In this document: one piece after another, positions 1 through 64,000 of the stretch | Layout: each line of letters opens with the position of its first letter | Position numbering within the stretch: position 1 is the first letter of the stretch | NCBI GenBank assembly: GCA_031261485.1 | Contig: JAISJO010000068.1 | Span: forward strand, 1-64,000 | Direction: 5' to 3' | Length of the DNA: 64,000 nt | DNA from: Propionibacteriaceae bacterium | GTDB lineage: Bacteria > Actinomycetota > Actinomycetes > Propionibacteriales > Propionibacteriaceae | Notes under the pieces: model-generated | What the model saw: only the letters and a program-made list of their open reading frames with translations | What the model was told of the DNA's origin: nothing | Database searches by the model: none | Program-made: the position numbers and the translations under genes

Positions 1-153
1 GAACTCTTTCTCGTCGAACTCATCGCTGTCAGACTCCTCTTCGCGGACGCAGAGGCGACCCTCGCTAATCTCAAGAAGCGACCAGTCGACGGGCGGGTCA
101 CCGACCAGCCCATCAGCCAAACAACGACACGGCACATAGGCATCAAGTCCCAT
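1..153 (-). CDS. hypothetical protein, N-terminal part only
   Basis: The first 51 codons of a minus-strand gene run off the left edge. The start ATG at 153-151 follows a good ribosome site (AGGAGA, six bases upstream on the minus strand). The visible protein starts MGLDAYVPCRCLADG and continues into an acidic stretch of Glu, Asp and Ser. The opening with two closely spaced cysteines resembles small uncharacterised actinobacterial proteins, but I assign no function. It is transcribed in the same direction as the antitoxin-like gene that precedes it. Confidence 0.6.
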   Translation of the reverse strand, partial: MGLDAYVPCRCLADGLVGDPPVDWSLLEISEGRLCVREEESDSDEFDEKEF

Positions 154-329
154 GCGATCTCCTATCACTCAGTTGGGCCAGACCCGAGCGGCCCGACGCA
201 ACCTAAGTCTGCATCATGCCCCTGACATTTCCGTGGAATCGGGCTCGGACTAGGACAATCAGGCTCCACGGGCCGACAGCGATCAATCAGACCCCTCGAT
301 GATCAGCCAGGCGAAACGACAGAAGGGGG

Positions 330-350
330 CAGAAGGACCATTCCCTTCTG
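330..350 (-). terminator. hairpin downstream of the antitoxin-like gene
   Basis: CAGAAGG and CCTTCTG form a perfect 7-bp stem with a 7-nt loop, 30 nt after the stop of the RelB-like gene. There is no clear T-run on the minus strand, so it may be a weak terminator or only an mRNA 3' structure. Confidence 0.35.
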
Positions 351-380
351 TCCTCGGCCTGGTTGCCCAGAGGACGAGCA

Positions 381-677
381 TCAGTCGTCTGTGTCGCGGT
401 CGTCGCTGAGGTCGGCCAGAAAAGCATCGAATGAGGTGTAGCTCTTGGCGGCGACCTTGCCGTCAATGATGTCTTGGGCTTCCTGGAAGGCTGCTTCGGT
501 TTCGGCGTTGAAGCGGGGTTGGCGCACGTCAAAGGGGAAGCCGCCCCACTCGATGAAAGCGCGCGCGAAAACCTTGATGGCGCTGGAAGGACTCAGCCCT
601 AGGGCCTCGGCGGTCTGGGTGAAAGCGGCCTTTTCGGCGGGTTCCACTTTTGCGTTGATAGTGGCGGTTGCGGCCAT
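381..677 (-). CDS. RelB/DinJ-family antitoxin without visible toxin
   Basis: This 98-residue acidic protein starts MAATATINAKVEP, the usual opening of RelB/DinJ antitoxins (ribbon-helix-helix DNA binding at the N-terminus, toxin binding by the acidic C-terminus). I prefer the ATG at 677 over the one at 689 because a GGAGG lies five bases before it. The family normally sits directly before a YafQ/RelE mRNA interferase. Here the 227 bases to the next minus-strand gene contain no such frame, so it looks like an orphan antitoxin or one acting with a distant toxin. Upstream, CAGTAT is repeated 11 bp apart (729-745), a possible self-operator. Confidence 0.75.
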   Translation of the reverse strand: MAATATINAKVEPAEKAAFTQTAEALGLSPSSAIKVFARAFIEWGGFPFDVRQPRFNAETEAAFQEAQDIIDGKVAAKSYTSFDAFLADLSDDRDTDD

Positions 678-873
678 GGCATCCTCCATTTCGTCCCTAT
701 TGGCACCTATCCTACAACAATATACGGCAGTATCGTATCAGTATGTCCCAAGTGCCTCATGGTGACCGGCGGTCATAAGTCGCCTTACGCATCCCAAGTC
801 GCCTCAGAAGTCCTAACAATTCTCAAACACTTTCCGAGCAATTCCCTAACACTGGCGGCCCAAGATTGAGGGC

Positions 874-1920
874 ATGAGCACAGATTACATGGGAACGGCG
901 GTTGGCCTGGCTGGTGAGCTGGATACTTCATCCGGCGACATCTCGGCAGGCGCAACCAGCCTTTTACCCAGCGCAGAAGCGCAACCGCCCATCGACCATC
1001 CCGTCATTTCAGTGGACGGCCTCACAAAGGATTACGGACACGGGCGCGGAGTCTTTGACGTTTCCTTCCAGGTTGGCAAGGGTGAGGTATTCGGGTTCCT
1101 CGGGCCGAACGGCGCGGGCAAGACGACGACCATCCGGCACTTGATGGGTTTCGCGGCGCCTCAGCGGGGCCATACCTCCATCCTTGACATGGACTGCTGG
1201 AAACAATCCAGCCGCATCATCCGCCAAGTCGGGTACCTCCCCGGCGAGATCGCCCTGCCCGAGGGGTTGACCGGCATGCAGTTCATTCGGTTCATGCAAG
1301 GAATGCGCGGGTACCGTGACGAAGAGCGACTGAATACCCTCCTCGACCTGTTCCAACTCGACCCTCGCGGGAAGACGAAGCGCATGAGCCTCGGCAATAA
1401 GCGCAAGCTTGCCGTCGTCACTGCGTTCATGGGCGATCCCGACGTACTCCTGCTGGACGAACCGAGCAGTGGCTTGGACCCCATCATGCAACTTCGCTTC
1501 ATCGACTTCATGCGACAAGAAAAGAGCCGAGGCAAGACAATTCTTCTGTCGAGCCACATGTTCTCTGAGGTCGGGGCCGTGTGCGACCGTATCGCCATCA
1601 TCAAGGACGGAAGAATCGTTTCCACAGTACGTACCGACGACATCCGGCACAACGAATCCAAGACCTATCACGTCGGTTTCGGCACTCTGGAGGACTTCCA
1701 ATCCTTCCTGAGTGGACGAGGCCCTCGCATCACTTTCGCAGATCAGGAGGAGAAGGTCATCGAGGTACAAATCCACGACGACGACGTCAACCACCTCATC
1801 TCGCGCCTAGCGCAATGCAATGTCACTCGTTTCCAGGAGCGCAAGCTCACTTTAGAGGATTACTTCCTCCACTTCTACACCCGCGACCCTCAGGAGAGCA
1901 CTCATGAATCACGTCATTGA
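874..1920 (+). CDS. ABC-2 exporter ATP-binding protein (first of a tandem pair)
   Basis: Cytosolic ATPase of a BcrA/DrrA-like exporter, 348 residues. After a roughly 45-residue N-terminal extension comes an ABC domain with Walker A GPNGAGKTTT, a signature region written RMSLGNKRK rather than LSGGQ, Walker B VLLLDEPSSGLDP and an H-loop LLSSHMF. A C-terminal domain of about 90 residues follows, as in antibiotic-resistance exporters. The next ATPase overlaps it by 17 bp and the permease follows, so the three are one operon. The substrate is unknown. The N-terminal region (GLTKDYG, GRGVFDV) is nearly the same as that of the next gene, so the pair looks like a duplication. Confidence 0.88.
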   Translation: MSTDYMGTAVGLAGELDTSSGDISAGATSLLPSAEAQPPIDHPVISVDGLTKDYGHGRGVFDVSFQVGKGEVFGFLGPNGAGKTTTIRHLMGFAAPQRGHTSILDMDCWKQSSRIIRQVGYLPGEIALPEGLTGMQFIRFMQGMRGYRDEERLNTLLDLFQLDPRGKTKRMSLGNKRKLAVVTAFMGDPDVLLLDEPSSGLDPIMQLRFIDFMRQEKSRGKTILLSSHMFSEVGAVCDRIAIIKDGRIVSTVRTDDIRHNESKTYHVGFGTLEDFQSFLSGRGPRITFADQEEKVIEVQIHDDDVNHLISRLAQCNVTRFQERKLTLEDYFLHFYTRDPQESTHESRH

Positions 1921-2821
1921 GATAGACGGTCTGACAAAGGACTACGGCGAAGGCCGAGGCGTCTTCGATGTCAACCTCACCGTCGAACCCGGAGAGATCT
2001 TCGGTCTGGTCGGCATCAACGGTTCGGGCAAGACAACAACGATTCGTCACCTGATGGGGTACTTGCGTCCGCAGAAGGGCACTTGTTCGATAGAGGGCAG
2101 GAATTGCTGGAAGCATGCTGCCGAGCTGAAGAAGCACATCGGCCACGTCCCAGGCGAGATATCATTTCCCGATGTCAGAACGGGAATGGACTTCTTCAAC
2201 CTCCAGGCCAGGTATCTGGGGATACGCGACAAGACTCGTGTGAACTCCCTGATTGATCGCTTCAATCTCGATGCGAGCGCCCCGCTCAAGCGAATGAGCA
2301 AAGGCATGAAGCAGAAGACGGCAATCGTGGCCGGCTTCATGGCAGATGCACCAATCTTGCTCCTTGACGAGGGCACGACCGGCCTAGACCCCCTGATGCA
2401 GAAGGTCTTCACCGAGCTTGTCCAAGAAGAGAAAGCACAAGGACGTACGATGTTCATGTCCAGCCATATGTTCGATGAACTCGAAGCGACATGTGACCGT
2501 GTTGCTTTCCTCAAGGAGGGTCGCATCATCGACGTGGTCGACATGAGCCTCCTCGGCGGTAACGAGCCGGTCAAGGAGTACAAGGTCGAGTTCACCTCTG
2601 ACGAGGATTACCAGACCTTCCTGGCGCAGTCCTTCCTTGTCAAACGGCATCGGGATGACTACAAGCAGGTCAGCGTCCTCCTGTCCGACCGAGACCTCAA
2701 TGCCCTCTTCGCCTCGCTGTCGGGCCTCGATGTCCGCTACATCACACAGGTTCCCCGCACCTTGGAGGATCAATTCAAAGAAAAGTACCAAGAATCAGAA
2801 GGAACAAATCATGCCTATTAA
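1904..2821 (+). CDS. ABC-2 exporter ATP-binding protein (second of a tandem pair)
   Basis: A 305-residue ATPase paralogous to its upstream neighbour. Walker A is GINGSGKTTT, the signature is KRMSKGMKQK, and Walker B is ILLLDEGTTGLDP, with Gly where Pro is usual after the catalytic Glu. The H-loop His is present (MSSHMFDE). It starts inside the previous gene and ends 11 bp inside the permease gene, which indicates translational coupling. With one permease and two different ATPases, the complex may be an ATPase heterodimer on a permease dimer; this stoichiometry is inferred. Confidence 0.87.
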   Translation: MNHVIEIDGLTKDYGEGRGVFDVNLTVEPGEIFGLVGINGSGKTTTIRHLMGYLRPQKGTCSIEGRNCWKHAAELKKHIGHVPGEISFPDVRTGMDFFNLQARYLGIRDKTRVNSLIDRFNLDASAPLKRMSKGMKQKTAIVAGFMADAPILLLDEGTTGLDPLMQKVFTELVQEEKAQGRTMFMSSHMFDELEATCDRVAFLKEGRIIDVVDMSLLGGNEPVKEYKVEFTSDEDYQTFLAQSFLVKRHRDDYKQVSVLLSDRDLNALFASLSGLDVRYITQVPRTLEDQFKEKYQESEGTNHAY

Positions 2822-3530
2822 CTCAGCCCTGTTACGGCAGACCACTCGGGAAAACGTGACCCTGTGGGGGGTCCTGACTGCGGTCCAATGCCTCCTTGTG
2901 GGAGTCATCGGCATGACAGCCCCAATTGCCGCGGCAGGCATCGCGTATTACAACATGTTGCCCGGCATCTTCATGGGCGTGTACGCCATCACCGTGGGCA
3001 ACAAACTCATCAGTTCACAAGTCGATAGGGGCACGCTGGCCTACGTTCTCTCGAACCCGGTCAAGCGCAGTACCGTCATTGTGACGCAAGTTGTGTTCTT
3101 TGCTGGCTCTTTGCTCGCCATGTGTACATTGAGCGCAGTCGCCCATAGCCTTGGCGCGTACTTCTCCACCTTCGGCGCGAACTCCGCTGAGATTCAGACC
3201 ATCTTCAAGCTCAACCTCGGACTGTTCACGCTTGCTCTGTCCTTCGCCGGGATCGTCTTCGCAGCGTCTTGTCTCTTCAACCTGTCGAAGTACACGATTG
3301 CTGTCGGCGGCGGTATCGTCTGCGCTTTCCTCTTGTTCCCCATCATGGCCATGTTCGGTTCCAAGTTCGCCTTCCTCTCCAACCTCACCGTTGTCAGTTT
3401 GTACAAGGTCGGCTCCATCATGGCGAGTGGAACAGGGTGGGCGTGGGATCTCGTCATCCTAGCCGCCATCGGCCTCGTCGCCTTCGCCGCCGGAGGTGTG
3501 GCCTTCGTTCGCCGCGATCTCCCGTTGTAA
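2811..3530 (+). CDS. ABC-2 type permease
   Basis: Integral membrane subunit of 239 residues with about six hydrophobic segments, typical of ABC-2 permeases that partner BcrA-like ATPases. The ATG at 2811 is preceded by AGAAGGA at suitable spacing; an earlier in-frame ATG at 2637 lies deep in the ATPase gene and is rejected. The sequence starts MPINSALLRQTTRENVTLWG and has a conserved-looking loop (SSQVDRGTLAYVLSNPVKRS) after the second membrane segment, as seen in permeases of drug or lantibiotic exporters. Substrate unknown. Confidence 0.85.
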   Translation: MPINSALLRQTTRENVTLWGVLTAVQCLLVGVIGMTAPIAAAGIAYYNMLPGIFMGVYAITVGNKLISSQVDRGTLAYVLSNPVKRSTVIVTQVVFFAGSLLAMCTLSAVAHSLGAYFSTFGANSAEIQTIFKLNLGLFTLALSFAGIVFAASCLFNLSKYTIAVGGGIVCAFLLFPIMAMFGSKFAFLSNLTVVSLYKVGSIMASGTGWAWDLVILAAIGLVAFAAGGVAFVRRDLPL

Positions 3531-3621
3531 TCCTGGGGAACTGCCGCCCGCCCACCAACTCCAACAAGGCGTAACTCACATTTCGTCCAGATAATCCAAC
3601 CAACAAAGAAAGGTATTCATC

Positions 3622-3717
3622 ATGAAGAAGGTAATTATCATCGTTCTGTCCGCTCTGGCTGTGGGGGGGTTGAGCTGCATCGTCGTTCGCAAGCATCGCG
3701 CCTCCACTATCTACTGA
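3622..3717 (+). CDS. 31-residue single-pass membrane peptide
   Basis: A very short frame, MKKVIIIVLSALAVGGLS followed by CIVVRKHRASTIY. It has an AGAAAGG ribosome site nine bases upstream of the ATG, one strongly hydrophobic segment (residues 4-22) and a basic tail, so it should insert in the membrane. It lies 91 bp after the permease stop on the same strand. The MKK-start and size recall short actinobacterial DLW-39-type peptides, but the C-terminal DLW signature is absent. Role unknown; an accessory subunit of the exporter is one guess. Confidence 0.6.
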   Translation: MKKVIIIVLSALAVGGLSCIVVRKHRASTIY

Positions 3718-3735
3718 AACTGCGGGTAGGGACGA

Positions 3736-3781
3736 AAGTTGCCAGTTGCAGCACCATGCCAAGTGCTCCAACTGGCAACTT
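3736..3781 (+). other. long inverted repeat with inner stem
   Basis: Thirteen-base perfect arms (3736-3748 and 3769-3781, core AGTTGCCAGTTG) enclose a second 5-bp stem, AGCAC/GTGCT, with an 8-base loop. It lies between the small peptide gene and the next membrane protein gene. No T-run follows, so it is either a strong mRNA structure, an attenuator or an operator. Confidence 0.6.
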
Positions 3782-3814
3782 CACGTCGCATACCGTCCAA
3801 CGAAAACAACGACA

Positions 3815-4501
3815 ATGAAACGACTATGGGATCGATGGGCGACCGACCAGAGCTTCCGCATCCACTCCTTGGGGACTGTGAGCATCATTCTCGACCTGTT
3901 CCTCGGGATCGGAATGCTTGTCGGTGGCCTATGGTCAATGACCTCGTGGTACATGGCCAGCGGCGTGTATTACCTTGCCATCGGCCTTGTTCGCAGGTAC
4001 GTTCTCCGCCATCTCGAAGCCGTCGCAGAAGAACCAATCGAACATGCCCGTGTGGTCTATCGTCGGTCTGGGTACTTGCTCACGATGATTGGCACCGTCT
4101 TCCTGGCTGTCTGCGTGGTGACCACGCTTGTCGGCCGGGGCCCCGCTCCCGCCGGTCCGCTGTCTTACGTCGTGCCTATTGTCACTTTCATCAAACTGGG
4201 AGTCGCCATCCGAGGATTCGTGACAGCCCGTCGGTCAGGCGACTTGCTCCATGTCGCGCTGCGAACAACAAACTTAGCGGATGCCCTTGTCTCCCTCGGA
4301 GTCATCCAGTACGCCCTCATGGGCAGGATCGGGGCCGCCGACCCCATCGGCACGTCCGCCAGAATCGGTATGGGTTTCGCAGTTATCATCGTCGCGGCGG
4401 GATTGAGAATTGCCCTCAGCCGACACCTCACTACCGCTAGAGGAGACGGCGACTCAGACGAGTCTAATGACCACATAGTGACACACGACTTGAATGAGTG
4501 A
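3815..4501 (+). CDS. multi-pass membrane protein of unknown function
   Basis: 228 residues with about six hydrophobic segments. I take the ATG at 3815 (MKRLWDRWATDQSFRIH) because the earlier in-frame ATG at 3746 lies inside the hairpin and would add a non-conserved leader. Hydrophobic stretches lie near LGTVSIILDLFLGIGMLVGG and VYYLAIGLV, then four more, with a charged C-terminal tail (GDGDSDESND). The final codons overlap the TetR operator, and the regulator gene follows at once. I do not recognise the family; the context suggests membrane stress or export. Confidence 0.7.
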   Translation: MKRLWDRWATDQSFRIHSLGTVSIILDLFLGIGMLVGGLWSMTSWYMASGVYYLAIGLVRRYVLRHLEAVAEEPIEHARVVYRRSGYLLTMIGTVFLAVCVVTTLVGRGPAPAGPLSYVVPIVTFIKLGVAIRGFVTARRSGDLLHVALRTTNLADALVSLGVIQYALMGRIGAADPIGTSARIGMGFAVIIVAAGLRIALSRHLTTARGDGDSDESNDHIVTHDLNE

Positions 4502-4512
4502 GTACTCACTCA
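4495..4512. promoter_or_regulatory. 18-bp perfect palindrome, likely TetR operator
   Basis: TGAGTGAGTACTCACTCA is a perfect palindrome centred between 4503 and 4504, 30 bp before the TetR start codon. Its size and position match operators of autoregulated TetR-family repressors. It also covers the stop codon of the preceding gene. Confidence 0.75.
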
Positions 4513-4542
4513 CTAACATGGTATCTCGTGCGTGCTAGACCT

Positions 4543-5151
4543 ATGGCGCCGGAATCCCGACGTGAAACTATCATAGACGCTGCCATTGAATTGGTCGAGC
4601 GTGACGGCGCTGCTGTGCCCACGCGGGAGATCGCGGCACATGCCGGTATCGCCGAGGGAACTCTCTTCCGCGTCTTCCCCACCAAAGCAGACCTCATCAA
4701 AGCCGTGGTGACAAAGGCGACCGACCCTGCCAGGCTTGTGCGTCAATTGGACACAGTCGACTTGTCCTTGCCTTTGGAAGACCGTATCGGCGCGATCCTT
4801 ACCGCTATCTCTTCGTCCATCGGATCTGTACAATCGTTGATGCTTGTCGCGCGGCAGATGAAGGGCCAATCGCCAGACTGTGAACAGGCGACAGGCCAAA
4901 TGAAGCGTTTCCACCGTCCGCCTAACCCTGAAGTCTTCGCCGCGCATATCTCCAGCGTGAGGGACAGTATCGCCCGTATCATCGCCCCTGACCAGGACCG
5001 TCTCAGCGTCGAACTGACCGACGCATCCTCATTCATCCTCATGGTGGCCGTTTCCCCCATGATGCACTTCCTCCAGCCTCATCTATCCCAGACCGCTCTC
5101 CTCACGCTGGTGACGAGAGCACTTATCAACAAAGAAAGGGTCCATTCGTGA
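4543..5151 (+). CDS. TetR-family transcriptional regulator of the ABC exporter
   Basis: 202-residue repressor: N-terminal helix-turn-helix (RRETIIDAAIELVERDGAAV, then TREIAAHAGIAEGTLFRVF) and a C-terminal ligand domain with little conservation. An in-frame GTG at 4498 exists but overlaps the operator palindrome, so the ATG at 4543 is preferred although its ribosome site is poor. It overlaps the first exporter half-transporter by 4 bp (GTGA), so it most likely controls that pair and itself through the palindrome at 4495-4512. The ligand is probably an exported compound, which is inference. Confidence 0.85.
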   Translation: MAPESRRETIIDAAIELVERDGAAVPTREIAAHAGIAEGTLFRVFPTKADLIKAVVTKATDPARLVRQLDTVDLSLPLEDRIGAILTAISSSIGSVQSLMLVARQMKGQSPDCEQATGQMKRFHRPPNPEVFAAHISSVRDSIARIIAPDQDRLSVELTDASSFILMVAVSPMMHFLQPHLSQTALLTLVTRALINKERVHS

Positions 5152-6893
5152 AGAATCCCTTGAATCGGATGGTGTACCGGTTCCTCAAACCATACTGGTT
5201 GTGGGTTGTCATAGTCATTGCCTTCCAGTTTGGCTCGACGTACGCCGGTCTCGAACTGCCGACCTTGAATGCCGACATCATCAACAATGGTGTGGCCAAG
5301 GGCGACACGGGGTACATCTGGAAGTACGGTGGCTTCATGCTGGCGGTCTCGGCTGCCCAGGTCATCTGCCAGGTCTCAGCGGTTTACCTCGCTTCCCGTA
5401 TGGCGATGTCGTTTGGACGTGACGCGCGCTCGTCCCTGTTCAAGAAGGTCCTGAGCTTCTCTAGTCGTGAAGTGAACAAGTTTGGGGCTCCTTCGCTGAT
5501 CACGCGCAATACAAACGATGTACAGCAAGTCCAAATGCTCGTGCTCATGACCTGCATGATGCTTCTCGGAGCGCCCATCACCATGGTCGGCGGCGTCATC
5601 AAGGCTCTGGAAACCAACATGTCACTGTCGTGGATCATTCTCGCCGCAGTGATCGCTCTGGGCGTCGTCGCGGGTGTTGTCATTGCCAACATGGGTCCGC
5701 TGTTCGCCTCCATGCAGACTCGAATCGACACCGTCAACCGCGTCCTGCGCGAGCACATTTCCGGCATCCGCGTGGTGCGTGCCTTTGTGCGCGAACCTTA
5801 TGAAGCCAAGCGGTTCCAGAAGGCCAACGCAGACTTGATGGACGTCGGCGTCAAGGTCGGACGCCTCATGATGTCGATGTTCCCCCTTGTCATGTTCATT
5901 CTCAACCTGTCGAGCGTGGCCGTCATGTGGTTCGGCTCCCACCAGATCACCGACGGGAACATGGAGGTTGGCGACCTGACCGCCTTCATCACGTACCTCT
6001 TGCAGATCCTCATGTCGGTCATGATGGCCGCTATGATGATTGTCCTGGTTCCCCGTGCGGCGGTGTGCGCGAAACGTATCATGGAGGTCCTCGACCAGCA
6101 ATCAACCGTCGTGCTGTCTGACCATCCCGTCACTGAGGTCACGGGTTCCGGCCAGGTCGCCTTCTCCGACGTTGCCTTCCGTTACTCGGGAGCGGCTGAG
6201 CCAGTCATCTCCAAGATTTCGTTCACGATGGAACCAGGCAAGACGACAGCAATCATTGGCGCCACGGGGTCGGGCAAGACTACTTTGGTCAACCTTGTGC
6301 CTCGGTTGTACGACGCGACGGAGGGCTCGGTTTCCATTGACGGGGTCGACGTCAGGGACCTCGACGAGGACGTGTTGTGGTCCAAGATCGGGCTCGTGCC
6401 CCAGAAGCCGTATCTCTTCTCCGGGACAGTCGCCTCGAACTTGAGGTATGGGAACCCGGACGCCACAGACGAAGAACTGTGGCATGCTCTGGAGATCGCC
6501 CAGGCGAAAGACTTCGTCGAAGAGATGCCTGACAAGCTAGAAGAGCCCATTGCCCAAGGCGGCACGAATGTGTCGGGCGGGCAAAGACAGAGGCTGTCCA
6601 TCGCCCGAGCCCTCGTCAAGAAGCCAGAGATATACGTCTTCGACGACTCCTTCTCGGCCCTCGATGTGGCCACCGACGCACGACTGCGGGCGGCCTTGGA
6701 GCACGAGACCGATGACGCGGCCGTCATGATTGTGGCGCAGCGCGTGTCCACCATCCGCCACGCTGATTCCATCATCGTCCTTGACAATGGAGGCATTGTC
6801 GGTCAGGGAACGCATGAAGAGTTGCTTCAATCCTGTCCGACGTACATGGAGATTGTCGAATCCCAGATGAGCGCTGAGGAGGCACTGGCATGA
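5148..6893 (+). CDS. heterodimeric ABC exporter, half-transporter with degenerate site
   Basis: 581-residue exporter half with six transmembrane helices (residues 15-310) followed by an ATPase domain. Walker A is GATGSGKTT and the signature is VSGGQRQR. The Walker B catalytic Glu is replaced by Asp (VFDDSFSALD) and the H-loop His by Gln (VAQRVSTI). These changes mark the non-hydrolysing half of heterodimeric exporters of the LmrCD, BmrCD and TM287/288 type. The next gene, overlapping by 4 bp, has the missing residues. The pair should export drugs or lipids across the cytoplasmic membrane. Confidence 0.93.
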   Translation: MKNPLNRMVYRFLKPYWLWVVIVIAFQFGSTYAGLELPTLNADIINNGVAKGDTGYIWKYGGFMLAVSAAQVICQVSAVYLASRMAMSFGRDARSSLFKKVLSFSSREVNKFGAPSLITRNTNDVQQVQMLVLMTCMMLLGAPITMVGGVIKALETNMSLSWIILAAVIALGVVAGVVIANMGPLFASMQTRIDTVNRVLREHISGIRVVRAFVREPYEAKRFQKANADLMDVGVKVGRLMMSMFPLVMFILNLSSVAVMWFGSHQITDGNMEVGDLTAFITYLLQILMSVMMAAMMIVLVPRAAVCAKRIMEVLDQQSTVVLSDHPVTEVTGSGQVAFSDVAFRYSGAAEPVISKISFTMEPGKTTAIIGATGSGKTTLVNLVPRLYDATEGSVSIDGVDVRDLDEDVLWSKIGLVPQKPYLFSGTVASNLRYGNPDATDEELWHALEIAQAKDFVEEMPDKLEEPIAQGGTNVSGGQRQRLSIARALVKKPEIYVFDDSFSALDVATDARLRAALEHETDDAAVMIVAQRVSTIRHADSIIVLDNGGIVGQGTHEELLQSCPTYMEIVESQMSAEEALA

Positions 6894-8992
6894 GCGAGAA
6901 TGTCGAAAACGCAGTCAGCGTGAACCAGACAACTGAGAAGAAAGTCGCCAACGAGCGACCCAAGTACGCACCCAAGAGACGCGGCGGCGGCCCTGGCCAT
7001 GGTGGTCCCATGGGGATGGGCGCCCCAGCAGAGAAGGCAATCAATTTCCTGCCGTCTCTGAAGAGGCTCGCCTCTTACCTCAAGCCCGAGAGACTGAAAC
7101 TAGTCTTTGTTGTCATCCTTGGGGCAATCGGCGTAGCACTCAATGTGTATTCTCCGAAGCTACTGGGCAAGGCCACAGACGTCATCTTCTCCGGTGTCAT
7201 TGGGACGATGGTGGGCAACCAACTCTCTTCACCTGAGATTCAGGCTGTGATTCGGCAGATGGGCATGGACCCGTCGAATCTCAGCAAGGATGATGTTCTC
7301 AAACTCTTGGACATGATATCTCAGCTCCCCGCAGGACAAGGGCCAAGCATCCCTACGCAGATGCTCGACCTGTTGAGGTCCGTCGACTTCACTCCCGGAG
7401 TGGGCATCGACTTCTCGCGGTTGGCGATGATCATCTTCATCGCGATTGGGTTGTACGTCGCGTCTGCACTCGTGTTCATTGTCATGGGCTGGTTGCTCAA
7501 CGGTATCGTGCAGCGGACGGTGTACTCGATGCGCGAGCAGATTGCTGGCAAGTTGGACCGTCTGCCCTTGGAGTACTTCGACAAGTCCCCGCGTGGTGAA
7601 CTCTTGTCGCGTGTGACCAACGACATCGACAACATCTCTCAATCATTGCAGCAAACCCTCCAGCAATTGGTGCAGTCGGTTCTCATGCTGATTGGCGTCT
7701 TGGTCATGATGCTGTCGATTTCGTGGGTGCTCACCTTGGTCGCTGTGGCGACCATTCCGGTGTCGCTCATCGCCGTGATGGGCATCGCCAAACAGTCGCA
7801 GAAGAGGTTCGCGGCGATGTGGAAGGAGACCGGCGAACTCAACGCACAGGTCGAGGAGGCGTACACCGGTCACGCCCTCGTCAAGGTCTTCGGTCGCCAC
7901 CGCGAGGTCGAGACCCAGTTCGATGGGTCCAATGGCAAGCTGTTCTCGGCGGCCTTTGGCGCGCAGGCGATTTCCGGACTCATCATGCCTATCATGAACT
8001 TCATCGGGAACCTCGGCTATGTCGCTATCGCTGTCATTGGCGGTTTGCGGGTCGCGTCCGGGCAGATCTCGCTGGGCGATGTACAGGCGTTCATCCAGTA
8101 CCAACGTCAGTTCACTCAACCCATCCAGCAGTTGGCCTCCATGGCGAACCTGCTCCAGTCGGGCGTGGCGTCCGCCGAGCGCGTGTTCGAGGTCTTGGAC
8201 GAAACTGAGGAGACCCCCGATGGCGACGCCCACCTGCCGAGCCCTTTGGCTGGCCGCGTCGAGTTCTCGCACGTGGCCTTCTCGTACGAGCCTGACAAGC
8301 CTCTCATCACCGACCTGTCTCTGACAGCGGAGGATGGGGCGACCATCGCTATTGTTGGTCCGACTGGCGCGGGCAAGACGACCTTGGTCAACCTGCTCAT
8401 GCGGTTCTACAACATCGACTCTGGGACAATTACCCTTGATGATGTGGACACCGTGACGGTCCCGCGTGCGGAATTGCGCGGCGAGGTCGGCATGGTCCTC
8501 CAGGACACCTGGCTCTTCCACGGCACGATTCGGGAGAACATCGCGTATGGTCGCCCCGACGCCACCGAGGAGGAGATCATGGCGGCGGCGAAGACGACGT
8601 ACGTTGACCGTTTCGTCCGCTCGTTGCCCGACGGGTACGACACGGTCATTGACGAGGAAGGGTCGAACGTTTCCGCTGGTGAGAAGCAGTTGCTGACCAT
8701 CGCCCGAGCCTTCCTCGCTGATCCTGCCATCCTCATTCTGGACGAGGCCACGTCATCGGTGGACACCCGAACAGAGGTCTTGGTTCAGCGAGCAATGGGT
8801 GCGCTGCGCAAGGGACGTACATCCTTTGTCATCGCCCACCGACTGAGCACCATCCGTGACGCCGACACCATCCTCGTCATGGAGCACGGCGACATTGTCG
8901 AACAAGGCAATCATGCAACGCTCTTGGGCGCCAAAGGCGTATACTACACGCTATATCAATCCCAGTTCGCTGGAGTTGCTGAGGAGGGGTAA
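6890..8992 (+). CDS. heterodimeric ABC exporter, catalytic half-transporter
   Basis: 700 residues: a charged, Gly/Pro-rich cytosolic N-terminus of about 60 residues (PKRRGGGPGHGGPMGMG), a six-helix membrane domain with a long inserted segment between helices 1 and 2 (residues 90-170), and an ATPase with Walker A GPTGAGKTT, Walker B LILDEATSSVD and H-loop IAHRLSTI, all canonical. The signature is altered to VSAGEK, so the degenerate composite site uses this signature with the partner's Walker motifs. That asymmetry is expected in heterodimeric exporters. The stop is followed by a terminator at 9015-9046. Confidence 0.93.
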   Translation: MSENVENAVSVNQTTEKKVANERPKYAPKRRGGGPGHGGPMGMGAPAEKAINFLPSLKRLASYLKPERLKLVFVVILGAIGVALNVYSPKLLGKATDVIFSGVIGTMVGNQLSSPEIQAVIRQMGMDPSNLSKDDVLKLLDMISQLPAGQGPSIPTQMLDLLRSVDFTPGVGIDFSRLAMIIFIAIGLYVASALVFIVMGWLLNGIVQRTVYSMREQIAGKLDRLPLEYFDKSPRGELLSRVTNDIDNISQSLQQTLQQLVQSVLMLIGVLVMMLSISWVLTLVAVATIPVSLIAVMGIAKQSQKRFAAMWKETGELNAQVEEAYTGHALVKVFGRHREVETQFDGSNGKLFSAAFGAQAISGLIMPIMNFIGNLGYVAIAVIGGLRVASGQISLGDVQAFIQYQRQFTQPIQQLASMANLLQSGVASAERVFEVLDETEETPDGDAHLPSPLAGRVEFSHVAFSYEPDKPLITDLSLTAEDGATIAIVGPTGAGKTTLVNLLMRFYNIDSGTITLDDVDTVTVPRAELRGEVGMVLQDTWLFHGTIRENIAYGRPDATEEEIMAAAKTTYVDRFVRSLPDGYDTVIDEEGSNVSAGEKQLLTIARAFLADPAILILDEATSSVDTRTEVLVQRAMGALRKGRTSFVIAHRLSTIRDADTILVMEHGDIVEQGNHATLLGAKGVYYTLYQSQFAGVAEEG

Positions 8993-9014
8993 GACCTCTT
9001 CTCCTGTCGGGGGG

Positions 9015-9046
9015 GTGGCTGCGACTAACATGGGGGTTGCAGCCAC
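9015..9046 (+). terminator. rho-independent terminator of the exporter operon
   Basis: Perfect 8-bp arms GTGGCTGC and GCAGCCAC with a 16-nt loop, followed by TCTTCTTGT, 22 bp after the exporter stop codon. Confidence 0.7.
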
Positions 9047-9086
9047 TCTTCTTGTGCGACTGGGGAACCGCTGACCTACCTTCTCC

Positions 9087-9157
9087 GTCATTCTGCGCGA
9101 AGTCGCAGAATCCATCTGACAGTCTGAAGCGGCCAACTATCAGTGGTCCCCTAGGCG
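9087..9157. repeat. composite REP-like repeat, copy A
   Basis: A hairpin ATTCTGCG/CGCAGAAT with 6-nt loop (9090-9111) and, 29 bp later, CAGTGGTCCCCTAGG, which covers the stop codon of the minus-strand gene at 9151. Read on the minus strand: stop codon, GGGACCACTGAT, then the hairpin. Similar composites occur at 32606-32656 and 56776-56822. Confidence 0.6.
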
Positions 9158-9933
9158 TTGCCGGAGGTTTGGACCTGGCGCCGTCTCTTTACTGCATCCA
9201 TTGCATCTTGCCAAGCGTGGAGTGAGCCTCGGTTTTGCAGAAGAGTGATGGCCGTGTGGTTCAACCCACCGGGTGTCATCTCACGCCAGTGGTCAGCCAG
9301 TTCGTCGGGTGTCAGGGTGCGGGCCTTGTGGATGAGGGCCTCGAGGAAATCCAGAGTGAATCGCTGGGAGCTTTCTGGCGATAGGCCGTTGCGACCTCCC
9401 CAAACGGCGACCTCGCCGATGGTGGCGAAGAAGGCGCTCTGCATGGACGTGATCGTGGACATTGCGTTCAGCCCGTCCTCATCCTCAGTCGCCGCCAGGG
9501 TTCCCAATCTGCCGAACACTTCCTCGACTTCGGGTGTCAGCGGGTAGGTGGCGATTGGGCCGACGCGGTAGGCGACATAAGGAAGTGGGACCATCTTGGT
9601 CACGGATTCGACCCCGGTCCAGTCTCGTACTTGGGCAAGGGTCGCTGTGGAAATGAAGGTGATGATGCGCTGATCGGGCCGGAACGTGAGGTCGCGGACG
9701 ATGGCTTCAGCCGCCTCGGGGAGCAGGGCGAGTACGACCCAGTCCGACTTGTCGACCACATCTTGGTTCGATTCCTCCACTGTGACATTGGCGAATTCGG
9801 CTGCCAGTCGGGCTGAGCGTTCGGCATTGCGCGGCGACAGGTGTACGTCGATGTCCTCAGGGCCTCCTGCCAGTCCACGTACAAAGGGTTCCCCAATGAT
9901 GCCAACCCCGATGATCCCGATATGCACAGCCAT
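9151..9933 (-). CDS. pyrroline-5-carboxylate-reductase-like NAD(P)-binding oxidoreductase
   Basis: 260 residues. The N-terminal Rossmann motif GIIGVGIIGEP (residues 5-15) and the following helices match the P5C reductase/F420-dependent oxidoreductase superfamily. The C-terminal half is helical and carries a STITSMQSAFFATIGEVAVW stretch, where ProC has its dimer domain. The start at 9933 (MAVHIGIIG) is chosen because the upstream extension is poor in conserved residues and crosses repeat-like sequence. It may be a ProC paralogue rather than the biosynthetic enzyme, since it stands alone and ProC's usual conserved C-terminal motifs are weak. Confidence 0.75.
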   Translation of the reverse strand: MAVHIGIIGVGIIGEPFVRGLAGGPEDIDVHLSPRNAERSARLAAEFANVTVEESNQDVVDKSDWVVLALLPEAAEAIVRDLTFRPDQRIITFISTATLAQVRDWTGVESVTKMVPLPYVAYRVGPIATYPLTPEVEEVFGRLGTLAATEDEDGLNAMSTITSMQSAFFATIGEVAVWGGRNGLSPESSQRFTLDFLEALIHKARTLTPDELADHWREMTPGGLNHTAITLLQNRGSLHAWQDAMDAVKRRRQVQTSGNA

Positions 9934-9998
9934 GGGCCCATGGTAACAGTGTCGGAGTGAGGGTGGAGAGAGGTTGGGGGGGGTCCTCTGGGGCGGCG

Positions 9999-10138
9999 GA
10001 CTTTGGCCATCTTCGACAGGTCCCGGGATGCCGCTCCGAAGTTGGATCAGAGTTGGCCCAAAATCGGGCCAGAACTGGGCGTACTTTGGACCAACTCCGG
10101 ACTGTACCTGTGAAATCAGCACGGAGAAGGCCAAAGTC
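9999..10138. repeat. interspersed 140-bp repeat with inverted ends, copy 1
   Basis: Ends are GACTTTGGCC (9999-10008) and GGCCAAAGTC (10129-10138), exact inverted repeats. Internal blocks (CGAAGTTGGATCAGAGTTGG at offset 38, ACTTTG at offset 84, AAATC-GCACGGA at offset 114) recur at the same offsets in the copy at 38387-38525. No coding frame is supported. It behaves like a small non-autonomous element. Confidence 0.65.
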
Positions 10139-10218
10139 AGCTGATGGCCGCCTGCACGCCGAGCCGTTCGTCTTATCTATGTTGCACTGGCCAAAGAACA
10201 TATAGTGTGCGAGACTAT

Positions 10219-10230
10219 TTCCATATGGAA
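10219..10230. promoter_or_regulatory. 12-bp palindrome upstream of vapBC
   Basis: TTCCATATGGAA is a perfect palindrome 11 bp before the vapB start. A -10-like TATAGT lies at 10201-10206. VapB-VapC complexes usually repress their own promoter through such palindromes. Confidence 0.5.
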
Positions 10231-10241
10231 GGCAGGCGCAC

Positions 10242-10451
10242 ATGTCTATGACGAGTATCGACATTCCTGATGAGCTCATGGCCGAGGTTCTGGAGTTGAC
10301 TGGACAGAAGACGAAGCGAGGGGCGGTCATTCTGTCCCTGGAAGAAGCAGCACGGCGAAGGCGGCAGAAACGTGCGCTGGAGCGTATGTTCACTCTGGAT
10401 TTCATGAGCGACTTGCTTGACCCGGAAGTCCGTGCGAAGGCACGCGGATGA
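10242..10451 (+). CDS. vapB: VapB-type antitoxin
   Basis: 69-residue protein with an N-terminal ribbon-helix-helix (MTSIDIPDELMAEVLELTG, then a helix through KRGAVILSLEEAARRR) and an acidic/basic C-terminus that would wrap the toxin. It belongs to the VapB group with the conserved pattern of a beta strand, ELM helix and TKRGAV turn. It overlaps vapC by 4 bp (ATGA), the standard arrangement. It should neutralise VapC and repress the operon through the palindrome at 10219-10230. Confidence 0.88.
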   Translation: MSMTSIDIPDELMAEVLELTGQKTKRGAVILSLEEAARRRRQKRALERMFTLDFMSDLLDPEVRAKARG

Positions 10452-10891
10452 CTGCGGACGATATCACAGGAGATGACTTGGGCGTTGTTGACACTAGTGT
10501 GTGGAACAGGCTCCCCCGGAGCCCGGCGGTCTTGGCGGCGTTGCAGAGCCAATCGGTGAAACTCAAACTGTGTTTCGTGCCGACGGTGATTCTGGAAATC
10601 GGGTTCAGCGCCCGTTCGAAGCGAGACTGGAACAAGGCCATGGGACAGATTGCGTCCTTCGACGAGTTGCCTTTGAGGCCGCAGACACGAGAGGCCGCCG
10701 TACGAATGCAGGGGTTGCTATGGGATAAGGGCATGGGTCGTGCAGTGGGAGCGTTGGATGTGCTCACAGCTGCTGTGGCCCTCGACCACGGTGCCATCAT
10801 CCTGCACTACGACCGCGACTTCGAGACACTGGCCAGCGTGTGCCCCGAGTTGCGACAGGAATGGATTGTTCCCGCTGGGTCGGTTGCCTGA
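10448..10891 (+). CDS. vapC: VapC-type PIN-domain ribonuclease toxin
   Basis: 147-residue PIN-domain toxin. The four acidic residues of the metal site are visible: Asp15 (VVDTSVW), Glu50 (VILEIGF), Asp104 (ALDVLTAAVA) and Asp122 (HYDRDFE). VapC toxins cleave tRNA or rRNA and stop growth when the antitoxin is degraded; the RNA target here cannot be read from the sequence. A nine-residue acidic leader precedes the first strand. It appears intact and is paired with vapB. Confidence 0.92.
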   Translation: MTADDITGDDLGVVDTSVWNRLPRSPAVLAALQSQSVKLKLCFVPTVILEIGFSARSKRDWNKAMGQIASFDELPLRPQTREAAVRMQGLLWDKGMGRAVGALDVLTAAVALDHGAIILHYDRDFETLASVCPELRQEWIVPAGSVA

Positions 10892-10913
10892 ACGGCAAAC
10901 TGCCGACAATAGA

Positions 10914-10980
10914 CCGCAAATGCTCGACCACCGTCCCGTAAACGTTCGACCAACCATGCCGTAGACGTTCGATTTCCGAC
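10914..10980. repeat. three iteron-like direct repeats upstream of the ankyrin gene
   Basis: Units at 10914-10935, 10936-10958 and 10959-10980 (22, 23 and 22 bp) share the pattern CCG-A-A-G-TCGA followed by a variable tail; units 2 and 3 share ACGTTCGA. They start 22 bp after the vapC stop and end about 110 bp before the ankyrin gene. Confidence 0.6.
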
Positions 10981-11089
10981 TGTTTGCCGCACGAGACGAC
11001 CGCCGCTCTATCGCCCAGATGTCGCATGTCACAGAGACCACCAGAAAGCTACACTTGTACGAAGCAGGCAACCAGACAAAGGTGTAAGC

Positions 11090-12001
11090 ATGGGCGACCT
11101 GAGAATGAATGAAGCGTCAGGCGCGGCGCTGTACAAGTTTTGCTGCGACAACAGCTTTGAATTCATCACAGATATCGGAGAGTTCATTGAGACTGTTGGC
11201 ATCTATTCTCATGTATTACAACAATACTTTAGCGGTCAATCGGATATGACCGCGGCTCATGTTGCCAGTATCGCACGAGCATGCGGAAGAGAACCACGCG
11301 GCTTGAGAGGCCTTCTCGAATACGAATACGAGGTCGCGGAAGAGAGAGAACGCAGGAAGAAGAAACTCGAAACCAAGATGGAAAAGGCTCAAGTCAAGAG
11401 GCAGAAGAAGGCTGAAGAAGAAGCGTGGCGCAATGAACGAATGAAAGAGATACTGGTCGAGCTGGCTCCATTCGGTATCACGCGCATCCAGGATGACAGC
11501 AGAGATTGTCCTATCAGGGGTTACTATCCAATCAAGTTCGTTCTGTACTATCTCAACGATGAAGAGTACTTGCCTGTATTGGAGGAATACCTCAGCGGTT
11601 TGAGCGACGACGATCTAGTCTATGAAGACTCCAATGCGCTGATGTGGGGAGGGCACGAACTGTATGATCAGAAACTCGCCTTGCTCGCGGATCGCAAGGA
11701 GTTCATTCAGGCCCATGTTGCCGACAGTGGACCGAAGGGGAGGACGGCACTGCACTATGCGGCGTCGAGCGATGAGAGCTGTGCACCTGAAGCAATGACT
11801 CTTTTAGTTGAGTGGGGAGCTGATGTCAACGCTCAGGATGATTACGGTTGGACTCCGTTGCATGATGTAGCCGTCAGAAATAGCCGGAACCATCGCTCCT
11901 GGGAAACACTGGAAAGACTTGGCGCTCGTTCCATCAAGAACGCCGCCGGAGATACGCCGGGGAACATTCAAGACAGACTTGATGCTATTGATGCCTGGTA
12001 A
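11090..12001 (+). CDS. coiled-coil and ankyrin-repeat protein
   Basis: 303 residues, visibly less GC-rich than its neighbours, which hints at recent acquisition. Order of parts: an N-terminal region with an ELxEFIETVGIYSHVLQQYFSG-like helix pair (residues 1-75), a highly charged coiled coil (about 82-122, rich in Lys, Arg and Glu), a middle domain, and two to three ankyrin repeats from about residue 216 (GRTALHYAAS, GADVNAQDDYGWTPLHDVAV). Ankyrin repeats bind other proteins. The downstream zinc-ribbon gene starts 16 bp after the stop, so the two probably work together. No catalytic motif is visible; function unknown. Confidence 0.8.
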   Translation: MGDLRMNEASGAALYKFCCDNSFEFITDIGEFIETVGIYSHVLQQYFSGQSDMTAAHVASIARACGREPRGLRGLLEYEYEVAEERERRKKKLETKMEKAQVKRQKKAEEEAWRNERMKEILVELAPFGITRIQDDSRDCPIRGYYPIKFVLYYLNDEEYLPVLEEYLSGLSDDDLVYEDSNALMWGGHELYDQKLALLADRKEFIQAHVADSGPKGRTALHYAASSDESCAPEAMTLLVEWGADVNAQDDYGWTPLHDVAVRNSRNHRSWETLERLGARSIKNAAGDTPGNIQDRLDAIDAW

Positions 12002-12017
12002 GACAACTGGAGGGAAA

Positions 12018-12506
12018 ATGGGAGAGTGCGTATTCTGCAGCAGGAAAACGAACAGCGTCTATACATACTACAGAGGTGAAGTCGTGAGTCGTTCCTACTC
12101 ACAGGCCGGAAACACGTCCACGACGAAGACACGCTATAAAAACATTGCGCAATTATCGAATTACGTCTGCCCACAGTGTTCCACCGGTCTGAACAGAGAC
12201 CCGAAGAGCTTGAGGGATAGTATATTGATCGTAGCAGTGCCATTGGTTGTGTGTGCGGCGCTCTTTGCTCTGGCAGCCGTCACAGACAACAACATACTCC
12301 ACCAATTGAGTGTGATAGCCGCTCTGCTCCTAGTGCTCATTCTTGTCGTGATGATAAGGAGTGTCGGTGTCGTACTCCTGGACAAAGGTCATGACGACGC
12401 AAATGCCGTCAAGATGCTGAGTGAAAAGGCAAAGAAGGAAGGGGACGAGCGCACCTACTTCACGGCGAAGGAGTACAAAGCCCTCAAGCCTGACTCTCAG
12501 ATGTAG
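12018..12506 (+). CDS. zinc-ribbon membrane protein
   Basis: 162 residues. Four cysteines (C4, C7, C51, C54: two CxxC knuckles) suggest a zinc ribbon. Two adjacent hydrophobic segments follow (about 66-87 and 90-114), then a charged C-terminus. The ATG at 12018 has the site GGAGGGA just upstream; the in-frame ATG at 11919 lies inside the ankyrin gene and is rejected. It probably forms an operon with the ankyrin gene and, like it, is comparatively AT-rich. Family not recognised. Confidence 0.75.
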   Translation: MGECVFCSRKTNSVYTYYRGEVVSRSYSQAGNTSTTKTRYKNIAQLSNYVCPQCSTGLNRDPKSLRDSILIVAVPLVVCAALFALAAVTDNNILHQLSVIAALLLVLILVVMIRSVGVVLLDKGHDDANAVKMLSEKAKKEGDERTYFTAKEYKALKPDSQM

Positions 12507-12655
12507 GTGCTCCTTCTGCCCGACCTCCCTTGACAAACACTGTAGGCGCAAGTCATCCTGATTGTAGTCGGGGAGCATTCGTGCAGTTTTTCCTTCCGAA
12601 TGCGGGAGGGTATGTCTGTGGGGGTTCCGCAGTGTTTCGAGGAGGGAAGGCGCAG

Positions 12656-13375
12656 ATGCAACAAGGGAGCCCTCCCATTGTCGAACTTGCAGATGTGAGC
12701 AAGCGCTACGACTTGGGCCCGCGAGGCGTCACTGTCTTGGAGGGTCTGTCTCTGAGCTTCTGGAGGGGTGGGTTCCATGTCATTCTCGGGTCAAGTGGGT
12801 CGGGCAAGAGCACGCTGCTCAACCTCATCGGCGGTATTGACCGCGCCGATTCAGGAAGCATTGTCATTGATGGAAAGGATGACATTGCTCAATACACTGA
12901 CCGCCAACTGACCAAATACCGACGTGACGAAATCGGATTCGTCTTTCAGTTCTACAACCTCATCGCGTCATTGACTGTCCTAGAGAACGTCTGCCTGGCT
13001 CCGCATTCGAGCAAAGCGTCGGGAGACCCACGGGAGCTTCTGTCCGAAGTTGGGCTCGCGGATCATGCCCGTGACTTCCCCTCGCGCTTGTCGGGCGGCG
13101 AGTTGCAGAGAGTGTCAATCGCGCGGGCCCTCTACAAGAATCCAAAACTCCTCTTGTGTGACGAACCAACCGGCGCTCTGGACTCGACCACAGCCAGGAC
13201 TGTCTTGATTCTTCTCAAACGAATCGTGGTCGACCAAGGTCGCACGCTGATCATGGTGACGCACAACCCAGCAATTGCTCGGTGTGCTGACACAGTGACG
13301 ACGCTGAAGGGGCGGGCGGGATGCGACATGGTTCAGCAGGATGTTCCGTTATCCTTCGAGGACGTTGATTTGTGA
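12656..13375 (+). CDS. LolD/MacB-type ABC ATP-binding protein
   Basis: 239-residue ATPase. Walker A GSSGSGKSTLL, Q-loop VFQFYNL, signature LSGGELQR, Walker B LLLCDEPTGALD and an H-loop MVTHNP are all canonical. The start at 12656 (MQQGSPPIVELADVSKRY) has a GGAGGGAAGG site; an alternative TTG at 12530 would give an unconserved leader. It overlaps the FtsX-type permease by 4 bp, so the two form a transporter of the MacB/LolCDE mechanotransmission class that exports or extracts lipids, peptides or antibiotics. Confidence 0.92.
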   Translation: MQQGSPPIVELADVSKRYDLGPRGVTVLEGLSLSFWRGGFHVILGSSGSGKSTLLNLIGGIDRADSGSIVIDGKDDIAQYTDRQLTKYRRDEIGFVFQFYNLIASLTVLENVCLAPHSSKASGDPRELLSEVGLADHARDFPSRLSGGELQRVSIARALYKNPKLLLCDEPTGALDSTTARTVLILLKRIVVDQGRTLIMVTHNPAIARCADTVTTLKGRAGCDMVQQDVPLSFEDVDL

Positions 13376-15702
13376 TGGTCCGTTTTGCAAAGATGACTCT
13401 TCACGACCTGTGGGAGTTCAAGACTCAGTTCTTGGCAGTTGCTGTCATGGTTGCCCTGGGGACGATGGTCTATGTCGGGGTTGAATCTGTTTGGCTGGGC
13501 ATGAAAGACGAGGGAGAAGCATACTTCGATGAGACTTCACTGGCCGACCTCTGGGTTCTTGGCGCAGGCTTCTCGGAGCAGGAACTCAGCAAAGTTCGTG
13601 GGCTTCCTGAAGTGTCCGCTGTTGACATCGTCACAACCACCACAGCCACGGCGCCGACTGTCGATGCCCGAAAAGGAGGGACGCCCTACCTTCTCGTCAT
13701 GAGTCCAAGTTCGACGGACATTTCTCGCGCCCATGTGTTCGATGGGGTGGACTATTCCCCCAGTCTTGACGGCATTTGGCTGCATCATGGCTTCGCGGTC
13801 GAGCATGGTTTCGCTGTCGGTGATGAGATCACTCTGAAGGTCGGCGAACAGGAAAGACAACTTACTGTCAGGGGTTTGGTCTTCTGTCCTGACTTCGTCT
13901 CTTACACTGGATCGCCATCCCAGGTATTGCCCAATCACTCTGTCTACAGTTACGCACTCGTGGGAGCAGACACTATCAAGGAACTTGATCCGTCTGCGAC
14001 TGCCCAACAACTCCGTATCACGTTGTCAGACAGGGATTCGGTCGATATCGACCATTTCAAGACGGTAGTGGCGGACACTCTGGCTGCCACGTACTCGACC
14101 TCTTCTAGCCGCTGGGAATGGTCGGGGACGGCAGGATTCTTGGAGAAGGCCAATCAGATACAACGAGTAGCTATCATTTTCTCTCTCGTGTTCTTTGCCT
14201 TGTCGCTCCTGTGTATCCGCTCGACCATCAAACGAATCATCGCGCAGCAGCGCCGCCAAATCGGAGTCCTCAAGGCGGTTGGCCACAGTGGCGGGGTCAT
14301 CATGGGGAGGTACTTGCTGTCGGTCGGGATTGTGGCAGCGGTAGCTGGAATCGCGGGAGTTGCTTTGGGCCTCACATTCCTCACACCTTTCGTCTTGGAT
14401 GTCGAGCGAGCCCTGTACGACATTCCGACCTGGGAAGGTGGGGCCTCGAACACTCGGTATGTCCTCGTCGGTCTCAGTGTGTTGTTCTGCGTGGGCGTGG
14501 CAGCAGTGTCGGCATATTCGGCAGTCCGGGAACTGCCAGCCGTAACGCTGCGCAATAGCAGTGTGGTGTCGGCCAAGCGGACACTGGTTGAATCTTGGGA
14601 AGCGCTATGGTCCCGGCTCTCGTTCTCTGCACGCTGGGCGGTTCGAGACATGTCGCGTAATCGACTTCGCACAGTCGTGGGAGTGATTGGGGCTGCCGGA
14701 AGCCTCATCCTCCTGATGGCCAGCCTAGGCTTGGACGACTCGATTCGTGCGTCGGGCGCCCGGTTGTACGGGGAGCAGTATTCGTACGGCTGGCGTGCAG
14801 ACTTCCGTGTTCCTGTCGGGACCGATACACAGGAAAGTGTCAGTAGTGATTTCAATCATGAGGTTCAGTGGCTCCAGGAGATGCAAATCGAAGTGCGAAC
14901 TGCGGACATGAGACATACCGGGACCGTGGTGGTTTTCACACCTGGGTTCTATTTCAATGTCCTTGATGCACGGGGCGATTCGGTGAGTCTGGAAACCGGC
15001 GATGTGGCCGTGTCTGCGAAGTTCGCTGATTCCATGGGCCTGAGTGTCAATGACACGATTCAAGTGAGCGCGCGGGGAAAGATTGTGACGGCAATCATCA
15101 CGAATGTTGTTCCCACCATCGCACCTCAGGGCATCTATGTGTCTGAAGCCACATTCGAAGGATTGGGGTGGGACTTCCAGCCGACGGTGGCCCTGGTAGG
15201 CGACTGGGACGATGTGAGATCCCTGGAGGAAGACCCGGCCGTCTTGGATGTCGTCCGATTGTCTGATCAGTACCATGACGCGGAGCAGGCACTTCTCTCG
15301 GTCCGTCAGATCGTTCGTATCCTCATAGCAGCAGCGGTCATCATCGCCGTGACTGTCATGTACAGCATCGGTTTGCTCAATTACCTGGAGCGGGAACGGG
15401 AGTACGCCACTCTCAAAGTGTTGGGGTTCACCAGGCGAGAGATATTCGGCGTAGTCGTCAAGGACGCGCTACTCGTATTGGCTCTTGGCGCTTTGCTTGG
15501 GCTCCCGCTCGGCTGGGTTTACCTGAATGTGTACGTGCAGTCTGTGGCGACGAGTTCCTTCGACTTCCTGCCCGTCATCAGGGCGAGGTCGATTCTCCTC
15601 AGTCTCGCGGCGGTCGTGGGGAGCAGCGGACTAGCTGTCGCCATCGTCTGTTGGCGTATCGCACGCCTAGATATGGTTGAGTCGCTGAAGTCTGTTGAGT
15701 AG
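13372..15702 (+). CDS. FtsX-family ABC permease
   Basis: 776 residues. One transmembrane helix near the N-terminus is followed by a long extracytoplasmic domain (about 45-255), then helix groups near 265-390, a second extracytoplasmic domain (about 455-640) and a final three-helix FtsX core near the C-terminus. The double FtsX arrangement is typical of large actinobacterial exporters paired with LolD-type ATPases. A GTG at 13372 gives the 4-bp overlap; the ATG at 13375 is equally possible. Substrate unknown. Confidence 0.9.
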   Translation: MMVRFAKMTLHDLWEFKTQFLAVAVMVALGTMVYVGVESVWLGMKDEGEAYFDETSLADLWVLGAGFSEQELSKVRGLPEVSAVDIVTTTTATAPTVDARKGGTPYLLVMSPSSTDISRAHVFDGVDYSPSLDGIWLHHGFAVEHGFAVGDEITLKVGEQERQLTVRGLVFCPDFVSYTGSPSQVLPNHSVYSYALVGADTIKELDPSATAQQLRITLSDRDSVDIDHFKTVVADTLAATYSTSSSRWEWSGTAGFLEKANQIQRVAIIFSLVFFALSLLCIRSTIKRIIAQQRRQIGVLKAVGHSGGVIMGRYLLSVGIVAAVAGIAGVALGLTFLTPFVLDVERALYDIPTWEGGASNTRYVLVGLSVLFCVGVAAVSAYSAVRELPAVTLRNSSVVSAKRTLVESWEALWSRLSFSARWAVRDMSRNRLRTVVGVIGAAGSLILLMASLGLDDSIRASGARLYGEQYSYGWRADFRVPVGTDTQESVSSDFNHEVQWLQEMQIEVRTADMRHTGTVVVFTPGFYFNVLDARGDSVSLETGDVAVSAKFADSMGLSVNDTIQVSARGKIVTAIITNVVPTIAPQGIYVSEATFEGLGWDFQPTVALVGDWDDVRSLEEDPAVLDVVRLSDQYHDAEQALLSVRQIVRILIAAAVIIAVTVMYSIGLLNYLEREREYATLKVLGFTRREIFGVVVKDALLVLALGALLGLPLGWVYLNVYVQSVATSSFDFLPVIRARSILLSLAAVVGSSGLAVAIVCWRIARLDMVESLKSVE

Positions 15703-15711
15703 GGAGGAGCA

Positions 15712-15879
15712 ATGGTTAGGTCGGAGTCGATGACAACAACTGCCCCGTTTCAGACATTCGGCCCAAAACTCACTTCTTCTTTCTCCGATGCATCGACGCT
15801 GCCGCATTCATGTATGAATGAGCGGAGTCGTCAGCCCAGGGTGCGCTCGAACCGCATGGCCCCAACTTTGTTGAGGTAA
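15712..15879 (+). CDS. possible small ORF, 55 residues
   Basis: ATG at 15712 follows a strong site (GGGAGGAG) placed only nine bases after the permease stop codon. The frame is 55 codons (starts MVRSESMTTTAP, ends RMAPTLLR), Ser/Thr/Arg-rich and without a recognisable domain. Its last 49 bases run over the end of the convergent DUF3800 gene. It may be translated by coupling or may be chance. Confidence 0.25.
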   Translation: MVRSESMTTTAPFQTFGPKLTSSFSDASTLPHSCMNERSRQPRVRSNRMAPTLLR

Positions 15880-16517
15880 TCCTTCTTGAGTGTTCGTGGG
15901 CTAGTGAAGAAGAACATGTCGGCCCGTGACAGGCTGCCGTCATCCGCCTTGGCTCGGAGCAGTTCCAGAGTGCAGAAGAGGTCGGCGACTTGGAACAGGC
16001 GGTATTGGGAGGGGGCTACACGACGGAACTCGACATCGAAAAAGAAGGCGTTGAACAGCGTGTTCATGATGTCAGTGATTTCGGCTTGCCCGTTGTCGTA
16101 GTAGGCAATTACCTTGTCAAAGGAAAGAAAGAACTCTGCATTCTCGCGTAGGAACAGCGCCAGAGAGCGTGATATCGACCCTTTGAGTTTCAGTCGGCCC
16201 TTGTGCTCTCGCTTGCGGAACGTGAATGCCTTGTAGGTCACGCCTGCTGAGCGGGCAAAGGCAAACAAGCGAGTGAACGCGGCCTTGCGGGTTTCGATGG
16301 GGAGCCCTCGGTATTCTGCCTCACCTCGGATAGCCGCTCCAGTGTGTACTGCATGGTTGCCGGGCAAGCCGATGTCAGCGAGCGATTGGGACAGTCGGGC
16401 CAGGTGGGAATCGATTCCATGGCGCTGGTCGTGGAACACAAAGACAACCACATAGTAGCCTGAACCGGAGTCACCAAAGTCGCCTGACTCGTCGATGAAG
16501 ATACTCAGTTCAGACAC
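15831..16517 (-). CDS. DUF3800 family protein
   Basis: 228 residues. The N-terminal ELSIFIDESGDFGDSGS pattern, with its Asp and Glu/Ser cluster, and the later conserved Asp region (VIAYYDNGQ, SQYRLFQVADLFC) match DUF3800, an RNase H-like fold often found in phage-defence islands and mobile regions. No partner nuclease or toxin is next to it. The GTG at 16517 is chosen because translation from the upstream ATG would read through the hairpin at 16539-16562. Catalytic activity is assumed from family likeness only. Confidence 0.8.
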   Translation of the reverse strand: MSELSIFIDESGDFGDSGSGYYVVVFVFHDQRHGIDSHLARLSQSLADIGLPGNHAVHTGAAIRGEAEYRGLPIETRKAAFTRLFAFARSAGVTYKAFTFRKREHKGRLKLKGSISRSLALFLRENAEFFLSFDKVIAYYDNGQAEITDIMNTLFNAFFFDVEFRRVAPSQYRLFQVADLFCTLELLRAKADDGSLSRADMFFFTSPRTLKKDYLNKVGAMRFERTLG

Positions 16518-16538
16518 GATACCCCAATAGAAATGTAA

Positions 16539-16562
16539 ATGGCGGGGGACTTCCCCCGCCAT
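16539..16562 (-). other. strong hairpin before the DUF3800 gene
   Basis: Perfect 10-bp arms ATGGCGGGGG and CCCCCGCCAT around a 4-nt loop, followed on the minus strand by TTTACATTTC. It lies 22 bp before the chosen start codon, in the leader of the gene. It could be an attenuator or a terminator isolating the gene from upstream transcription. Confidence 0.55.
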
Positions 16563-16723
16563 CATGTGGACCCGGGCGTCTCGCGCCAGTCCAAGTACAC
16601 ATATTCTAGCGCAACTCACCCTGCAACTGTGGGCACATTCTTACTGCCGATGGTACCCATTCACCCATAGGCAGAGCCAACGAAGCGGACAAACGGGACG
16701 GCGACAATTGACCACATTCTCTG

Positions 16724-17740
16724 TCATTCCTCTTTGGCCTTCTTCTTGTGAGGTTTCAACCGACTCAGAAGGGCCGCGCCTTTGCTGGTCTTGGGTTCTG
16801 GCGATGACTCGGGTTCGGACGGTTCGGACGGGTACGAATCCGATCCCGGAGTGCCGTCTGGCGCGATTACCTCTGGCTCGGGGGCGCTTGTCTCCTGTGC
16901 CGCGGCCTCACTTGGCCCTGGCACCGCTGCTTCACTCGACTCTGCCCCAACCTCTGCCATGCCTTCTTCTTCCGCTTCGGCCAGTGCGGCTTTGCGGGCG
17001 AAGTCGTCCAGGGTGGGCATGCCATACGCCCTGGCGGTCGAGTTGTACAACTCAGTGATGACGTTCTGCATCCTCGCGGCGAACTCCTCGGGCGACTCCG
17101 ATTTGAGCGCGGTCAGGGGGTGGCCGATGACGACGTGTACCTCCGGATGGTTGGTCGGCGGGAGGGGCCGGGTGTACGGCCAGGCGGCGAAAGCACCGAC
17201 GAGTGCGAAGGGGATACAGGGCACAGACTTAGCAATCGACAATGCAGCGACACCAGGTTTGAACGGGCTCATCGCACCTGTGCGCGAACGGGTGCCCTCA
17301 GGGAAAATGAGCAGGGGAATACCTTCGTCCAGCAACCGCCCAGTGAGGCCCTTGTGAGTCTTGGCGCCCTTGCGGTCCACCGGATACGCATTGAAAAACA
17401 GTGAGGTGGCAAGGCCTTTCAACTTCTTGTCGAAGAAGTAATCGGCGGCTGCGCCCGTGGCGACGTGACGACTCAGCCGTTGGGGCAGGGAGCCCAGAAT
17501 GAGGGAAGCGTCCAGGTGGGAGGAGTGATTGGAGATGGCGATGAAGGGTTCTTTCACAGCATCAAGAAGGTCGCGCCCGTGGACCGACACCTTGCATAGG
17601 CCCCAGACGGTCGCCTTGAGCATGACATCCTGACCGACAAAACGTATCCCTGTGCGCACGGGATTGCGGTAGTACTTCGGATTGGATTGAGTCGCCTCGC
17701 TCACTTCTCCCTCGATTTCGTCAATGTGCGCGAAATCCAT
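16724..17740 (-). CDS. PlsC-type 1-acyl-glycerol-3-phosphate acyltransferase-like protein
   Basis: 338 residues. The HX4D acyl-transfer motif (NHSSHLD, His72 and Asp77) and FPEGTRS define the PlsC family of phospholipid acyltransferases. The C-terminal roughly 95 residues are low-complexity Pro, Ser, Glu and Ala with a Lys-rich end. The start at 17740 (MDFAHIDEIEGEV) is one option; a GTG at 17704 would overlap the upstream dehydrogenase stop by 4 bp, also plausible. It follows the SDR gene, and the two may act in lipid or small-molecule metabolism. Confidence 0.82.
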   Translation of the reverse strand: MDFAHIDEIEGEVSEATQSNPKYYRNPVRTGIRFVGQDVMLKATVWGLCKVSVHGRDLLDAVKEPFIAISNHSSHLDASLILGSLPQRLSRHVATGAAADYFFDKKLKGLATSLFFNAYPVDRKGAKTHKGLTGRLLDEGIPLLIFPEGTRSRTGAMSPFKPGVAALSIAKSVPCIPFALVGAFAAWPYTRPLPPTNHPEVHVVIGHPLTALKSESPEEFAARMQNVITELYNSTARAYGMPTLDDFARKAALAEAEEEGMAEVGAESSEAAVPGPSEAAAQETSAPEPEVIAPDGTPGSDSYPSEPSEPESSPEPKTSKGAALLSRLKPHKKKAKEE

Positions 17741-18471
17741 CGTGTCGCCCTGCGGGGCAGATGCCGCCCCACCCATACCGCGAAAGCCCAACGCTTGGTC
17801 GGCACCGACCACACCTTGCCTTCGTCCAAATCGTGAAGGGCTTGCTTGGCCAAGTCGTCGGCGTTCACCCAGACAAAACCAGGAAGGTTGTGCGCCTTGA
17901 CCCCGCCGCGAGTGTGGAACTCGGTCTTCACCCAGCCGGGCATGAGAGCCATGACCTTGACGCCTGTTCCGTGCAACTCGTTGGCGAGCCCCTCGGTGTA
18001 CACGGTCACCCACGCCTTGATAGCGGAGTAATTACCCGTCGAAATGACAGCGGAAGAGCTTGCCACATTGAGAATCGCGCCCTGGCCACGCGCCTTCATC
18101 GCACGTCCTGCCGCGCCGGACAAAATGAGCACAGCCATGCACATGACATCCATTGCCCTCTGCTGACGCGAAAAGTCCGGGTCGAGCAGCGAATCATGCA
18201 CGGCGAACCCCGCGTTGTTGATGAGCAGGTCGATAGGTTTGACGGTGGACTCCACGCGGTCGGCGAGTCGCAGCACGTCGTCGCGCAAAGCAAGGTCTGT
18301 GGGGATGACCTCCACCTGGATTCCGTGGATTGTACGGAAGTCGGCGGCGGTGGCGTTCAGGCCCGCCTCATCTCGGGAAGCCAAGACGAGGTCGTACCCC
18401 TTGGCCGCCAACGCTGAGGCGAAAGCATGACCGATTCCGACCGTTCCACCGGTAATCAAGGCTGTGGGCAT
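17701..18471 (-). CDS. short-chain dehydrogenase/reductase
   Basis: 256-residue SDR. The nucleotide-binding motif TGGTVGIGH (residues 7-15) is a little unusual, with Thr-Val in place of the more common Ser-Xaa. NNAG is at 85-88, the catalytic Ser lies near 138-140, and YSAIK places Tyr148 and Lys152. It reduces or oxidises an unidentified substrate with NAD(P). The acyltransferase frame begins inside its 3' end on the same strand, so the two are probably cotranscribed. Confidence 0.88.
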   Translation of the reverse strand: MPTALITGGTVGIGHAFASALAAKGYDLVLASRDEAGLNATAADFRTIHGIQVEVIPTDLALRDDVLRLADRVESTVKPIDLLINNAGFAVHDSLLDPDFSRQQRAMDVMCMAVLILSGAAGRAMKARGQGAILNVASSSAVISTGNYSAIKAWVTVYTEGLANELHGTGVKVMALMPGWVKTEFHTRGGVKAHNLPGFVWVNADDLAKQALHDLDEGKVWSVPTKRWAFAVWVGRHLPRRATRWISRTLTKSREK

Positions 18472-18505
18472 GCGTCTAGTCTACTGACTTGCTACCCCAC
18501 CTATG

Positions 18506-18527
18506 AACGCCGGACATGCCGGGCGTT
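18506..18527 (-). terminator. hairpin after acetate kinase
   Basis: AACGCCGG and CCGGGCGTT pair with one bulge, immediately after the acetate kinase stop on the minus strand. There is no U-run, so termination is uncertain. Confidence 0.3.
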
Positions 18528-19717
18528 TACTTGCTGATGAGTTGGTACGTCTCACGAGCCATGGCCAGCTCCTCATTCGTGGGGACGACGAGGATGACCG
18601 TGGAGGAATCAGGGGTCGAGATGGCGCGGGGGTCAGGGCTGCGCACGGCGTTCAGTTCCGGATCCAGGTGGATGCCGAACGCCGACAACCGTTCGATGAC
18701 GGACGCACGTACATGCTGGTCGTTCTCGCCCACGCCAGCGGTGAACGTGATGGCCTCCACATGGCCCAGAATCGCAATGTACGACCCGATGTAGCTGATC
18801 AGTCGGTGAATGTACACGTCATAGGCCAGTTGAGCGTTCTCATCCCCAGCGACGACCTTCGCCCAAATGTCACGGAAATCGGAGGAACCGTCAGCCAGTC
18901 CCGCCATACCGGACTTCTTGTTGAGCAGGGTGTCGACCGCCTGGGAATCCATGCCCGCTTCGCGCTGAAGGTAAGCGAAGACGCCAGGGTCCACGTCGCC
19001 GGAACGGGTGCCCATGACCAAACCGGCCAGCGGGGTGAGCCCCATCGAGGTGTCCACAGCCACGCCACCGGCGACAGCAGAGATGGAAGCACCGTTGCCG
19101 AGATGGCACACGATTTGGTTGAAGCTGGTCACATCGCGGCCAAGGAACTCGGCGACTTCCTTCGAAACGAACGAGTGGGACGTCCCGTGGAAACCGTACT
19201 TGCGAATCTTGTACTGCTTCGCGGTCGGCGCGTGAATGGCGTACGTGTACGCCTCAGCCGGCAGGGTCGAGAAGAAAGCGGTGTCGAAGATGGCGACGTG
19301 GGGGATGTCAGGCAGGACTGCCAGAGCCGCCTTCATCCCCAAGACGCCGGGAGGATTGTGTAGGGGAGCCAGACCCGCCAAGGACATCATGCCATCCATG
19401 ACCGACTGGTCGATGAGGACAGGCTCGCGGAACAGGTCGCCACCGTGGACCGCGCGATGTCCGACGGCCACAGCGTCTTTCAAGCTCGGGCCATGCTCTT
19501 CGAAAGACCGCACGACAAGGGAAAGCGCTGCGGTATGGTCGGGAATCGTCTCTTCGATGCGGTAAGCCTGACCGCCCGTCTTGTGCGTGAGGTTACCGTC
19601 TTCCAGACCGATCTTCTCGACGAGACCAGAGGCGAGCACCTCCTCAGTATCGACATCAATCATTTGGTATTTCACTGACGATGAACCGCAGTTCAAGACA
19701 AGAATTGGTGTTGGCAT
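18527..19717 (-). CDS. ackA: acetate kinase
   Basis: 396 residues, the usual length. It forms acetate and ATP from acetyl phosphate and ADP in fermentation, or the reverse. Family landmarks are the N-terminal LVLNCGSSSVKYQM, the GYRAVHGG-like region (GHRAVHGGD), FDTAFF, YGFHGTSHSFVS, the LGNGAS loop and GAGVGENDQHVR near the C-terminus. No phosphotransacetylase or phosphoketolase gene is adjacent; one may lie elsewhere. The ATG at 19717 has the site AGGAGG a few bases upstream. Confidence 0.96.
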   Translation of the reverse strand: MPTPILVLNCGSSSVKYQMIDVDTEEVLASGLVEKIGLEDGNLTHKTGGQAYRIEETIPDHTAALSLVVRSFEEHGPSLKDAVAVGHRAVHGGDLFREPVLIDQSVMDGMMSLAGLAPLHNPPGVLGMKAALAVLPDIPHVAIFDTAFFSTLPAEAYTYAIHAPTAKQYKIRKYGFHGTSHSFVSKEVAEFLGRDVTSFNQIVCHLGNGASISAVAGGVAVDTSMGLTPLAGLVMGTRSGDVDPGVFAYLQREAGMDSQAVDTLLNKKSGMAGLADGSSDFRDIWAKVVAGDENAQLAYDVYIHRLISYIGSYIAILGHVEAITFTAGVGENDQHVRASVIERLSAFGIHLDPELNAVRSPDPRAISTPDSSTVILVVPTNEELAMARETYQLISK

Positions 19718-19803
19718 AGGTCCTCCTGTGGGCTAACGGCCTGATGGAGTGAATCCTACGCCATCCTTAAGTGGAGTTTTTCCAAGTCCGGGAGATGGTG
19801 GCG

Positions 19804-21063
19804 TCAGGCGACCCGCGTCCCGCGTGCCAGCGTCTTGTAGGGGATGGTTAACTTGCGCACGGCGATACCGAAGAAGAGCCCGCCGAGAAGGAGATCGAAC
19901 CCCAAACCCCACGGCCAAATGGAACTCCGCGCGGTGACTGGCTGCACCTTGACCGGCGAGTCGGGGAGGTCCACCTTCTCACCGTTGTACAAGGAAAGGG
20001 AACGGGTGCCGTCATTGTTGTATTCGACGAAGTACTTCGGGGAGTAGTTGTACAACTCGAGGCACTCGTCGCGTTCGGTCTGCGGGGCCTGTGCCATCTC
20101 CCGCACAAGGTAGCGGATGAGGGACAGCGCGTCGTCGGAGTACTCGGACAGGTCCTCCTTGGCGGCGGGCGGCAGGGGCGAGGCGTCAGCGACGATGACG
20201 AAGGGGTTGGGCAAGATCAGCCACCACACCTTGTCGATCCGGGTTTCAGACACTCTCTGGGTCGTCCAATGGCACTGGTCGATAGGCGGGTCGGGGGCCT
20301 GGGAGTAGTCCACCTCTTCGCCCTGGTTCTTGTTCCAGAACTGGTTCGTGGCGTAGATGTAGTCGTCTCGGACCTGGTCGGAAACACCCCAGACTTGCAC
20401 GGTGTACTGCGTGTCTTCGATGAAGGGGAAGGAGAACAGGAGCAGCAGCGGGGTGATGACGGTGAGGACGACCGTCGACAGGTAGGTCATCACTGTGGAC
20501 CCGGCCGCCCTCGACAAGATGGCTGACCATCCCAGACCGATGGCGCACACGATGCCCACGAGGATGAAGGTGACCAGGAAGCACACAGCGACTTGCCAGG
20601 CGGAGATGCCGCCCAAGACCATGGACAAGATGGCGAAGGGCAGGGCGACGACGAGGAAGACGCCAGCGGTGAGCCAGGCGGCGATGAGCTTGCCTGTTGC
20701 GATTTCAAGGGCCGACAGCCGTGTGGCTTGGAGAGTGGCGAGCGTCGACTGGTTGCGGTCCCCGTTGATGGAGGTCGCGGTGAAAGTCGGTGCGATGACC
20801 AGGCCCATGCCAAGAACGAACATCGTGATGATGGAGAAGGCGATGGGCCCCGCCGGTGGAGGGCAGTAGGAGTAGGGGGATGCGGGATCGCAGCCACTGC
20901 CAGCCCACGAGTAGTGGATGGAATAGATGATGATGCCGGTGATGAGTCCAATGAAGACGAACCAGGCAATGAGGGCGATAATCCAGCGCTTGGAGCGGAT
21001 GCGTTGACGCAATTCCAAGTCGGCAACGGTGCGAATGCCATTCCATGACAGTGACATGATCAT
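19804..21063 (-). CDS. ABC-2 type permease with extracytoplasmic insert
   Basis: 419 residues. About six membrane segments are interrupted by a long soluble stretch (roughly 225-370) between the fifth and last. It begins MIMSLSWNGIRTVADLELRQR and belongs to the ABC-2 permeases linked to gliding or antibiotic export. It overlaps the upstream ATPase gene by 4 bp (ATGA), so the two form a transporter. Substrate unknown. Confidence 0.82.
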   Translation of the reverse strand: MIMSLSWNGIRTVADLELRQRIRSKRWIIALIAWFVFIGLITGIIIYSIHYSWAGSGCDPASPYSYCPPPAGPIAFSIITMFVLGMGLVIAPTFTATSINGDRNQSTLATLQATRLSALEIATGKLIAAWLTAGVFLVVALPFAILSMVLGGISAWQVAVCFLVTFILVGIVCAIGLGWSAILSRAAGSTVMTYLSTVVLTVITPLLLLFSFPFIEDTQYTVQVWGVSDQVRDDYIYATNQFWNKNQGEEVDYSQAPDPPIDQCHWTTQRVSETRIDKVWWLILPNPFVIVADASPLPPAAKEDLSEYSDDALSLIRYLVREMAQAPQTERDECLELYNYSPKYFVEYNNDGTRSLSLYNGEKVDLPDSPVKVQPVTARSSIWPWGLGFDLLLGGLFFGIAVRKLTIPYKTLARGTRVA

Positions 21064-22124
21064 CTCCTGTCTTCATTGAGGGTCAAGTACGCTTCTTCCA
21101 ACCGTCCGGTCAGAGGTGCGATGGTGTGGAGCGGAACTCCAGCGCTCACGGCTGTGCGCAGGAGCTGGGTGGCAGAGTCAAAGCCAGCAAGGGTAATGAC
21201 GACCTCGCCTGAACTGCCAGGAGCATCCTTCCAGGGGATGTCCACGCTGGTCAGGAAGGAACGCAGAGAAGTCGGGTCGGCTGCCGCGAGACGCCAACCG
21301 CGGGTGGTGATTTCTCCTCCTGTATCCGCGTCGACTGTACGGCCCTGAGAGAGGAAAACGGCCTTGTCAGTGAACTCTTCCAACTCGGAGAGGACATGAG
21401 AGGAGATGAGGACTGTCTTGCCCTGCTCCGCGAGTCCCCGGACGATGTCGCGCAACTCGATGCGGGAGCGAGGGTCGAGGCCCGAGGCTGGTTCATCCAG
21501 CAAGAGGACGTGCGGATCATGGACGAGCGCCCGGGCCAAGCCGAGGCGTTGCTTCTGTCCCCGAGAGAGCACGCGGGCTGGTTGCTTGGCGAACTCCACC
21601 AGCCACAACTGGCGCAGAAGCTCCCAGGCACGGGCATCTGCGTCCGCCTTCTTCATTCCGTAGGCCCGCCCGAAGGTGGTGAGGATTTCAACAGGGGTGA
21701 GGGCGTCCCATGTGCCGAAGATGTCAGGCATCCAACCGATGAGACAACGTGCCTTGAGGCTTTCCTTGGCGACATCGTGGCCGAGGATGAAGGCTTGCCC
21801 GGAATCGGGGGCCAGCAGGCCAGCCAGAATGAGAAGGAGGGTGGTCTTGCCGGAACCGTTCGGGCCGATTAGGGCGGTGACCTTGCCTTGCTCTGCGGTG
21901 AAAGTCACGCCGTCCACGGCCCTGACAGGGCCAAACGCCCGGTGAAGGAAGCGCGCCTCGATGCCGGGTGTGGGGGGAGGAAGAGTCGTGGTCGGTGCGG
22001 GGTCGAGGGTCGAGGCTTCAGGAGCACTATCTTGGGTTGGTGCTACGAAGGTCGGTGTGGCCTGGTCAGTTTGGGCATCCAAACTAAGAGGTGGACCCAG
22101 GACGGGAACGTCAGGTGTGCTCAT
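21060..22124 (-). CDS. ABC exporter ATP-binding protein
   Basis: 354 residues. An N-terminal leader of about 45 residues rich in Pro and Thr precedes an ABC domain with Walker A GPNGSGKTTLL, signature VLSRGQKQR, Walker B LLLDEPASGLDP and H-loop ISSHVL. The C-terminal part (RGWRLAAADPTSLRSF) resembles the accessory domain of DrrA-like exporters. The start at 22124 (MSTPDVPVLG) is preferred to the slightly earlier frame start. It pairs with the permease by a 4-bp overlap. Confidence 0.87.
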   Translation of the reverse strand: MSTPDVPVLGPPLSLDAQTDQATPTFVAPTQDSAPEASTLDPAPTTTLPPPTPGIEARFLHRAFGPVRAVDGVTFTAEQGKVTALIGPNGSGKTTLLLILAGLLAPDSGQAFILGHDVAKESLKARCLIGWMPDIFGTWDALTPVEILTTFGRAYGMKKADADARAWELLRQLWLVEFAKQPARVLSRGQKQRLGLARALVHDPHVLLLDEPASGLDPRSRIELRDIVRGLAEQGKTVLISSHVLSELEEFTDKAVFLSQGRTVDADTGGEITTRGWRLAAADPTSLRSFLTSVDIPWKDAPGSSGEVVITLAGFDSATQLLRTAVSAGVPLHTIAPLTGRLEEAYLTLNEDRR

Positions 22125-22267
22125 GGTTCCCACTGTAGAGAACCAGTACGTCGATAGGCATCAGTCGTTGGTACGCAGTGCGTTCATCCTTGAGGATGAC
22201 AAGCCAGGATACAAGGAAGCGTTCGGGGAAAAGTCGCAGCAGAGCGAGGCAGAACTGCGAGCGCCCC

Positions 22268-22999
22268 TTACTTCTGGTCGGACACCCCAGACGGCTGGGT
22301 GAAATCAGGCTGGCCGAACTCGCCGGCCGGGGCGGGCGGCGCTTGGAAAGGCGCGGTCTGCTCGACGGGCAGGGTGGGAGGCAGAGCCGGAGCGACCGGG
22401 GCAGCAGGGGCAGCGGGAGCCGCAGAGAAGTCGACCGTGGGGTTCGCGCGGATATTCGGGTCCTGCACCTGGAAGTAGTCCGCCTTGACGAAGTGACCGA
22501 AGGTGGAGGCGACGAAAGAGTTCGGGAAAGACTCAATGAGAGTGTTGTAAGAACCGACATTGGCGTTGTAGTACTTGCGGGCGTTGGCGATGCGCGCCTC
22601 AATGTCGCTTAGTTCGTTTTGCAGCTGGAGGAAGCTGGCGTTGGCCTTGAGGTCGGGGTACGCCTCGACGGTGACAGCCACCAAGTTCTGCAACTGCGAG
22701 GTCAGTTCCTGCTCGACAGCGGAGCGCTGGGCGGGGTCAGCCTTCGCTCCGGCAAGTGCGGCGGCCTGGTTGCGTAACCCGATGACGGATTCGAGAGTGG
22801 ACTTCTCGTAGCCAGTGGCACCTTTGATGGTGTTGACGAGGTTCGGAATGAGGTCGTAGCGCCGATTCAACTCGACATCGATCTGGTTCCAGGACTGCTC
22901 CACGAGGTTGCGCGCACTCACCATGCGGTTGTACACGCCGATGCCCCACACAACGAGGAGAACGAGGATGATAAGGATGATGACGATAGCAGTGACCAT
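22268..22999 (-). CDS. LemA family protein
   Basis: 243 residues. One N-terminal membrane helix (ITAIVIILIILVLLVVW region) is followed by the conserved LemA helical core (YNRMVSARNLVEQSWNQIDV, RRYDLIPNLVNTIKG, the ESxxx...ARxxYNANVGSYNTLI motif). The last 60 residues are Ala/Pro-rich. LemA proteins anchor to the cytoplasmic membrane and are found in most actinobacteria, often near peptidase genes; the role is not settled. Confidence 0.92.
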   Translation of the reverse strand: MVTAIVIILIILVLLVVWGIGVYNRMVSARNLVEQSWNQIDVELNRRYDLIPNLVNTIKGATGYEKSTLESVIGLRNQAAALAGAKADPAQRSAVEQELTSQLQNLVAVTVEAYPDLKANASFLQLQNELSDIEARIANARKYYNANVGSYNTLIESFPNSFVASTFGHFVKADYFQVQDPNIRANPTVDFSAAPAAPAAPVAPALPPTLPVEQTAPFQAPPAPAGEFGQPDFTQPSGVSDQK

Positions 23000-23079
23000 G
23001 ATGAAACTCCCTTGGGTCGCAGATAAGGTGTAATCAGTCTAGCGGGTTGGTATGGCGGCGGCGGGCGTGGAGTTCACGC

Positions 23080-23976
23080 TCACATGTCGGTCGTGGCGCG
23101 CTTTTCCAGAGCCTGGGAGACAGAGCGTACAAGGGCCCTCGGATCGCGCACATCGGAACGAGTGGCAACAATGATGCGCCACCCCTCGTCCTCGATGCCA
23201 CGCCAGCGCAGTATTTCCCGTTCTCGGCGTAGGGGGTCTGGGCTTCCTGAATCTACTTCGACCCCCACCATAGATTCCGGGTAAGCCATCTGGAGGTGCC
23301 CACGCTTGTCAGGAAGGAGATAGGCGACTTCGGGGACTGGCAGGCCACCTTGTGCTAGCGCCACTCGCACGCGCGACTCCAGGGGCGAACCGACCCCTGG
23401 GCGGGCCAGGTGGGCCGCTTGGCGCGCGACCCGTACCCCCCGAGCACCTGCGCGGGCCTCAACAACGGGTAAAAGCTCTTCGCTCGTTACCAAACCTCTC
23501 TTCAGAAGAGAATCTGCCACAACGACCAACTCATCCAACGTTGCTCTGGCAGCCAACTGGAGCCAGCATTCCATGGGGTCGAGGACTGGCCACGTCCCTT
23601 CCATGAGGGCAATTTGGGACACGTTGGACCGGTGGGTGTGGATGCCTGCGACCTGTGGCCCGGAATCACCAGGGGCAGCAAGAATGTGAATATCTGGTTC
23701 GGTGGCGAAGCGTTGAGGCAGGGTCACCCCGAGCATACGTAGAGCGCTCGCTTCACACAGCAATGCCCCCTCGCCAGCGAGGAGGAGGGCGGCTCGGGCT
23801 CTTACACTCAATTTCGACGGGTCCTCTGCCGTATACACGCCATGGAAGACCCTGCTGACTGCCTTGGAACGCAACTGGTCTTCGGTGGCCCCGAGTGCTC
23901 GCGCTTGGGCGGTCGTGAACACACCTTGACGAGGGAGTACCTGACCAATCGTCGGTTTGGGTCCTCGCGTGGCCAT
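23080..23976 (-). CDS. AbiEi-like and DUF559-like protein
   Basis: 298 residues. The N-terminal half (VLPRQGVFTTAQARALGAT, then RVFHGVYTAE) matches the winged helix of AbiEi-type antitoxin-domain proteins common in actinobacteria. The C-terminal half (MAYPESMVGVEVDS, RERREILRW-like RREREILRWRG, EDEGWRIIVATRSDV) resembles the DUF559 nuclease-like fold, but the usual His after the Asp is missing. It begins 3 bp after the FtsX permease stop, so it shares that operon. No AbiEii toxin is nearby. Confidence 0.75.
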   Translation of the reverse strand: MATRGPKPTIGQVLPRQGVFTTAQARALGATEDQLRSKAVSRVFHGVYTAEDPSKLSVRARAALLLAGEGALLCEASALRMLGVTLPQRFATEPDIHILAAPGDSGPQVAGIHTHRSNVSQIALMEGTWPVLDPMECWLQLAARATLDELVVVADSLLKRGLVTSEELLPVVEARAGARGVRVARQAAHLARPGVGSPLESRVRVALAQGGLPVPEVAYLLPDKRGHLQMAYPESMVGVEVDSGSPDPLRREREILRWRGIEDEGWRIIVATRSDVRDPRALVRSVSQALEKRATTDM

Positions 23977-23979
23977 GGA

Positions 23980-26544
23980 TTACTCCTGGGTGATCGCGTC
24001 CAACACGGGTGTGTGGGATGCCCTGCGCGAAGGCCCAAGTGCGGCGATGAAGCCCACAACCCCAGAGCCGATGAAGAACACGACGAGTTGTATCCAAGGA
24101 ATCGACAGGGTCGTCAGGCCATTCTCCGCGAACACCCGCTGAGCCACCACGGCCAGACCGGACCCGACCAGAATACCGACGAGGGCACCGAACACGGCGA
24201 TGAGGATAGACTCGATGGTCACTGTGCGCCCGACCTGGCCTGTGGTCACGCCCGATGCTCGAAGGACTGCGATTTCGCGGGTGTTCGCGGACACAGACCA
24301 GGACAAGGTGTTGACGATCGCAAGGAGAGCGACAATGACGGACAGGGCGAGAAGGGCGTACAGCAGTGCCATGATGCGACTGGTGTCCCCCGAGCCAGAG
24401 TCGGCATATTCCTCCGCAGATTGCACAGAAATGGTGTAGTACGGTTCGGCGATGGACTGGAGATTCTCGAGGAGGGTCGGTCGCAGGGAGGGATCGGTTG
24501 CGGCAAGCATGACCTGGGCTACAGGCATTGCTTGCTGACGAATCTGCGCAGGGATATTCTTCTGTAGCCATGACGCAGGCAGAATCACATCAGAGAGGAT
24601 GTGTGAGTCGATGATGACCGTGATGGGGAGTTCCGCGTCGGCTTGGTACGGAGTGTTCGGGCACAGGGTGAAGGCAATCATGTCGCCCAACTTGTATCCG
24701 TTGGCTTCAGCGAAGGTCGCGCTCATGGCTGAGCCCTTGGAGAAATCCTCGGCTGCACCACTAACAATGGGTGTCTTCATGGCGTCGGTGAAGGTTGAGT
24801 CAGGGCCGTACATGACGGTAGCGGCAGCGGGCTCGCCATCGGGGAGAGTGACCGTGACGGCGGGGGTACCGAAGACGTACACCTTCGTGGACGGCAACTG
24901 GCGCACCTGGTCGACGGCGGTTTGTGGGAAAGGCGTGCCCGCGTCGGCGGAACGCATGACGAAATCCGCTTTGGTCTCCTGGCCAACAGACCCGACCAAG
25001 GACACGGACGCGGTGGAGGCGAGGATGGTCACAGCAGCGACAAGGGCCATGCCGACCATGAAAGGCGCGGCGGCAGCGACTGTGCGGCGCGGCCTGCGCG
25101 TCACATTCTGGCGGGCGAGAATGCCAGAAAGCCGCGAGAGGATCTCGAACGGCCACGCCAGAATTCGCATGAGTGGGCGCACCAGGACAGGCGCGAGGAC
25201 AACGATGCCAACAAGGGCGGCCACTGCACCGATAGCGAAGTACAAGTCGGGGTAGTACCCCTGAAGGGCGAAGTACAGTGCGGTCGCCCCGCCGAAGAAG
25301 AGCAGCACACCAACGAGGCCGCGTACCCATCCTGCCTTCTCAGGCATGAGTTGGTCAGCAGCCAGGGCGTTCAGGGCGTTGAGGCGAGCCCCTTTGAAGG
25401 CGGGGATTGCGGCCGCGATGACGGACACGACGATGCCCACGACCAAAGGAATAAGGATGCTCAGGAAGGTCACAGGGATGGTGTCCGTCAGATGCAGGCC
25501 GAAAAGACCAAGAACCTGTCTAAGGACAACGACCAAGACATAGCCGATGCCGACTCCAAGAACCGAACCAATGGCTCCGGCCACGAGAGCTTCGCTGAGA
25601 ATAGAGCCGAAAACTTGGTTACGGGAGGCGCCAACTGCCTTGAGAATGCCGTCTTGGCGGGTTCGTTGGCGCACAATCGCGGCAAAGGTGTTGGCGATGA
25701 GGAAGCCGCTCACAATGAAGGCGATGGCAGCGAAAATCAGAAGGAAGGCGGACACGAATGCCAACTGGTGGCGGATGGATATCGCGGCGGCGGCCCTCAG
25801 TTCGGTGCCCAAGAGCACTTCGGCCCCGGAATCTACCGGAAGACTTGCCTCAATGGCCGCCTTGGCGGCTTCCGGGGTGCTCTTCTCCGAGACCTTGACT
25901 GCAATGGAGGGAACCATCCCAGATGGAGCAAACAACACTTTGGCGGTCATACGGTCCACAATGACGAGCACCGAGCCATTCAGGGGCGTGTCGTAGGCCA
26001 CGATTCCAACTACGGTGACATCCATGACGCGCCCGTTGGCGATAATCTGGGTTTCGTCGCCGATGGCGAGGCCGGAGCGCGCGGCCGTCGTGGATTCCAA
26101 GGCAATTTCCGTGTTGTTCGTGGGGAAATTACCATCGACGAGTTCGCTGCTCTCGACAGTGTTGGGGTCCGCGCCCTGGGCCAAGGAAATGGTGTACCCT
26201 GCCGAGACCCGATTGCCATCCCCGTCAACGAGAATGACAGGACCCCGGTAAAGGGCCAGCGTGACGGCGACTTCGGAGAGCCCGGAAACGGCGGATGTCA
26301 GGGTGTCCGAGATGAGTGGCTTGTTTGTTTCATGAGTAAGGACACTAGCTGGGTCAGCATCCTTCGGCACCACGTACACGTCTGCCGACGTTGAGGTCGA
26401 CACGATGGAGGAGTAGGCGGAGTTCATGATATCGCCAATACACAATGTTACCGTAGCGAGCGCTACCCCGACGATGACCGACAGGACGGCAAGAACCAGT
26501 TGGCCGGGATGCTCCTTCAGCGACCTCCACGTGACGTCTTTCAT
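23980..26544 (-). CDS. FtsX-family ABC permease (large, two FtsX domains)
   Basis: 854 residues. An N-terminal membrane helix (HPGQLVLAVLSVIVGVAL), an extracytoplasmic MacB-type domain, three FtsX helices, a second extracytoplasmic domain and a final FtsX set ending in SHTPVLDAITQE. Typical permease of the MacB/LolCDE class. The ATPase gene ends 4 bp before it begins and the AbiEi-like gene follows within 3 bp, so all three are one operon. The substrate is unknown, perhaps peptide or lipid export. Confidence 0.92.
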   Translation of the reverse strand: MKDVTWRSLKEHPGQLVLAVLSVIVGVALATVTLCIGDIMNSAYSSIVSTSTSADVYVVPKDADPASVLTHETNKPLISDTLTSAVSGLSEVAVTLALYRGPVILVDGDGNRVSAGYTISLAQGADPNTVESSELVDGNFPTNNTEIALESTTAARSGLAIGDETQIIANGRVMDVTVVGIVAYDTPLNGSVLVIVDRMTAKVLFAPSGMVPSIAVKVSEKSTPEAAKAAIEASLPVDSGAEVLLGTELRAAAAISIRHQLAFVSAFLLIFAAIAFIVSGFLIANTFAAIVRQRTRQDGILKAVGASRNQVFGSILSEALVAGAIGSVLGVGIGYVLVVVLRQVLGLFGLHLTDTIPVTFLSILIPLVVGIVVSVIAAAIPAFKGARLNALNALAADQLMPEKAGWVRGLVGVLLFFGGATALYFALQGYYPDLYFAIGAVAALVGIVVLAPVLVRPLMRILAWPFEILSRLSGILARQNVTRRPRRTVAAAAPFMVGMALVAAVTILASTASVSLVGSVGQETKADFVMRSADAGTPFPQTAVDQVRQLPSTKVYVFGTPAVTVTLPDGEPAAATVMYGPDSTFTDAMKTPIVSGAAEDFSKGSAMSATFAEANGYKLGDMIAFTLCPNTPYQADAELPITVIIDSHILSDVILPASWLQKNIPAQIRQQAMPVAQVMLAATDPSLRPTLLENLQSIAEPYYTISVQSAEEYADSGSGDTSRIMALLYALLALSVIVALLAIVNTLSWSVSANTREIAVLRASGVTTGQVGRTVTIESILIAVFGALVGILVGSGLAVVAQRVFAENGLTTLSIPWIQLVVFFIGSGVVGFIAALGPSRRASHTPVLDAITQE

Positions 26545-26548
26545 GAAA

Positions 26549-28468
26549 TCAGACTCCCTGGGAGAGGTCGCGCAGAGTGTCCATGACCGAGGTCATCGTG
26601 GGATTGGCCAGCTCATTGACGAAACGCCCGTCTTCGAGGAACAACACGCGGTCCCCGAAGCTCGCGGCGAAGGGATCGTGGGTAACCATGAGGACAGCCT
26701 GGTGCATCTCATCCACCGCTTCCCTCAGGAAGGTCAGCACATCTCTTGCGGAGTCCACATCAAGGTTGCCGGTCGGTTCGTCGGCGAAGAGTGCGGCGGG
26801 TTTGGTGACAAGGGCACGCGCGACCGCGATGCGCTGCTGTTGGCCGCCGGAGAGCTGGGCCGGTTTGTGATGGAGACGTTCATCCAAGTTGAGGTCCTCA
26901 ATGACCTTCTCCACCCAGGAGCCGGAGACTTTCTTCTTTGAGATGCGCAGAGGAAGAAGGATGTTCTCTTCAGCAGTCAGGGTGGGCAGGAGATTGAACG
27001 CTTGGAAGACGAAGCCGACCGATGCGCGGCGCACCTTGGTCAGGTCACGATCCTTCAACTTGGATATTTCCTTGCCATCCAGTGTGACGGTCCCAGAAGT
27101 GGGGCGGTCAAGGCCGGCGAGGAGGTGCAAGAGGGTGGACTTGCCAGAGCCTGAGGGGCCCATGATGACGGTGAACGTGCCACGGCCGAAAGTCACATCG
27201 ACTCCGCGCAGCGCCTCCACTTTGGCATCGCCCCTTCCATAGGCCTTGGACAGACCTTGGGCGTCAATGATGGGTTCAGCGGTCTTGCTCAACTCGACCG
27301 GGTCGCGCTGAGGGCGAGTCGCGGAACGAGGCCTTCTCGGCGCTGGGATTGGCTCTGAAGCTAGGTCGGGAGCGATGTCCGCCGTGGGTCGAGGAGCGGG
27401 GCCCTTGACTCTCGGCTTGGGTCCCACTTCAGGAGGAAGGAAATCGACTTGAGGCTCGAAGACGGGCTCAGGTTGGAGGGTCACGGGGGGAGCTTGGCGA
27501 GGAGCGGGACGTGGGACCGACGGCTTCGGTTTGGATTCGTCGACTGCCGAGTCCCCCATCCAGCCCGTGAACGGAGATTCTTCGACATCGTCGTCGGTTC
27601 GGAGCAGTTCGGCGGGCGCAGCCGCACCGCGAGGAGTACGCGCAGGTGCCCTGTCAGCCGAAGTCCTGGCGGCGGTGAGGAAATCGTCCTCGGCAGTCTT
27701 GGACTCCGGAAGTGAGCGGAAGCGTGGCGATGGGGCCGCTGGAGTGGTGGCGGCGGGAGTAGGGGTCGCAGGAGCGGGGGTGGTAGGCCGCGAAGGAACG
27801 ACTGCGTCGTCACTGAAATCAACCTTCGGCATAGAAGGATACAGCCGAGATGCTGACATAGACCGGGTGCGCGTCTCAATGCTGTCCAGGGGTTCTTCCT
27901 GCAACACCGGTTCCGGCGCAGGCTTGGTCAGCCGGGGGAAAGCGGGCGGTCGATTCGGGTCAGTCAGCGAAGACGGACGCGGACGCGGGGTTGTTGTGGG
28001 TCTCGGAGTAGTGACAGGTCGAGAAGTCGGAGTGAATGCGTCAGGAGAGGCAGCCCCATCCGTGCCCAAAGAGGAGATCCGAGGGGTGCGCGGCGTGGGC
28101 GCGACCGTAGGTCTGGACGTGCTGGAAGTGGTCGTCGAGCCGAGATTGGACGAAGGTCGAGGCGACGGCGTGGAACCAGGACTCCGAGGAGTGGAACCAG
28201 GACTCCGAGGAGTCGACCCCGTGGCGCCTGGCGTTGAACCAGCAACACTTGATGCGGCACTGGGGAAGCGCGGCGTCGCCGATGCACCGGTTGTGGACGG
28301 CGGGCGTGTGGTCGGCCTGGTTGGCGGGGGAGTTGGCCCCGCATCGGCGGATGGTTCGGCGAAGAGTCCGTCATACTTGCTCTTGAGAGCGGCCATGCGG
28401 GCTTCAAAGGACTCCGTGCTGGCTACTGATTCCGGTGCCCCGTCGGAAAAGTTTAGAGATTCACTCAC
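26549..28468 (-). CDS. ABC ATP-binding protein with about 400-residue disordered N-terminus
   Basis: 639 residues, far longer than the roughly 230-residue LolD family. The first about 395 residues are low-complexity Pro, Thr, Ser and Arg with short repeats such as GSTPRSPGSTPRSP. The ABC domain from about residue 400 has Walker A GPSGSGKSTLL, signature LSGGQQQR, Walker B LFADEPTGNLD and H-loop MVTHDP. The start is a GTG at 28468, with GGGAGG eight bases upstream. The extension probably tethers or regulates the ATPase; this is inference. It pairs with the FtsX permease. Confidence 0.85.
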   Translation of the reverse strand: MSESLNFSDGAPESVASTESFEARMAALKSKYDGLFAEPSADAGPTPPPTRPTTRPPSTTGASATPRFPSAASSVAGSTPGATGSTPRSPGSTPRSPGSTPSPRPSSNLGSTTTSSTSRPTVAPTPRTPRISSLGTDGAASPDAFTPTSRPVTTPRPTTTPRPRPSSLTDPNRPPAFPRLTKPAPEPVLQEEPLDSIETRTRSMSASRLYPSMPKVDFSDDAVVPSRPTTPAPATPTPAATTPAAPSPRFRSLPESKTAEDDFLTAARTSADRAPARTPRGAAAPAELLRTDDDVEESPFTGWMGDSAVDESKPKPSVPRPAPRQAPPVTLQPEPVFEPQVDFLPPEVGPKPRVKGPAPRPTADIAPDLASEPIPAPRRPRSATRPQRDPVELSKTAEPIIDAQGLSKAYGRGDAKVEALRGVDVTFGRGTFTVIMGPSGSGKSTLLHLLAGLDRPTSGTVTLDGKEISKLKDRDLTKVRRASVGFVFQAFNLLPTLTAEENILLPLRISKKKVSGSWVEKVIEDLNLDERLHHKPAQLSGGQQQRIAVARALVTKPAALFADEPTGNLDVDSARDVLTFLREAVDEMHQAVLMVTHDPFAASFGDRVLFLEDGRFVNELANPTMTSVMDTLRDLSQGV

Positions 28469-28514
28469 CTGTACATCCTCCCATGTCGTGGAGCTCAGAT
28501 GAAACCTCCCATGC

Positions 28515-29429
28515 TCAATTGGCTGGAATTGGTATCTCCACGTCAAAGTCATTGTATGCTCTCGGGTCCTCGCGTGGTTCCAAATGAACTCGCAGGTCGA
28601 TGCCAGGGAAAGCCTCGCGCAGAGCCGACTCCACTTCTTCGATGAGGTTGTGGCCCTTGGTGACCGTCCACGAACCGGGGACTAGGGCATCGAAGGTGGC
28701 GAAACGTACGCGGCCAGCTAGGCGTGTACGCAAACCGTGGAAAGTTACCTCGTCAGTTGTGTGTTCGGCAAGGACGGCGGCAATGGCTGTATTCTCTTCC
28801 TCGGGCAAGGTGATGTCCATGAGGGCTCGTATGGACTCACGCATCAACTTGGCACCAGTCACGATGATGTTGACCCCCACGAGCAGAGCGACAATGGGGT
28901 CGAGTATTTGCCATTGTGTGATCCATACGAGCACGATGCCGATGATGACCCCCACCGAGGTCACCACGTCGGTCCAGAGGTGCTTGCCATCCGCCACGAG
29001 GGTCGGGCTGCGGAACGCTTTGCCCGCGCGCAGAAGGAGGATCCCGACCACGCCGTTGATGGCTGCGGCGACAGTGGAAATGATGATTCCAAGGCCCAGT
29101 GATTCGAGTTCGGCCGGATGAAGGAGTCGGTCGACTGCCGACACGATGATGAGGACCGCTGCGATGAAGATCATGAGCCCCTCGAAGGCGGCGGAGAAAT
29201 ACTCAGCTTTGGTGTGTCCGAATTGGTGGTCTTCGTCCGCCGGTTTGGCGGCGATGGTCAGCATCGCCAGGGCAAGGATGGCGGCTGCCAGGTTAACAAG
29301 GGATTCTGCCGCATCCGAGAGGAACCCCACCGAATCAGTGACACGCCAAGCCGCCACCTTGAGGATGATGGTCACCACCGCTGCCGCAATGGACAGCCAG
29401 GCATATTTCGTCAGATTGGGTTGGGGCAT
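28515..29429 (-). CDS. cation diffusion facilitator (zinc/iron-type efflux)
   Basis: 304 residues with six membrane helices and a cytoplasmic C-terminal domain (from about residue 205). Metal-site residues are visible in helix 2 (FLSDAAESLVN) and helix 5 (HLWTDVV, HxxxD). CDF proteins export Zn, Mn, Co or Fe in exchange for protons; the metal cannot be told from this. The start at 29429 gives MPQPNLTKYAWLS; the earlier frame start adds an unsupported leader. Confidence 0.93.
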   Translation of the reverse strand: MPQPNLTKYAWLSIAAAVVTIILKVAAWRVTDSVGFLSDAAESLVNLAAAILALAMLTIAAKPADEDHQFGHTKAEYFSAAFEGLMIFIAAVLIIVSAVDRLLHPAELESLGLGIIISTVAAAINGVVGILLLRAGKAFRSPTLVADGKHLWTDVVTSVGVIIGIVLVWITQWQILDPIVALLVGVNIIVTGAKLMRESIRALMDITLPEEENTAIAAVLAEHTTDEVTFHGLRTRLAGRVRFATFDALVPGSWTVTKGHNLIEEVESALREAFPGIDLRVHLEPREDPRAYNDFDVEIPIPAN

Positions 29430-29474
29430 GGAGCTATTCTGCCATGGCTGTCGATGGATAGCGAGAAGACTCGG

Positions 29475-29501
29475 GGCAAGCGGCAAGCGGCAAGTTGCAA
29501 G
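29475..29501. repeat. short tandem GGCAAGC repeat
   Basis: The unit GGCAAGC occurs three times in direct succession (29475-29495, the last with T at the end), then TGCAAG. It sits between the efflux gene and the REP-like repeat at 29531. Confidence 0.5.
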
Positions 29502-29530
29502 ATGTTGGCTGTGTCAGCCGAACCTGTCAG

Positions 29531-29555
29531 GTCATTCTGCACGAAGTTGCGGAGC
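29531..29555. repeat. REP-like repeat, copy B (diverged)
   Basis: GTCATTCTGC followed by ACGAAGTTGCGGAG, matching the hairpin half of copies A and C. It lies 38 bp past the stop of the HAD gene on the minus strand. Confidence 0.4.
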
Positions 29556-29593
29556 CCGCTGACTGCCCGAGGATACTGGGTCCCGCGACGGTT

Positions 29594-30472
29594 TCAGCCG
29601 AACCAGCGGGCGAGTTCGGGAAGGACGCCGCCATCATGGAAAGGAGGGGTCACGGCATCGGCGGCTGCCCTTACCTCTTCGGGTGCATCTCCCAGAGCGA
29701 CGCCGCGGCCCGCCCAGCGAAGTATCTCAATATCGTTGTAGCCGTCTCCAAACGCTAGGACTTCACTCTTGTCAATACCGAGGCGTTCGGTGACCACCTG
29801 GAGACCGCGGGCCTTGGACGTGTCGGGTGGGCACACGTCATACCAATGGTTCGTTCCTCGAAAGACTATGAGGTTGCCGAAGTCGATGTCGGCCATGTAC
29901 GAGTGCAGGTCTTCCTCAGAGCCGGGTCCGAGGTGCACGATGAGCTTCAGACACTGGGTGTCTTTGAGTTCTTCTGGGGTAACGAGGGTTTGTTCTCCAC
30001 GGAGCAGGCCCGGCTCGAAGTACTGTGTCACGCGGTAACCGACGCCGAACTCCTCGGACGCCAAGATGACGCTCGGGATGGCCGCGACCTTGTCGATGAT
30101 GTCCCCGGGGGTGAAAGTGGACAGGCGCAAGATGTCCAGGGGCGGGTACTGTGCCACGACTGCGCCATTGGAGCAGACGAAGTACTCAGACTGTGTGTCT
30201 GTTTCTTCTTGGGCCCAGCCCAGTTGTCCGGCTGCTTCTTGCGCAGCCACCCAGGCTCTCCCGGTGGTGAGGACGACTGGGACGCCCTGGGACTGGATAC
30301 GCCGAATCGCTGTACGGACATCTGCCGGAATGATGCCGGTGTTGAGGTCGGCGATGGTGCCGTCCACATCGAACGCTACTAGTTTGTACGGACGAGTCCC
30401 CGCATTGGCTAGGGTCCTGCCGTCCGCGAGCGTGGTTGTGGGCAGGCCCGATTTGTCTTGGGGTTGACTCAT
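29594..30472 (-). CDS. HAD-superfamily Cof-type phosphatase
   Basis: 292 residues. Motif [13 protein letters not shown] holds the nucleophile Asp35 and the acid Asp37; motif [13 protein letters not shown] holds the Mg-binding acidic residues. The cap between them matches Cof/IIB phosphatases that act on sugar or nucleotide phosphates. The substrate is not predictable. The start at 30472 (MSQPQDKSG) overlaps the serS stop by 4 bp (ATGA), so the gene is cotranscribed with serS. Confidence 0.9.
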
Positions 30473-31743
30473 GCGAGGGGAGTGAGGGTCTCGCGTCCGC
30501 CTAGGTACGGGCGCAGGACCGGGGGAACCGTGACCGAACCGTCCCGGTTCTGGAAGTTCTCCAGGATCATGATGATCATCCGTGGCATGGCGCACAGGGT
30601 CCCGTTGAGGGTGGCGACTGGGCCGACCCCGTCGGCGTACCTCGCCCTGATGTTGAGGCGGCGGGATTGGAACTGTGTGCAGTCCGAAGTCGAGGTGATC
30701 TCGCGGTACTTACCCTGGCTCGGCACCCAGCCGTAGCAATCGTACTTGCGTGCCGCGCTGAGCCCCAGGTCGCCGGACGCGACTTCCAGGACCTCGAAGG
30801 GGATGCCGAGGGAGGAGATGAAGTCCTTTTCGCAGGCGAGGAGCTTCTGATGTTCTTCCTGGGAGTCCTCGGGTTTGCAGTAGACAAACATTTCTACTTT
30901 GTCGAACCAGTGGACCCGGAAGATTCCGCGCGTGTCTTTACCGTAAGAGCCAGCTTCCCGGCGGAAGCAGGGCGAGTAGCCCATATAGCGTAGTGGGAGG
31001 CTGTTCGCGTCAAGGATTTCGTTGGAGTGGTACGCAGCCAGCGCGACTTCGGAGGTACCCACGAGGTACTGGTCGTCGGCGGGCAGGTAGTACACGTCCT
31101 GTGCGGCCTGCCCGAGGAAGCCGGTGCCCTCCATGGCTGACGGCTTGACGAGCGCGGGCACGAGCATGGGGTTGAAGCCCCACTCAACCGCCTTGGACAC
31201 GGCGTAATGCGTCAGCGCCAACTCCAACAACGCGCCGACCCCTGTCAGAACGTAGAACCGCGAACCGGAAATCTTAGTGCCGCGTTCCATGTCGATGGCG
31301 CCCAGAAGTTCGCCCAACTCCAGATGGTCGCGGGGGGCAAATCCCTCGGCCACGAAGTCGCGCGGGGTGCCAATGGTCTCCTTCACGACGAAGTCATCCT
31401 CGCCGCCGACAGGCACATCGTCATAGACCGGATTCGGCAGTTCCATGAGTAACCTGGTGAACCGCTCTTCCGCGACCTTCGTGAACTCGTCCGCCTCTTT
31501 TACCTTGTCAGCCAGTTCTTTCGCTTGCGTAAGAAGAGCCGGGCGCGTCTCGGGAGTGGCCTTGGCGACCGCCTTGCCCAGGTCTTTCTGCTCGGAACGC
31601 AAAGCCTCAAAAGCAGCAATGGCAGCGCGCCGGTCCTCATCGGCGGCAACCAATTGGTCAATGAGTTCTACCGATTCCTTCCTGGCGGCTTGGGCACGAC
31701 GAAGGGCATCGGGATCAGTGCGAATGAGTTTCGGGTCAATCAT
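30469..31743 (-). CDS. serS: seryl-tRNA synthetase
   Basis: 424 residues, normal length. It charges tRNA-Ser with serine in the cytoplasm. The N-terminal long helical arm ([22 protein letters not shown]) grips the tRNA. Class II motif 2 is [19 protein letters not shown] and the motif 3 region carries [10 protein letters not shown] and [15 protein letters not shown]. It begins at an ATG at 31743 and is followed by the HAD gene with a 4-bp overlap. Confidence 0.97.
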
Positions 31744-31963
31744 GCAAGCAAGTCTAGTGGACCGGCAAAGGGGACCTGCGGCACTTGGTTGAGGGGCGCT
31801 TGTCGAGAGAGTTTGTCCTGCGTGCCTGGCGCATTATCATGGCAGTGATGCGTGCCTGATTGGGGTCGTGCCAGGACTAAGTGTCCACGCCGTGCGCGTG
31901 GGGCAGGCCGATGATGGGCGCGCAGGCAAGGCTGTTTCTTTCACAGTAGAAGGAGTACTGATC

Positions 31964-32548
31964 ATGAAGAAAGCAATGGCAATGACGGCTTCGATTCTCA
32001 CACTGACTCTTGCCCTTACGTCTTGTGGGGGTGATTCCGGAGGCGGCAATCAGGGCAACGCGAGTACAAGCACGCAAGCGACCTCCCAAGAAACGACTGC
32101 TGCGCCCGACGATTCGCCAAGCACCGCCGCGCAAGAACCGACGAAGACATTTTCCATGAACAGCATCACGCTGGAGGCCCCGGAAAGCTGGACGGAAGGA
32201 CTGAACAACGCGGACGGCACCGCAGAGGTCATGCGCCTGACGGGCGAAAATGCCGACGGTGCAGAAATCATCATGGAAGTGGGGTATTACGTTGGCGGCG
32301 GCACAATAGAGTCAGTCAAACAGAGCCTGGCGTACTTCAACACGGATTTGCAGGAAGTGGCCAATGTGGTCCTCGGCGCCGACACGTGGGGGCATCTCAC
32401 CGCCACAACGAGGAGGGACGGCAGTGCGGTGCTGTACAACGGGTACTATACCCAGTTGGATGGGAAACTGTTGTTGATTGATTTCAGGGGGCTTACCGAA
32501 GACGACCCGCGTATCCCCGCGATTTTGACGAGCGTGAAGACCAAATAG
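31964..32548 (+). CDS. putative lipoprotein
   Basis: 194 residues. N-terminal lipobox LALTSCGG places the lipid-bearing Cys21 after a hydrophobic signal. A Ser/Thr/Gln-rich linker (to about residue 60) leads to a domain with the pattern SWTEGLNNADGTAEVMRL. The ATG at 31964 follows the site AGAAGGAGT. No family recognised; it should be anchored to the outer face of the membrane. Confidence 0.8.
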   Translation: MKKAMAMTASILTLTLALTSCGGDSGGGNQGNASTSTQATSQETTAAPDDSPSTAAQEPTKTFSMNSITLEAPESWTEGLNNADGTAEVMRLTGENADGAEIIMEVGYYVGGGTIESVKQSLAYFNTDLQEVANVVLGADTWGHLTATTRRDGSAVLYNGYYTQLDGKLLLIDFRGLTEDDPRIPAILTSVKTK

Positions 32549-32605
32549 ACGCACGACATGAAAGCGGAGTACCTAGGGTAATGCTGATTGGCGGTCATTC
32601 CAGGC

Positions 32606-32656
32606 GTCATCCTGCGCGTAGTCACAGAATGACGAGGTGCCTTGATCAGTGCCTCC
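32606..32656. repeat. composite REP-like repeat, copy C
   Basis: Plus strand: GTCATCCTGCGCG, then TAGTCACAGAATGAC, a hairpin-capable stretch (32606-32633), followed by TTGATCAGTGCCTCC just before the stop codon of the minus-strand gene at 32657. On the minus strand, the stop is followed by GGAGGCACTGATC, like copies A and E. Confidence 0.55.
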
Positions 32657-33667
32657 TCAGCCGCAATCCACCTCAAGCAAGGCCGCGGGTGCTGGGTAGG
32701 ACAGTTCGCTGACCACTTCGCCCAGCGTTCCGTCGCCACGAACCTCAAGAAGTTGGACGAGGTTGGCATACTGCCCCGCAACCAAGGCCCACCGACCATC
32801 GCGTGACAAGGCAAAATCTCGGGGTCCGGCGGCAATGGGCACGGACTGGACAGGGGTGAGGACGCCTGAGTCAAGAGTGTACACAGTCACTGAGTCATCT
32901 CCCCGATTGCTGGCGTACAACCTCGTCCCGTCACTGCTCCAGCGCAGGGCAGCGGCGGTGTTGTCCCCGTGCCAATTGGGCGGGATTGTGGAGATCCGCC
33001 CAGCCTCGACCCATCCCTCGGTCCGTACTCCATCCGTGGTTTCCGGCACATGTCCGTACAAAATGACCTCGTTGGCCAACTCCCCGATGACGGCTCGCCA
33101 GTGGCCTGACGGGTGGTACATCATGTGGCGCGGCCCGAAACCTGCCGGAGTCGCCACACGGCTTACCTCTTCCAAGCCTGAATCCGTGACCTCATACTCA
33201 ATGAGCGCATCCAGACCCAGGTTACACACCCACACATTGCCCGTGAATGGATCTTGTACCGCCTGATGCGGATGAGGGCCATCCTGTCGGGCGGTGACCG
33301 GCCCCAGAGTGCCTTGCGGGACAACAGTCTGAACACCGACCCCGCCCTTCGTGAGGCGGATGAAAGACACCACATCACCGAGATAGTGACTGACCACGAT
33401 TCCCGAACCGTCGCTTAGAACCAGCCCGTGACAAGGAGATTCACCATGTGATGGGATTGCCTTGGACCACGTGAAGTCTTCCAAGTAGACAGGTGTCACG
33501 CCCCCATCGACAACCTCGTTGATCGCGTACACAACGGGCCGTGTCGGGTGAGGTTCAAGCCATGCCGGAGAGGGACCTGCCGAGATGCGTCTCACCTCGA
33601 CCAGCGCGCCCGCCCGTACCTCAATTACTGCCACATAGTCAGAGAATCCACCGCACAGCCATGTCAT
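32657..33667 (-). CDS. 6-phosphogluconolactonase-like beta-propeller protein
   Basis: 336 residues of repeating propeller blades: WSSDGTRLYASNRGDDSVTVY is the classic YbhE/PF10282 blade, with further similar units such as SRDGRWALVAGQYANLVQLL. The family includes 6-phosphogluconolactonases of the YbhE type and muconate lactonising-like proteins. No signal peptide is seen, so cytosolic. Whether it acts in the pentose-phosphate path or on another lactone is not decided by the sequence. It starts MTWLCGGFSDYVAV. Confidence 0.82.
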   Translation of the reverse strand: MTWLCGGFSDYVAVIEVRAGALVEVRRISAGPSPAWLEPHPTRPVVYAINEVVDGGVTPVYLEDFTWSKAIPSHGESPCHGLVLSDGSGIVVSHYLGDVVSFIRLTKGGVGVQTVVPQGTLGPVTARQDGPHPHQAVQDPFTGNVWVCNLGLDALIEYEVTDSGLEEVSRVATPAGFGPRHMMYHPSGHWRAVIGELANEVILYGHVPETTDGVRTEGWVEAGRISTIPPNWHGDNTAAALRWSSDGTRLYASNRGDDSVTVYTLDSGVLTPVQSVPIAAGPRDFALSRDGRWALVAGQYANLVQLLEVRGDGTLGEVVSELSYPAPAALLEVDCG

Positions 33668-33912
33668 GTGTCCAGACTAGTGTTTCCCGCTGGGTGCCGC
33701 GTACCTGGCGTGCTCAACGTGGACGTGGGGTTTTCCGTTAGGGGTCGAATCTTCTGTACCTACGTCGTCACTCATCGATACGGATGTCAGGCTCTCTGCG
33801 TACTTACATCAATGTAATTTCCATGGAGAATCCGTGTATCCTGAGCTTGTGTGTGATACGTAACATGTACCTGAAGTTCTTAGCCCGACAACGAAGAAAA
33901 TGGAGAATGCCA

Positions 33913-35136
33913 GTGGGTTACAAAGGAAGAGCACGTTGGCTTGCCTGTCTTGGTTGTGCGGCTGCTCTGGTGTCGTCCCTGTGCGTCGCTCCCGCCGTTG
34001 CGGAGGACTTGAGTGCTGAGAAGACCCATGCTGAGTCCGTGGTAGGACAGGCGCAGACCCACGCGAACCAGTCCTCGGCGGCCGTTGTCGCCGCCACTGC
34101 GCGAGTACAGGCCGCTCAAGACAGAGTTGTCGCCGCCGAAGAAGCTTTGGAATCGGCTCAGGCTGATTTCGCACTGGCACAGACCATTCAGGCCGCGAAG
34201 GCCAAGGAGCTTTACTTTGCGAACCAAGCGCTTATCGGCGCGAAGGCTGCGGAGGCGGAAGGCCAAGCCCTAGTTGATGCCCAGCAGGACGCCGTGGGTG
34301 AGTACGCCCGCGCTATCTTTCAGGACAGCTACCCTTTGCTGAGTCTTGCTCTGATCCTGAATGTGAACTCCCCGGCGAGTCTGGCGAATCGAGTGCAGTG
34401 GAGCAACACGGTCCTGACGACGAACCAGGTCGATCTTGATTACCTGCGAGAAATACAGCAACAACTGGTGGAAGCTCGTGCGGCCAGCGAAACGGCACAA
34501 CAGGATGCTGACAAGGCAGCACAAGACGCTGAGACCCAAGTCACAGTAAGCGCGCAGGCCGAGAAGGCTGCTGCGGACGCGAAGGCTGAAATACAGGCCG
34601 CCCTCCAGGAAGAACAGAATGCCTTGGCAGCAGCGTCACAGTTGTACGCGAATGACCAGGCACAGTTGGCGCAGGCTCAGGCCGCCCTTGACTCGGTGAA
34701 CGCACGTATCGCTGAGCGGGCGCGCCAAGAAGCCGAGCAGGCCGCTGCCGCAGCCGCCGCAGCAGCCGCAGCGCAACCCCAACCAGGACCTCAGCCACAG
34801 CCTCCGTCTCCCCCAAGTGGCGGTTCCCTGTCACCTGCTCAGGCGCAATCTGTCGCCTATGGCATGGTGTTGAGTCGTGGATGGGGCGATGCGCAATTCA
34901 GTTGCCTGGTCTGGCTGTGGAACCGCGAGTCCGGCTGGCGCTGGAACGCGCAGAACCCCTATTCGGGTGCCTACGGCATACCTCAATCTCTGCCAGCGTC
35001 GAAAATGGCCTCGGCTGGTGCGGACTGGCCCACCAACGCAGTCACCCAAATCGTGTGGGGCCTGTCCTACATCTCACAAAGATACGGCACCCCCTGCGGA
35101 GCTTGGGCCCACTCAGAGGCCACGGGGTGGTACTAG
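33913..35136 (+). CDS. secreted coiled-coil protein with transglycosylase-like C-terminus
   Basis: About 407 residues from the GTG at 33913, chosen because GGAG lies seven bases upstream; in-frame ATGs at 33907 and earlier are possible. A signal peptide ends near APAVAED. A long Ala/Gln-rich coiled coil (PcsB-like, from about 25 to 280) is followed by a Pro/Gln linker and a C-terminal domain (NRESGWRWNAQNPYSGAYGIPQ, RYGTPCGAWAHSEATGWY) of the actinobacterial lytic-transglycosylase type. Likely cleaves peptidoglycan outside the cell during division or growth. Confidence 0.87.
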   Translation: MGYKGRARWLACLGCAAALVSSLCVAPAVAEDLSAEKTHAESVVGQAQTHANQSSAAVVAATARVQAAQDRVVAAEEALESAQADFALAQTIQAAKAKELYFANQALIGAKAAEAEGQALVDAQQDAVGEYARAIFQDSYPLLSLALILNVNSPASLANRVQWSNTVLTTNQVDLDYLREIQQQLVEARAASETAQQDADKAAQDAETQVTVSAQAEKAAADAKAEIQAALQEEQNALAAASQLYANDQAQLAQAQAALDSVNARIAERARQEAEQAAAAAAAAAAAQPQPGPQPQPPSPPSGGSLSPAQAQSVAYGMVLSRGWGDAQFSCLVWLWNRESGWRWNAQNPYSGAYGIPQSLPASKMASAGADWPTNAVTQIVWGLSYISQRYGTPCGAWAHSEATGWY

Positions 35137-35146
35137 GAAGATCTGA

Positions 35147-35170
35147 TTGATCAGTGATTCCCTGGAGGTC
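35147..35170. repeat. CAGTGATTCCC motif downstream of the hydrolase gene
   Basis: TTGATCAGTGATTCCCTGGAGG closely resembles the CAGTGGTTCCCTAGAGG motif at 53135, 9141 and 56813. Here it lies about 12 bp after a plus-strand stop codon. Confidence 0.4.
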
Positions 35171-35202
35171 CTCCGACCACACGGCAATGCCCCACAGGCC
35201 GC

Positions 35203-35391
35203 TTACCTCATGTAGGTCGGGCTGAGCATCGGTCTTCCGCTAGCGTCAACCAACAAGGTGATTCCGCCGGCGGTACCGTCGGTGAAGTAGAGATACTGCA
35301 CTCCCGTTTGACTATCGACAATGATTTTAGACCCACTAAACCCGTTCGACTCTTTCACTTCGATATCAAACCGGGTGTCCTTCTTGGCCAT
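35203..35391 (-). CDS. DUF6440 family protein
   Basis: 62-residue protein, MAKKDTRFDIEVKESNG, then GSKIIVDSQTGVQYLYF and a GGITLLVDASGRPMLSP end: the typical length and motifs of DUF6440, small proteins frequent in Firmicutes and Actinobacteria. Start with GGAGGAACT site upstream. No function is known. It sits alone between a cell-wall hydrolase and a surface protein. Confidence 0.85.
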   Translation of the reverse strand: MAKKDTRFDIEVKESNGFSGSKIIVDSQTGVQYLYFTDGTAGGITLLVDASGRPMLSPTYMR

Positions 35392-35451
35392 AGTTCCTCC
35401 TGACTTGGGTTCTTCCAGAGTAGCGGGGAAGGCAGGCGGCGGCTTTCCTCT

Positions 35452-37344
35452 TTACTGGGCGGTTGCTGTCCCAATTTGCTGGGCTCCAAGCGAAAGCGTG
35501 TACGTCTGTCCGCCGACAAGGTCAGGTGAGGAATATACAACGTTCGATGCACCCTTGGGGAGGGTGTAAGTCGCCAAGGCCTTCCCAGACGAGTCCGAGA
35601 TAGTCAGTGTGCCCGATATGGATGCCCGGGCGGAGAACCACGGTTGTGTGGAGGCTGTTCCGGGAGTCGTGGACATACCGCCCGAATCCACTGCGAGGAG
35701 AGTCCCGCCAGTGACCACCAGACCAGTGTTGACATCGATCGCTCCATCGCCAGAGCGAGTCGGGCCGTACACCGTCACGTTGCCACCAGTCATTGAACCG
35801 GAGCCATTGGAGTCGAGGCCGTCGCCTTCGGCGTTGATGGTGATGTCGCCGCCGGTGATGAGCAGGATCTGACCACCATTGCCTTCACCGCCGAAGCCGC
35901 CGCCGCCGAAGCCGCCTGCGCCACCTGGGCGCGCAAAACCGCCGTCAGTACCAGTGCCAGCGGCTGTCCCACCGGGACGAGTTCCCATGTCCGGCATGGT
36001 CGCATCGGACGATGGACCTCTGTTGCCGTGTGTACCAGGCCCCGCACCGCCGGGTTGGCCACTCGCGGCTGAAGGCACGTCGGTCGGAACGTCCGTGGGC
36101 ACACCACTGGGGACTTCGCCGGGGCCGAATCCACCAGGTGCCCCTCCAGGAGCAAACCCGGAGGGCATCTCGCCAGGAACGTACCCGCTCGGAGCGTCTG
36201 TCGGCATTTCGGAACTCCAGCCAGACCCGCCCCAAGGCTGGTCAGTCGCGGTTCCATCAGGGATTCCGCCGGGGGCCGCATCCCCAGATGAGGCGGAACT
36301 CGACGTCCCGCCTGCAGCGTTCACGCCATCGTCGCTGCTTGTCACGTCGATGATTCCGCCCGCGAGAAGGATATAGAACCCTTCGATACCTTCATAGGAA
36401 GAAGTAATGGTCAGTTTGCCGCCGTCGATGGCGGTCACCACGTCGGCGTGTACCCCGTCGTCCCCGCATGCGAATGTCAATGTCCCCCCGGAGATGAGCG
36501 CGTCCGTTTTCGCGTGGATGCAGTCGTCGCCCGCTTTGGCGGTGATGTCTCCGCCGGATACCCAGACATATCCCGCCATGGCATCAGACGTGTTCGTGGA
36601 TTTCAGCGCTTTGCTGCCCGCCTGGATATCGAGGATTCCACCGGAGATCACGAGGTAATCCTTACCGCGTATGCCATCATCGCCCGCCGTGATGACATAG
36701 GTCCCGGAGTTGATTTCCAGTCCATCTTTGGAGGCAATGGCATCACCATCCGCGCTTGTCACAGCCAGTTTTCCGGTGCCGGTCAAGATGAGGGTCGCGT
36801 GGGAGTACAGCGCCGCCTCGACCGGATTCTTGTCATCCTCGTCCGCCACGCCTGTGTCAGACAGGGAGTTCTCAGATCCCTCAGCAAGGTGTACAACGAC
36901 CACATCTGTATCCTCGACAACCAAGGCCCCAGGCACTGAGGACGCCACTGATGCCCCATCGAGAATCAGGTCCACTTGCCCACCACCGGGGTCCACGACA
37001 ACTTGGCCAGCCCACGAGCCCGAGAGGGTGTACGAACCAGTCTTCGACAACGTGATGACATCCTTCTTGACCAAGACCCCGTCCCCACTGGGAGCGGCCA
37101 AGTCGATCAAGACGGTCCGAGCGCTCATGGCATCGGGCTTCAGAGGTGCCAGATTGCGGGACATCGCATCGTCAACAGAGGTCGGCATAATGGCAGCCAG
37201 TGCTGCCGACGCACTTTCTGCCATACTCGTGACAACATCAGGCAATGCTGCACACCCGCCGAGGAAGAGGGTGGCTCCGACGAGTGCTCGGGCGACCATG
37301 CGCCCTGCGTGGGAAGAGATGCTCTTCGGGGAAGTTGTGCTCAT
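35452..37344 (-). CDS. surface lipoprotein with carbohydrate-binding domain (PF14262-like)
   Basis: 630 residues. An N-terminal signal with lipobox-like LFLGGCAA leads to a domain with repeated YVITAGDDGIRGKDYLVISGG and KAGDDCIHAKTDALISGG units, the beta-helix repeats of the Cthe_2159/DUF4353 carbohydrate-binding family. A Gly/Pro-rich linker (about 350-480) of low complexity divides this domain from a shorter C-terminal part with the same repeats (GDITINAEGDGLDSNGSG). It binds acidic polysaccharide or similar at the cell surface. The DUF4956 gene overlaps it by 4 bp (ATGA). Confidence 0.88.
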   Translation of the reverse strand: MSTTSPKSISSHAGRMVARALVGATLFLGGCAALPDVVTSMAESASAALAAIMPTSVDDAMSRNLAPLKPDAMSARTVLIDLAAPSGDGVLVKKDVITLSKTGSYTLSGSWAGQVVVDPGGGQVDLILDGASVASSVPGALVVEDTDVVVVHLAEGSENSLSDTGVADEDDKNPVEAALYSHATLILTGTGKLAVTSADGDAIASKDGLEINSGTYVITAGDDGIRGKDYLVISGGILDIQAGSKALKSTNTSDAMAGYVWVSGGDITAKAGDDCIHAKTDALISGGTLTFACGDDGVHADVVTAIDGGKLTITSSYEGIEGFYILLAGGIIDVTSSDDGVNAAGGTSSSASSGDAAPGGIPDGTATDQPWGGSGWSSEMPTDAPSGYVPGEMPSGFAPGGAPGGFGPGEVPSGVPTDVPTDVPSAASGQPGGAGPGTHGNRGPSSDATMPDMGTRPGGTAAGTGTDGGFARPGGAGGFGGGGFGGEGNGGQILLITGGDITINAEGDGLDSNGSGSMTGGNVTVYGPTRSGDGAIDVNTGLVVTGGTLLAVDSGGMSTTPGTASTQPWFSARASISGTLTISDSSGKALATYTLPKGASNVVYSSPDLVGGQTYTLSLGAQQIGTATAQ

Positions 37345-38048
37345 GAGAGGTCCTCACTTGACGAGGGCTGGTCCGTGTCGGACTCATTGGCGCTGGAGAA
37401 TGTCGGTCTGGAGTCAGCGAGGGCTGGCTCGAACTCAGGGACGACAGTGGCCTCGGGCCTTACCGAATAACCCGGCGTCCCAGCTTCAGACAGCGGGCGG
37501 GACTCATACCGCACATCGACCACAGTCAACCCACGCACGAAATCCACCTTGTCCACGCGCATATCAACGACGGGCGCGCCCAGAATTGCCTCGACCTCGC
37601 GGGCCAACTCAGACTGGTCGGCGCTGGCATGTGCGAGGGTGAGGGTCAGTTTGGAGATAGGGCTTGGGGTGAGCGGACTCGCCGTCCGAGAGTCCGCAAT
37701 TGCGATGACAACAACGATGAGCGCCATGAGTCCCGCCGACAGCCAGCCATGGTAGGCGCCCAGCCCACCGATGACACCCAAGGCCAAAGCGCAGAAGTAG
37801 TACGCGATCTCGCGCTGGCTCAGCGTCTCACTCCTCAGCCTGACAAGGGCAAGGACGCCGAACAGGCCGAAACCGATACCTGCGTTGATAGGAGTGGCGG
37901 ACAGGGCGATGGCCACGCCCATGACACCGACGTTGACCGCCAGGTACGCCATCGTCAGGTCGCGGCGACGATAGCGGCGGTAATACAAGACGAGGGCGAG
38001 CACGCAGATGGCGATGACATCGGCGAGGGGAACGAGTACTTGAGTCAT
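37341..38048 (-). CDS. DUF4956 membrane protein
   Basis: 235 residues with six predicted membrane helices (residues 5-150) and a soluble C-terminal domain. Family features: the N-terminal LADVIAICVLALVLYYRRYRRRD and TPINAGIGFGLFGVLALVRLRSETLSQREIAYYF match DUF4956. In many genomes DUF4956 is next to VTC-domain polyphosphate or CotH-type kinase genes and a carbohydrate-binding protein; here only the last is present. The ATG at 38048 is preceded by a full AAGGAGG site. Confidence 0.88.
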   Translation of the reverse strand: MTQVLVPLADVIAICVLALVLYYRRYRRRDLTMAYLAVNVGVMGVAIALSATPINAGIGFGLFGVLALVRLRSETLSQREIAYYFCALALGVIGGLGAYHGWLSAGLMALIVVVIAIADSRTASPLTPSPISKLTLTLAHASADQSELAREVEAILGAPVVDMRVDKVDFVRGLTVVDVRYESRPLSEAGTPGYSVRPEATVVPEFEPALADSRPTFSSANESDTDQPSSSEDLS

Positions 38049-38183
38049 GGTGACCTCCTTGAGATACCCACAGTCAATCCCTGCGTCTCTGAGAAATCTC
38101 CAAGAAACTCGGGTCGCGGACCTCCCTATTTCAGCGGTATGCCGGACATAAGTGACCCAGGAGAGACAGTCGTCACTCGGATG

Positions 38184-38327
38184 AGGGGATGTGGGGAGTT
38201 CGGATGGTGCAGGCTTGGGCGCAAATCGTCCCACCGATTTGGGGGCCCATAGTGGAGCGAGGCGATATTATGGCGCAGCCATCGCCTCGTGGAACGACCT
38301 GCACCATTCGAACTCCCCACATCCCCT
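38184..38327. repeat. 144-bp element with 30-bp inverted ends and inner hairpins
   Basis: Arms 38184-38213 and 38298-38327 pair over 30 bp with a single mismatch (start AGGGGATGTGGGGAG). Inside, AAATCG/CGATTT (38223-38240) and CGAGGCGAT/ATCGCCTCG (38258-38289), with a nested TGGC/GCCA, form two more hairpins. The fold is a branched, tRNA-like or long-stem shape. No coding frame. Confidence 0.75.
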
Positions 38328-38330
38328 GGC

Positions 38331-38361
38331 AGTTACCCCAAATCTGAAAGTTACCCCAAAT
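38331..38361. repeat. 13-bp direct repeat pair
   Basis: AGTTACCCCAAAT occurs at 38331-38343 and 38349-38361, period 18 bp, immediately after the long inverted element. Confidence 0.6.
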
Positions 38362-38386
38362 AGGGTCATCCCCCACTGGCCTGGCT

Positions 38387-38525
38387 GACTTTGACCTTTT
38401 CCGCCCGATATCGAGGCCAGTGGGCGAAGTTGGATCAGAGTTGGGCCGTTTCAAGCCAAGAATCGGGCTGACTTTGCACCTACATCGTGCGGCGCCAGGA
38501 AAATCGCACGGACATGGCCAAAGTT
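38387..38525. repeat. interspersed 139-bp repeat with inverted ends, copy 2
   Basis: GACTTTGACC at 38387 and GGCCAAAGTT at 38516 are the inverted ends. CGAAGTTGGATCAGAGTTGG (offset 38), ACTTTG (offset 84) and AAATCGCACGGA (offset 114) match copy 1 at 9999-10138 with the same spacing. Confidence 0.65.
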
Positions 38526-38540
38526 GGCCCCGGTCGTGCC

Positions 38541-39347
38541 TCAGCGGCGGAAACGCTCCAGGAATGCGGCTGTGGCTGGGCTGCTCGGGTGCTCGAAAAT
38601 CTGTTGGGGCGAGCCCGATTCTTCGATTCTTCCTTGGTTGAGGAAGACAATCGTGTCAGCGACGGACCGCGCGAAGTCCATCTCGTGAGTGGCCATGACG
38701 ATGGTGGACCCACCAGATTTCAGTGCTCTGACAAGGTCTAATACTTCTCCGACGAGGTTGGGGTCAAGGGCGGAGGTGATTTCGTCAAGGAGTAAGAGTT
38801 CGGGGTCGGTGGCGATGGCCCTGACGATGGCGACCCTCTGCTGTTGGCCTCCTGAGAGTCGGTCGGGGTACATGCCTGCCTTGTCTGCCACTCCGATACG
38901 GTCGAGCAAATCCATCGCCCGCGCCTCGGCCTGGTCCTTGGGCATCTTGTGTACCTCCCGCAGCGCGAGGTCGACGTTGCGCAGGACTGTCAGGTGTGGG
39001 AAGAGGTTGTACGACTGGAAGACCACCCCGATACGCGCACGTGTCTTGTCCAAGTCCACGCGAGGGTCGGACGTGTCCTCGCCCTTGAGGAATATCTGTC
39101 CGTCGTCGATGCGCTCCAGGAGGTTGATGCAGCGCAGGAGAGTGGACTTGCCCGACCCAGAAGCCCCAATGAGTGCGACGACTTCATGCTCTTGCACGTC
39201 CAGGTCAACACCTGACAATACAACATGGTTGCCGAACACCTTCCGAATCCCGCGCAGCGACAGGACGGGACCACCGGGATTACCTTCAGAAGACCTGACT
39301 GGCCCAAACTGGGATTCCGCCGCAGGCTCCAGACTAGGCACACTCAT
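38541..39347 (-). CDS. polar amino-acid ABC transporter ATP-binding protein
   Basis: 268 residues. Walker A GASGSGKSTLL, signature LSGGQQQR, Walker B LLLDEITSALDP and H-loop MATHEM are canonical, with the VFQSYNLFPHLTVLRNV Q-loop that marks the GlnQ/HisP group. It powers import of glutamate, glutamine or a similar amino acid. It overlaps the permease gene by 4 bp in the order binding protein, permease, ATPase, all minus strand. The C-terminal end is close to the usual length. Confidence 0.92.
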   Translation of the reverse strand: MSVPSLEPAAESQFGPVRSSEGNPGGPVLSLRGIRKVFGNHVVLSGVDLDVQEHEVVALIGASGSGKSTLLRCINLLERIDDGQIFLKGEDTSDPRVDLDKTRARIGVVFQSYNLFPHLTVLRNVDLALREVHKMPKDQAEARAMDLLDRIGVADKAGMYPDRLSGGQQQRVAIVRAIATDPELLLLDEITSALDPNLVGEVLDLVRALKSGGSTIVMATHEMDFARSVADTIVFLNQGRIEESGSPQQIFEHPSSPATAAFLERFRR

Positions 39348-40210
39348 ACCGTCCCTCCCCTCTGTTCGCGGGTGCGTACCTTCTTGGTGTACCAGTCAGC
39401 CAGCCGCACAAAAGGCAGGGCGAAAAGGATGAACACCACACCGGCAGCGACGTACGGGGTGAAGTTCCAGATCCGGGCGACCTCGATTTGGGCAGCGCGC
39501 ACAGCATCTACCACACCGATGATGGAGACGAGTCCCACGTCCTTCTGCATGGACACGAAGTCGTTCATGAGGGCAGGGATGACATTGCGTATGGCCTGCG
39601 GCAGGATGACAATACGCATGGTTTGCATGTGCGACAGACCCAGGGCGCGCGCCCCTGCGCGTTGGGATGGGTGAATCGAGTTGATGCCCGAGCGCAAGAC
39701 CTCGGCGACGTACGCCGAATAACAAATGGTAATGGCAATAGTGCCCAAGAGCACAGGGTCGATACGCCCCCCGAGGCGCAATCCGGGGATACCGAGGCCG
39801 ATGAGGTACAACAACAGGATCGCGGGCATTCCGCGCACGATATCCACGTACACCGCTGCGAGGAAGCGCAAAGGGAACAACACCGGGGAGCGCGATGTCC
39901 GAATGACCGCGATGAGTGTGCCCAAGAATGCCACTCCCACAACGGAGAACGCGAGAATCTTCAGATTCTGGAGCAGACCCTTGCCCACGGCAGGCAGAGA
40001 ATGGATGAAGACCTGCGGGTCGAAGAAGGCCTCGCGGACCTTCACCCACCCGGTCGAACTAGCCAGGATGACCGCGATGACACCAGCGAAGACAACGACA
40101 GATGCGGCGGCGATGAGGATGGACTTGACCGATGCCCGGCGAGCGAATGCCCGGCGCTCCAGTTCGATGGGACTGGGCGTCCAGTCGTCCTCAATCCCGC
40201 CTTCGCTCAT
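39344..40210 (-). CDS. polar amino-acid ABC transporter permease
   Basis: 288 residues. Charged cytosolic N-terminus of about 25 residues, then about five to six membrane helices. The EAA-type loop is RSGINSIHPSQRAGARALGL with the following MRIVILPQAIRNVIPALMNDF, diagnostic for the HisM/GlnP family. It forms the channel for the substrate delivered by the lipoprotein encoded immediately upstream. Only one permease gene is present, so it acts as a homodimer. Confidence 0.92.
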   Translation of the reverse strand: MSEGGIEDDWTPSPIELERRAFARRASVKSILIAAASVVVFAGVIAVILASSTGWVKVREAFFDPQVFIHSLPAVGKGLLQNLKILAFSVVGVAFLGTLIAVIRTSRSPVLFPLRFLAAVYVDIVRGMPAILLLYLIGLGIPGLRLGGRIDPVLLGTIAITICYSAYVAEVLRSGINSIHPSQRAGARALGLSHMQTMRIVILPQAIRNVIPALMNDFVSMQKDVGLVSIIGVVDAVRAAQIEVARIWNFTPYVAAGVVFILFALPFVRLADWYTKKVRTREQRGGTV

Positions 40211-40226
40211 CTACATCCTGTACTAC

Positions 40227-41081
40227 TTACTGCTTCAAGACTGGCACATCGTACTGCCCCAGCCACTTGTTCTCAAGGCCCGCAATCGTACCGTCTGCCG
40301 TTAGGGCGTTCAGGGCATCTGTGACAGCGGAGGTCAGGGGAGAGTCCTTCTCGAGCAAGAGGGCCATGCCATCCGTGCGATTCTCGGAGCCTGCAATCGC
40401 GCCGACGATCTTCCCATCTTCGACTTCGCCGGAACCAACGAGGTAATCGGCGGTCGGTACATCGATGACGAAAGCGTCGATCTGGTTGGCGTTGAGGGCT
40501 TGGGTGACAGCCGCAAGGTCATTGAAAACGGCCACATCTTGTGTGGGGGAGAAGGTGTCCCTTGTTATGTCATAGGCGACATCGCCCGAAGCACACCCGA
40601 ACTTGGCCCCCTTGAGGTCAGCCACAGTCGTCGCGGATGCGAAGGGGTTGGACGCTAGGGTGACAACGACAAAGGGGACCTTGTAATACGCCGGGGAGAA
40701 GTCCACGACTTTCGTGCGCTCTTCGGTGATGGAGTACTGCTGGAGGTTGAAGTCGAAGTTCTTCGGGCCGGGTTGGATGGCCTCTTCGAAGGTCGTGCGT
40801 ACCCACACCACGTCCGCTTTGGCGAATCCCAACTTGTCAGCGACGGCATAGGCCACAGCCGCTTCGAAACCCTCGCCAGTGGTCGGGTCGTCATTCAGGA
40901 CCCACGGCTCGTAGGCCGGCTCGCCTGTGCCAATGGTGAGTTTTCCCGCGGTAATGGTGGTCAAGCCTTCGGCGGTGGTGGCGGCTCCACTATTGTCGGC
41001 GGTGGTGGTGTCAGCGGGGGCACCGCATCCAGCCAAGCCCAGGGCGAGTGCAGCAGCAACGATAAGCGACAGTTTCCTCAT
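40227..41081 (-). CDS. amino-acid ABC transporter substrate-binding lipoprotein
   Basis: 284 residues. Signal peptide with lipobox LAGC; lipidated Cys19 in MRKLSLIVAAALALGLAGC. The body (GTGEPAYEPWVLNDDPTTGEGFE, WVRTTFEEAI, NFDFNLQQYSITEERTKVVDFSPAYY) is family 3 periplasmic binding protein for polar amino acids. Start at 41081 with site AAAGGAA. It delivers the ligand to the permease and ATPase encoded just downstream. Confidence 0.93.
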   Translation of the reverse strand: MRKLSLIVAAALALGLAGCGAPADTTTADNSGAATTAEGLTTITAGKLTIGTGEPAYEPWVLNDDPTTGEGFEAAVAYAVADKLGFAKADVVWVRTTFEEAIQPGPKNFDFNLQQYSITEERTKVVDFSPAYYKVPFVVVTLASNPFASATTVADLKGAKFGCASGDVAYDITRDTFSPTQDVAVFNDLAAVTQALNANQIDAFVIDVPTADYLVGSGEVEDGKIVGAIAGSENRTDGMALLLEKDSPLTSAVTDALNALTADGTIAGLENKWLGQYDVPVLKQ

Positions 41082-41206
41082 GGTGTTCCTTTGGTCATGC
41101 GATGTGACGACGTTATCCACCGATGATTGTACGCATGTTTCGTCGTCCCATCATACGGACGAAGATGGGCGAACACCCGACGGGGTTCATCTGTACGGCG
41201 GATGTC

Positions 41207-43009
41207 CTACAGGGCGAGTTCTCCCGAGAAGGGGTAGAGACGCCGTGACAATGATCGGTCGACAGCCGCCATAAGGTGGCTGATTTCTTCGGCGAACCCA
41301 CTGACGGCAGCGAGGCCGTCCTGGTAACGTTCCTTCTCAGAGGCCAGACGCGCTTCCTCTGTTCGGATGCGCTCGGCAACCTTGGCTATCTCCTCATCCG
41401 CCCATGTGGCTGCCGCGTCCCACTGGTGATAGACGCCATTTGCCAGATCTTTGGCCAGTGTAAGGAACCGTTCACAGTCGGCGTCACTCCATTCCTCGGC
41501 CTTCGTGTAACCCTCACGAGTGCCCAAGATGCCCGACTTCTTCCAGCGATGTCCGTCTTGGTAGACGCGACCGTCCAATGGGTCTGGAGGACCGTAGGAG
41601 TCGGTGGAAGGAGGCTGTCGGGTCAACCGGTCAAAACCTCGAACCGGGACTGGCGATTCGGGGGGTATGTCGAGGTCAAAGACATCTGACCACTTCGGAC
41701 ACTTGCCTTGGATATGCCAGTACCGCGTGTTGTTCCCATAGCCGTTGCTGGTAGAGAAGCGAATCGACAAGAAGTAATCAACATCGCCAATGTGCTCTCG
41801 GTCAACTGATAGGGCGGATGCGCCTCTCCCGCTGGCGTCAACGACGCGAAGGTCGGACACCGTTTTCAGGACGCACGTCGCTCCATCGCGTGCTCTCTGC
41901 TGGGCTTTCTCCAAAACCCGCTTCACGCGCCGCGTGGCATGATCATCGGCCAGGAAATCAGCTTCATCACTTCGAGCCTTCTGGGTGCGGGCAATCGCGG
42001 AGTCTTTCAGGCGCTTGGTCCAGTTCAGGACTTCCTGACGGCGGTCGATCAGCGCGGCGCGGGAGAGGAATTGATCGGCCGAGTCCTGGTCTGGGCCAGC
42101 TGTGGAAAGGTCTGGGGGTTCGCAATTGTCGAATCCGAATTTGCCTGCAGTCTTCAGTAATTCAGTCGCCGCATGCGACAAACGACCGGCCAGGAAGGCA
42201 ATGGATCCAGACTCATTCAGGAGGTCGCTCACCGCATTCTCAAACCCGACGGCGACTGCCGCCAGTACCAACTCGGGAGCCAAGTTGAGTGCTGGGCCGA
42301 TGTACTTGTTCGAGTTGCTGAGTGCGGCGTGGCGGATCAGGAGTTCAGGGTAAGACTCAAGGTCTGTGAGTGCGGATTCGAGAGTCGCCACCGCATCATC
42401 GCGCGACACCGATCCTCGATCCACTTGTGCGCAGAAGAGCAAAAGCGCCCCGGCCTGAAGGGATGGTTCCACTTTGGCGTACTTGACTGCCGACTTGTAT
42501 GCCTGTGCGGCATCCGAGAAGTTGTTGAGCCGCTCGTGTGCGATTCCAAGGTAGAGATGAGCCACCGCTAGATATCTGTCCTGGTGGATGGCCTCACCGA
42601 ATTCGTCCACAGCATCGTCAGCCCAGTCGTTCTGAAGTGCGTAAAGTCCTCTTTCCAGGCGCTCGCGGGCCGCCGTGGCCAGTGGATGTCGCAATGTGTC
42701 CATGATTCCCACGAGAATTGTGGTGTTGTGCGCCAAGGCTGCGACAATCCGGTCATTCATGATTCCGAGGGCAGCGGTTTGGGCAGCCATTGTCCTAATG
42801 ATCGCGCTATTGCCAGAGGCGATTGCTCCAGCGATAGTGTCAGCGCTCGCCGCGATGCTGCCCTGGATATCGTGAGTCTGGCTCGAAATCGCATAGGCAG
42901 CGCTGTCGCCTTGAGTATTGATAGCTGTTACTAGCGCTGCGAGATCCTGATGCACGCGGGACCGCGGGTAGTAGAGGTCGGTGGCAAGGAGCCACTCCTG
43001 AGTGGACAT
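41207..43009 (-). CDS. 600-residue protein with TPR-like segment, function unknown
   Basis: Order of parts: an N-terminal helical segment with a SAIIRTMAAQTAALGIMND coil (40-95), a TPR-like helical region (about 112-180: RLERGLYALQNDWADDAVDEF, IHQDRYLAVAHLYLGIAHERL, FSDAAQAYKSAVKYAKV), a long helical middle (to about 375), then a compact domain with beta-type patterns (DYFLSIRFSTSNGYGNNTRYW, KKSGILGTREGYTKAEEW). Not assigned to any family. It lies alone between the amino-acid importer and the aldo/keto reductase, so it may be an accessory gene. Confidence 0.75.
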   Translation of the reverse strand: MSTQEWLLATDLYYPRSRVHQDLAALVTAINTQGDSAAYAISSQTHDIQGSIAASADTIAGAIASGNSAIIRTMAAQTAALGIMNDRIVAALAHNTTILVGIMDTLRHPLATAARERLERGLYALQNDWADDAVDEFGEAIHQDRYLAVAHLYLGIAHERLNNFSDAAQAYKSAVKYAKVEPSLQAGALLLFCAQVDRGSVSRDDAVATLESALTDLESYPELLIRHAALSNSNKYIGPALNLAPELVLAAVAVGFENAVSDLLNESGSIAFLAGRLSHAATELLKTAGKFGFDNCEPPDLSTAGPDQDSADQFLSRAALIDRRQEVLNWTKRLKDSAIARTQKARSDEADFLADDHATRRVKRVLEKAQQRARDGATCVLKTVSDLRVVDASGRGASALSVDREHIGDVDYFLSIRFSTSNGYGNNTRYWHIQGKCPKWSDVFDLDIPPESPVPVRGFDRLTRQPPSTDSYGPPDPLDGRVYQDGHRWKKSGILGTREGYTKAEEWSDADCERFLTLAKDLANGVYHQWDAAATWADEEIAKVAERIRTEEARLASEKERYQDGLAAVSGFAEEISHLMAAVDRSLSRRLYPFSGELAL

Positions 43010-43131
43010 GGACCAAGCCTAGCGACTGCGTGCGAAATGGCAGAGCATGGACCAGATACTCAGCGCTTCCCATGGCAGACCAGAGGCAAAGGAGTCTTTC
43101 AGCATCCCGACGGCAACTGAGAGTTCTCCCC

Positions 43132-43962
43132 CTACGCGGAAGAGGGAGTGGGGCGGGGCACTGTACCTCTGGGGTCGCTACCGGTGCGGTTGCCACGGTC
43201 GAGGGCGTCGATGGCGGCGAGGTCGGAATCGGTGAGGACCAGGTCGAGTGTTTCCAGGTTTTCGCGCATCCGGGCGGGGCTTACCGTCTTGGGGATGACG
43301 ACGAAGTTCTTGGCCAAGTGCCAGGCGAGGATGACCTGGGCCACGCTCGCTCCGACTCGGGCGGCAATCAACTCCAGAATGGGGATGTCCAGATCGACCG
43401 CGCGTCCGAGTGGCGACCATGATTCGGTGACGATTCCTCGGGCAGTGTTGGCCTCGATGGTGGCTCGATTGGCGAAGGTCGGATGGATTTCGACTTGGTT
43501 GACGGCGGGGACCACACCTGAGTCTTGGAGGTCATCGAGTGTCTCGGCATAGAAGTTGGAGACGCCGATGCTCTTGGCCAGGCCCTGCTCGCGCAAGGTG
43601 ACAAGGGTCTTCCACGCGCTCGCGTACAAGTTCTGCTCGGGGACCGGCCAGTGGATGAGATACAAGTCGACGTACTCCAAACCAAGCTTGTCGAGGGAGG
43701 TCCGCAGAGCCGCCGCAGGGTCGCCGTGGTCGTCATTCCAGAGTTTCGTGGTGACGAAAAGCTCCTCGCGGTCCACTCCGGATTGGCGCAACCCCAGTCC
43801 CACGCCTGCCTCGTTACCGTAAATCGCAGCAGTGTCGATATGTCGATAACCAGTCTCGATTGCCTTCTTGACAAGGGGTGCCGAGTCTTCGTCGGTGATC
43901 TTCCAGGTTCCGAATCCCAATTGCGGGATGGACCGCCCGTCGTTCAGCGTCAAGTGATTCAT
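43132..43962 (-). CDS. aldo/keto reductase
   Basis: 276 residues. The catalytic tetrad is present: Asp43 (YRHIDTA), Tyr48 (IYGNE), Lys73 (TTKLW) and His104 (IHWPVP). NADPH-binding residues are suggested in the C-terminal VIPKTVSPARMRENL. The MNHLTLNDGR start at 43962 has the AAAGGAT site. It reduces aldehydes or ketones, substrate unknown. Similar to 2,5-diketo-D-gluconate reductases of the AKR5 type. Confidence 0.93.
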   Translation of the reverse strand: MNHLTLNDGRSIPQLGFGTWKITDEDSAPLVKKAIETGYRHIDTAAIYGNEAGVGLGLRQSGVDREELFVTTKLWNDDHGDPAAALRTSLDKLGLEYVDLYLIHWPVPEQNLYASAWKTLVTLREQGLAKSIGVSNFYAETLDDLQDSGVVPAVNQVEIHPTFANRATIEANTARGIVTESWSPLGRAVDLDIPILELIAARVGASVAQVILAWHLAKNFVVIPKTVSPARMRENLETLDLVLTDSDLAAIDALDRGNRTGSDPRGTVPRPTPSSA

Positions 43963-44184
43963 GGTTATCCTTTCGTTGCTTTCAGTGTAACCGCGACCTG
44001 GTGGGCCGGCCTCGCACCGAACCACCCTTCGGGCAGCAGGGGTTCATTGTCCCGCACACCGCGACTTCGGGCAGCGCAGCCTTCGTCGGACAATGACGAA
44101 AGGGGGGTTCAACCCCTGGTCAGCCGCAAGACGTACAACGGCACCAGGAGCTACACTGAATCAGCCACCGAGACAAGGAGAACC

Positions 44185-44856
44185 ATGTCCAACCCGTACC
44201 CGACGAATCCGACTCCCGCCACTCCCCAGAAGCAGCCGTCGCGCACTGGTGGGATTCTCACAGCTCTCGCTGGCGTGGCCATCATCGTCATCGTCATCGC
44301 CGTCTCGATTGCGACCGGCTACTTGTTCTGGTACATCGGTATCGTGGGCATCATCTTGGTGTTCACAGGTTTGAAGCAGTTGCTCTCCAAGAAAGCGCCC
44401 GTACAACCTCCGGCACAGTACCTCGCCGCGCCACAGGGGTACGCTCCGCAAGCTCAGCCCTATCCGCCGCAGGACCCGGCTCAGACGTACCCCCAGGGAT
44501 ACGCACCCGTGCCACAGGCCTACCCTCAGGGATACGTCCCGCAGCAGGGGTACGCCCCGCAGCCTGCCGCGCCTCAAGGTTATGCACCGCAATATGGTCA
44601 AGCCCCCGTCGCTGGACTAGTCCCGCAGTACGACCAAGTCCCGCAGTACACCCAGCCCCCGCAGTACGACCAAGTCCCGCCGACCTCGCCTTACGCTCCC
44701 GTTGACCCTGTCGCAGCGGCTGCACCGACGTACACCCCGGCACCGGTTGCACCCACGTACACTCCAGCACCGGCTGCCCCTGTGGCTCCCGCCCCACCGA
44801 CCTACCCGACCTACCCTGGGTACGACTCCACTCCCGGACAGAACCCGCAAAGCTGA
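44185..44856 (+). CDS. two-TM protein with Pro/Tyr/Gln-rich repeat tail
   Basis: 223 residues. Short Pro/Thr N-terminus, two hydrophobic segments (about 22-66), then a long tail of repeated Pro-Gln-Gly-Tyr-Ala-type units (QGYAP, PQYDQVPQYTQPP), similar to the low-complexity tails of actinobacterial DUF4190 or DUF-type envelope proteins. The ATG at 44185 follows AAGGAG. No catalytic domain; the tail may interact with the cell envelope or with other proteins. Confidence 0.78.
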   Translation: MSNPYPTNPTPATPQKQPSRTGGILTALAGVAIIVIVIAVSIATGYLFWYIGIVGIILVFTGLKQLLSKKAPVQPPAQYLAAPQGYAPQAQPYPPQDPAQTYPQGYAPVPQAYPQGYVPQQGYAPQPAAPQGYAPQYGQAPVAGLVPQYDQVPQYTQPPQYDQVPPTSPYAPVDPVAAAAPTYTPAPVAPTYTPAPAAPVAPAPPTYPTYPGYDSTPGQNPQS

Positions 44857-44926
44857 TCTGACAAGCACAAACCCTGGCCTCCCACACGCCTGCGACTGTC
44901 GCTGCCTGGGGACGTCTTGCCCGCCC

Positions 44927-45832
44927 TTACTTCTTCTTCGGAGGTTTTCTGCCCAGTCCGGCTCGCCAGTCTTCCTCGAGGGGAGGCAGAAGCAGGAGGT
45001 TGGCCAGACACCAACACGTAGTGACGAACATCCACACAGCGATGGCACCCGAGCCCACGATGACCGCGGTTCTCTCTATATTGTCCGGGCCAATCGAGTT
45101 CACAGTCCAACATATATTGCCCGCGACAATGCCCGTGCTCGCAGCGAGGCAAGCGGTGAACGCAACCAGGATGTCCTTGATGGTGCGGCGGCGGAAACCC
45201 CTGTCAAGCAAGGAGAACTCTTCGGCCGGGAGGTATTGCGGTCGGCGCAACACGGCAAAGACAGCGACAATGGCAGTAAGTAGTACGACGCCCAGGAGTT
45301 TGAGCAGGGGATAGGTGTACCCCCAGGCGGCGAAGGGCGAACGGGTCGCCCATTGGGTATGCCCATCTTTGACCCAGACAACAAGGTAGGACACTTGGTC
45401 GAAGGTTGCTTCGCGTTGCGCGTACCACACGATCACACCGAGGACTGCGACGATCAACAGACTCACGACGATAAGCCGCGTGGGCAGGTAAACGGATAGG
45501 TGTCGTTTGACGCGAGGTCCAGACGGGCGGGCCAGTGCGGCGAAATCCAACGCGACCAGGCCGATGATGACGATGAACGACCACACCGCCGGGGCAAGCA
45601 AGGCGGTGGCGAAATCCAGTTGATTCTTGAGGAGAAGAAAAACCGTAGTCGCAGCTATGAAAACGATGCCGATACGAATCCAGCGGATGTAGCGGTCCGT
45701 CCGCGCCAACCCCTCGTATCCTTCAACGCGGCCTCGTTTGCGACGGGAGTACCACACACTCATTGTGACGAGGACGACCACGAGCACGAAGGCGGACGCG
45801 ATCCATGCCATCACAAGGGTGGTCGTTGACAT
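44927..45832 (-). CDS. multi-pass membrane protein of unknown function
   Basis: 301 residues with about seven hydrophobic segments: MSTTTLVMAWIASAFVLVVV, then others near 50, 75, 120, 165, 215 and 245. Charged cytosolic loops separate them, with a Lys-rich end (GRKPPKKK). No recognisable family motif. ATG preceded by AGGAGA. It is on the strand opposite to its neighbour at 44185 and upstream of argS on the same strand, but gaps on both sides suggest it is transcribed alone. Confidence 0.7.
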   Translation of the reverse strand: MSTTTLVMAWIASAFVLVVVLVTMSVWYSRRKRGRVEGYEGLARTDRYIRWIRIGIVFIAATTVFLLLKNQLDFATALLAPAVWSFIVIIGLVALDFAALARPSGPRVKRHLSVYLPTRLIVVSLLIVAVLGVIVWYAQREATFDQVSYLVVWVKDGHTQWATRSPFAAWGYTYPLLKLLGVVLLTAIVAVFAVLRRPQYLPAEEFSLLDRGFRRRTIKDILVAFTACLAASTGIVAGNICWTVNSIGPDNIERTAVIVGSGAIAVWMFVTTCWCLANLLLLPPLEEDWRAGLGRKPPKKK

Positions 45833-45937
45833 CCTGGTCTCCTGCCGACTTAGGAGTCAGTATAAACGGTTACCTTAGACCACACCACTCATTGCTATTT
45901 CTTGTAAGAGTGTGGGCGGGACCGGCGAAAAGGCGGC

Positions 45938-47584
45938 TCACATGCGTTCGGGGGCGGTGATGCCCAGCAGTCCTAACCCGACAGCGAGAGTCTTCTGCGT
46001 CGCGCGGCACAGGACCAAGCGGGACGCCCGAACCTCCCCTTCCGATTTCAGCACAGGGCACTGCTCGTAGAAGGTGGACAGCTGTGTGGCCAATTCGAAG
46101 AGGTAAAGGCACAACTTGTGCGGCTGGAGGCTGGCCACGACCTCGGCGACCGTGTCGGGAAAACGAGTGAGCAAGAGGGCGAGGGTCTGCTCTGCGAGTT
46201 CGGCCAGGATAGATATAGTCGCTGTCGTGTCAACAACAATGTCCCCATCTGCTTCGGCTCGGCGCAGGATCTGAGAGACGCGCGCGTGTGCATATTGGAG
46301 GTACGGCCCGGTGTCGCCTGTCGTGGCGACCATGCGATTCAGGTCGAAGACGTAGTCCTTGTGGAGGGCGTTGCTGAGGTCGGCGTACTTCACAGCGGCC
46401 ATCGCCACGTCGGGGGCAGCGACCTCTTCTGCGGCGTCGAGGAGGGTGTCGAGGGTCACCGCCTTGCCGTCGCGGGTCTTGAACATCTTGCCGTCCGAAC
46501 CCAGGACCGAGCCGAATCCGACGTGTTCCGCCTTGACTGTATCCGGTAGCCAGCCAGCCATTTTCGCCACAGCGAAGACCTGCGCGAAGTGGTGGGCTTG
46601 CGGTGAGCCGACGACATAAATGAGGCGTGTGGCCTTGAGGTCGTTGAGGCGGTAACGGATGGCAGCCAGGTCAGTGGCAGCATAACCGAATCCCCCGTCA
46701 GACTTGCGCACGATGAGGGGCGTCTCATCACCAGGCACGAACACGCACAATGCTCCCTGGTCCACGACGGCAATTCCCCGCTGTTCCAAGTCTTCGGCCA
46801 CGGAGGCCAGCATGGGGTTGTACATGGATTCGCCAGCGAGGTCTTCGTCGGTGAGCAGGACGCCCAGCCGCGCATAGGCGCGGTTGAATCCTGCCTTGGA
46901 CACATCGATCAGCGCCTGCCAGATGGTTCGGGTCTGTGGGTCCCCGGACTGGAGTGCGACCACCCGCAATCGGGCAGCCTCAGCGAATGCTTCATCCTCG
47001 CGGAAATGGACTTGGGCCCGTTTGTACAACTCAACTGACGTGTCCAGGGTCAGAGTCGTGGCGTCGATGCCCTCGAAGAGGATCTGCTCGACGAGCATGC
47101 CGAACTGTGTGCCCCAGTCTCCAATGTGATTTTGGGGGATGACTTCGTTGCCTCCTGCTCGCAAGACGCGGACGAGGCAATCACCAATGATGGTGCTGCG
47201 CAAGTTGCCGACGTGCATGGGCTTGGCGACATTCGGCGCAGAATAATCCACGATCACCTTGTCAGGGGACTCTTCCTGCTCGATGCCGTTGTGGGGGTCG
47301 GCCAATTGGTCGGTCACTGCTGTGGCGAGCACGTCCATCTTTACTCGAATATTGATGAATCCCGGTCCCGCGATCTCCAGGGGCTCGGCGATGTCGGACA
47401 CGTCCACAGCTTCGATGATCTCGGCAGCCACGTCGCGCGGTTTGCGCCCTTGCTCGTTGGCAAGGCGAAGGGCCACGTTGCATTGGTAGTGCCCGAAAGC
47501 CGCCTTGGTCGCGGGCCGCAGTTCAGGGTCGATACCGGTGACTGCCTGGAAGCGGGAGGACAGGAGCGCAGGAATGGAAGACAT
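45938..47584 (-). CDS. argS: arginyl-tRNA synthetase
   Basis: 548 residues, normal length. It charges tRNA-Arg. The N-terminal domain precedes the class I HIGH-type motif HVGN (in APNVAKPMHVGNLRST). The KMSKS equivalent is degenerate (KMFKTRDGK), as in most ArgRS of this group, and the C-terminal DALR anticodon domain is present (YLQYAHARVSQILRR, then the helical end). The ATG at 47584 starts MSSIPALLSS. Confidence 0.97.
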   Translation of the reverse strand: MSSIPALLSSRFQAVTGIDPELRPATKAAFGHYQCNVALRLANEQGRKPRDVAAEIIEAVDVSDIAEPLEIAGPGFINIRVKMDVLATAVTDQLADPHNGIEQEESPDKVIVDYSAPNVAKPMHVGNLRSTIIGDCLVRVLRAGGNEVIPQNHIGDWGTQFGMLVEQILFEGIDATTLTLDTSVELYKRAQVHFREDEAFAEAARLRVVALQSGDPQTRTIWQALIDVSKAGFNRAYARLGVLLTDEDLAGESMYNPMLASVAEDLEQRGIAVVDQGALCVFVPGDETPLIVRKSDGGFGYAATDLAAIRYRLNDLKATRLIYVVGSPQAHHFAQVFAVAKMAGWLPDTVKAEHVGFGSVLGSDGKMFKTRDGKAVTLDTLLDAAEEVAAPDVAMAAVKYADLSNALHKDYVFDLNRMVATTGDTGPYLQYAHARVSQILRRAEADGDIVVDTTATISILAELAEQTLALLLTRFPDTVAEVVASLQPHKLCLYLFELATQLSTFYEQCPVLKSEGEVRASRLVLCRATQKTLAVGLGLLGITAPERM

Positions 47585-47646
47585 GGGTACATTCTTCCAC
47601 GAGTGTGGTAGGGATTTGGGTCGCGTCGGTTTGGTACGCTCGGAGC

Positions 47647-48564
47647 ATGAGCGTCAAGGTGCGGGTACCGGGCAAGGTCAACCTTGCCCTGCGCGTGGGC
47701 GCGCGTCGGGAGGATGGATACCACGAACTCGCCACCATCTTTCAGGCTGTTTCCTTGTACGACGAGGTCGAGGCTTCGCTTGGGGAGGGCGTGACATGCG
47801 AGATGCTCGGCACACAAGCCCATCTCGTTCAGGTCGGTGACAACAATCTGGCAGTCCGGGCGGCATGCCTGCTGGCTGAGCGTTTCAACGTGACCGACGG
47901 TGTACATCTGGTCATTGACAAGCGGATTCCCGTGGCGGGCGGGATGGCGGGCGGCTCGGCCGATGCCGCTGCGGCCTTGCTTGCGTGTGCACGACTGTGG
48001 GGCGTGGATGCGTCATTCGAGGACTTGGTGTCGCTGGGTGCGACGCTCGGTGCGGATGTGCCCTTTGCGCTGATGGGAGGTTGCGCCTTGGGGCAGGGGC
48101 GTGGTGAGGTCTTGACACCGGTTCTGAGCCGAGGCACGTACTCCTGGGTCCTCGCCTTTGCGCATCAGGGTTTGTCAACCCCCGCAGTGTTCAGGACTTT
48201 GGACGATATGCAGGAACGTGTGCCCGAGTCCATGAGGCTCGCTTCCCATCCTCCCATGCCCGCTGATGTGATGAGGGCGCTCACGACAGGCGACCCGACG
48301 ATCCTTGCCCCCACCCTCGTCAATGACCTCCATGCCCCAGCCCTCGCTCTTGCCCCCAGCCTGGCCACGACTATTCGTGCTGGTCAGGAGGCTGGCGCCT
48401 TGGCGGCTCTGCTGTCGGGCTCCGGACCAACTATCGCATTCCTTGTCAGCGATGAGTATGCAGCAACAGACTTGGCGGTCAATCTCTCGTCCCAGGGTGT
48501 GGCCCGCGAGGTGCGTGTGGTCAGCGGCCCTGTTTCTGGCGCGACGGTTATTGAGGAGAAGTAG
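47647..48564 (+). CDS. ispE: 4-diphosphocytidyl-2-C-methyl-D-erythritol kinase
   Basis: 305 residues. GHMP kinase of the non-mevalonate (MEP) isoprenoid path: phosphorylates CDP-ME using ATP. The motif PVAGGMAGGSADAAAALLA (about 95-113) binds the phosphates. The start MSVKVRVPGKVNLALRVG gives the usual KVNLAL motif. It is on the opposite strand to argS, in divergent orientation, with about 60 bp between. Confidence 0.95.
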   Translation: MSVKVRVPGKVNLALRVGARREDGYHELATIFQAVSLYDEVEASLGEGVTCEMLGTQAHLVQVGDNNLAVRAACLLAERFNVTDGVHLVIDKRIPVAGGMAGGSADAAAALLACARLWGVDASFEDLVSLGATLGADVPFALMGGCALGQGRGEVLTPVLSRGTYSWVLAFAHQGLSTPAVFRTLDDMQERVPESMRLASHPPMPADVMRALTTGDPTILAPTLVNDLHAPALALAPSLATTIRAGQEAGALAALLSGSGPTIAFLVSDEYAATDLAVNLSSQGVAREVRVVSGPVSGATVIEEK

Positions 48565-48783
48565 TTGCACGAATGAGCCGACCGACAACTCGACCCTTCC
48601 GGCGCACCGATATACCAACCCTTCTTCAGCGAGGGCAAGACTGATCAATTTTCGATGTCATCCTGCGACTGGACGCACGTTGACGGCCCACGTGGCCTAG
48701 GCCAAATTACCCGCGTAAGAGCCCGTTTCGATTACCAAAAGAAAATACACTATTATGTGAAAACACGATGAAAGCGGGAACCC

Positions 48784-51291
48784 ATGCCTGAATCATTCAT
48801 CCCATTTCGCCAGCAGATTGAGCAAGCCCTCAACTTCGCTCAAGATGGCATCGGCAGCCACTTTGTTGGCCTGCCCTTTTCTGGTCGTTCTGAGTTGCTT
48901 GAAAGTATTACGCGCGGCTTGAAAGAGCGCGGGCGCACTGTCCTTGCGTTGAGTGGCAACGCCGCCTGGCAAAACCAGCCGATGGCGGCGTTCGCCAATA
49001 CGCCACTGTCCTTCTTGGCTGAGGCCGGGAGACGATGGCATGTCCCTCCTGGTGCGGCGACGGAGGCTGGCGCTCCCGATCCAGTCGAGGCGATTTCGTC
49101 ATTGTCCAATCATTTGGTCATTGTGGCCACTCAGGCTGATTTGCTGGACCGCCACACTATTGGTGCGATCACTGCGGCTCATCAGGCCCACGGCTTTGTC
49201 GTCATCACGAGCAGCAGTCCGTCCGTCTTCCACCCGGGCACCCTCATGGCGAATGTGAATAAGGCCATCAGGGTTAATATGCCGACTCTGACGATGCGAG
49301 GCGCGGACGCTGTCATCGTCGATATCTTGGGCGAACCGCTGGAATCGAGAGGTGTGGCAGCGATCACCCGAGCGTGTGGTGGGCTGTATGGACTGATTCG
49401 CTCGGTGACCATCGTCGGCAAACAGACACAGTCCCTTGTGCCTATTGGCAATCGATGGCGCGCGGTGGGACCACTCTGGTCGCCTATGCTCAGTGGCATC
49501 GCCCAGTCATTCGTCGCTTCCTTCGATGAGCCGACCCTTGAAGCGGCGACTGCTTTGGCCCTGGCTGGAATGGTGCTGCCCGAGAACGCCGATGGGCTGG
49601 TTTCGCCTGACCAACTGCGGATTCTGACCGAGTCAGGAGTCATACAGTTCCAGGACAGTCTCCCAGGCTCTCCCTTCGCCCTACACCCGCCACTCTTGGC
49701 CACCTATCTGCGTGAGCGGGTCAAGAATGCGTCTGGCAGCAGTATTACTGTGCCAGATGGAGTGACCAAACTTCTGGACGCTTGGCGGGCCGACAAGACT
49801 GCACAGACCGCGCTACCGCTGTGGCAAGCCATGCGGCGCGGAGTGCGTCCTGACCATGAGATCGATCAGGTGATGAGAGGGACCACCAGGTATGGCGACG
49901 ATCTCCTGTCGGGCAAGTTCATGTGGTGGAAGGCGCTGTGGATAGAGGGGTATGCCCAAGACTCGAAGGCCGCTGAGGCTCTCGTTGACGAAGCGCTGCC
50001 GAACATGCCGCACTATCGTTCTCTCCTGCGTGCGGCAAAGGCGAGAGTTCGCTTTATCAGCAATCGTCCGATTGATCCCAATGATTTGCAGATGCCTGGT
50101 CCGGACGAAGACCCGTACACCCTGCTCCCCATCACGTCCCTGACTGTCGAGGCTGCGATTGCCGCTGGCCTGACCTTCCAAGCCGACGCTGCCCTGGAGG
50201 GGTTCAGCGATCTTGTTGAGGCTCACATCAAGGACGCAGGTGACATCTTCGTCCATTTGTCGGCCTATTTGCCGGTTCTCAACCGGATCTTGGCTGGCGA
50301 CTTGGATCGGGGCATCACAGACGGATTGCTCGCTATGCGCAGGATCGATCAGCGGGCGTCTCTGCGCGGTCCCGCTGTCGCTTACGCGGTCATGCTTGGG
50401 CACTTGGTAGCCGGTCGCTTCGGTGCGGCCAGCACGATGTTCGAAAAGTGCATCTCATTGTCGGCGCCAGTGGCGATTGATGATCTGTTTTCATTTGGAG
50501 CGCACATCGCCTTGCTACAGGGTGACAGAGAGTACGCCCTCTCTCTGATGTCACGCTGGGACACCTCGCCTGCCGGGGCCGGTGAGGGTTCTTACGTTGC
50601 CTATTCCCGAGCACCGGGGATGGCACCCGAGCCTGTGCGTGTCCTGACCAATCCCAATATCAGTGACGCCGAAAGATGCGCACAGGGGTGGGACTTGGTC
50701 CTGACTCATCTCAACGGAGGCCACGTCAGTTCTGCCATGTTCATGGCGATTCAGGCTGTTTATTACGGACCATGCCCAGAGGCTGTCGGCCCCATAACGC
50801 AAGCTCTGACGACGATTGAAAGTCCCATGATCATCGAGCTGACGCGCCTCGTCTTGGCTGCCAACGATGGAGACATCCCCGCCCTGGACCAGGCTATTGC
50901 GGAGATGTCCACTCATCATTGGATGCTCTTTGCCATACGCGGCCAAGTGGCCAAGGCGCTCTTGCTCTATCGCCAAGGGGAGAGCGTTGCCGGTGCTCTG
51001 GCCGCTCACTATGCCTGGAAGTTGGCCGGCTCCGAAGCCGTCAACGGTATGGGCATTTTCGAGCCCATTGCGAAGCAAGTCGGCTTGTCTCACCGGGAGT
51101 ACGAGGTGATCGACTTGGTGGCCCAAGGCATGACCGCTGCCGAGGCTGCGGGGCGGTTGTACCTCAGCACACGCACGGTGGAGACTCATCTGCGCAATAT
51201 CACCACCAAGACCGGAATCTCTCATCGGGACAACCTCATTGAGGCCGTCAGAACTTGGCTGCACGAAGTCAGACAGACCCCTAGGGCCTGA
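48784..51291 (+). CDS. large LuxR-family transcriptional regulator (LAL-type)
   Basis: 835 residues. The N-terminal ATPase-like domain has a P-loop-like GLPFSGRSEL in which the usual Lys is Arg, so nucleotide binding may be altered. A long helical middle follows. The C-terminal LuxR helix-turn-helix (VGLSHREYEVIDLVAQGMTA, AAGRLYLSTRTVETHLRNI) is canonical. A -10-like TATTAT is at 48751-48756, with TTCGAT 18 bp upstream. LAL regulators often control sugar use or secondary metabolism; target genes are not evident. Confidence 0.9.
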   Translation: MPESFIPFRQQIEQALNFAQDGIGSHFVGLPFSGRSELLESITRGLKERGRTVLALSGNAAWQNQPMAAFANTPLSFLAEAGRRWHVPPGAATEAGAPDPVEAISSLSNHLVIVATQADLLDRHTIGAITAAHQAHGFVVITSSSPSVFHPGTLMANVNKAIRVNMPTLTMRGADAVIVDILGEPLESRGVAAITRACGGLYGLIRSVTIVGKQTQSLVPIGNRWRAVGPLWSPMLSGIAQSFVASFDEPTLEAATALALAGMVLPENADGLVSPDQLRILTESGVIQFQDSLPGSPFALHPPLLATYLRERVKNASGSSITVPDGVTKLLDAWRADKTAQTALPLWQAMRRGVRPDHEIDQVMRGTTRYGDDLLSGKFMWWKALWIEGYAQDSKAAEALVDEALPNMPHYRSLLRAAKARVRFISNRPIDPNDLQMPGPDEDPYTLLPITSLTVEAAIAAGLTFQADAALEGFSDLVEAHIKDAGDIFVHLSAYLPVLNRILAGDLDRGITDGLLAMRRIDQRASLRGPAVAYAVMLGHLVAGRFGAASTMFEKCISLSAPVAIDDLFSFGAHIALLQGDREYALSLMSRWDTSPAGAGEGSYVAYSRAPGMAPEPVRVLTNPNISDAERCAQGWDLVLTHLNGGHVSSAMFMAIQAVYYGPCPEAVGPITQALTTIESPMIIELTRLVLAANDGDIPALDQAIAEMSTHHWMLFAIRGQVAKALLLYRQGESVAGALAAHYAWKLAGSEAVNGMGIFEPIAKQVGLSHREYEVIDLVAQGMTAAEAAGRLYLSTRTVETHLRNITTKTGISHRDNLIEAVRTWLHEVRQTPRA

Positions 51292-51335
51292 CACTGTTGA
51301 GTGCCAGGCCCCAGGGCTGTGTGATAGCAGCGGGA

Positions 51336-52949
51336 CTATGAGTGGGCGCGCCGCCAGCCGACGAGTGCAGCGAGCAGACCGTAACTAGCCAAGAGTGGGG
51401 CAACTCCGGCAGGGACAGATCCGTTCACAGGCGCCACCGCGCCACCAGTAGCAATCGTGAGAGACTCCTGCGTCGAAGACGGGTCGGTCGTGTCCGTCGG
51501 GTCTGTCACTTTGGTCTCGGTCTCAGGCTCGGATGCCATGGGCTGTTCAACCGTTTGCGCTGGTTCGGTCGGCAGTTCCCCAGATTCCGCGGGCACCTCG
51601 TTGGGAACGACAGGCACAGTCGGGCCAGTCGGGCCATTCGGTCCTGCCGGGTTGGCGGGTGGTTCCGTGGGCTCCGCAGGTGGTTCTTCGGCGGGCTGGG
51701 CTGGCGGTTGAGAGGGTTCCGTGGCCGCCTCTGTGGGCTGCGTGGCCGGTGGGGCAGGGGGTGCCGGGGGCTCCGGTGGGGCCGGAGGTGCGGGAGGTGC
51801 CGGTGGTTCCCGAGGTGGTGTCGGGGGTTCAGGGGCCTCGGCTGGCTGTTCGCCCTGTTCGGTCGATGAGTCACCTGGTTCGGCAGGGGGTTCGTTCTGC
51901 CCTGGTTCAGCGGGCGGGTCCGCAGGTTGTGCCGGGGGTTCGGCCGGTGGTGCCGGGGGTGCCGGAGGCTCTACGGGGGGCTGGGCCGGTGGCTGCGAGG
52001 GTTCCGTGGCCGAATCGGTCGGCTGGGAGCCGGGTGGTGTCACAGGTTCTGTCGGCGTCTCGCTGGGCTGAGTCGGTGGTTCCGACGGTTCTGTCGTGGC
52101 TTCGCCTGGGGTCGTCGGTTCGCTTGGTGCCGAAGTGGGCTCCGAGGTCGGGGGAGTGTCCTCATTGGCGACTGCACATCCGCCGCCAGGCAATTTCGGA
52201 ACAGCCGCGTACTTGGCTGGCAAGCTCCTCCACAAGCCATCCATGAAATAGAAGGGGAGAATCGAGGTGCACAAGTCTTGTGCCGTCACTGTGTAGGTGT
52301 ACGAGGTCGCGCCGGGGATGTCGACGTATCCGCTTCCGGCATCGCGTCTCCACTGGATGGGCGTCTGATCTGGGACACTGCCAAGAGACGGTAGGACGGA
52401 ACCCAGCGTGGAGCAGATGCCGTTGCGTATTTCTTCTGCGATTGCGGTGAAGTCTGCTTTGTCGGCTGCCGTGACGCTTGAGTCAGACAGATACCCGAGG
52501 TTGGGAGTGATTGTCATCCCGAGGTACTTCACGGCGTACGCATCTGTCACAAACTCGAAGTTCTTCATGGTGGAGTTCCCAAACGCATGTTGGCCCGCTG
52601 CAATAGGTGGGTTTGTTGTCATACACGCCTGGTAAATCTTGTTGTGGGCGACCTCATGTCGAGCGCTCTCCAACCACCTGTTGAGAGTCTCAGTCTTGCT
52701 GGTGTCGAAGTAAATGGTGTTCTCGCTTGTCCAGCAGGCGTTCGTGTTGGGGCCCAAAGAGGCGCAGCGGTTCGCCTCAAAAGAGACGTTGATATTCGGA
52801 TCAAGACTCTTGACCAGGTTGGTGATTGCGGTCTGATCAGCAGATGGGATTGCTGCGGATGCGAGGGCCGGGAATATCACGGTAATCCCGAGGGCCAGGG
52901 ATGCCGCTAGGGCAAACATGGATGTGTGTTTCTTGAGGGAGGTCAGCAT
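51336..52949 (-). CDS. secreted surface protein with HExxH motif and Pro-rich repeat tail
   Basis: 537 residues. Signal peptide (MLTSLKKHTSMFALAASLALG), a globular domain of about 230 residues with HEVAH (98-102), the zinc-binding HExxH of metallopeptidases, then a low-complexity region rich in Pro, Glu, Thr and Ala (about 265-485). The C-terminus has TM segment LLASYGLLAALVGWRR and a tail that is not a standard LPXTG; an IATGG motif occurs before it, recalling weak sortase signals. Likely displayed on or anchored to the cell surface. Confidence 0.82.
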   Translation of the reverse strand: MLTSLKKHTSMFALAASLALGITVIFPALASAAIPSADQTAITNLVKSLDPNINVSFEANRCASLGPNTNACWTSENTIYFDTSKTETLNRWLESARHEVAHNKIYQACMTTNPPIAAGQHAFGNSTMKNFEFVTDAYAVKYLGMTITPNLGYLSDSSVTAADKADFTAIAEEIRNGICSTLGSVLPSLGSVPDQTPIQWRRDAGSGYVDIPGATSYTYTVTAQDLCTSILPFYFMDGLWRSLPAKYAAVPKLPGGGCAVANEDTPPTSEPTSAPSEPTTPGEATTEPSEPPTQPSETPTEPVTPPGSQPTDSATEPSQPPAQPPVEPPAPPAPPAEPPAQPADPPAEPGQNEPPAEPGDSSTEQGEQPAEAPEPPTPPREPPAPPAPPAPPEPPAPPAPPATQPTEAATEPSQPPAQPAEEPPAEPTEPPANPAGPNGPTGPTVPVVPNEVPAESGELPTEPAQTVEQPMASEPETETKVTDPTDTTDPSSTQESLTIATGGAVAPVNGSVPAGVAPLLASYGLLAALVGWRRAHS

Positions 52950-53515
52950 TGTCCTCTCCTTTCAGTCAGGGGGCGCACAACTGTCGTCGTCGTGCGAAAT
53001 GGTTCTTCAATGAACATAGGTTCACTCTCCAATCGAGTTGGTAGGGAAGTGCTGGCTGATGCTGGGAGTCGCCGCAGTGTCAGGCGGCATGGGAAGACCG
53101 CCCGACCCTGGGTTCCGACGACTCGCATGATTAGTCAGTGGTTCCCTAGAGGGAAGTACTTCAGGGTTCCGACCGGACTCGCATGGGTTTACGGGCAAAG
53201 CCACCCTGAGGCGAGAGTCACTGTACGCACGCACTTGGCGATGACTTCCTGCTCTCTGGGTCACTTTGCCCGCGACTCAGGTGTGCTCAACTCGGGGATA
53301 AGTGTCTCTGCCGAGGTCCGTGCGTACTGCCACTAAGTTGAGTAATTCCAGATAATGGGTGCACTAAGGTTGCCGAAAAAGGTCCCCTCTGAGAACCATC
53401 AGCCTTTCCCCACCGAATCGCCGACTGGCGTGCTTGCGATAGGCTCGACTTCACCAAGGGAAGCGCTGACCTAGCTGATGTGTCAGCGGTTCCAAAGTAC
53501 CTCGGGAGGCAAATC
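52950..53515. other. 566-bp divergent intergenic region
   Basis: Lies between the minus-strand surface-protein gene and the plus-strand gene at 53516. A 20-22-bp direct repeat (53110-53129 and 53164-53185) flanks a 14-bp inverted repeat. No frame with good codons or ribosome site is supported. Promoters for both flanking genes should lie here. Confidence 0.65.
53110..53185. repeat. direct-repeat pair enclosing an inverted repeat
   Basis: Direct copies of GGGTTCCGAC(CG)GACTCGCATG at 53110-53129 and 53164-53185 differ by a 2-bp insertion. Between them lies TTCCCT-AG-AGGGAA (53142-53155), preceded by the CAGTGG motif seen in the composite repeats. Confidence 0.55.
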
Positions 53516-54190
53516 ATGGACGGAGTCACCATTGTGGCGCTGGGTGCCATCGCGGGCATCGCTGTCCTGGCCATCCTCGTGGTGGCGGCAGCGGCAATAC
53601 GCAATCGGCAGCGCAGTTGGGGTGTGCAAGCCTATGCGCTCGGGCAGGGCTGGACCTATGCCGCGAGTGACCCCACGGCAAACAAAATCTGTTCGGCTAT
53701 CCCTGTTTTCGGTCTGAGCGCGCACGCCCGCGACGTTGTGACAGGGGAGCACAATTCGGTCCCGTTCATGGCGTTTACCCTTGTCCCAGGCCGTGAGGGC
53801 CATCCTGGAGATGCGTCGAGGCATGTGTCGGGTGCCGGTGTCATCGCCCTGCGAACCCCGGGGACCATCGAGCCCGTCATCCTGACGCCCCAGGGTTTCG
53901 TGGAGAGGATCAGCGCGGCCCTGGGCGGCCAGGATATCCTCACAGGCCGCGACGAGGTGGATTCGGCCTGGCGCATTCGAGGCGACGAGCCCACAGTCCT
54001 ACAGGTTCTCACCGACCCCCTCTTGGACTGGCTCACGGACCCCGAGACGAGCGGGTCGTACGGTTTCGAGAACGGGTACGTCGTGACGTGGAGCGTGGAG
54101 CGTTTCGCGCCCGGCGACATTGAGCATTACCTCAACAAGCTGGAAGCGCTCACGGAACTCGTGCCTGGGCAGGTCTGGGGTTTGCGGTAA
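53516..54190 (+). CDS. membrane-anchored protein of unknown function
   Basis: 224 residues: one N-terminal membrane helix (IVALGAIAGIAVLAILVVAAA), then a soluble domain of about 190 residues with VLQVLTDPLLDWLTDPETSGS and YVVTWSVERF motifs. Resembles DUF3137-like proteins, but the match is weak. The ATG at 53516 is preceded by GGGAGG; an earlier frame start is less likely. It ends only 4 bp from the stop of the convergent flippase-like gene. Confidence 0.65.
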   Translation: MDGVTIVALGAIAGIAVLAILVVAAAAIRNRQRSWGVQAYALGQGWTYAASDPTANKICSAIPVFGLSAHARDVVTGEHNSVPFMAFTLVPGREGHPGDASRHVSGAGVIALRTPGTIEPVILTPQGFVERISAALGGQDILTGRDEVDSAWRIRGDEPTVLQVLTDPLLDWLTDPETSGSYGFENGYVVTWSVERFAPGDIEHYLNKLEALTELVPGQVWGLR

Positions 54191-54194
54191 GGAT

Positions 54195-56666
54195 TCACAG
54201 CTCGCCAATATGGTGGGCGTACCTATAGGCCACCCAGCCCAGCGGGATGCGAATCCAATAGGTGACGAGCCTGAAGAGCAAGACGATGGAGGCAGCGACG
54301 CCGGCATTCAGTCCGATGGCGACCAAGGCGCCGGACTCGGTGACTTCGATGGCGCCCACGCCGCCGGGGGTGGGCAGGAAGGCACCGGCCGAGTTACCCA
54401 AGAGGTACACAACTCCCGCCGCGAGGTACGACTGGTCCTGTCCGAACGCCAGCATCGACCAGTACATCGCAGTGACGTAGGAAGCGATGAGAATGACGAT
54501 ACCGCCGAGGCCGAGAGCCAGTCTCCATGGGTTCGACAGCAACTCCACCAGACGCGGCCAGGTTTGTTCGAGCATGGGTGTGACACGGGCGATAGCCCAG
54601 CGGCGAGTTCGAGGGTAAATGAAGACAGCCCCCACTGCGGCAGCGACGATGCCGATGACGACAAGCATGGCTGGAGTCACTTCGAAGCTGGTGAGTTGGG
54701 TGGAACCTGTGATGACGGTCACGATGACCAGTACTACGATAGTGACAACGCCAGTAGCAACTTGTGTAAGGGCAACAGTAGCTGCCGCGAGAGGAGTGGG
54801 CACACCTCTCTTGTTCAAGACTCGCAGGTTGACGGCGGCTGGACCGAGCCCAGCTGGTGCTGCGACCGCCACGAAGGAGGCGGCCAACTGGCATACGTAC
54901 GTCCGCCACAAACTCAGTTTGACAGGGGAAAATGCGGTAAAGGTCAGGGACGCTCCAACGAAGCCGACCATCCCTACAACAAAGGCTGCCACCGCCCAGC
55001 GCCAATCAGACTTGCCGACTGCCTCCACGACTTCCGAGAGATTGAACGTTGCCAAAACGGCAATGATTGCGACAGCAACCAGAACAACCATAAAGACTGT
55101 TCTGGCCGACAGACGTGTGATCTTCTCAGGCTGAATTTGAGCCTCGGGCATGACTTTGGCCAACTCGGCGCGCAGTTCCGCGAGGACTTCTTTGGGCTTC
55201 TCCATGTGTACGCGCGTGGCTTTCGGCACGGCCGGGATTTGGAGCAGAGGCCCCAACGCAGCCACCTCGTCAGAGGACAGGACCCTGTTCGCGCTGTCCA
55301 GAGCCCGCATTGGGCCGACGCGCGCGGCCAGTAGGGAGACCATCTGTGTACGGTCCAGGCGCAAGGCCAGTTCCGAGGAGGCGACGTCCCCTCCTTCCCA
55401 TCCGACGACCCACAGGGAGCCTTCTTCGGGCCCGACGCCGATACGGAAGGCGTCCGGGGTGAGATTCCCATGTGCGATAGAGCAGTGGTGGGCTTTGCCC
55501 AGTTCGGCCCACATGGCGTCGATGAGGTCGTCAGTGATGTCGGTGTCTGGGATATTGGCGAAACTGATCGAGGGTCTAGTCGCCTCTCGCACGATGAGCA
55601 TGGAGTCCTCGGCCTCGGCGATGGCCAAGACGGCGGGCGTGGAGACCCCCGCAGAGCGGACAGCGTAGCTCAACAGGGCGGACCGCTCGGCAGTTTGCCT
55701 TAGTGAGACGATATTTCGTCCCTCGACCCCGCGCGAACGCAGGTACGTCCATACCCGCACGATGGTGCCCATCATCTGCCGGTCGCCGTCGAGGACGATG
55801 ACGTTGTACTCCTTACCGGTCAAGGTCTTCATGGCGTACAGGCGATGGTCGGCGAAGAACTGCGGGGTTTGCACTCCGGGGTTGGTCATCTGGGTTTCCG
55901 GGACGCCTGCTTGGGCCACTCGGTCGATGGTCAGCGGCGCGAAACCTGCCCGACGGATTCCATCGAGCAGAGCCAATCCGTACGCCCGCTGCGAGGGAAT
56001 GCCCACTGCATATCGGGCGCCATACCCGCAGGCGCGTCCAACGAGAAGGGCGATGGCCATGCCGGGAAGGGAGGCCGACGTGGTGATGACCGAGACGACG
56101 ACCGCGACCCACATGAGGTTCCAAGACCAGGTGACCGACTTGCGGCGAGCAGGGGAGGCGACAGCGGTAAGCAAGGCGGTGATGGCGGACACGTACGCCG
56201 GAATCGTCACAATGAGCGTGCCCTGTTTACCAATGGATAGCCCTGTGACAAGGGATTGCGGACCGATTTCCTTGAGAAGGAAGACGAGTGTGACGTTGAT
56301 GATGATGCCGCCGACCGCGCCGACCAGACCTTGGAGGAGAGTCATGGCGTAACGACGTACAAGCAGGTCGATGCCCACGGCCAGCGGAGGCACAAGGATG
56401 ACAGCCGCATCGAGGACGGTGACAGGCACGAAGAGGATGCGCTGAAGCAGTCCCGCGAACGCGCGTACATCGGCGGCCATGCCCTCTGTGGTGTTGTGCG
56501 CGTAGATGACGAGGAGGCAGATCAGGGCGATGCCGACGACGTGGGCGATGATGCCTACGAGGTCGGCTGTGTTGCGCACAGTCGATGCCGGACTGTCCTT
56601 GATTCCGACACGAATCGTTTCCGCCGAGGGGGTCTCGGGTGGCGGCGGTGTCGGTTCGGCAGTCAT
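54195..56666 (-). CDS. flippase-like membrane protein fused to a pseudokinase-like domain
   Basis: 823 residues. The N-terminal portion (to about 215) is membrane-embedded, followed by a kinase-like domain (about 230-500) in which the catalytic-loop HGD is HGN (SIAHGNLTPDAF, near residue 400). The C-terminal 300 residues are the lysylphosphatidylglycerol-synthase-type (YbhN/AglD) transmembrane domain, with TGVVTIVVLVIVTVITG-like helices. Related actinobacterial proteins couple envelope lipid handling to a kinase-like sensor; function here is inferred. The next gene is convergent 4 bp away. Confidence 0.8.
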   Translation of the reverse strand: MTAEPTPPPPETPSAETIRVGIKDSPASTVRNTADLVGIIAHVVGIALICLLVIYAHNTTEGMAADVRAFAGLLQRILFVPVTVLDAAVILVPPLAVGIDLLVRRYAMTLLQGLVGAVGGIIINVTLVFLLKEIGPQSLVTGLSIGKQGTLIVTIPAYVSAITALLTAVASPARRKSVTWSWNLMWVAVVVSVITTSASLPGMAIALLVGRACGYGARYAVGIPSQRAYGLALLDGIRRAGFAPLTIDRVAQAGVPETQMTNPGVQTPQFFADHRLYAMKTLTGKEYNVIVLDGDRQMMGTIVRVWTYLRSRGVEGRNIVSLRQTAERSALLSYAVRSAGVSTPAVLAIAEAEDSMLIVREATRPSISFANIPDTDITDDLIDAMWAELGKAHHCSIAHGNLTPDAFRIGVGPEEGSLWVVGWEGGDVASSELALRLDRTQMVSLLAARVGPMRALDSANRVLSSDEVAALGPLLQIPAVPKATRVHMEKPKEVLAELRAELAKVMPEAQIQPEKITRLSARTVFMVVLVAVAIIAVLATFNLSEVVEAVGKSDWRWAVAAFVVGMVGFVGASLTFTAFSPVKLSLWRTYVCQLAASFVAVAAPAGLGPAAVNLRVLNKRGVPTPLAAATVALTQVATGVVTIVVLVIVTVITGSTQLTSFEVTPAMLVVIGIVAAAVGAVFIYPRTRRWAIARVTPMLEQTWPRLVELLSNPWRLALGLGGIVILIASYVTAMYWSMLAFGQDQSYLAAGVVYLLGNSAGAFLPTPGGVGAIEVTESGALVAIGLNAGVAASIVLLFRLVTYWIRIPLGWVAYRYAHHIGEL

Positions 56667-56775
56667 ATCAAGGCAAGTCTAGTGTCTTGCGCTGAAAGTT
56701 CGGCGGTATGAGTGAGCGCCCTCGGCGCGTCTCAGGGTAGGTGGAGGCGTTCGTTATCCATTTGGCAGGCGTAGA

Positions 56776-56822
56776 TACTGCGACTACGCGTAGCATGACG
56801 AAATGGGGAGATCGGTGGTTCC
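56776..56822. repeat. composite REP-like repeat, copy E
   Basis: TACTGCGACTACGCGTAGCA then TGAC at 56776-56799, and AGATCGGTGGTTCCTTAGAGG from 56810, covering the stop codon of the minus-strand TetR gene at 56823. It resembles copies A and C. Confidence 0.5.
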
Positions 56823-57449
56823 TTAGAGGTCGGAGGAGAGGTGGAAATCTTTGTCGAGGTTATGCATACCGTTCCACGCCAGGTTGACAAGAATAGCCGT
56901 TACTTCTTCTTTGGTGTATTCGGGGTTGTCCAACCACCACTGGCCTGTCATAGCGATGAGGCCGGCGAGACCTTGGGCGAGCAGTGGGACGGGCTTTGCG
57001 CTGTACCCCCGCTCCTCGAATCGCGGGATGAGAAGGCCTTCCACCCGCGCGATGACGTCCGAGAGGATGGAGGCGAACCCCGAACCACCCCGCTCGGAGG
57101 AGTCGCGCATGATGATTTGGAAGCCCTCAGGACAAGATTCAATGTACGTGAGCAGAGCCAGGGCACCCTGTTCCAAGAGCCGACGCGACCCGGCGTCAGG
57201 GTCAGACAGCGCGGCGCGGATAGCGCCCAAGAGCGTGGACACTTCCCGATCCACGACGACCGCGTACAACCCTTCTTTACCACCGAAATGCTCGTACACC
57301 ACCGGCTTGCTCACCTCGGCACGCGAAGCAATCTCCTCAACGGATGTCCCATCGAATCCAGCCGCCGCAAAGCACACTCGAGCAACGCCGATGAGTTGGT
57401 CGCGTCTCTCAGCGGCGGTCATACGTCTGGTGCGTGGCGGGTCTGTCAT
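56823..57449 (-). CDS. TetR-family transcriptional regulator
   Basis: 208 residues. N-terminal helix-turn-helix (RRDQLIGVARVCFAAAGFDGT, then SVEEIASRAEVSKPVVYEHF) followed by a C-terminal ligand domain typical of TetR regulators of fatty-acid or drug genes. The start at 57449 (MTDPPRTRRM) is preferred. It is divergent from the maltodextrin operon, separated by about 256 bp. Its target is not clear. Confidence 0.88.
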   Translation of the reverse strand: MTDPPRTRRMTAAERRDQLIGVARVCFAAAGFDGTSVEEIASRAEVSKPVVYEHFGGKEGLYAVVVDREVSTLLGAIRAALSDPDAGSRRLLEQGALALLTYIESCPEGFQIIMRDSSERGGSGFASILSDVIARVEGLLIPRFEERGYSAKPVPLLAQGLAGLIAMTGQWWLDNPEYTKEEVTAILVNLAWNGMHNLDKDFHLSSDL

Positions 57450-57582
57450 CACGCCTAGTCTACTGTCCCTTCTGCCCAAGGAGTCGGCGCCTTTGTGTCG
57501 AAAAGGTCAGGAAACCCGACTCAAGAGGCACCCCCTCCCTACAAGAGTCCTCAGGTGGGCCAAAGAATGTGTCGCTAGGGCC

Positions 57583-57624
57583 TTGACAGGCCTATTTCCC
57601 TATGATAAAACGGTTTAGTAAACC
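57583..57624 (+). promoter_or_regulatory. promoter and operator of the maltodextrin operon
   Basis: TTGACA at 57583-57588 with a -10-like TAAAAC at 57606 (17-bp spacer), and just after it GGTTTAGTAAACC at 57612-57624, a perfect odd palindrome. The latter likely binds the LacI-family regulator encoded at 63018. Confidence 0.5.
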
Positions 57625-57705
57625 ACGTGCAACGGTGCCTTGGTTGATGAAAACCACGTCAGTGGCGGGTCGATTTGGCACCTTTCGAGAGAAGGAGCAA
57701 CAGCC

Positions 57706-58959
57706 ATGAGGCGACAGAAGATCATAACTTTGACCGCACTAGCGGTCACCTCGGCACTCGCATTGGGGGGTTGCGGAGGCAGCAATGGTGGCGGCGACAG
57801 CCCAAGCCCTGCGGTTACCGCGAGTTCCTCAACCACAGCAAGCGCGAGCGGAAATCTCACCGTTTGGGTGGACGAGACGCGCCAAGCAGCAGTCACCGCG
57901 GCTGCACTTGAGTTCGAGAACGCAACAGGAGTAAAAGTCACTGTGGTTCTGAAGAACTTCGACGACATACGTCCTCAATTTGTAGTACAGGTCCCCACGG
58001 GTGAGGGCCCCGACATCATTGCCGGTCCCCATGACTGGCTGGGGGAACTCACCACCAACGGAGTGGTCGCTCCATTGGAATTGGGAGCCAAGGCCAGCGA
58101 ATTCAATCCAGTGTCACTCCAGGCATTCACGGTTGACGGCCAGATCTACGGACTTCCTTACGCTGTCGAGAACATCGGCCTCATCCGCAATACCGATCTG
58201 GTCCCGACAGCCTCGGAGGCCACATGGGACGCCACCGTGGCAGCGGGAACTGCCGTTGGGACCAAGTACCCGATCATCATTGCAGTAGGTGCGGATGGTG
58301 ACGGCTACACCCTGTATCCCTTCCAAACATCGTTTGGCGCCCCGGTCTTCGCCCAAAACGCCGATGGTTCCTACAGGCCAGAAATCGCCATGGGCGGCGA
58401 TGGTGGGCACGACTATGCCGCGTGGCTTGCAGCGCAAGGCAAAGCTGGCCTACTGTCACCGGACGTAACCTATGATGTGGCTGTCGCCGCGTTCGCAGCA
58501 GCAGAGACACCCTATATCGTGGGTGGACCATGGATGCTCGACCAGTTCAAGGCACTGAACCTCGCCATCGACCCATTGCCCAGAGCCGGGAGCAAGGACG
58601 CTCAGCCCTTTGTGGGTGTTCAGGGTTTCTATCTGTCGGCACAGTCAAAGAACGCCATCGTGGCGAACGACTTCCTGGTGAATTATCTGTCCAGCGAGTC
58701 CGTGCAGTACGCGCTCTACGAATCCGGCGGGCGCCCGCCTGCTCTCATATCGGCGGCCGACAAAGCCTCTGCCGATCCCCTCATTGCCGGATTCAACGCT
58801 GCGGGACAAAACGCTGTCCCCATGCCGTCGATTGCGGAAATGGGCTCCGTCTGGGCGTTCTGGGGCACCACTGAGGTGGGCATCATCGAGGGAAGCCTCG
58901 ACCCGACCCCCGCCTGGGACAAGATGGTCGCGGACATCCAAGCGGCGATCAAAGGATAA
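57706..58959 (+). CDS. malE: maltose/maltodextrin-binding lipoprotein
   Basis: 417 residues. Lipobox ALGGC places lipid on Cys23 after a typical signal; family 1 solute-binding protein. Features such as NLTVWVDETRQAAVTAAALEF, FVVQVPTGEGPDIIAGPHDW and YGLPYAVENIGLIRNTDLV match maltodextrin-binding MalE. The ATG at 57706 follows GAAGGAG. It captures linear maltodextrins outside the membrane and passes them to the MalF/MalG pair downstream. A hairpin separates it from malF. Confidence 0.92.
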   Translation: MRRQKIITLTALAVTSALALGGCGGSNGGGDSPSPAVTASSSTTASASGNLTVWVDETRQAAVTAAALEFENATGVKVTVVLKNFDDIRPQFVVQVPTGEGPDIIAGPHDWLGELTTNGVVAPLELGAKASEFNPVSLQAFTVDGQIYGLPYAVENIGLIRNTDLVPTASEATWDATVAAGTAVGTKYPIIIAVGADGDGYTLYPFQTSFGAPVFAQNADGSYRPEIAMGGDGGHDYAAWLAAQGKAGLLSPDVTYDVAVAAFAAAETPYIVGGPWMLDQFKALNLAIDPLPRAGSKDAQPFVGVQGFYLSAQSKNAIVANDFLVNYLSSESVQYALYESGGRPPALISAADKASADPLIAGFNAAGQNAVPMPSIAEMGSVWAFWGTTEVGIIEGSLDPTPAWDKMVADIQAAIKG

Positions 58960-58972
58960 GTGACTGGCGGCC

Positions 58973-59007
58973 GGGGTGGTCAGGATCATCTGAGCCACGA
59001 CCACCCC
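58973..59007 (+). other. hairpin between malE and malF
   Basis: Perfect 9-bp arms GGGGTGGTC (58973-58981) and GACCACCCC (58999-59007) with a 17-nt loop in the malE-malF gap. No T-run follows. It may stabilise the malE mRNA end or reduce malF expression relative to malE. Confidence 0.6.
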
Positions 59008-59045
59008 AGCCGATTCACCTCGTGCTTCGATGAAAGGAGACTGCG

Positions 59046-60635
59046 ATGAGCAACGCCGAACAGGCGACTAGAGCGCGCGAGAGGACATCACACGCGCGGG
59101 ACTACAGCCCAGGGTTCTTCGTCAAGTTGACGCTCATGGCGCTGATCGATGCTCTCGGTGCCTACGGCCTACTTGCGTGCTGGCAAGAGGGCGCGACCGG
59201 GATCTTCTGCGCCCTGCTGGCAATTCTCATTGCCGCAAACTATGTCTACTTTTCCAAGAGAGCCCTGGCCGCAAAGTACATCTTCCCCGGACTGACGTTC
59301 TTGCTGGTCTTTCAGATTTTCGTCGTGGTCTACACAGGCTACGTTTCCTTTACCAACTATGGTGATGGGCACAACTCGACCAAACAGGCCGCAATCGACG
59401 CGCTGCTGCAGCAAAACGAGCGGCGCGTCGAGGGGTCTCAAGCATATCCCCTCGTTGTCGTGGAGCGGGACGGAGACCTCGGATTTGCCATCATCGCTGA
59501 TGGCGAAGTCAGGGTTGGCAGTTCTGATCAACCCTTCGAAGTCGTCAAGGCAGAACTGGACGAGACGGACCCGACCAAGGTGAGCTCCATCGATGGATGG
59601 GCCATACTGTCGTTCAGCGATATCGTCTCCAAGCAGTCCGACATCATGGCCCTGCGGGTGCCCATCTCCGACGAGGCTGCCGATGGATCCGTGCGCACCG
59701 CCGACGCGCGTGTGGGCTACGTGTACCTGCCCTTCTTGCGGTACGACCCCGACGAGGACGTCATGGTGGACACGATGACCGACGTGACCTACTATCCCAA
59801 CGGTCATGGGCAGTTTCAGTCCGATGAAGGACAGACTCTGAGTGTGGGGTGGAGGGTTGGTGTGGGCATGGAGAACTACCTGATGGCGTTCTCTGATTCC
59901 CGTTATGCGAAGCCATTCTTCGCTGTCCTCGCCTGGACCACGGTGTATTCGTTCGCCTCAGTGGCTCTATGCTTCCTAGTCGGTTTGTTCCTCGCCACCA
60001 TCCTCAACGATCCTCGCATCAAGGGCCGCCGCGTTCTGCGCGTTCTACTCATCTTTCCCTATGCCATTCCAGGGTTCCTGGGGGCCCTAATATGGACCGG
60101 CCTGCTCAACCGCGGCTTTGGATTTGTCAACCAAGTCCTCCTTGGCGGAGCACATGTCGGGTGGCTGACCGACCCGTGGTTGGCCAAGGTGTCGGTCATC
60201 CTGGTGAGCCTGTGGCTCGGTTTCCCCTACATGTTCCTCATCTGCACCGGCGCGCTACAGTCCCTTCCCGCAGATGTCATGGAGGCGGCCAAGATCGACG
60301 GTGCCTCAAGGATGCAGGCCTGGCGCGGGATCACTCTGCCGCTGGTCTTCATCTCGACGGCCCCCTTGCTGATCTCGTCCTTCGCCTTCAACTTCAACAA
60401 CTTCAACCTGATCTACATGCTGACTGGTGGTGGGCCGCGGTTCCCCGATGCCTCGGTTCCCGTTGGCCAGACGGACATACTCATCTCCATGGTGTATTCG
60501 GTGTCCGGTCTGGATGGCTCCGCCCAAAAGAACTACGGACTTGCTTCAGCCCTGTCCATTGTGATCTTTATCATTGTCGGGACCGTCTCGGCGATCGCAT
60601 TCCGTCAGACTCGCAAACTTGAGGAGATGATCTAG
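59046..60635 (+). CDS. malF: maltodextrin ABC transporter permease, MalF-type
   Basis: 529 residues. The N-terminal helices (LIDALGAYGLLACWQEG, LAILIAANYVYF, FLLVFQIFVVVYTGY) are followed by a long extracytoplasmic loop (about 105-275), the hallmark of MalF, and then the core permease helices with the EAA loop MEAAKIDGASRMQAWRGI. It forms the translocation pore with MalG. The ATG at 59046 follows AAAGGAGA. The malG start is the very next base after its stop. Confidence 0.93.
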   Translation: MSNAEQATRARERTSHARDYSPGFFVKLTLMALIDALGAYGLLACWQEGATGIFCALLAILIAANYVYFSKRALAAKYIFPGLTFLLVFQIFVVVYTGYVSFTNYGDGHNSTKQAAIDALLQQNERRVEGSQAYPLVVVERDGDLGFAIIADGEVRVGSSDQPFEVVKAELDETDPTKVSSIDGWAILSFSDIVSKQSDIMALRVPISDEAADGSVRTADARVGYVYLPFLRYDPDEDVMVDTMTDVTYYPNGHGQFQSDEGQTLSVGWRVGVGMENYLMAFSDSRYAKPFFAVLAWTTVYSFASVALCFLVGLFLATILNDPRIKGRRVLRVLLIFPYAIPGFLGALIWTGLLNRGFGFVNQVLLGGAHVGWLTDPWLAKVSVILVSLWLGFPYMFLICTGALQSLPADVMEAAKIDGASRMQAWRGITLPLVFISTAPLLISSFAFNFNNFNLIYMLTGGGPRFPDASVPVGQTDILISMVYSVSGLDGSAQKNYGLASALSIVIFIIVGTVSAIAFRQTRKLEEMI

Positions 60636-61523
60636 ATGGCTACACTGTCTTCAGCCCGCCAGACCCCCACGATCCGTCGTTTCGGTCACTGGGCAGCGGA
60701 CCTCGGATGGCGCTACCTTGTGGTGTTGGCGGCGGTGGTCTTCGCCGTATTCCCCATTCTGTACATCATCTCCGCCTCTTTAGGGGGCACCGGCACCCTG
60801 ACTGGATCCAACCAGTTGTTCGCTTCGGTGACGGGTGCGAACTACGAACAACTCTCCAACACCATGTTCTGGACCTGGGTGGGTAACACATTGGTCATTG
60901 CTGCGGCCTCGGCAGTCGGTACTGTCCTCATGGGAGCCGCTGCCGCTTATGCGTTCTCGCGTTTCCGTTTCATCGGCCGTCGGGTGGGATTGACCTCGCT
61001 TCTCATCATCCAGATGTTCCCGCAGATGCTGGCCTTTGTGGCGGTTTTTCTCTTGCTCATGAGCCTGGGCCACGTCTTTCCTGTGCTCGGCCTGAATTCG
61101 AAGATATCCCTCATCTGTGTCTACCTGGGTGGTGCCCTGGGGGTCAACGCCTTCCTCATGTACGGATTCTTCAACACCGTTCCGCGAGAACTTGACGAAG
61201 CGGCAAAGGTCGACGGTGCCACGCACTCTCAGATCTACTGGACCATCATCCTTCGCATGGTAACGCCTATCCTGGCGGTTGTCGGACTTCTCTCCTTCAT
61301 CGGATCCTTCTCCGATTTCATCCTGGCCCGTCTGATTCTTCAATCGGAACAGAACTGGACCCTGGCGGTCGGGCTGTATGGCTTTGTCTCGGATCGCCTC
61401 GACGCCAACTGGGGTGTCTTTGCCGCAGGGGCGGTGATCGCAGCGCTCCCCGTCATGGCCCTGTTCCTCTTCCTCCAGCGTTACATTGTTGGAGGGTTGA
61501 CTGCAGGAGCAGTCAAGGGATAG
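60636..61523 (+). CDS. malG: maltodextrin ABC transporter permease, MalG-type
   Basis: 295 residues with about six membrane helices. EAA loop DEAAKVDGATHSQIYWTI. N-terminal region with YLVVLAAVVFAVFPILYIIS. It pairs with MalF; the ATPase is not encoded here, which is common in actinobacteria that use a shared MsmK-like ATPase. It starts directly after the malF stop and is followed by the GH13 gene 46 bp away. Confidence 0.93.
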   Translation: MATLSSARQTPTIRRFGHWAADLGWRYLVVLAAVVFAVFPILYIISASLGGTGTLTGSNQLFASVTGANYEQLSNTMFWTWVGNTLVIAAASAVGTVLMGAAAAYAFSRFRFIGRRVGLTSLLIIQMFPQMLAFVAVFLLLMSLGHVFPVLGLNSKISLICVYLGGALGVNAFLMYGFFNTVPRELDEAAKVDGATHSQIYWTIILRMVTPILAVVGLLSFIGSFSDFILARLILQSEQNWTLAVGLYGFVSDRLDANWGVFAAGAVIAALPVMALFLFLQRYIVGGLTAGAVKG

Positions 61524-61569
61524 CAGCGCCCTGGTCCGGACTTACCGAAAGAGAAAGGAGACTCGTTTC

Positions 61570-62949
61570 ATGACTGCGGCCCCAGATTGGCTCCATGACG
61601 CCGTCTTTTACCAGATTTTCCCTGACAGGTTTGCGAACTCCAACCCGGACGCCGACCTGCCCGACACCGTTGCTTGGGAGAGTGAACCGACACCAACGAA
61701 CTTCTTTGGTGGGGACCTAGAGGGTATGACCCAGCACTTGGATCACATTGCGTCACTCGGAGCTAACGGGATCTACCTGAACCCCATATTCGAGGCCGAC
61801 ACCAACCATCGCTATGACGGAAAGAACTATTTCGCCGTTGATCCCCGACTCGGTGACCTTGCCGCATTTCGACGTTTCATCGATTCTGCGCACGGCGTGG
61901 GCATCAAGGTCATCCTCGACGGTGTGTTCAACCACAGTGGCATCGGCCACCCCTACTTTCAGGATGTCATGGAACACGAAGGTGCTTCTGACTACGTCAA
62001 CTGGTACTCGGTGGAGAACTTCCCCGTGACAAGCCATCCTGTGCCGAATTACCGCACGTTTGCCGGCTGCTGGGACTTACCGAAATGGAATGTGTACAAC
62101 CCGCTGGTTCGCCAACATCACTTGGACGTCGCCTCCTTCTGGTTGGATGAGGGCATTGACGGCTGGCGACTCGATGTACCGTGGCTGGTGCCGCACGGAT
62201 TTTGGCGACAATTCCGTGAGTTGGTCAAGCGTGAAAACAGCGAGGCGTACATCGTCGCGGAGGAATGGCGCGAGCCGGAACAGTGGCTTCAGGGGGATAT
62301 GTGCGATGGCACGATGAATTACACGCTGCGCGCGCTGATTCTGGGATTCACGACTGGCTCCCTAGATGCGGTGGAGTTTTCGGCGGGAGTGAACACGCTG
62401 AGGGACCGGATCCCCGATGGGTTCCACCATGGCATGCTCAACGTTCTGGGAAGCCACGACACCGAGCGAGTCCTGACCACGCATAGTGGCAACCGATCCA
62501 GGTGTGCACTCGCACACTCACTCATGTTCCTTTCTCAAGGTGCTCCGATGGTCTACTACGGGGATGAGGTGGGCCTGACTGGTGAAAATGACCCTGGATG
62601 TCGCGGGAGTGTGCCTTGGGACGAATCAGCATGGGATGGCGCGATGGTGGACCATGTGCGTGGCCTCACGGCATTGCGCGCCAACACCGCAGCCCTGCGC
62701 CGAGGCACACAAGACTGCTGGGCAGTCGACCCGGACACCGTTGCTCTTGTCCGTGACTGGGACGGTGCCCGAGTCATCGGCATCGTCCATCGCGGGAGTG
62801 GCATCCGGGTCGAGACCTCATCATTGCCGATTCTGAACCCGGTTCCGCTTCTTGGAGAGGCGGGTCATGACCCAACTGGCTTCCTCGTTGGCCCGGACAC
62901 CGTCTTGGTCCTGACCGGTCAACCTGCGGCCAATGCCGGTTGGGGGTGA
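61570..62949 (+). CDS. GH13-family alpha-glucan hydrolase (cyclomaltodextrinase/neopullulanase-like)
   Basis: 459 residues, no signal peptide, so cytosolic. GH13 regions are clear: DGVFNHSG (region I), GWRLDVPW with nucleophile Asp201, VAEEWREP with acid Glu231, and LGSHDTERV with Asp297. The short form, without extra N-terminal domain, suits cyclomaltodextrinase, neopullulanase or maltogenic-type enzymes. It should cleave imported maltodextrins. Downstream of malG in the same operon. Confidence 0.9.
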   Translation: MTAAPDWLHDAVFYQIFPDRFANSNPDADLPDTVAWESEPTPTNFFGGDLEGMTQHLDHIASLGANGIYLNPIFEADTNHRYDGKNYFAVDPRLGDLAAFRRFIDSAHGVGIKVILDGVFNHSGIGHPYFQDVMEHEGASDYVNWYSVENFPVTSHPVPNYRTFAGCWDLPKWNVYNPLVRQHHLDVASFWLDEGIDGWRLDVPWLVPHGFWRQFRELVKRENSEAYIVAEEWREPEQWLQGDMCDGTMNYTLRALILGFTTGSLDAVEFSAGVNTLRDRIPDGFHHGMLNVLGSHDTERVLTTHSGNRSRCALAHSLMFLSQGAPMVYYGDEVGLTGENDPGCRGSVPWDESAWDGAMVDHVRGLTALRANTAALRRGTQDCWAVDPDTVALVRDWDGARVIGIVHRGSGIRVETSSLPILNPVPLLGEAGHDPTGFLVGPDTVLVLTGQPAANAGWG

Positions 62950-63017
62950 GCCCGACTGTGGCTACCTACGCATCCAGGCGACCACTGTGGAATGATGGTC
63001 ATCGTGGTGAACACCAG

Positions 63018-64000
63018 ATGAAAGCAAAACGGGTCACTATCAAAGACGTGGCGGAGCGGGCGCAGGTCTCCAAGACGGCTGTGTCGTTCGCCTTCAACGA
63101 CCCTTCCAGGTTGTCTGACTCCACCCTCAACCAGATCTTGGCTGCCGCTGAGGACCTCGGCTACACCCGCAATCCATCAGCGAGGGCCTTGGCGACGCGG
63201 CACACCAATTCTCTCGCGGTGCTGCTCCCGCAGCCGATTGAACGGGCGATGGAGAATCCTTATTACACACAACTCTTTCGCGGCATTGGGCAGACGTGCG
63301 GCATGGAGGGGCTCACGATGCTGCTTGTACCCCCACTTTACGGTTCGATGCGGAAGGCTATTCCCTATGCTGCCGTCGACGGATTCATCGTCTGTGGCCT
63401 GGAGAACGACTCCGGAGAAATCCAAACCCTACGTTCGAGTGGACTGCCGTTCGTACTCTTGGACGGAGAAGATGCCGACGATGTGTCTCGCATTTCGGTG
63501 GACGAACAGGAGGGTATGCGCCAGCTCACGGAATACGTGTTGGAGCAAGGACACCGTCACTTGCTCGTCCTGGCCTTTCGGTCAGGAACGGATGCAGGTC
63601 CGACTGCTTGGCGGGGTGTACTCGCTCGTCGCATCGCGGGAGTGAGCGAGGCTCTTCACGGCGTGGGGCTCTCGCTCGATTCTCCCCATATTCAGATCAG
63701 GGAGGTTCCAAGCACCAGAAAGGCCGGTTACGACGCCTTTCGGCAAGTGTGGGAAAGCCCTGATCATCCCACCGCTGTCCTAGCTTTTTCCGACATTCTC
63801 GCCTTGGGTGTGCTTGATGCGGCCCACAAGCTAGGGATCGACGTGCCCGGCGACGTGTCAGTGACGGGATTTGACGACCTGAACGAGGCCGAAACCGCTC
63901 GCCCTGCCCTGACGACGGTGCGCCAACCCATCGTCTCCAAGGGGCGGCTCGCCGCCGAATACCTTGTGGAAGCGGTGAACGTCGAAGATCCCCTTCCACA
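63018..64000 (+). CDS. LacI-family transcriptional regulator (3' end cut by window edge)
   Basis: The gene continues past the right edge; 327 codons are visible. N-terminal LacI helix-turn-helix: VTIKDVAERAQVSKTAVSFA, then GYTRNPSARALATRHTNSLA. The middle is a periplasmic-binding-protein-like ligand domain, with ILALGVLDAAHKLGIDVPGD and VTGFDDLNEAE. It is likely the local regulator of the maltodextrin operon, acting at the palindrome at 57612-57624. The ATG at 63018 has no strong ribosome site. Confidence 0.9.
   Translation, partial: MKAKRVTIKDVAERAQVSKTAVSFAFNDPSRLSDSTLNQILAAAEDLGYTRNPSARALATRHTNSLAVLLPQPIERAMENPYYTQLFRGIGQTCGMEGLTMLLVPPLYGSMRKAIPYAAVDGFIVCGLENDSGEIQTLRSSGLPFVLLDGEDADDVSRISVDEQEGMRQLTEYVLEQGHRHLLVLAFRSGTDAGPTAWRGVLARRIAGVSEALHGVGLSLDSPHIQIREVPSTRKAGYDAFRQVWESPDHPTAVLAFSDILALGVLDAAHKLGIDVPGDVSVTGFDDLNEAETARPALTTVRQPIVSKGRLAAEYLVEAVNVEDPLP

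Follow-up and report, generated by a model that had tools for sequence, protein, structure and literature searches.

A lineage-restricted gene pair for a putative DNA-binding ankyrin protein and a zinc-ribbon-like membrane protein in a Propionibacteriaceae genome

The locus considered here raises the question of what a bacterium might achieve by pairing a soluble ankyrin-repeat protein with a small zinc-ribbon-like membrane protein, a combination that a preliminary description had singled out as an unusual, AT-richer cassette and had tentatively regarded as a defence or toxin-immunity module. The window, i.e. the whole stretch of 64,000 nucleotides that was analysed, belongs to contig C78 of a 2.8-Mb genome assembled in 112 contigs, and the features of the locus are the following.

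10242..10451, plus strand: vapB antitoxin gene (Pfam VapB_antitoxin, E 2.2e-7)
10448..10891, plus strand: vapC PIN toxin gene (Pfam PIN, E 7.6e-8), directly upstream of the leader of the pair
10927..10972, plus strand: candidate operator, two head-to-tail 23-nt copies starting at 10927 and 10950 and identical in 18/23 positions
11090..12001, plus strand: gene 1 of the pair, encoding P0001 (303 aa)
12018..12506, plus strand: gene 2 of the pair, encoding P0002 (162 aa)
12656..13375, plus strand: gene for a LolD/MacB-like ABC ATPase (Pfam ABC_tran, E 6.9e-33; the best 25 NCBIfam matches are all under the cut-off)
13372..15702, plus strand: gene for a duplicated FtsX-type permease of 776 aa (Pfam FtsX, two stretches)
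15831..16619, minus strand: DUF3800 gene, a mobile neighbour (Pfam DUF3800, E 1.3e-10)

The genes for P0001 and P0002 share a strand and form a two-gene unit with a gap of 16 nt. Gene 2 had previously been assigned a TTG start at 11919, which falls within gene 1, and we place its start instead at the ATG at 12018, which is immediately preceded by the ribosome-binding site GGAGGG. The GC contents of the two genes are 51.0% (P0001) and 50.7% (P0002), and no lower value occurs among the 48 window ORFs that have 120 aa or more (mean 59.6%, sd 2.4). When composition is corrected for amino-acid content both still fall below all 38 reference genes (P0001, z -3.5; P0002, z -2.2), and the vapB, vapC, ABC, FtsX and DUF3800 genes lie between about -0.5 and -1.5. 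Since the deviation persists after this correction, the AT-rich cassette is genuine and does not merely reflect a lysine-rich protein.

The foreign character of the cassette is furthermore supported when 18 genus mates are compared. Their genomes keep the exporter pair (5148-8992), with matches of more than 1.2 kb in 17/18 and of 259 nt in the remaining one, and 18/18 also keep the acetate kinase-acyltransferase block (16.9-19.7 kb). Between these flanks (about 9.0-16.7 kb; 8992-16724) the matches listed for the genus mates are confined to ABC-ATPase motifs, short copies of repeats and the DUF3800 gene, the latter matched over more than 120 nt in five of the 18, and in none of the nine relative stretches inspected (five exporter loci and four kinase loci) are the two blocks adjacent. 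The flanks thus being conserved apart from one another and the middle missing in the mates, the window carries some 7.7 kb of additional sequence at a rearranged junction. In most genus mates the two blocks lie on separate contigs, and in one of them (G108) they lie about 118 kb apart on a single contig, which marks 8992-16724 as a point of rearrangement. The junction could conceivably be an assembly artefact, but the segment is internal to a 92-kb contig. The vapBC genes, the interspersed repeat and the DUF3800 gene that had been described nearby are all present. The repeat, at 9994-10145, is MITE-like with inverted ends of about 20 bp (17/20 complementary) and at least seven diverged genomic copies, and it overlaps the 5' extension of an ORF resembling pyrroline-5-carboxylate reductase. 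A REP-like palindrome at 9089-9112, ATTCTGCG-CGAAGT-CGCAGAAT, occurs in many copies in the genome itself and in the genus mates G075, G157 and G099, and copies of the DUF3800 gene with 62-65% identity are found at unrelated sites in G108 and G149, suggesting a mobile cargo gene of the genus.

The collections searched yielded no full-length relative of either protein, and to this extent the pair is indeed unusual. No full-length relative of P0001 was found in 198 family genomes (its own and 197 others), where 14 other genomes listed at E <=0.1 match it over short stretches mostly in the repeat part, and in a 396-genome phylum sample four others match, in the ankyrin part only. When the 197 family genomes were searched, P0002 was found in its own genome only, and it gave four weak partial matches at E <=0.01 in the 396 phylum genomes; two of these four were inspected and both look like chance matches to membrane helices, one in a larger multi-TM protein (L029) and one in a small hydrophobic ORF (L030). 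Among 72,556 plasmid records there is no relative, residues 1-217 of P0001 and the whole of P0002 giving none even at E 10, and among 50,697 phage records P0001 gives only low-scoring repeat matches to three Wolbachia phage records (E 2e-3 to 9e-3) and P0002 none. Viral contigs and GTDB genome contigs likewise contain no confirmed relative of either protein in two scans that are sensitive to close relatives only. That the genes might be widespread core genes is therefore excluded for the Propionibacteriaceae, and judged from these sequence searches the pair is an orphan pair, lineage-restricted in the collections searched. No published description of such a pair was found, including in passages of PMC7159879, PMC8195603 and PMC3710099, which is not proof of its absence in print. 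The strangeness of the pair is mostly this absence of relatives, and the finding is as such real but modest.

P0001 can be divided into a probable XRE-like helix-turn-helix at about 28-70, a charged helix at 72-128, an undefined middle at 125-212 and two ankyrin repeats from 217 to about 280. The repeats are real, as previously described (Pfam Ank, E 1.8e-10; PF00023, 40.9 bits against a cut-off of 21.1, in two stretches from 217-251 onward), but only two are detectable and both are C-terminal; a profile of 34 repeat rows from other genomes scores 45.1 bits at 217-253 and 9.0 bits at 253-278. An extension of the repeats into residues 125-212 is not supported, 433/5000 shuffles scoring equally well with this profile. 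Of the coiled coil that had been proposed, what stands is a predicted long charged helix, which is about 60% E/K/R at residues 77-124 and is a long helix in a poor single-sequence structure model (mean pLDDT 48.1, with 80-87 in the helix core), and which may be a single charged helix.

The helix-turn-helix is absent from the preliminary description and was picked as a hypothesis after inspection of the sequence. An XRE profile built from 16 of 20 matching domains within the genome itself scores 11.7 bits on the P0001 N-terminus, which none of 20000 shuffles equals (best 9.2; the shuffles ignore the helix pattern), and ranks P0001 first among 41 window proteins, above a TetR-like protein. In addition, the sole phmmer match in the PDB is the HigA-type antidote protein 3cec, ungapped and in the same register as the XRE match, albeit at E 0.9. 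The hhalign match of the N-terminus to 15 of the 16 XRE domains spans 38 columns without a gap at P 0.0039, but with a probability of 8.6%; for comparison, P is 0.35 and 0.37 for two window stretches that are not helix-turn-helix and 0.00066 for the TetR-like protein. No helix-turn-helix family model of Pfam or NCBIfam is reported on P0001 even at E 10; the only Pfam match in the N-terminal segment scans is a sub-threshold one to EAD2 (PF19956; 15.5-19.6 bits against a curated cut-off of 23.8, E 0.001-0.02), which overlaps the putative helix-turn-helix at residues of about 47-77, and a second EAD copy was not found by Pfam in seven other proteins of the locus. On balance the N-terminus would nevertheless seem to form a helix-turn-helix of the XRE/HigA type.

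P0002 has cysteines at 4, 7, 51, 54 and 79, of which the first four form a CxxC (4/7) and a CPxC (51/54) with a spacing of 43, and two hydrophobic helices at about 64-88 and 92-121 that form a hairpin followed by a charged C-terminal tail, in keeping with its description as a two-TM zinc-ribbon membrane protein. Zinc binding is putative and suggested by the motif. Since the loop between the two hydrophobic stretches is short, both termini should face one side of the membrane. In the N-terminal head there are 10 basic residues and 4 acidic ones, and in the tail 9 of each kind. A poor single-sequence structure model (mean pLDDT 54.8) shows a head rich in strands and a pair of long helices. The putative zinc finger family TIGR04104 matches residues 37-111 at E 6.9e-5, scoring 23.1 bits where the cut-off is 45, and matches to GFA, DUF6632 and similar Pfam families are likewise sub-threshold and were rejected.

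The 198-nt leader between vapC and P0001 (10892-11089) contains 2.2 copies of one 23-nt unit according to TRF, and the paired repeats are, suggestively only, a candidate operator for P0001, as an equally good repeat arises in 2/1000 dinucleotide shuffles yet in 8/323 window tiles of 198 nt. The term iterons previously applied to them is unjustified by 2.2 copies of a single unit, with no further copy of leader or repeat detectable elsewhere in the genome at the sensitivity used; an origin as plasmid-replication iterons was rejected, since there are just two copies and the scan of neighbouring proteins revealed no replication gene. A structured leader RNA was also rejected (folding z -0.14, no Rfam match), as was an operator common to the pair and the ABC gene, since the gap before the latter holds no match to the repeat (best 15/27) and shared control is therefore unsupported.

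The ABC gene starts 149 nt downstream of P0002 and is possibly co-transcribed with the pair; no terminator-like site was found in the gap. The gap (12507-12655) does contain a TTGACA hexamer, spotted by eye, and the ABC genes may therefore own a separate promoter. Distant relatives of the ABC/FtsX exporter occur in 13/198 family genomes at E <=1e-30, including its own (25-31% identity), and in 19 plasmid records (24-28%); at 1e-60 a search of 371 phylum genomes returned the exporter itself only. A TetR-like gene, called by eye, is found beside the ATPase in 4/6 family exporter loci. Among four plasmid loci a TetR is annotated in one, and AvrD-family genes precede the exporter relative in two. 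The duplicated-FtsX distant relatives at L140 and L141 (NZ_CP035117.1 and NZ_CP008839.1) are found in AvrD-family clusters on Lactobacillaceae plasmids, suggesting small-molecule export.

Taken together we tentatively favour, with a probability of roughly 40%, the view that the pair is lineage-restricted and recently acquired, and that its DNA-binding regulator acts with a membrane partner, governing its own unit and perhaps also the downstream exporter. The helix-turn-helix of P0001 would bind the paired 23-bp repeats upstream and thereby control its own operon. Ankyrin repeats are protein-binding scaffolds, and together with the charged helix those of P0001 may contact a cytoplasmic zinc-ribbon head of P0002, which would either hold P0001 at the membrane or report the state of the membrane to it. 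The likeliest output would be transcription of the two-gene unit and perhaps also of the ABC/FtsX exporter, whose role as a target we infer. This assignment as a regulator is supported by the gene order, the common strand and short gap with a ribosome-binding site before gene 2, by the helix-turn-helix scores (XRE profile, 3cec and hhalign) together with the paired repeats of the leader, and by the fact that distant exporter relatives are often flanked by a TetR-like regulator. Against it, the helix-turn-helix evidence is weak in absolute terms, the structure models of both proteins are poor, and no co-occurrence of the pair with the exporter was found in other genomes.

It is unlikely, yet deserves consideration, that the two genes form a toxin-antitoxin or abortive-infection module, in which P0001 would be a self-repressing DNA-binding antitoxin or sensor and P0002 a two-TM effector released or activated by it, along the lines of HigBA/XRE systems or of RexAB from phage lambda. 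The antitoxin-like order with the helix-turn-helix gene first and the second gene close by, and the resemblance of the helix-turn-helix to a HigA-type protein, fit such a module equally well as they fit a regulator with a membrane partner, and the candidate operator, the island setting beside vapBC and the mobile DUF3800 gene, and the sub-threshold match to EAD2, presented as an adaptor domain of conflict systems in PMC7159879, point in the same direction. The suggestion of a defence or toxin-immunity module nonetheless finds no positive support, since the PADLOC models match P0001 over the ankyrin part only, do not match P0002, vapB, vapC or the DUF3800 gene, and give only generic-looking ABC-ATPase matches in ten neighbouring window proteins. 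In addition, phages and plasmids are frequent carriers of such modules, and the records searched hold nothing beyond the ankyrin matches; furthermore there is no catalytic motif, no match to a known system and no co-occurrence, and the scan of the neighbours revealed no partner with EAD2.

Rather improbable is that the pair provides accessory parts of the exporter, with all four genes forming one operon, P0002 serving as a small membrane subunit and P0001 as a scaffold and not as a transcription factor. The common strand, the intervening gap without a terminator-like site and the inclusion of all four genes in one acquired stretch, in which the ABC genes are themselves mildly AT-rich (z -1.3 and -1.5), would agree with this, but neither the six family exporter loci, which were judged from their ORFs and by eye, nor the four plasmid loci have an ankyrin or zinc-ribbon neighbour, and the pair differs from the ABC genes in GC content (51% vs 56%).

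More doubtful still is that the genes are lineage-restricted and currently without function, being an acquired remnant in transit through the genome. The lack of relatives in the family and the low coding scores against host codon use (0.029 bits/codon for P0001 and -0.002 for P0002, vs 0.167 for vapC) are what a remnant would show, but both frames are open and complete, that of P0002 scoring highest of six and that of P0001 tying with a top frame that has four stops, and moreover the first ankyrin repeat is intact at 45 bits and gene 2 has a ribosome-binding site. Finally, we give little credence to an undescribed two-gene abortive-infection or toxin-antitoxin system, in which a helix-turn-helix-ankyrin sensor-repressor would detect an invader protein via its repeats and release or activate the zinc-ribbon two-TM effector.

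Should both the helix-turn-helix and the link to the membrane prove true, the pair would offer a eukaryote-like ankyrin protein a compact means of linking a bacterial membrane to DNA, or else constitute a new membrane-effector module; at present it is an orphan pair of testable architecture in an island with other mobile genes.

Among known systems, XRE/HigA-type regulators such as 3cec match P0001 without gaps over 38-43 residues that cover helices 2-4 of the helix-turn-helix, but at no better than E 0.9. P0001 moreover has a charged helix and ankyrin repeats, and its gene precedes one for a membrane protein and not for a RelE-type toxin. EAD2, which is a chiefly actinobacterial domain according to PMC7159879, has about 31/81 positions matched by P0001, but P0001 reaches 19.6 bits at best, no second copy is seen in the neighbours scanned, and the residues concerned coincide with those of the putative helix-turn-helix. 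P0002 resembles the cxxc_20_cxxc putative zinc finger proteins of TIGR04104 in having a CxxC motif followed by a hydrophobic region, but stays well below their cut-off and has a CxxC spacing of 43 instead of 20. RexAB of phage lambda likewise comprises a soluble DNA-binding protein and a membrane protein encoded by adjacent genes, and the likeness to the present pair is one of two-gene layout by analogy, with no sequence relation shown. As for the ABC/FtsX exporters with a TetR neighbour, the exporter relatives are just 24-31% identical and the regulator-like gene here is one for a putative helix-turn-helix-ankyrin protein, followed by that for a zinc-ribbon membrane protein, but what the loci have in common is that genes for an ATPase and a duplicated FtsX permease lie next to one resembling a regulator gene.

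Follow-up and report, generated by a model that had tools for sequence, protein, structure and literature searches.

A dispersed family of palindromic repeats with a conserved branched fold in Propionibacteriaceae

The stretch of Propionibacteriaceae DNA analysed here (64,000 nt, referred to as the window) carries at 38184-38327 one copy of a palindromic repeat family which we name element A. Members of the family are scattered and insert as whole units, and their stem sequences change without loss of a common branched fold, in which a long stem ends at a junction from which hairpin 1 and hairpin 2, the latter bulged, emerge. Element A is probably a non-autonomous mobile palindromic repeat resembling MITEs, REPs or Rickettsia palindromic elements (RPEs), and would be handled by an enzyme supplied in trans which recognises one folded single strand. 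Small palindromic repeats of bacteria are usually either short REPs or repeats with constant ends and a link to a known transposase. Element A reverses this pattern, with a fixed branched core and freely changing but matched arms. Its range covers three genera, and two copies lie within ABC-ATPase proteins, extending palindromic insertions into proteins to the actinobacteria, a phylum assigned here by protein hits. Its approximately 35 full-length compensated variants constitute a natural experiment on movement as folded single-stranded DNA or RNA.

The window copy and its surroundings

A previous sequence-only reading of the window had described 30-bp arms with one mismatch and two inner hairpins, and these lie exactly where it placed them. 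The features are as follows, the + strand being that which reads CAAATCG..GATATTATGGCGCAGCC.

38184..38327, + strand: element A, whole palindrome (window copy)
38184..38213, + strand: left arm, 30 bp
38200..38206, + strand: variable block of the left arm, 7 bp, TCGGATG
38216..38249, + strand: branch 1, hairpin 1 closed by the stem TGGGC/GCCCA
38222..38241, + strand: hairpin 1, CAAATCG-TCCCAC-CGATTTG, its seven pairs invariant in 12 of 12 aligned copies
38257..38290, + strand: hairpin 2, with a 5-nt bulge (TATTA) and a C(GCA)G triloop, both seen again in other species on different stems
38298..38327, + strand: right arm, 30 bp
38305..38311, + strand: variable block of the right arm, 7 bp, CATTCGA

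The arms are paired at 29 of 30 positions, with one G·T, and hairpin 2 reads GCGAGGCGA..TGGC-GCA-GCCATCGCCTCGT. No credible gene was found over 38184-38327, in agreement with the earlier reading. The fold z-score is -9.8 as DNA and -10.6 as RNA, and no shuffle was equally stable. Element A is also the sole palindrome of the 64-kb window with arms of at least 20 bp, at most one mismatch and a span of at most 230, the longest arm in block-shuffled control windows being 16 bp. Fold z-scores and window-wide search together rule out a chance palindrome.

On one side of the copy, an ABC transporter operon encoded on the - strand (SBP_bac_3, BPD_transp_1 and ABC_tran) ends; on the other, a DUF4956 gene begins, most likely at an ATG near 38048 which follows a AAGGAGGT ribosome site. 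No terminator-like, T-run or sigma-70-like site was found in this intergenic region by a search covering sigma-70-type promoters. A second repeat family (C; CTTTGG..CCAAAG-like, 68-80% alike) occupies window positions 38380-38530. It occurs at about 20 places in the genome, with matches on both strands, and also adjoins element A on contigs C53, C84, C104 and C20.

Dispersed copies, insertion and nesting

In the genome to which the window belongs (G000), a DNA search gave 23 matches, a tally which includes the palindrome's own arms, and identified approximately 19 copies of element A, 12 near-complete and 7 truncated or interrupted. Among the latter, C53b is truncated at its right end, C100 and C45 are split by an insert, C73 is cut by a contig end, and C20, C42 and C70 are right-hand fragments whose starts lie within hairpin 2, a base or two apart. 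The near-complete copies are intergenic, between divergent, convergent or co-directional genes as called by a simple purpose-made gene finder, and have no fixed orientation. Copies are about 145 to 240 bp long and include no transposase gene. Their ends carry asymmetric marks, an A before the left end and CCCA after the right, the latter present at the right flank of 13 of 30 copies versus about 2 in background windows. A search for target duplications revealed no consistent one: over 23 copies, direct repeats of at least 4 bp numbered 8, compared with 5.4 in shuffles. The C70 copy has a 6-bp direct repeat, TCAGGA. On C28, the right arm of the copy (L003) is succeeded at C28:38696-38825 by a tandem array whose units, of about 40 bp and CACGCCCCCGTCTGTACTGCTTCATACCGCATTACC-like, are similar to the outer part of that arm; repeats with a looser likeness to the arms come after the copies on C45, C52, C104 and C20.

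Homologues were sought with covariance models. The first, R1, had 8 matches, all in G014, and did not match any of the 55 other relatives. R2, built from these G014 matches, gave 15 in G014 and 2 in G015, both species of the same genus. Among 117 genomes of the family (9 of this genus), R2 identified element A in G104 (6 matches) and G144 (1), which represent two further genera; no element A was found in the 106 other family genomes sampled, where the filters were stricter and weak matches were possibly lost. An order-level sample of 24 genomes was scanned with R1 only. The covariance search proposed in the earlier reading has yielded copies, with compensating changes, and the existence of other copies and homologues refutes a chance or locus-specific relic. 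The patchy distribution suggests horizontal spread or repeated loss.

Two copies lie within genes, neither of them in G000. In G014, element A continues the reading frame of a double ABC ATPase of 613 aa, within its interdomain linker, where a stretch of about 57 residues is mostly or wholly absent from the homologues of eight relatives (G001, G002, G003, G004, G005, G006, G010 and G017), all of which align on both sides. In G104, a different double ABC ATPase has an in-frame copy in its linker, and the G014 homologue of this protein lacks most of the segment. The two copies are translated from opposite strands. These in-frame segments, missing from relatives, indicate that element A inserts. 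Since the linkers vary, the ends of the two insertions are placed approximately and not to the exact nucleotide. For intergenic copies, no match in relatives was usable as an empty site because the flanks are too diverged.

Further evidence is provided by nesting. In G000, the copies on C100 and C45, at unrelated loci, are both interrupted at one and the same point by a 165-bp insert whose two versions are 95% alike. Named element B, this insert is itself palindromic and has solitary copies on C28 (C28:50337) and C68 (C68:940). Solitary element B, of about 165 bp, has TA at both ends, and the A+B composites share small end changes missing from the solitary copies. The simplest history would be that B inserted into A once and that the composite then moved or was converted. 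A shorter, diverged relative of element B, a TAGGGAA..TTCCCTA palindrome, lies at 53042-53148 of the window. In G014, the element A copies at L263 and L266 (contigs C222 and C78), which are from different subfamilies, contain the same kind of insert of about 76 bp in the hairpin 2 bulge (GCGAT^AAGATCC), a further nested palindrome. Together, the dispersed copies, the in-frame insertions missing in relatives and the composite nested at two loci support the small mobile element which the sequence-only reading had put forward among other possibilities.

A fixed core, changing arms and a strand preference

Alignment of 12 G000 copies shows a core of about 95 bp (GCAGGC to CCTGC) which is nearly invariant, flanked by arms which vary between copies yet stay complementary. 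Three parts were distinguished in each arm: an outer one (GTGGGCAGT-like), a block measuring 5, 7 or 9 bp, and an inner one (GTGCAGG-like). Differences between pairs of copies affect 61% of positions in the arm block, 22% in the outer part and 10% in the core. The variable block is nearly randomised between copies and pairs almost perfectly within each of them. Double-sided changes occur in 21 of 56 pairs, a number matched by 0 of 500 shuffles, a test inflated by the relatedness of the copies; in a control which retains this relatedness, sliding the partners by 1-3 columns lowered the paired cells from 97% to 31-44%.

Two comparisons separate the histories of arms and core. Between the composites C100a and C45, the arm blocks have 9 differences in 14 positions, and core and insert together have 17 in 262 (Fisher p = 2e-7); in G104, unlike arms flank two cores which agree at 140 of 142 positions. 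Evolution of the arms is therefore faster than that of the core or uncoupled from it, a disparity which arm rebuilding at each move, or core conversion, would explain. These two comparisons, like the excess of differences in the arm block over the core, are also in line with a history without selection on the arms, in which repair or replication copies one arm onto the other (quasi-palindrome correction) and gene conversion maintains core identity. We consider this improbable, since repair alone predicts neither the strand-biased mismatches of G000, G014 and G015 described below nor hairpin 2 stems which are compensated across genera around a fixed bulge and triloop. The idea that the core jumps into pre-existing "empty" palindromes with the same outer arms was rejected: the pattern hits were near chance and none was palindromic beyond the ends searched for.

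The same branched fold is found in the homologues of G014, G015, G104 and G144. Between species, the stem sequence of hairpin 2 changes while its bulge (GATAAGAT-like) is kept. A C(GNA)G triloop closes hairpin 2 in all G000 copies and in nearly all those of G014, G104 and G144, the exceptions being G015 and one G014 copy. In hairpin 1 of G014 and G015, AAATCG recurs and its pairing partner is retained in most copies.

Mismatches in the arms favour one strand. On the + strand of the element, the ratio of G·T to A·C is 10:3 in G000, 17:1 in G014 and G015 together and 14:2 for copies oriented antisense to the gene next to them, and there is no G·T excess in G104 (5:9); as the copies are related, neither these counts nor those of the pairs are independent. 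This bias, which includes the antisense copies, supports, and does not prove, that the constrained strand is the element's own and not that of the host mRNA. It is relevant to another explanation, that the copies are unremarkable stem-loops at the ends of genes, stabilising or terminating the host mRNA and maintained by selection on it. Several G014 and G015 copies do begin at most 15 bp from a stop codon, and two G015 copies lie between a transporter gene and the next gene. These two (L242 and L245) occupy similar transporter-type operons, with gene roles judged by eye, right after the stop codon of one gene and before the next. Such positions between genes are where stabilising hairpins of the malE-malF type occur. 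Nevertheless, the pairing bias follows the element's strand even where host mRNA carries the opposite one, several copies lie between divergent genes, the region of the window copy has no T-run or terminator, and neither a core conserved in sequence nor copies inside genes would be expected, so that we regard this explanation as highly improbable.

Structured RNA was another possibility raised in the sequence-only reading, and it stands to the extent that compensating changes show pairing to be maintained, which alone supports it. In its fuller form, the repeats would be the multiplied genes of a structured non-coding RNA family whose branched transcript has a role in the cell or is the mobile form, dispersal being secondary. 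The compensatory changes, the bulge and loops conserved across genera and the excess of G·T on one strand regardless of the direction of the neighbouring gene would all fit such a family. However, no sigma-70-like promoter or terminator lies near the window copy in a search restricted to that promoter type, orientation and gene context are not fixed, copies inside genes on either strand and many truncated copies have the look of a mobile repeat, no Rfam family matches, and reverse transcriptase is absent from the G014 assembly. A multiplied RNA gene is thus unlikely. G·T pairs are tolerated by RNA and single-stranded DNA alike, and in DNA a C-G closing pair gives GNA loops unusual stability; the triloop type and the asymmetric ends would together favour single-stranded DNA over RNA.

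Candidate machinery and comparison with known systems

For a non-autonomous mobile repeat, we propose that an enzyme supplied in trans may recognise one folded single strand through the core hairpins, the arms being free to drift provided that pairing holds. Based on the asymmetric end marks and the C(GNA)G triloops, a first guess for the mover would be a putative hairpin-guided transposase acting on single-stranded DNA, HUH/IS200-like or an analogue. After landing, the element would form a stable intergenic stem-loop or be translated as a protein linker. The complete scheme, a mobile element recognised by shape and not by the sequence of its ends, with a folded DNA strand as intermediate, fixed core hairpins as address, arms which diversify or are rebuilt at each move, spread across genera, in-frame entry into genes and a putative hairpin-processing enzyme, is tentative and rather unlikely to hold in every part.

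Candidates for this machinery were examined. Y1 transposase genes number five in G014 and four in G012, and none was found in G000 or G015; reverse transcriptases are present in G000 and G015. Neither is co-distributed with element A, and both were rejected as common machinery. No convincing element A lies beside the Y1 genes of G014. Inverted repeats of 16-45 bp, some containing GGGGACGGT, stand on either side of Y1 genes at L195, L199 and L203 in a TIRtron-like arrangement (PMC3733652). GGGACGGT, at some G014 and G015 arm ends, resembles the inverted repeats around the G014 Y1 genes, a weak lead as it is short and absent from most copies. Searches for a phage or plasmid origin gave no match, and three viral contigs matching a 24-nt pattern failed the covariance model. 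No parent insertion sequence of element A was found. The lack of a co-occurring transposase and of a consistent target duplication, together with G104 having no G·T excess, are points against the mobile reading. Neither Rfam 15, at gathering score, nor a limited full-text literature search provided a described family matching element A, which is provisionally undescribed.

Among known repeats, RPEs are summarised in PMC10969869 (citing Ogata et al. 2000, 2002) as palindromic repeats of about 150 bp, several per genome, some in frame in unrelated genes, and as encoding a conserved peptide. Measured against this description, element A is similar in size, in having several copies per genome and in inserting in frame into genes, and differs in that it has no conserved peptide, its two copies in genes are read from opposite strands, most copies are intergenic and the phylum is different. 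QMITE2 of Coxiella has inverted repeats of 23-29 bp and a core of 113-145 bp (PMC10969869). Like it and other MITEs with terminal inverted repeats, element A is of this size range, has no ORF of its own, is dispersed and could give a long-hairpin transcript; unlike in MITEs, its inverted ends vary between copies while still pairing, and no consistent target duplication was found.

REP, REPIN and TIR repeats are moved by Y1 tyrosine transposases, and REPs are 20-40 bp long with a GTAG or CGTC tag (PMC3116915, PMC3733652, PMC8266576). Element A shares with REPs imperfect hairpins, an intergenic location with occasional copies in genes and a proposed recognition as single-stranded DNA. In contrast to them, it is about 145 bp long, branched and without a GTAG or CGTC tag at its ends, two of its host genomes (G000 and G015) have no Y1 gene, and none of those in G014 adjoins it. 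The stem-loop containing sequence families (SLS; PMC2267715) are likewise repeated foldable bacterial sequences, although SLS is only a descriptive class. Since element A lacks a defining trait of each of the narrow classes MITE, REP and RPE, we keep it in the broad kind of non-autonomous mobile palindromic repeats, in which it is placed by its dispersal at unrelated loci, its insertion compared with uninterrupted relatives and its lack of an internal transposase.
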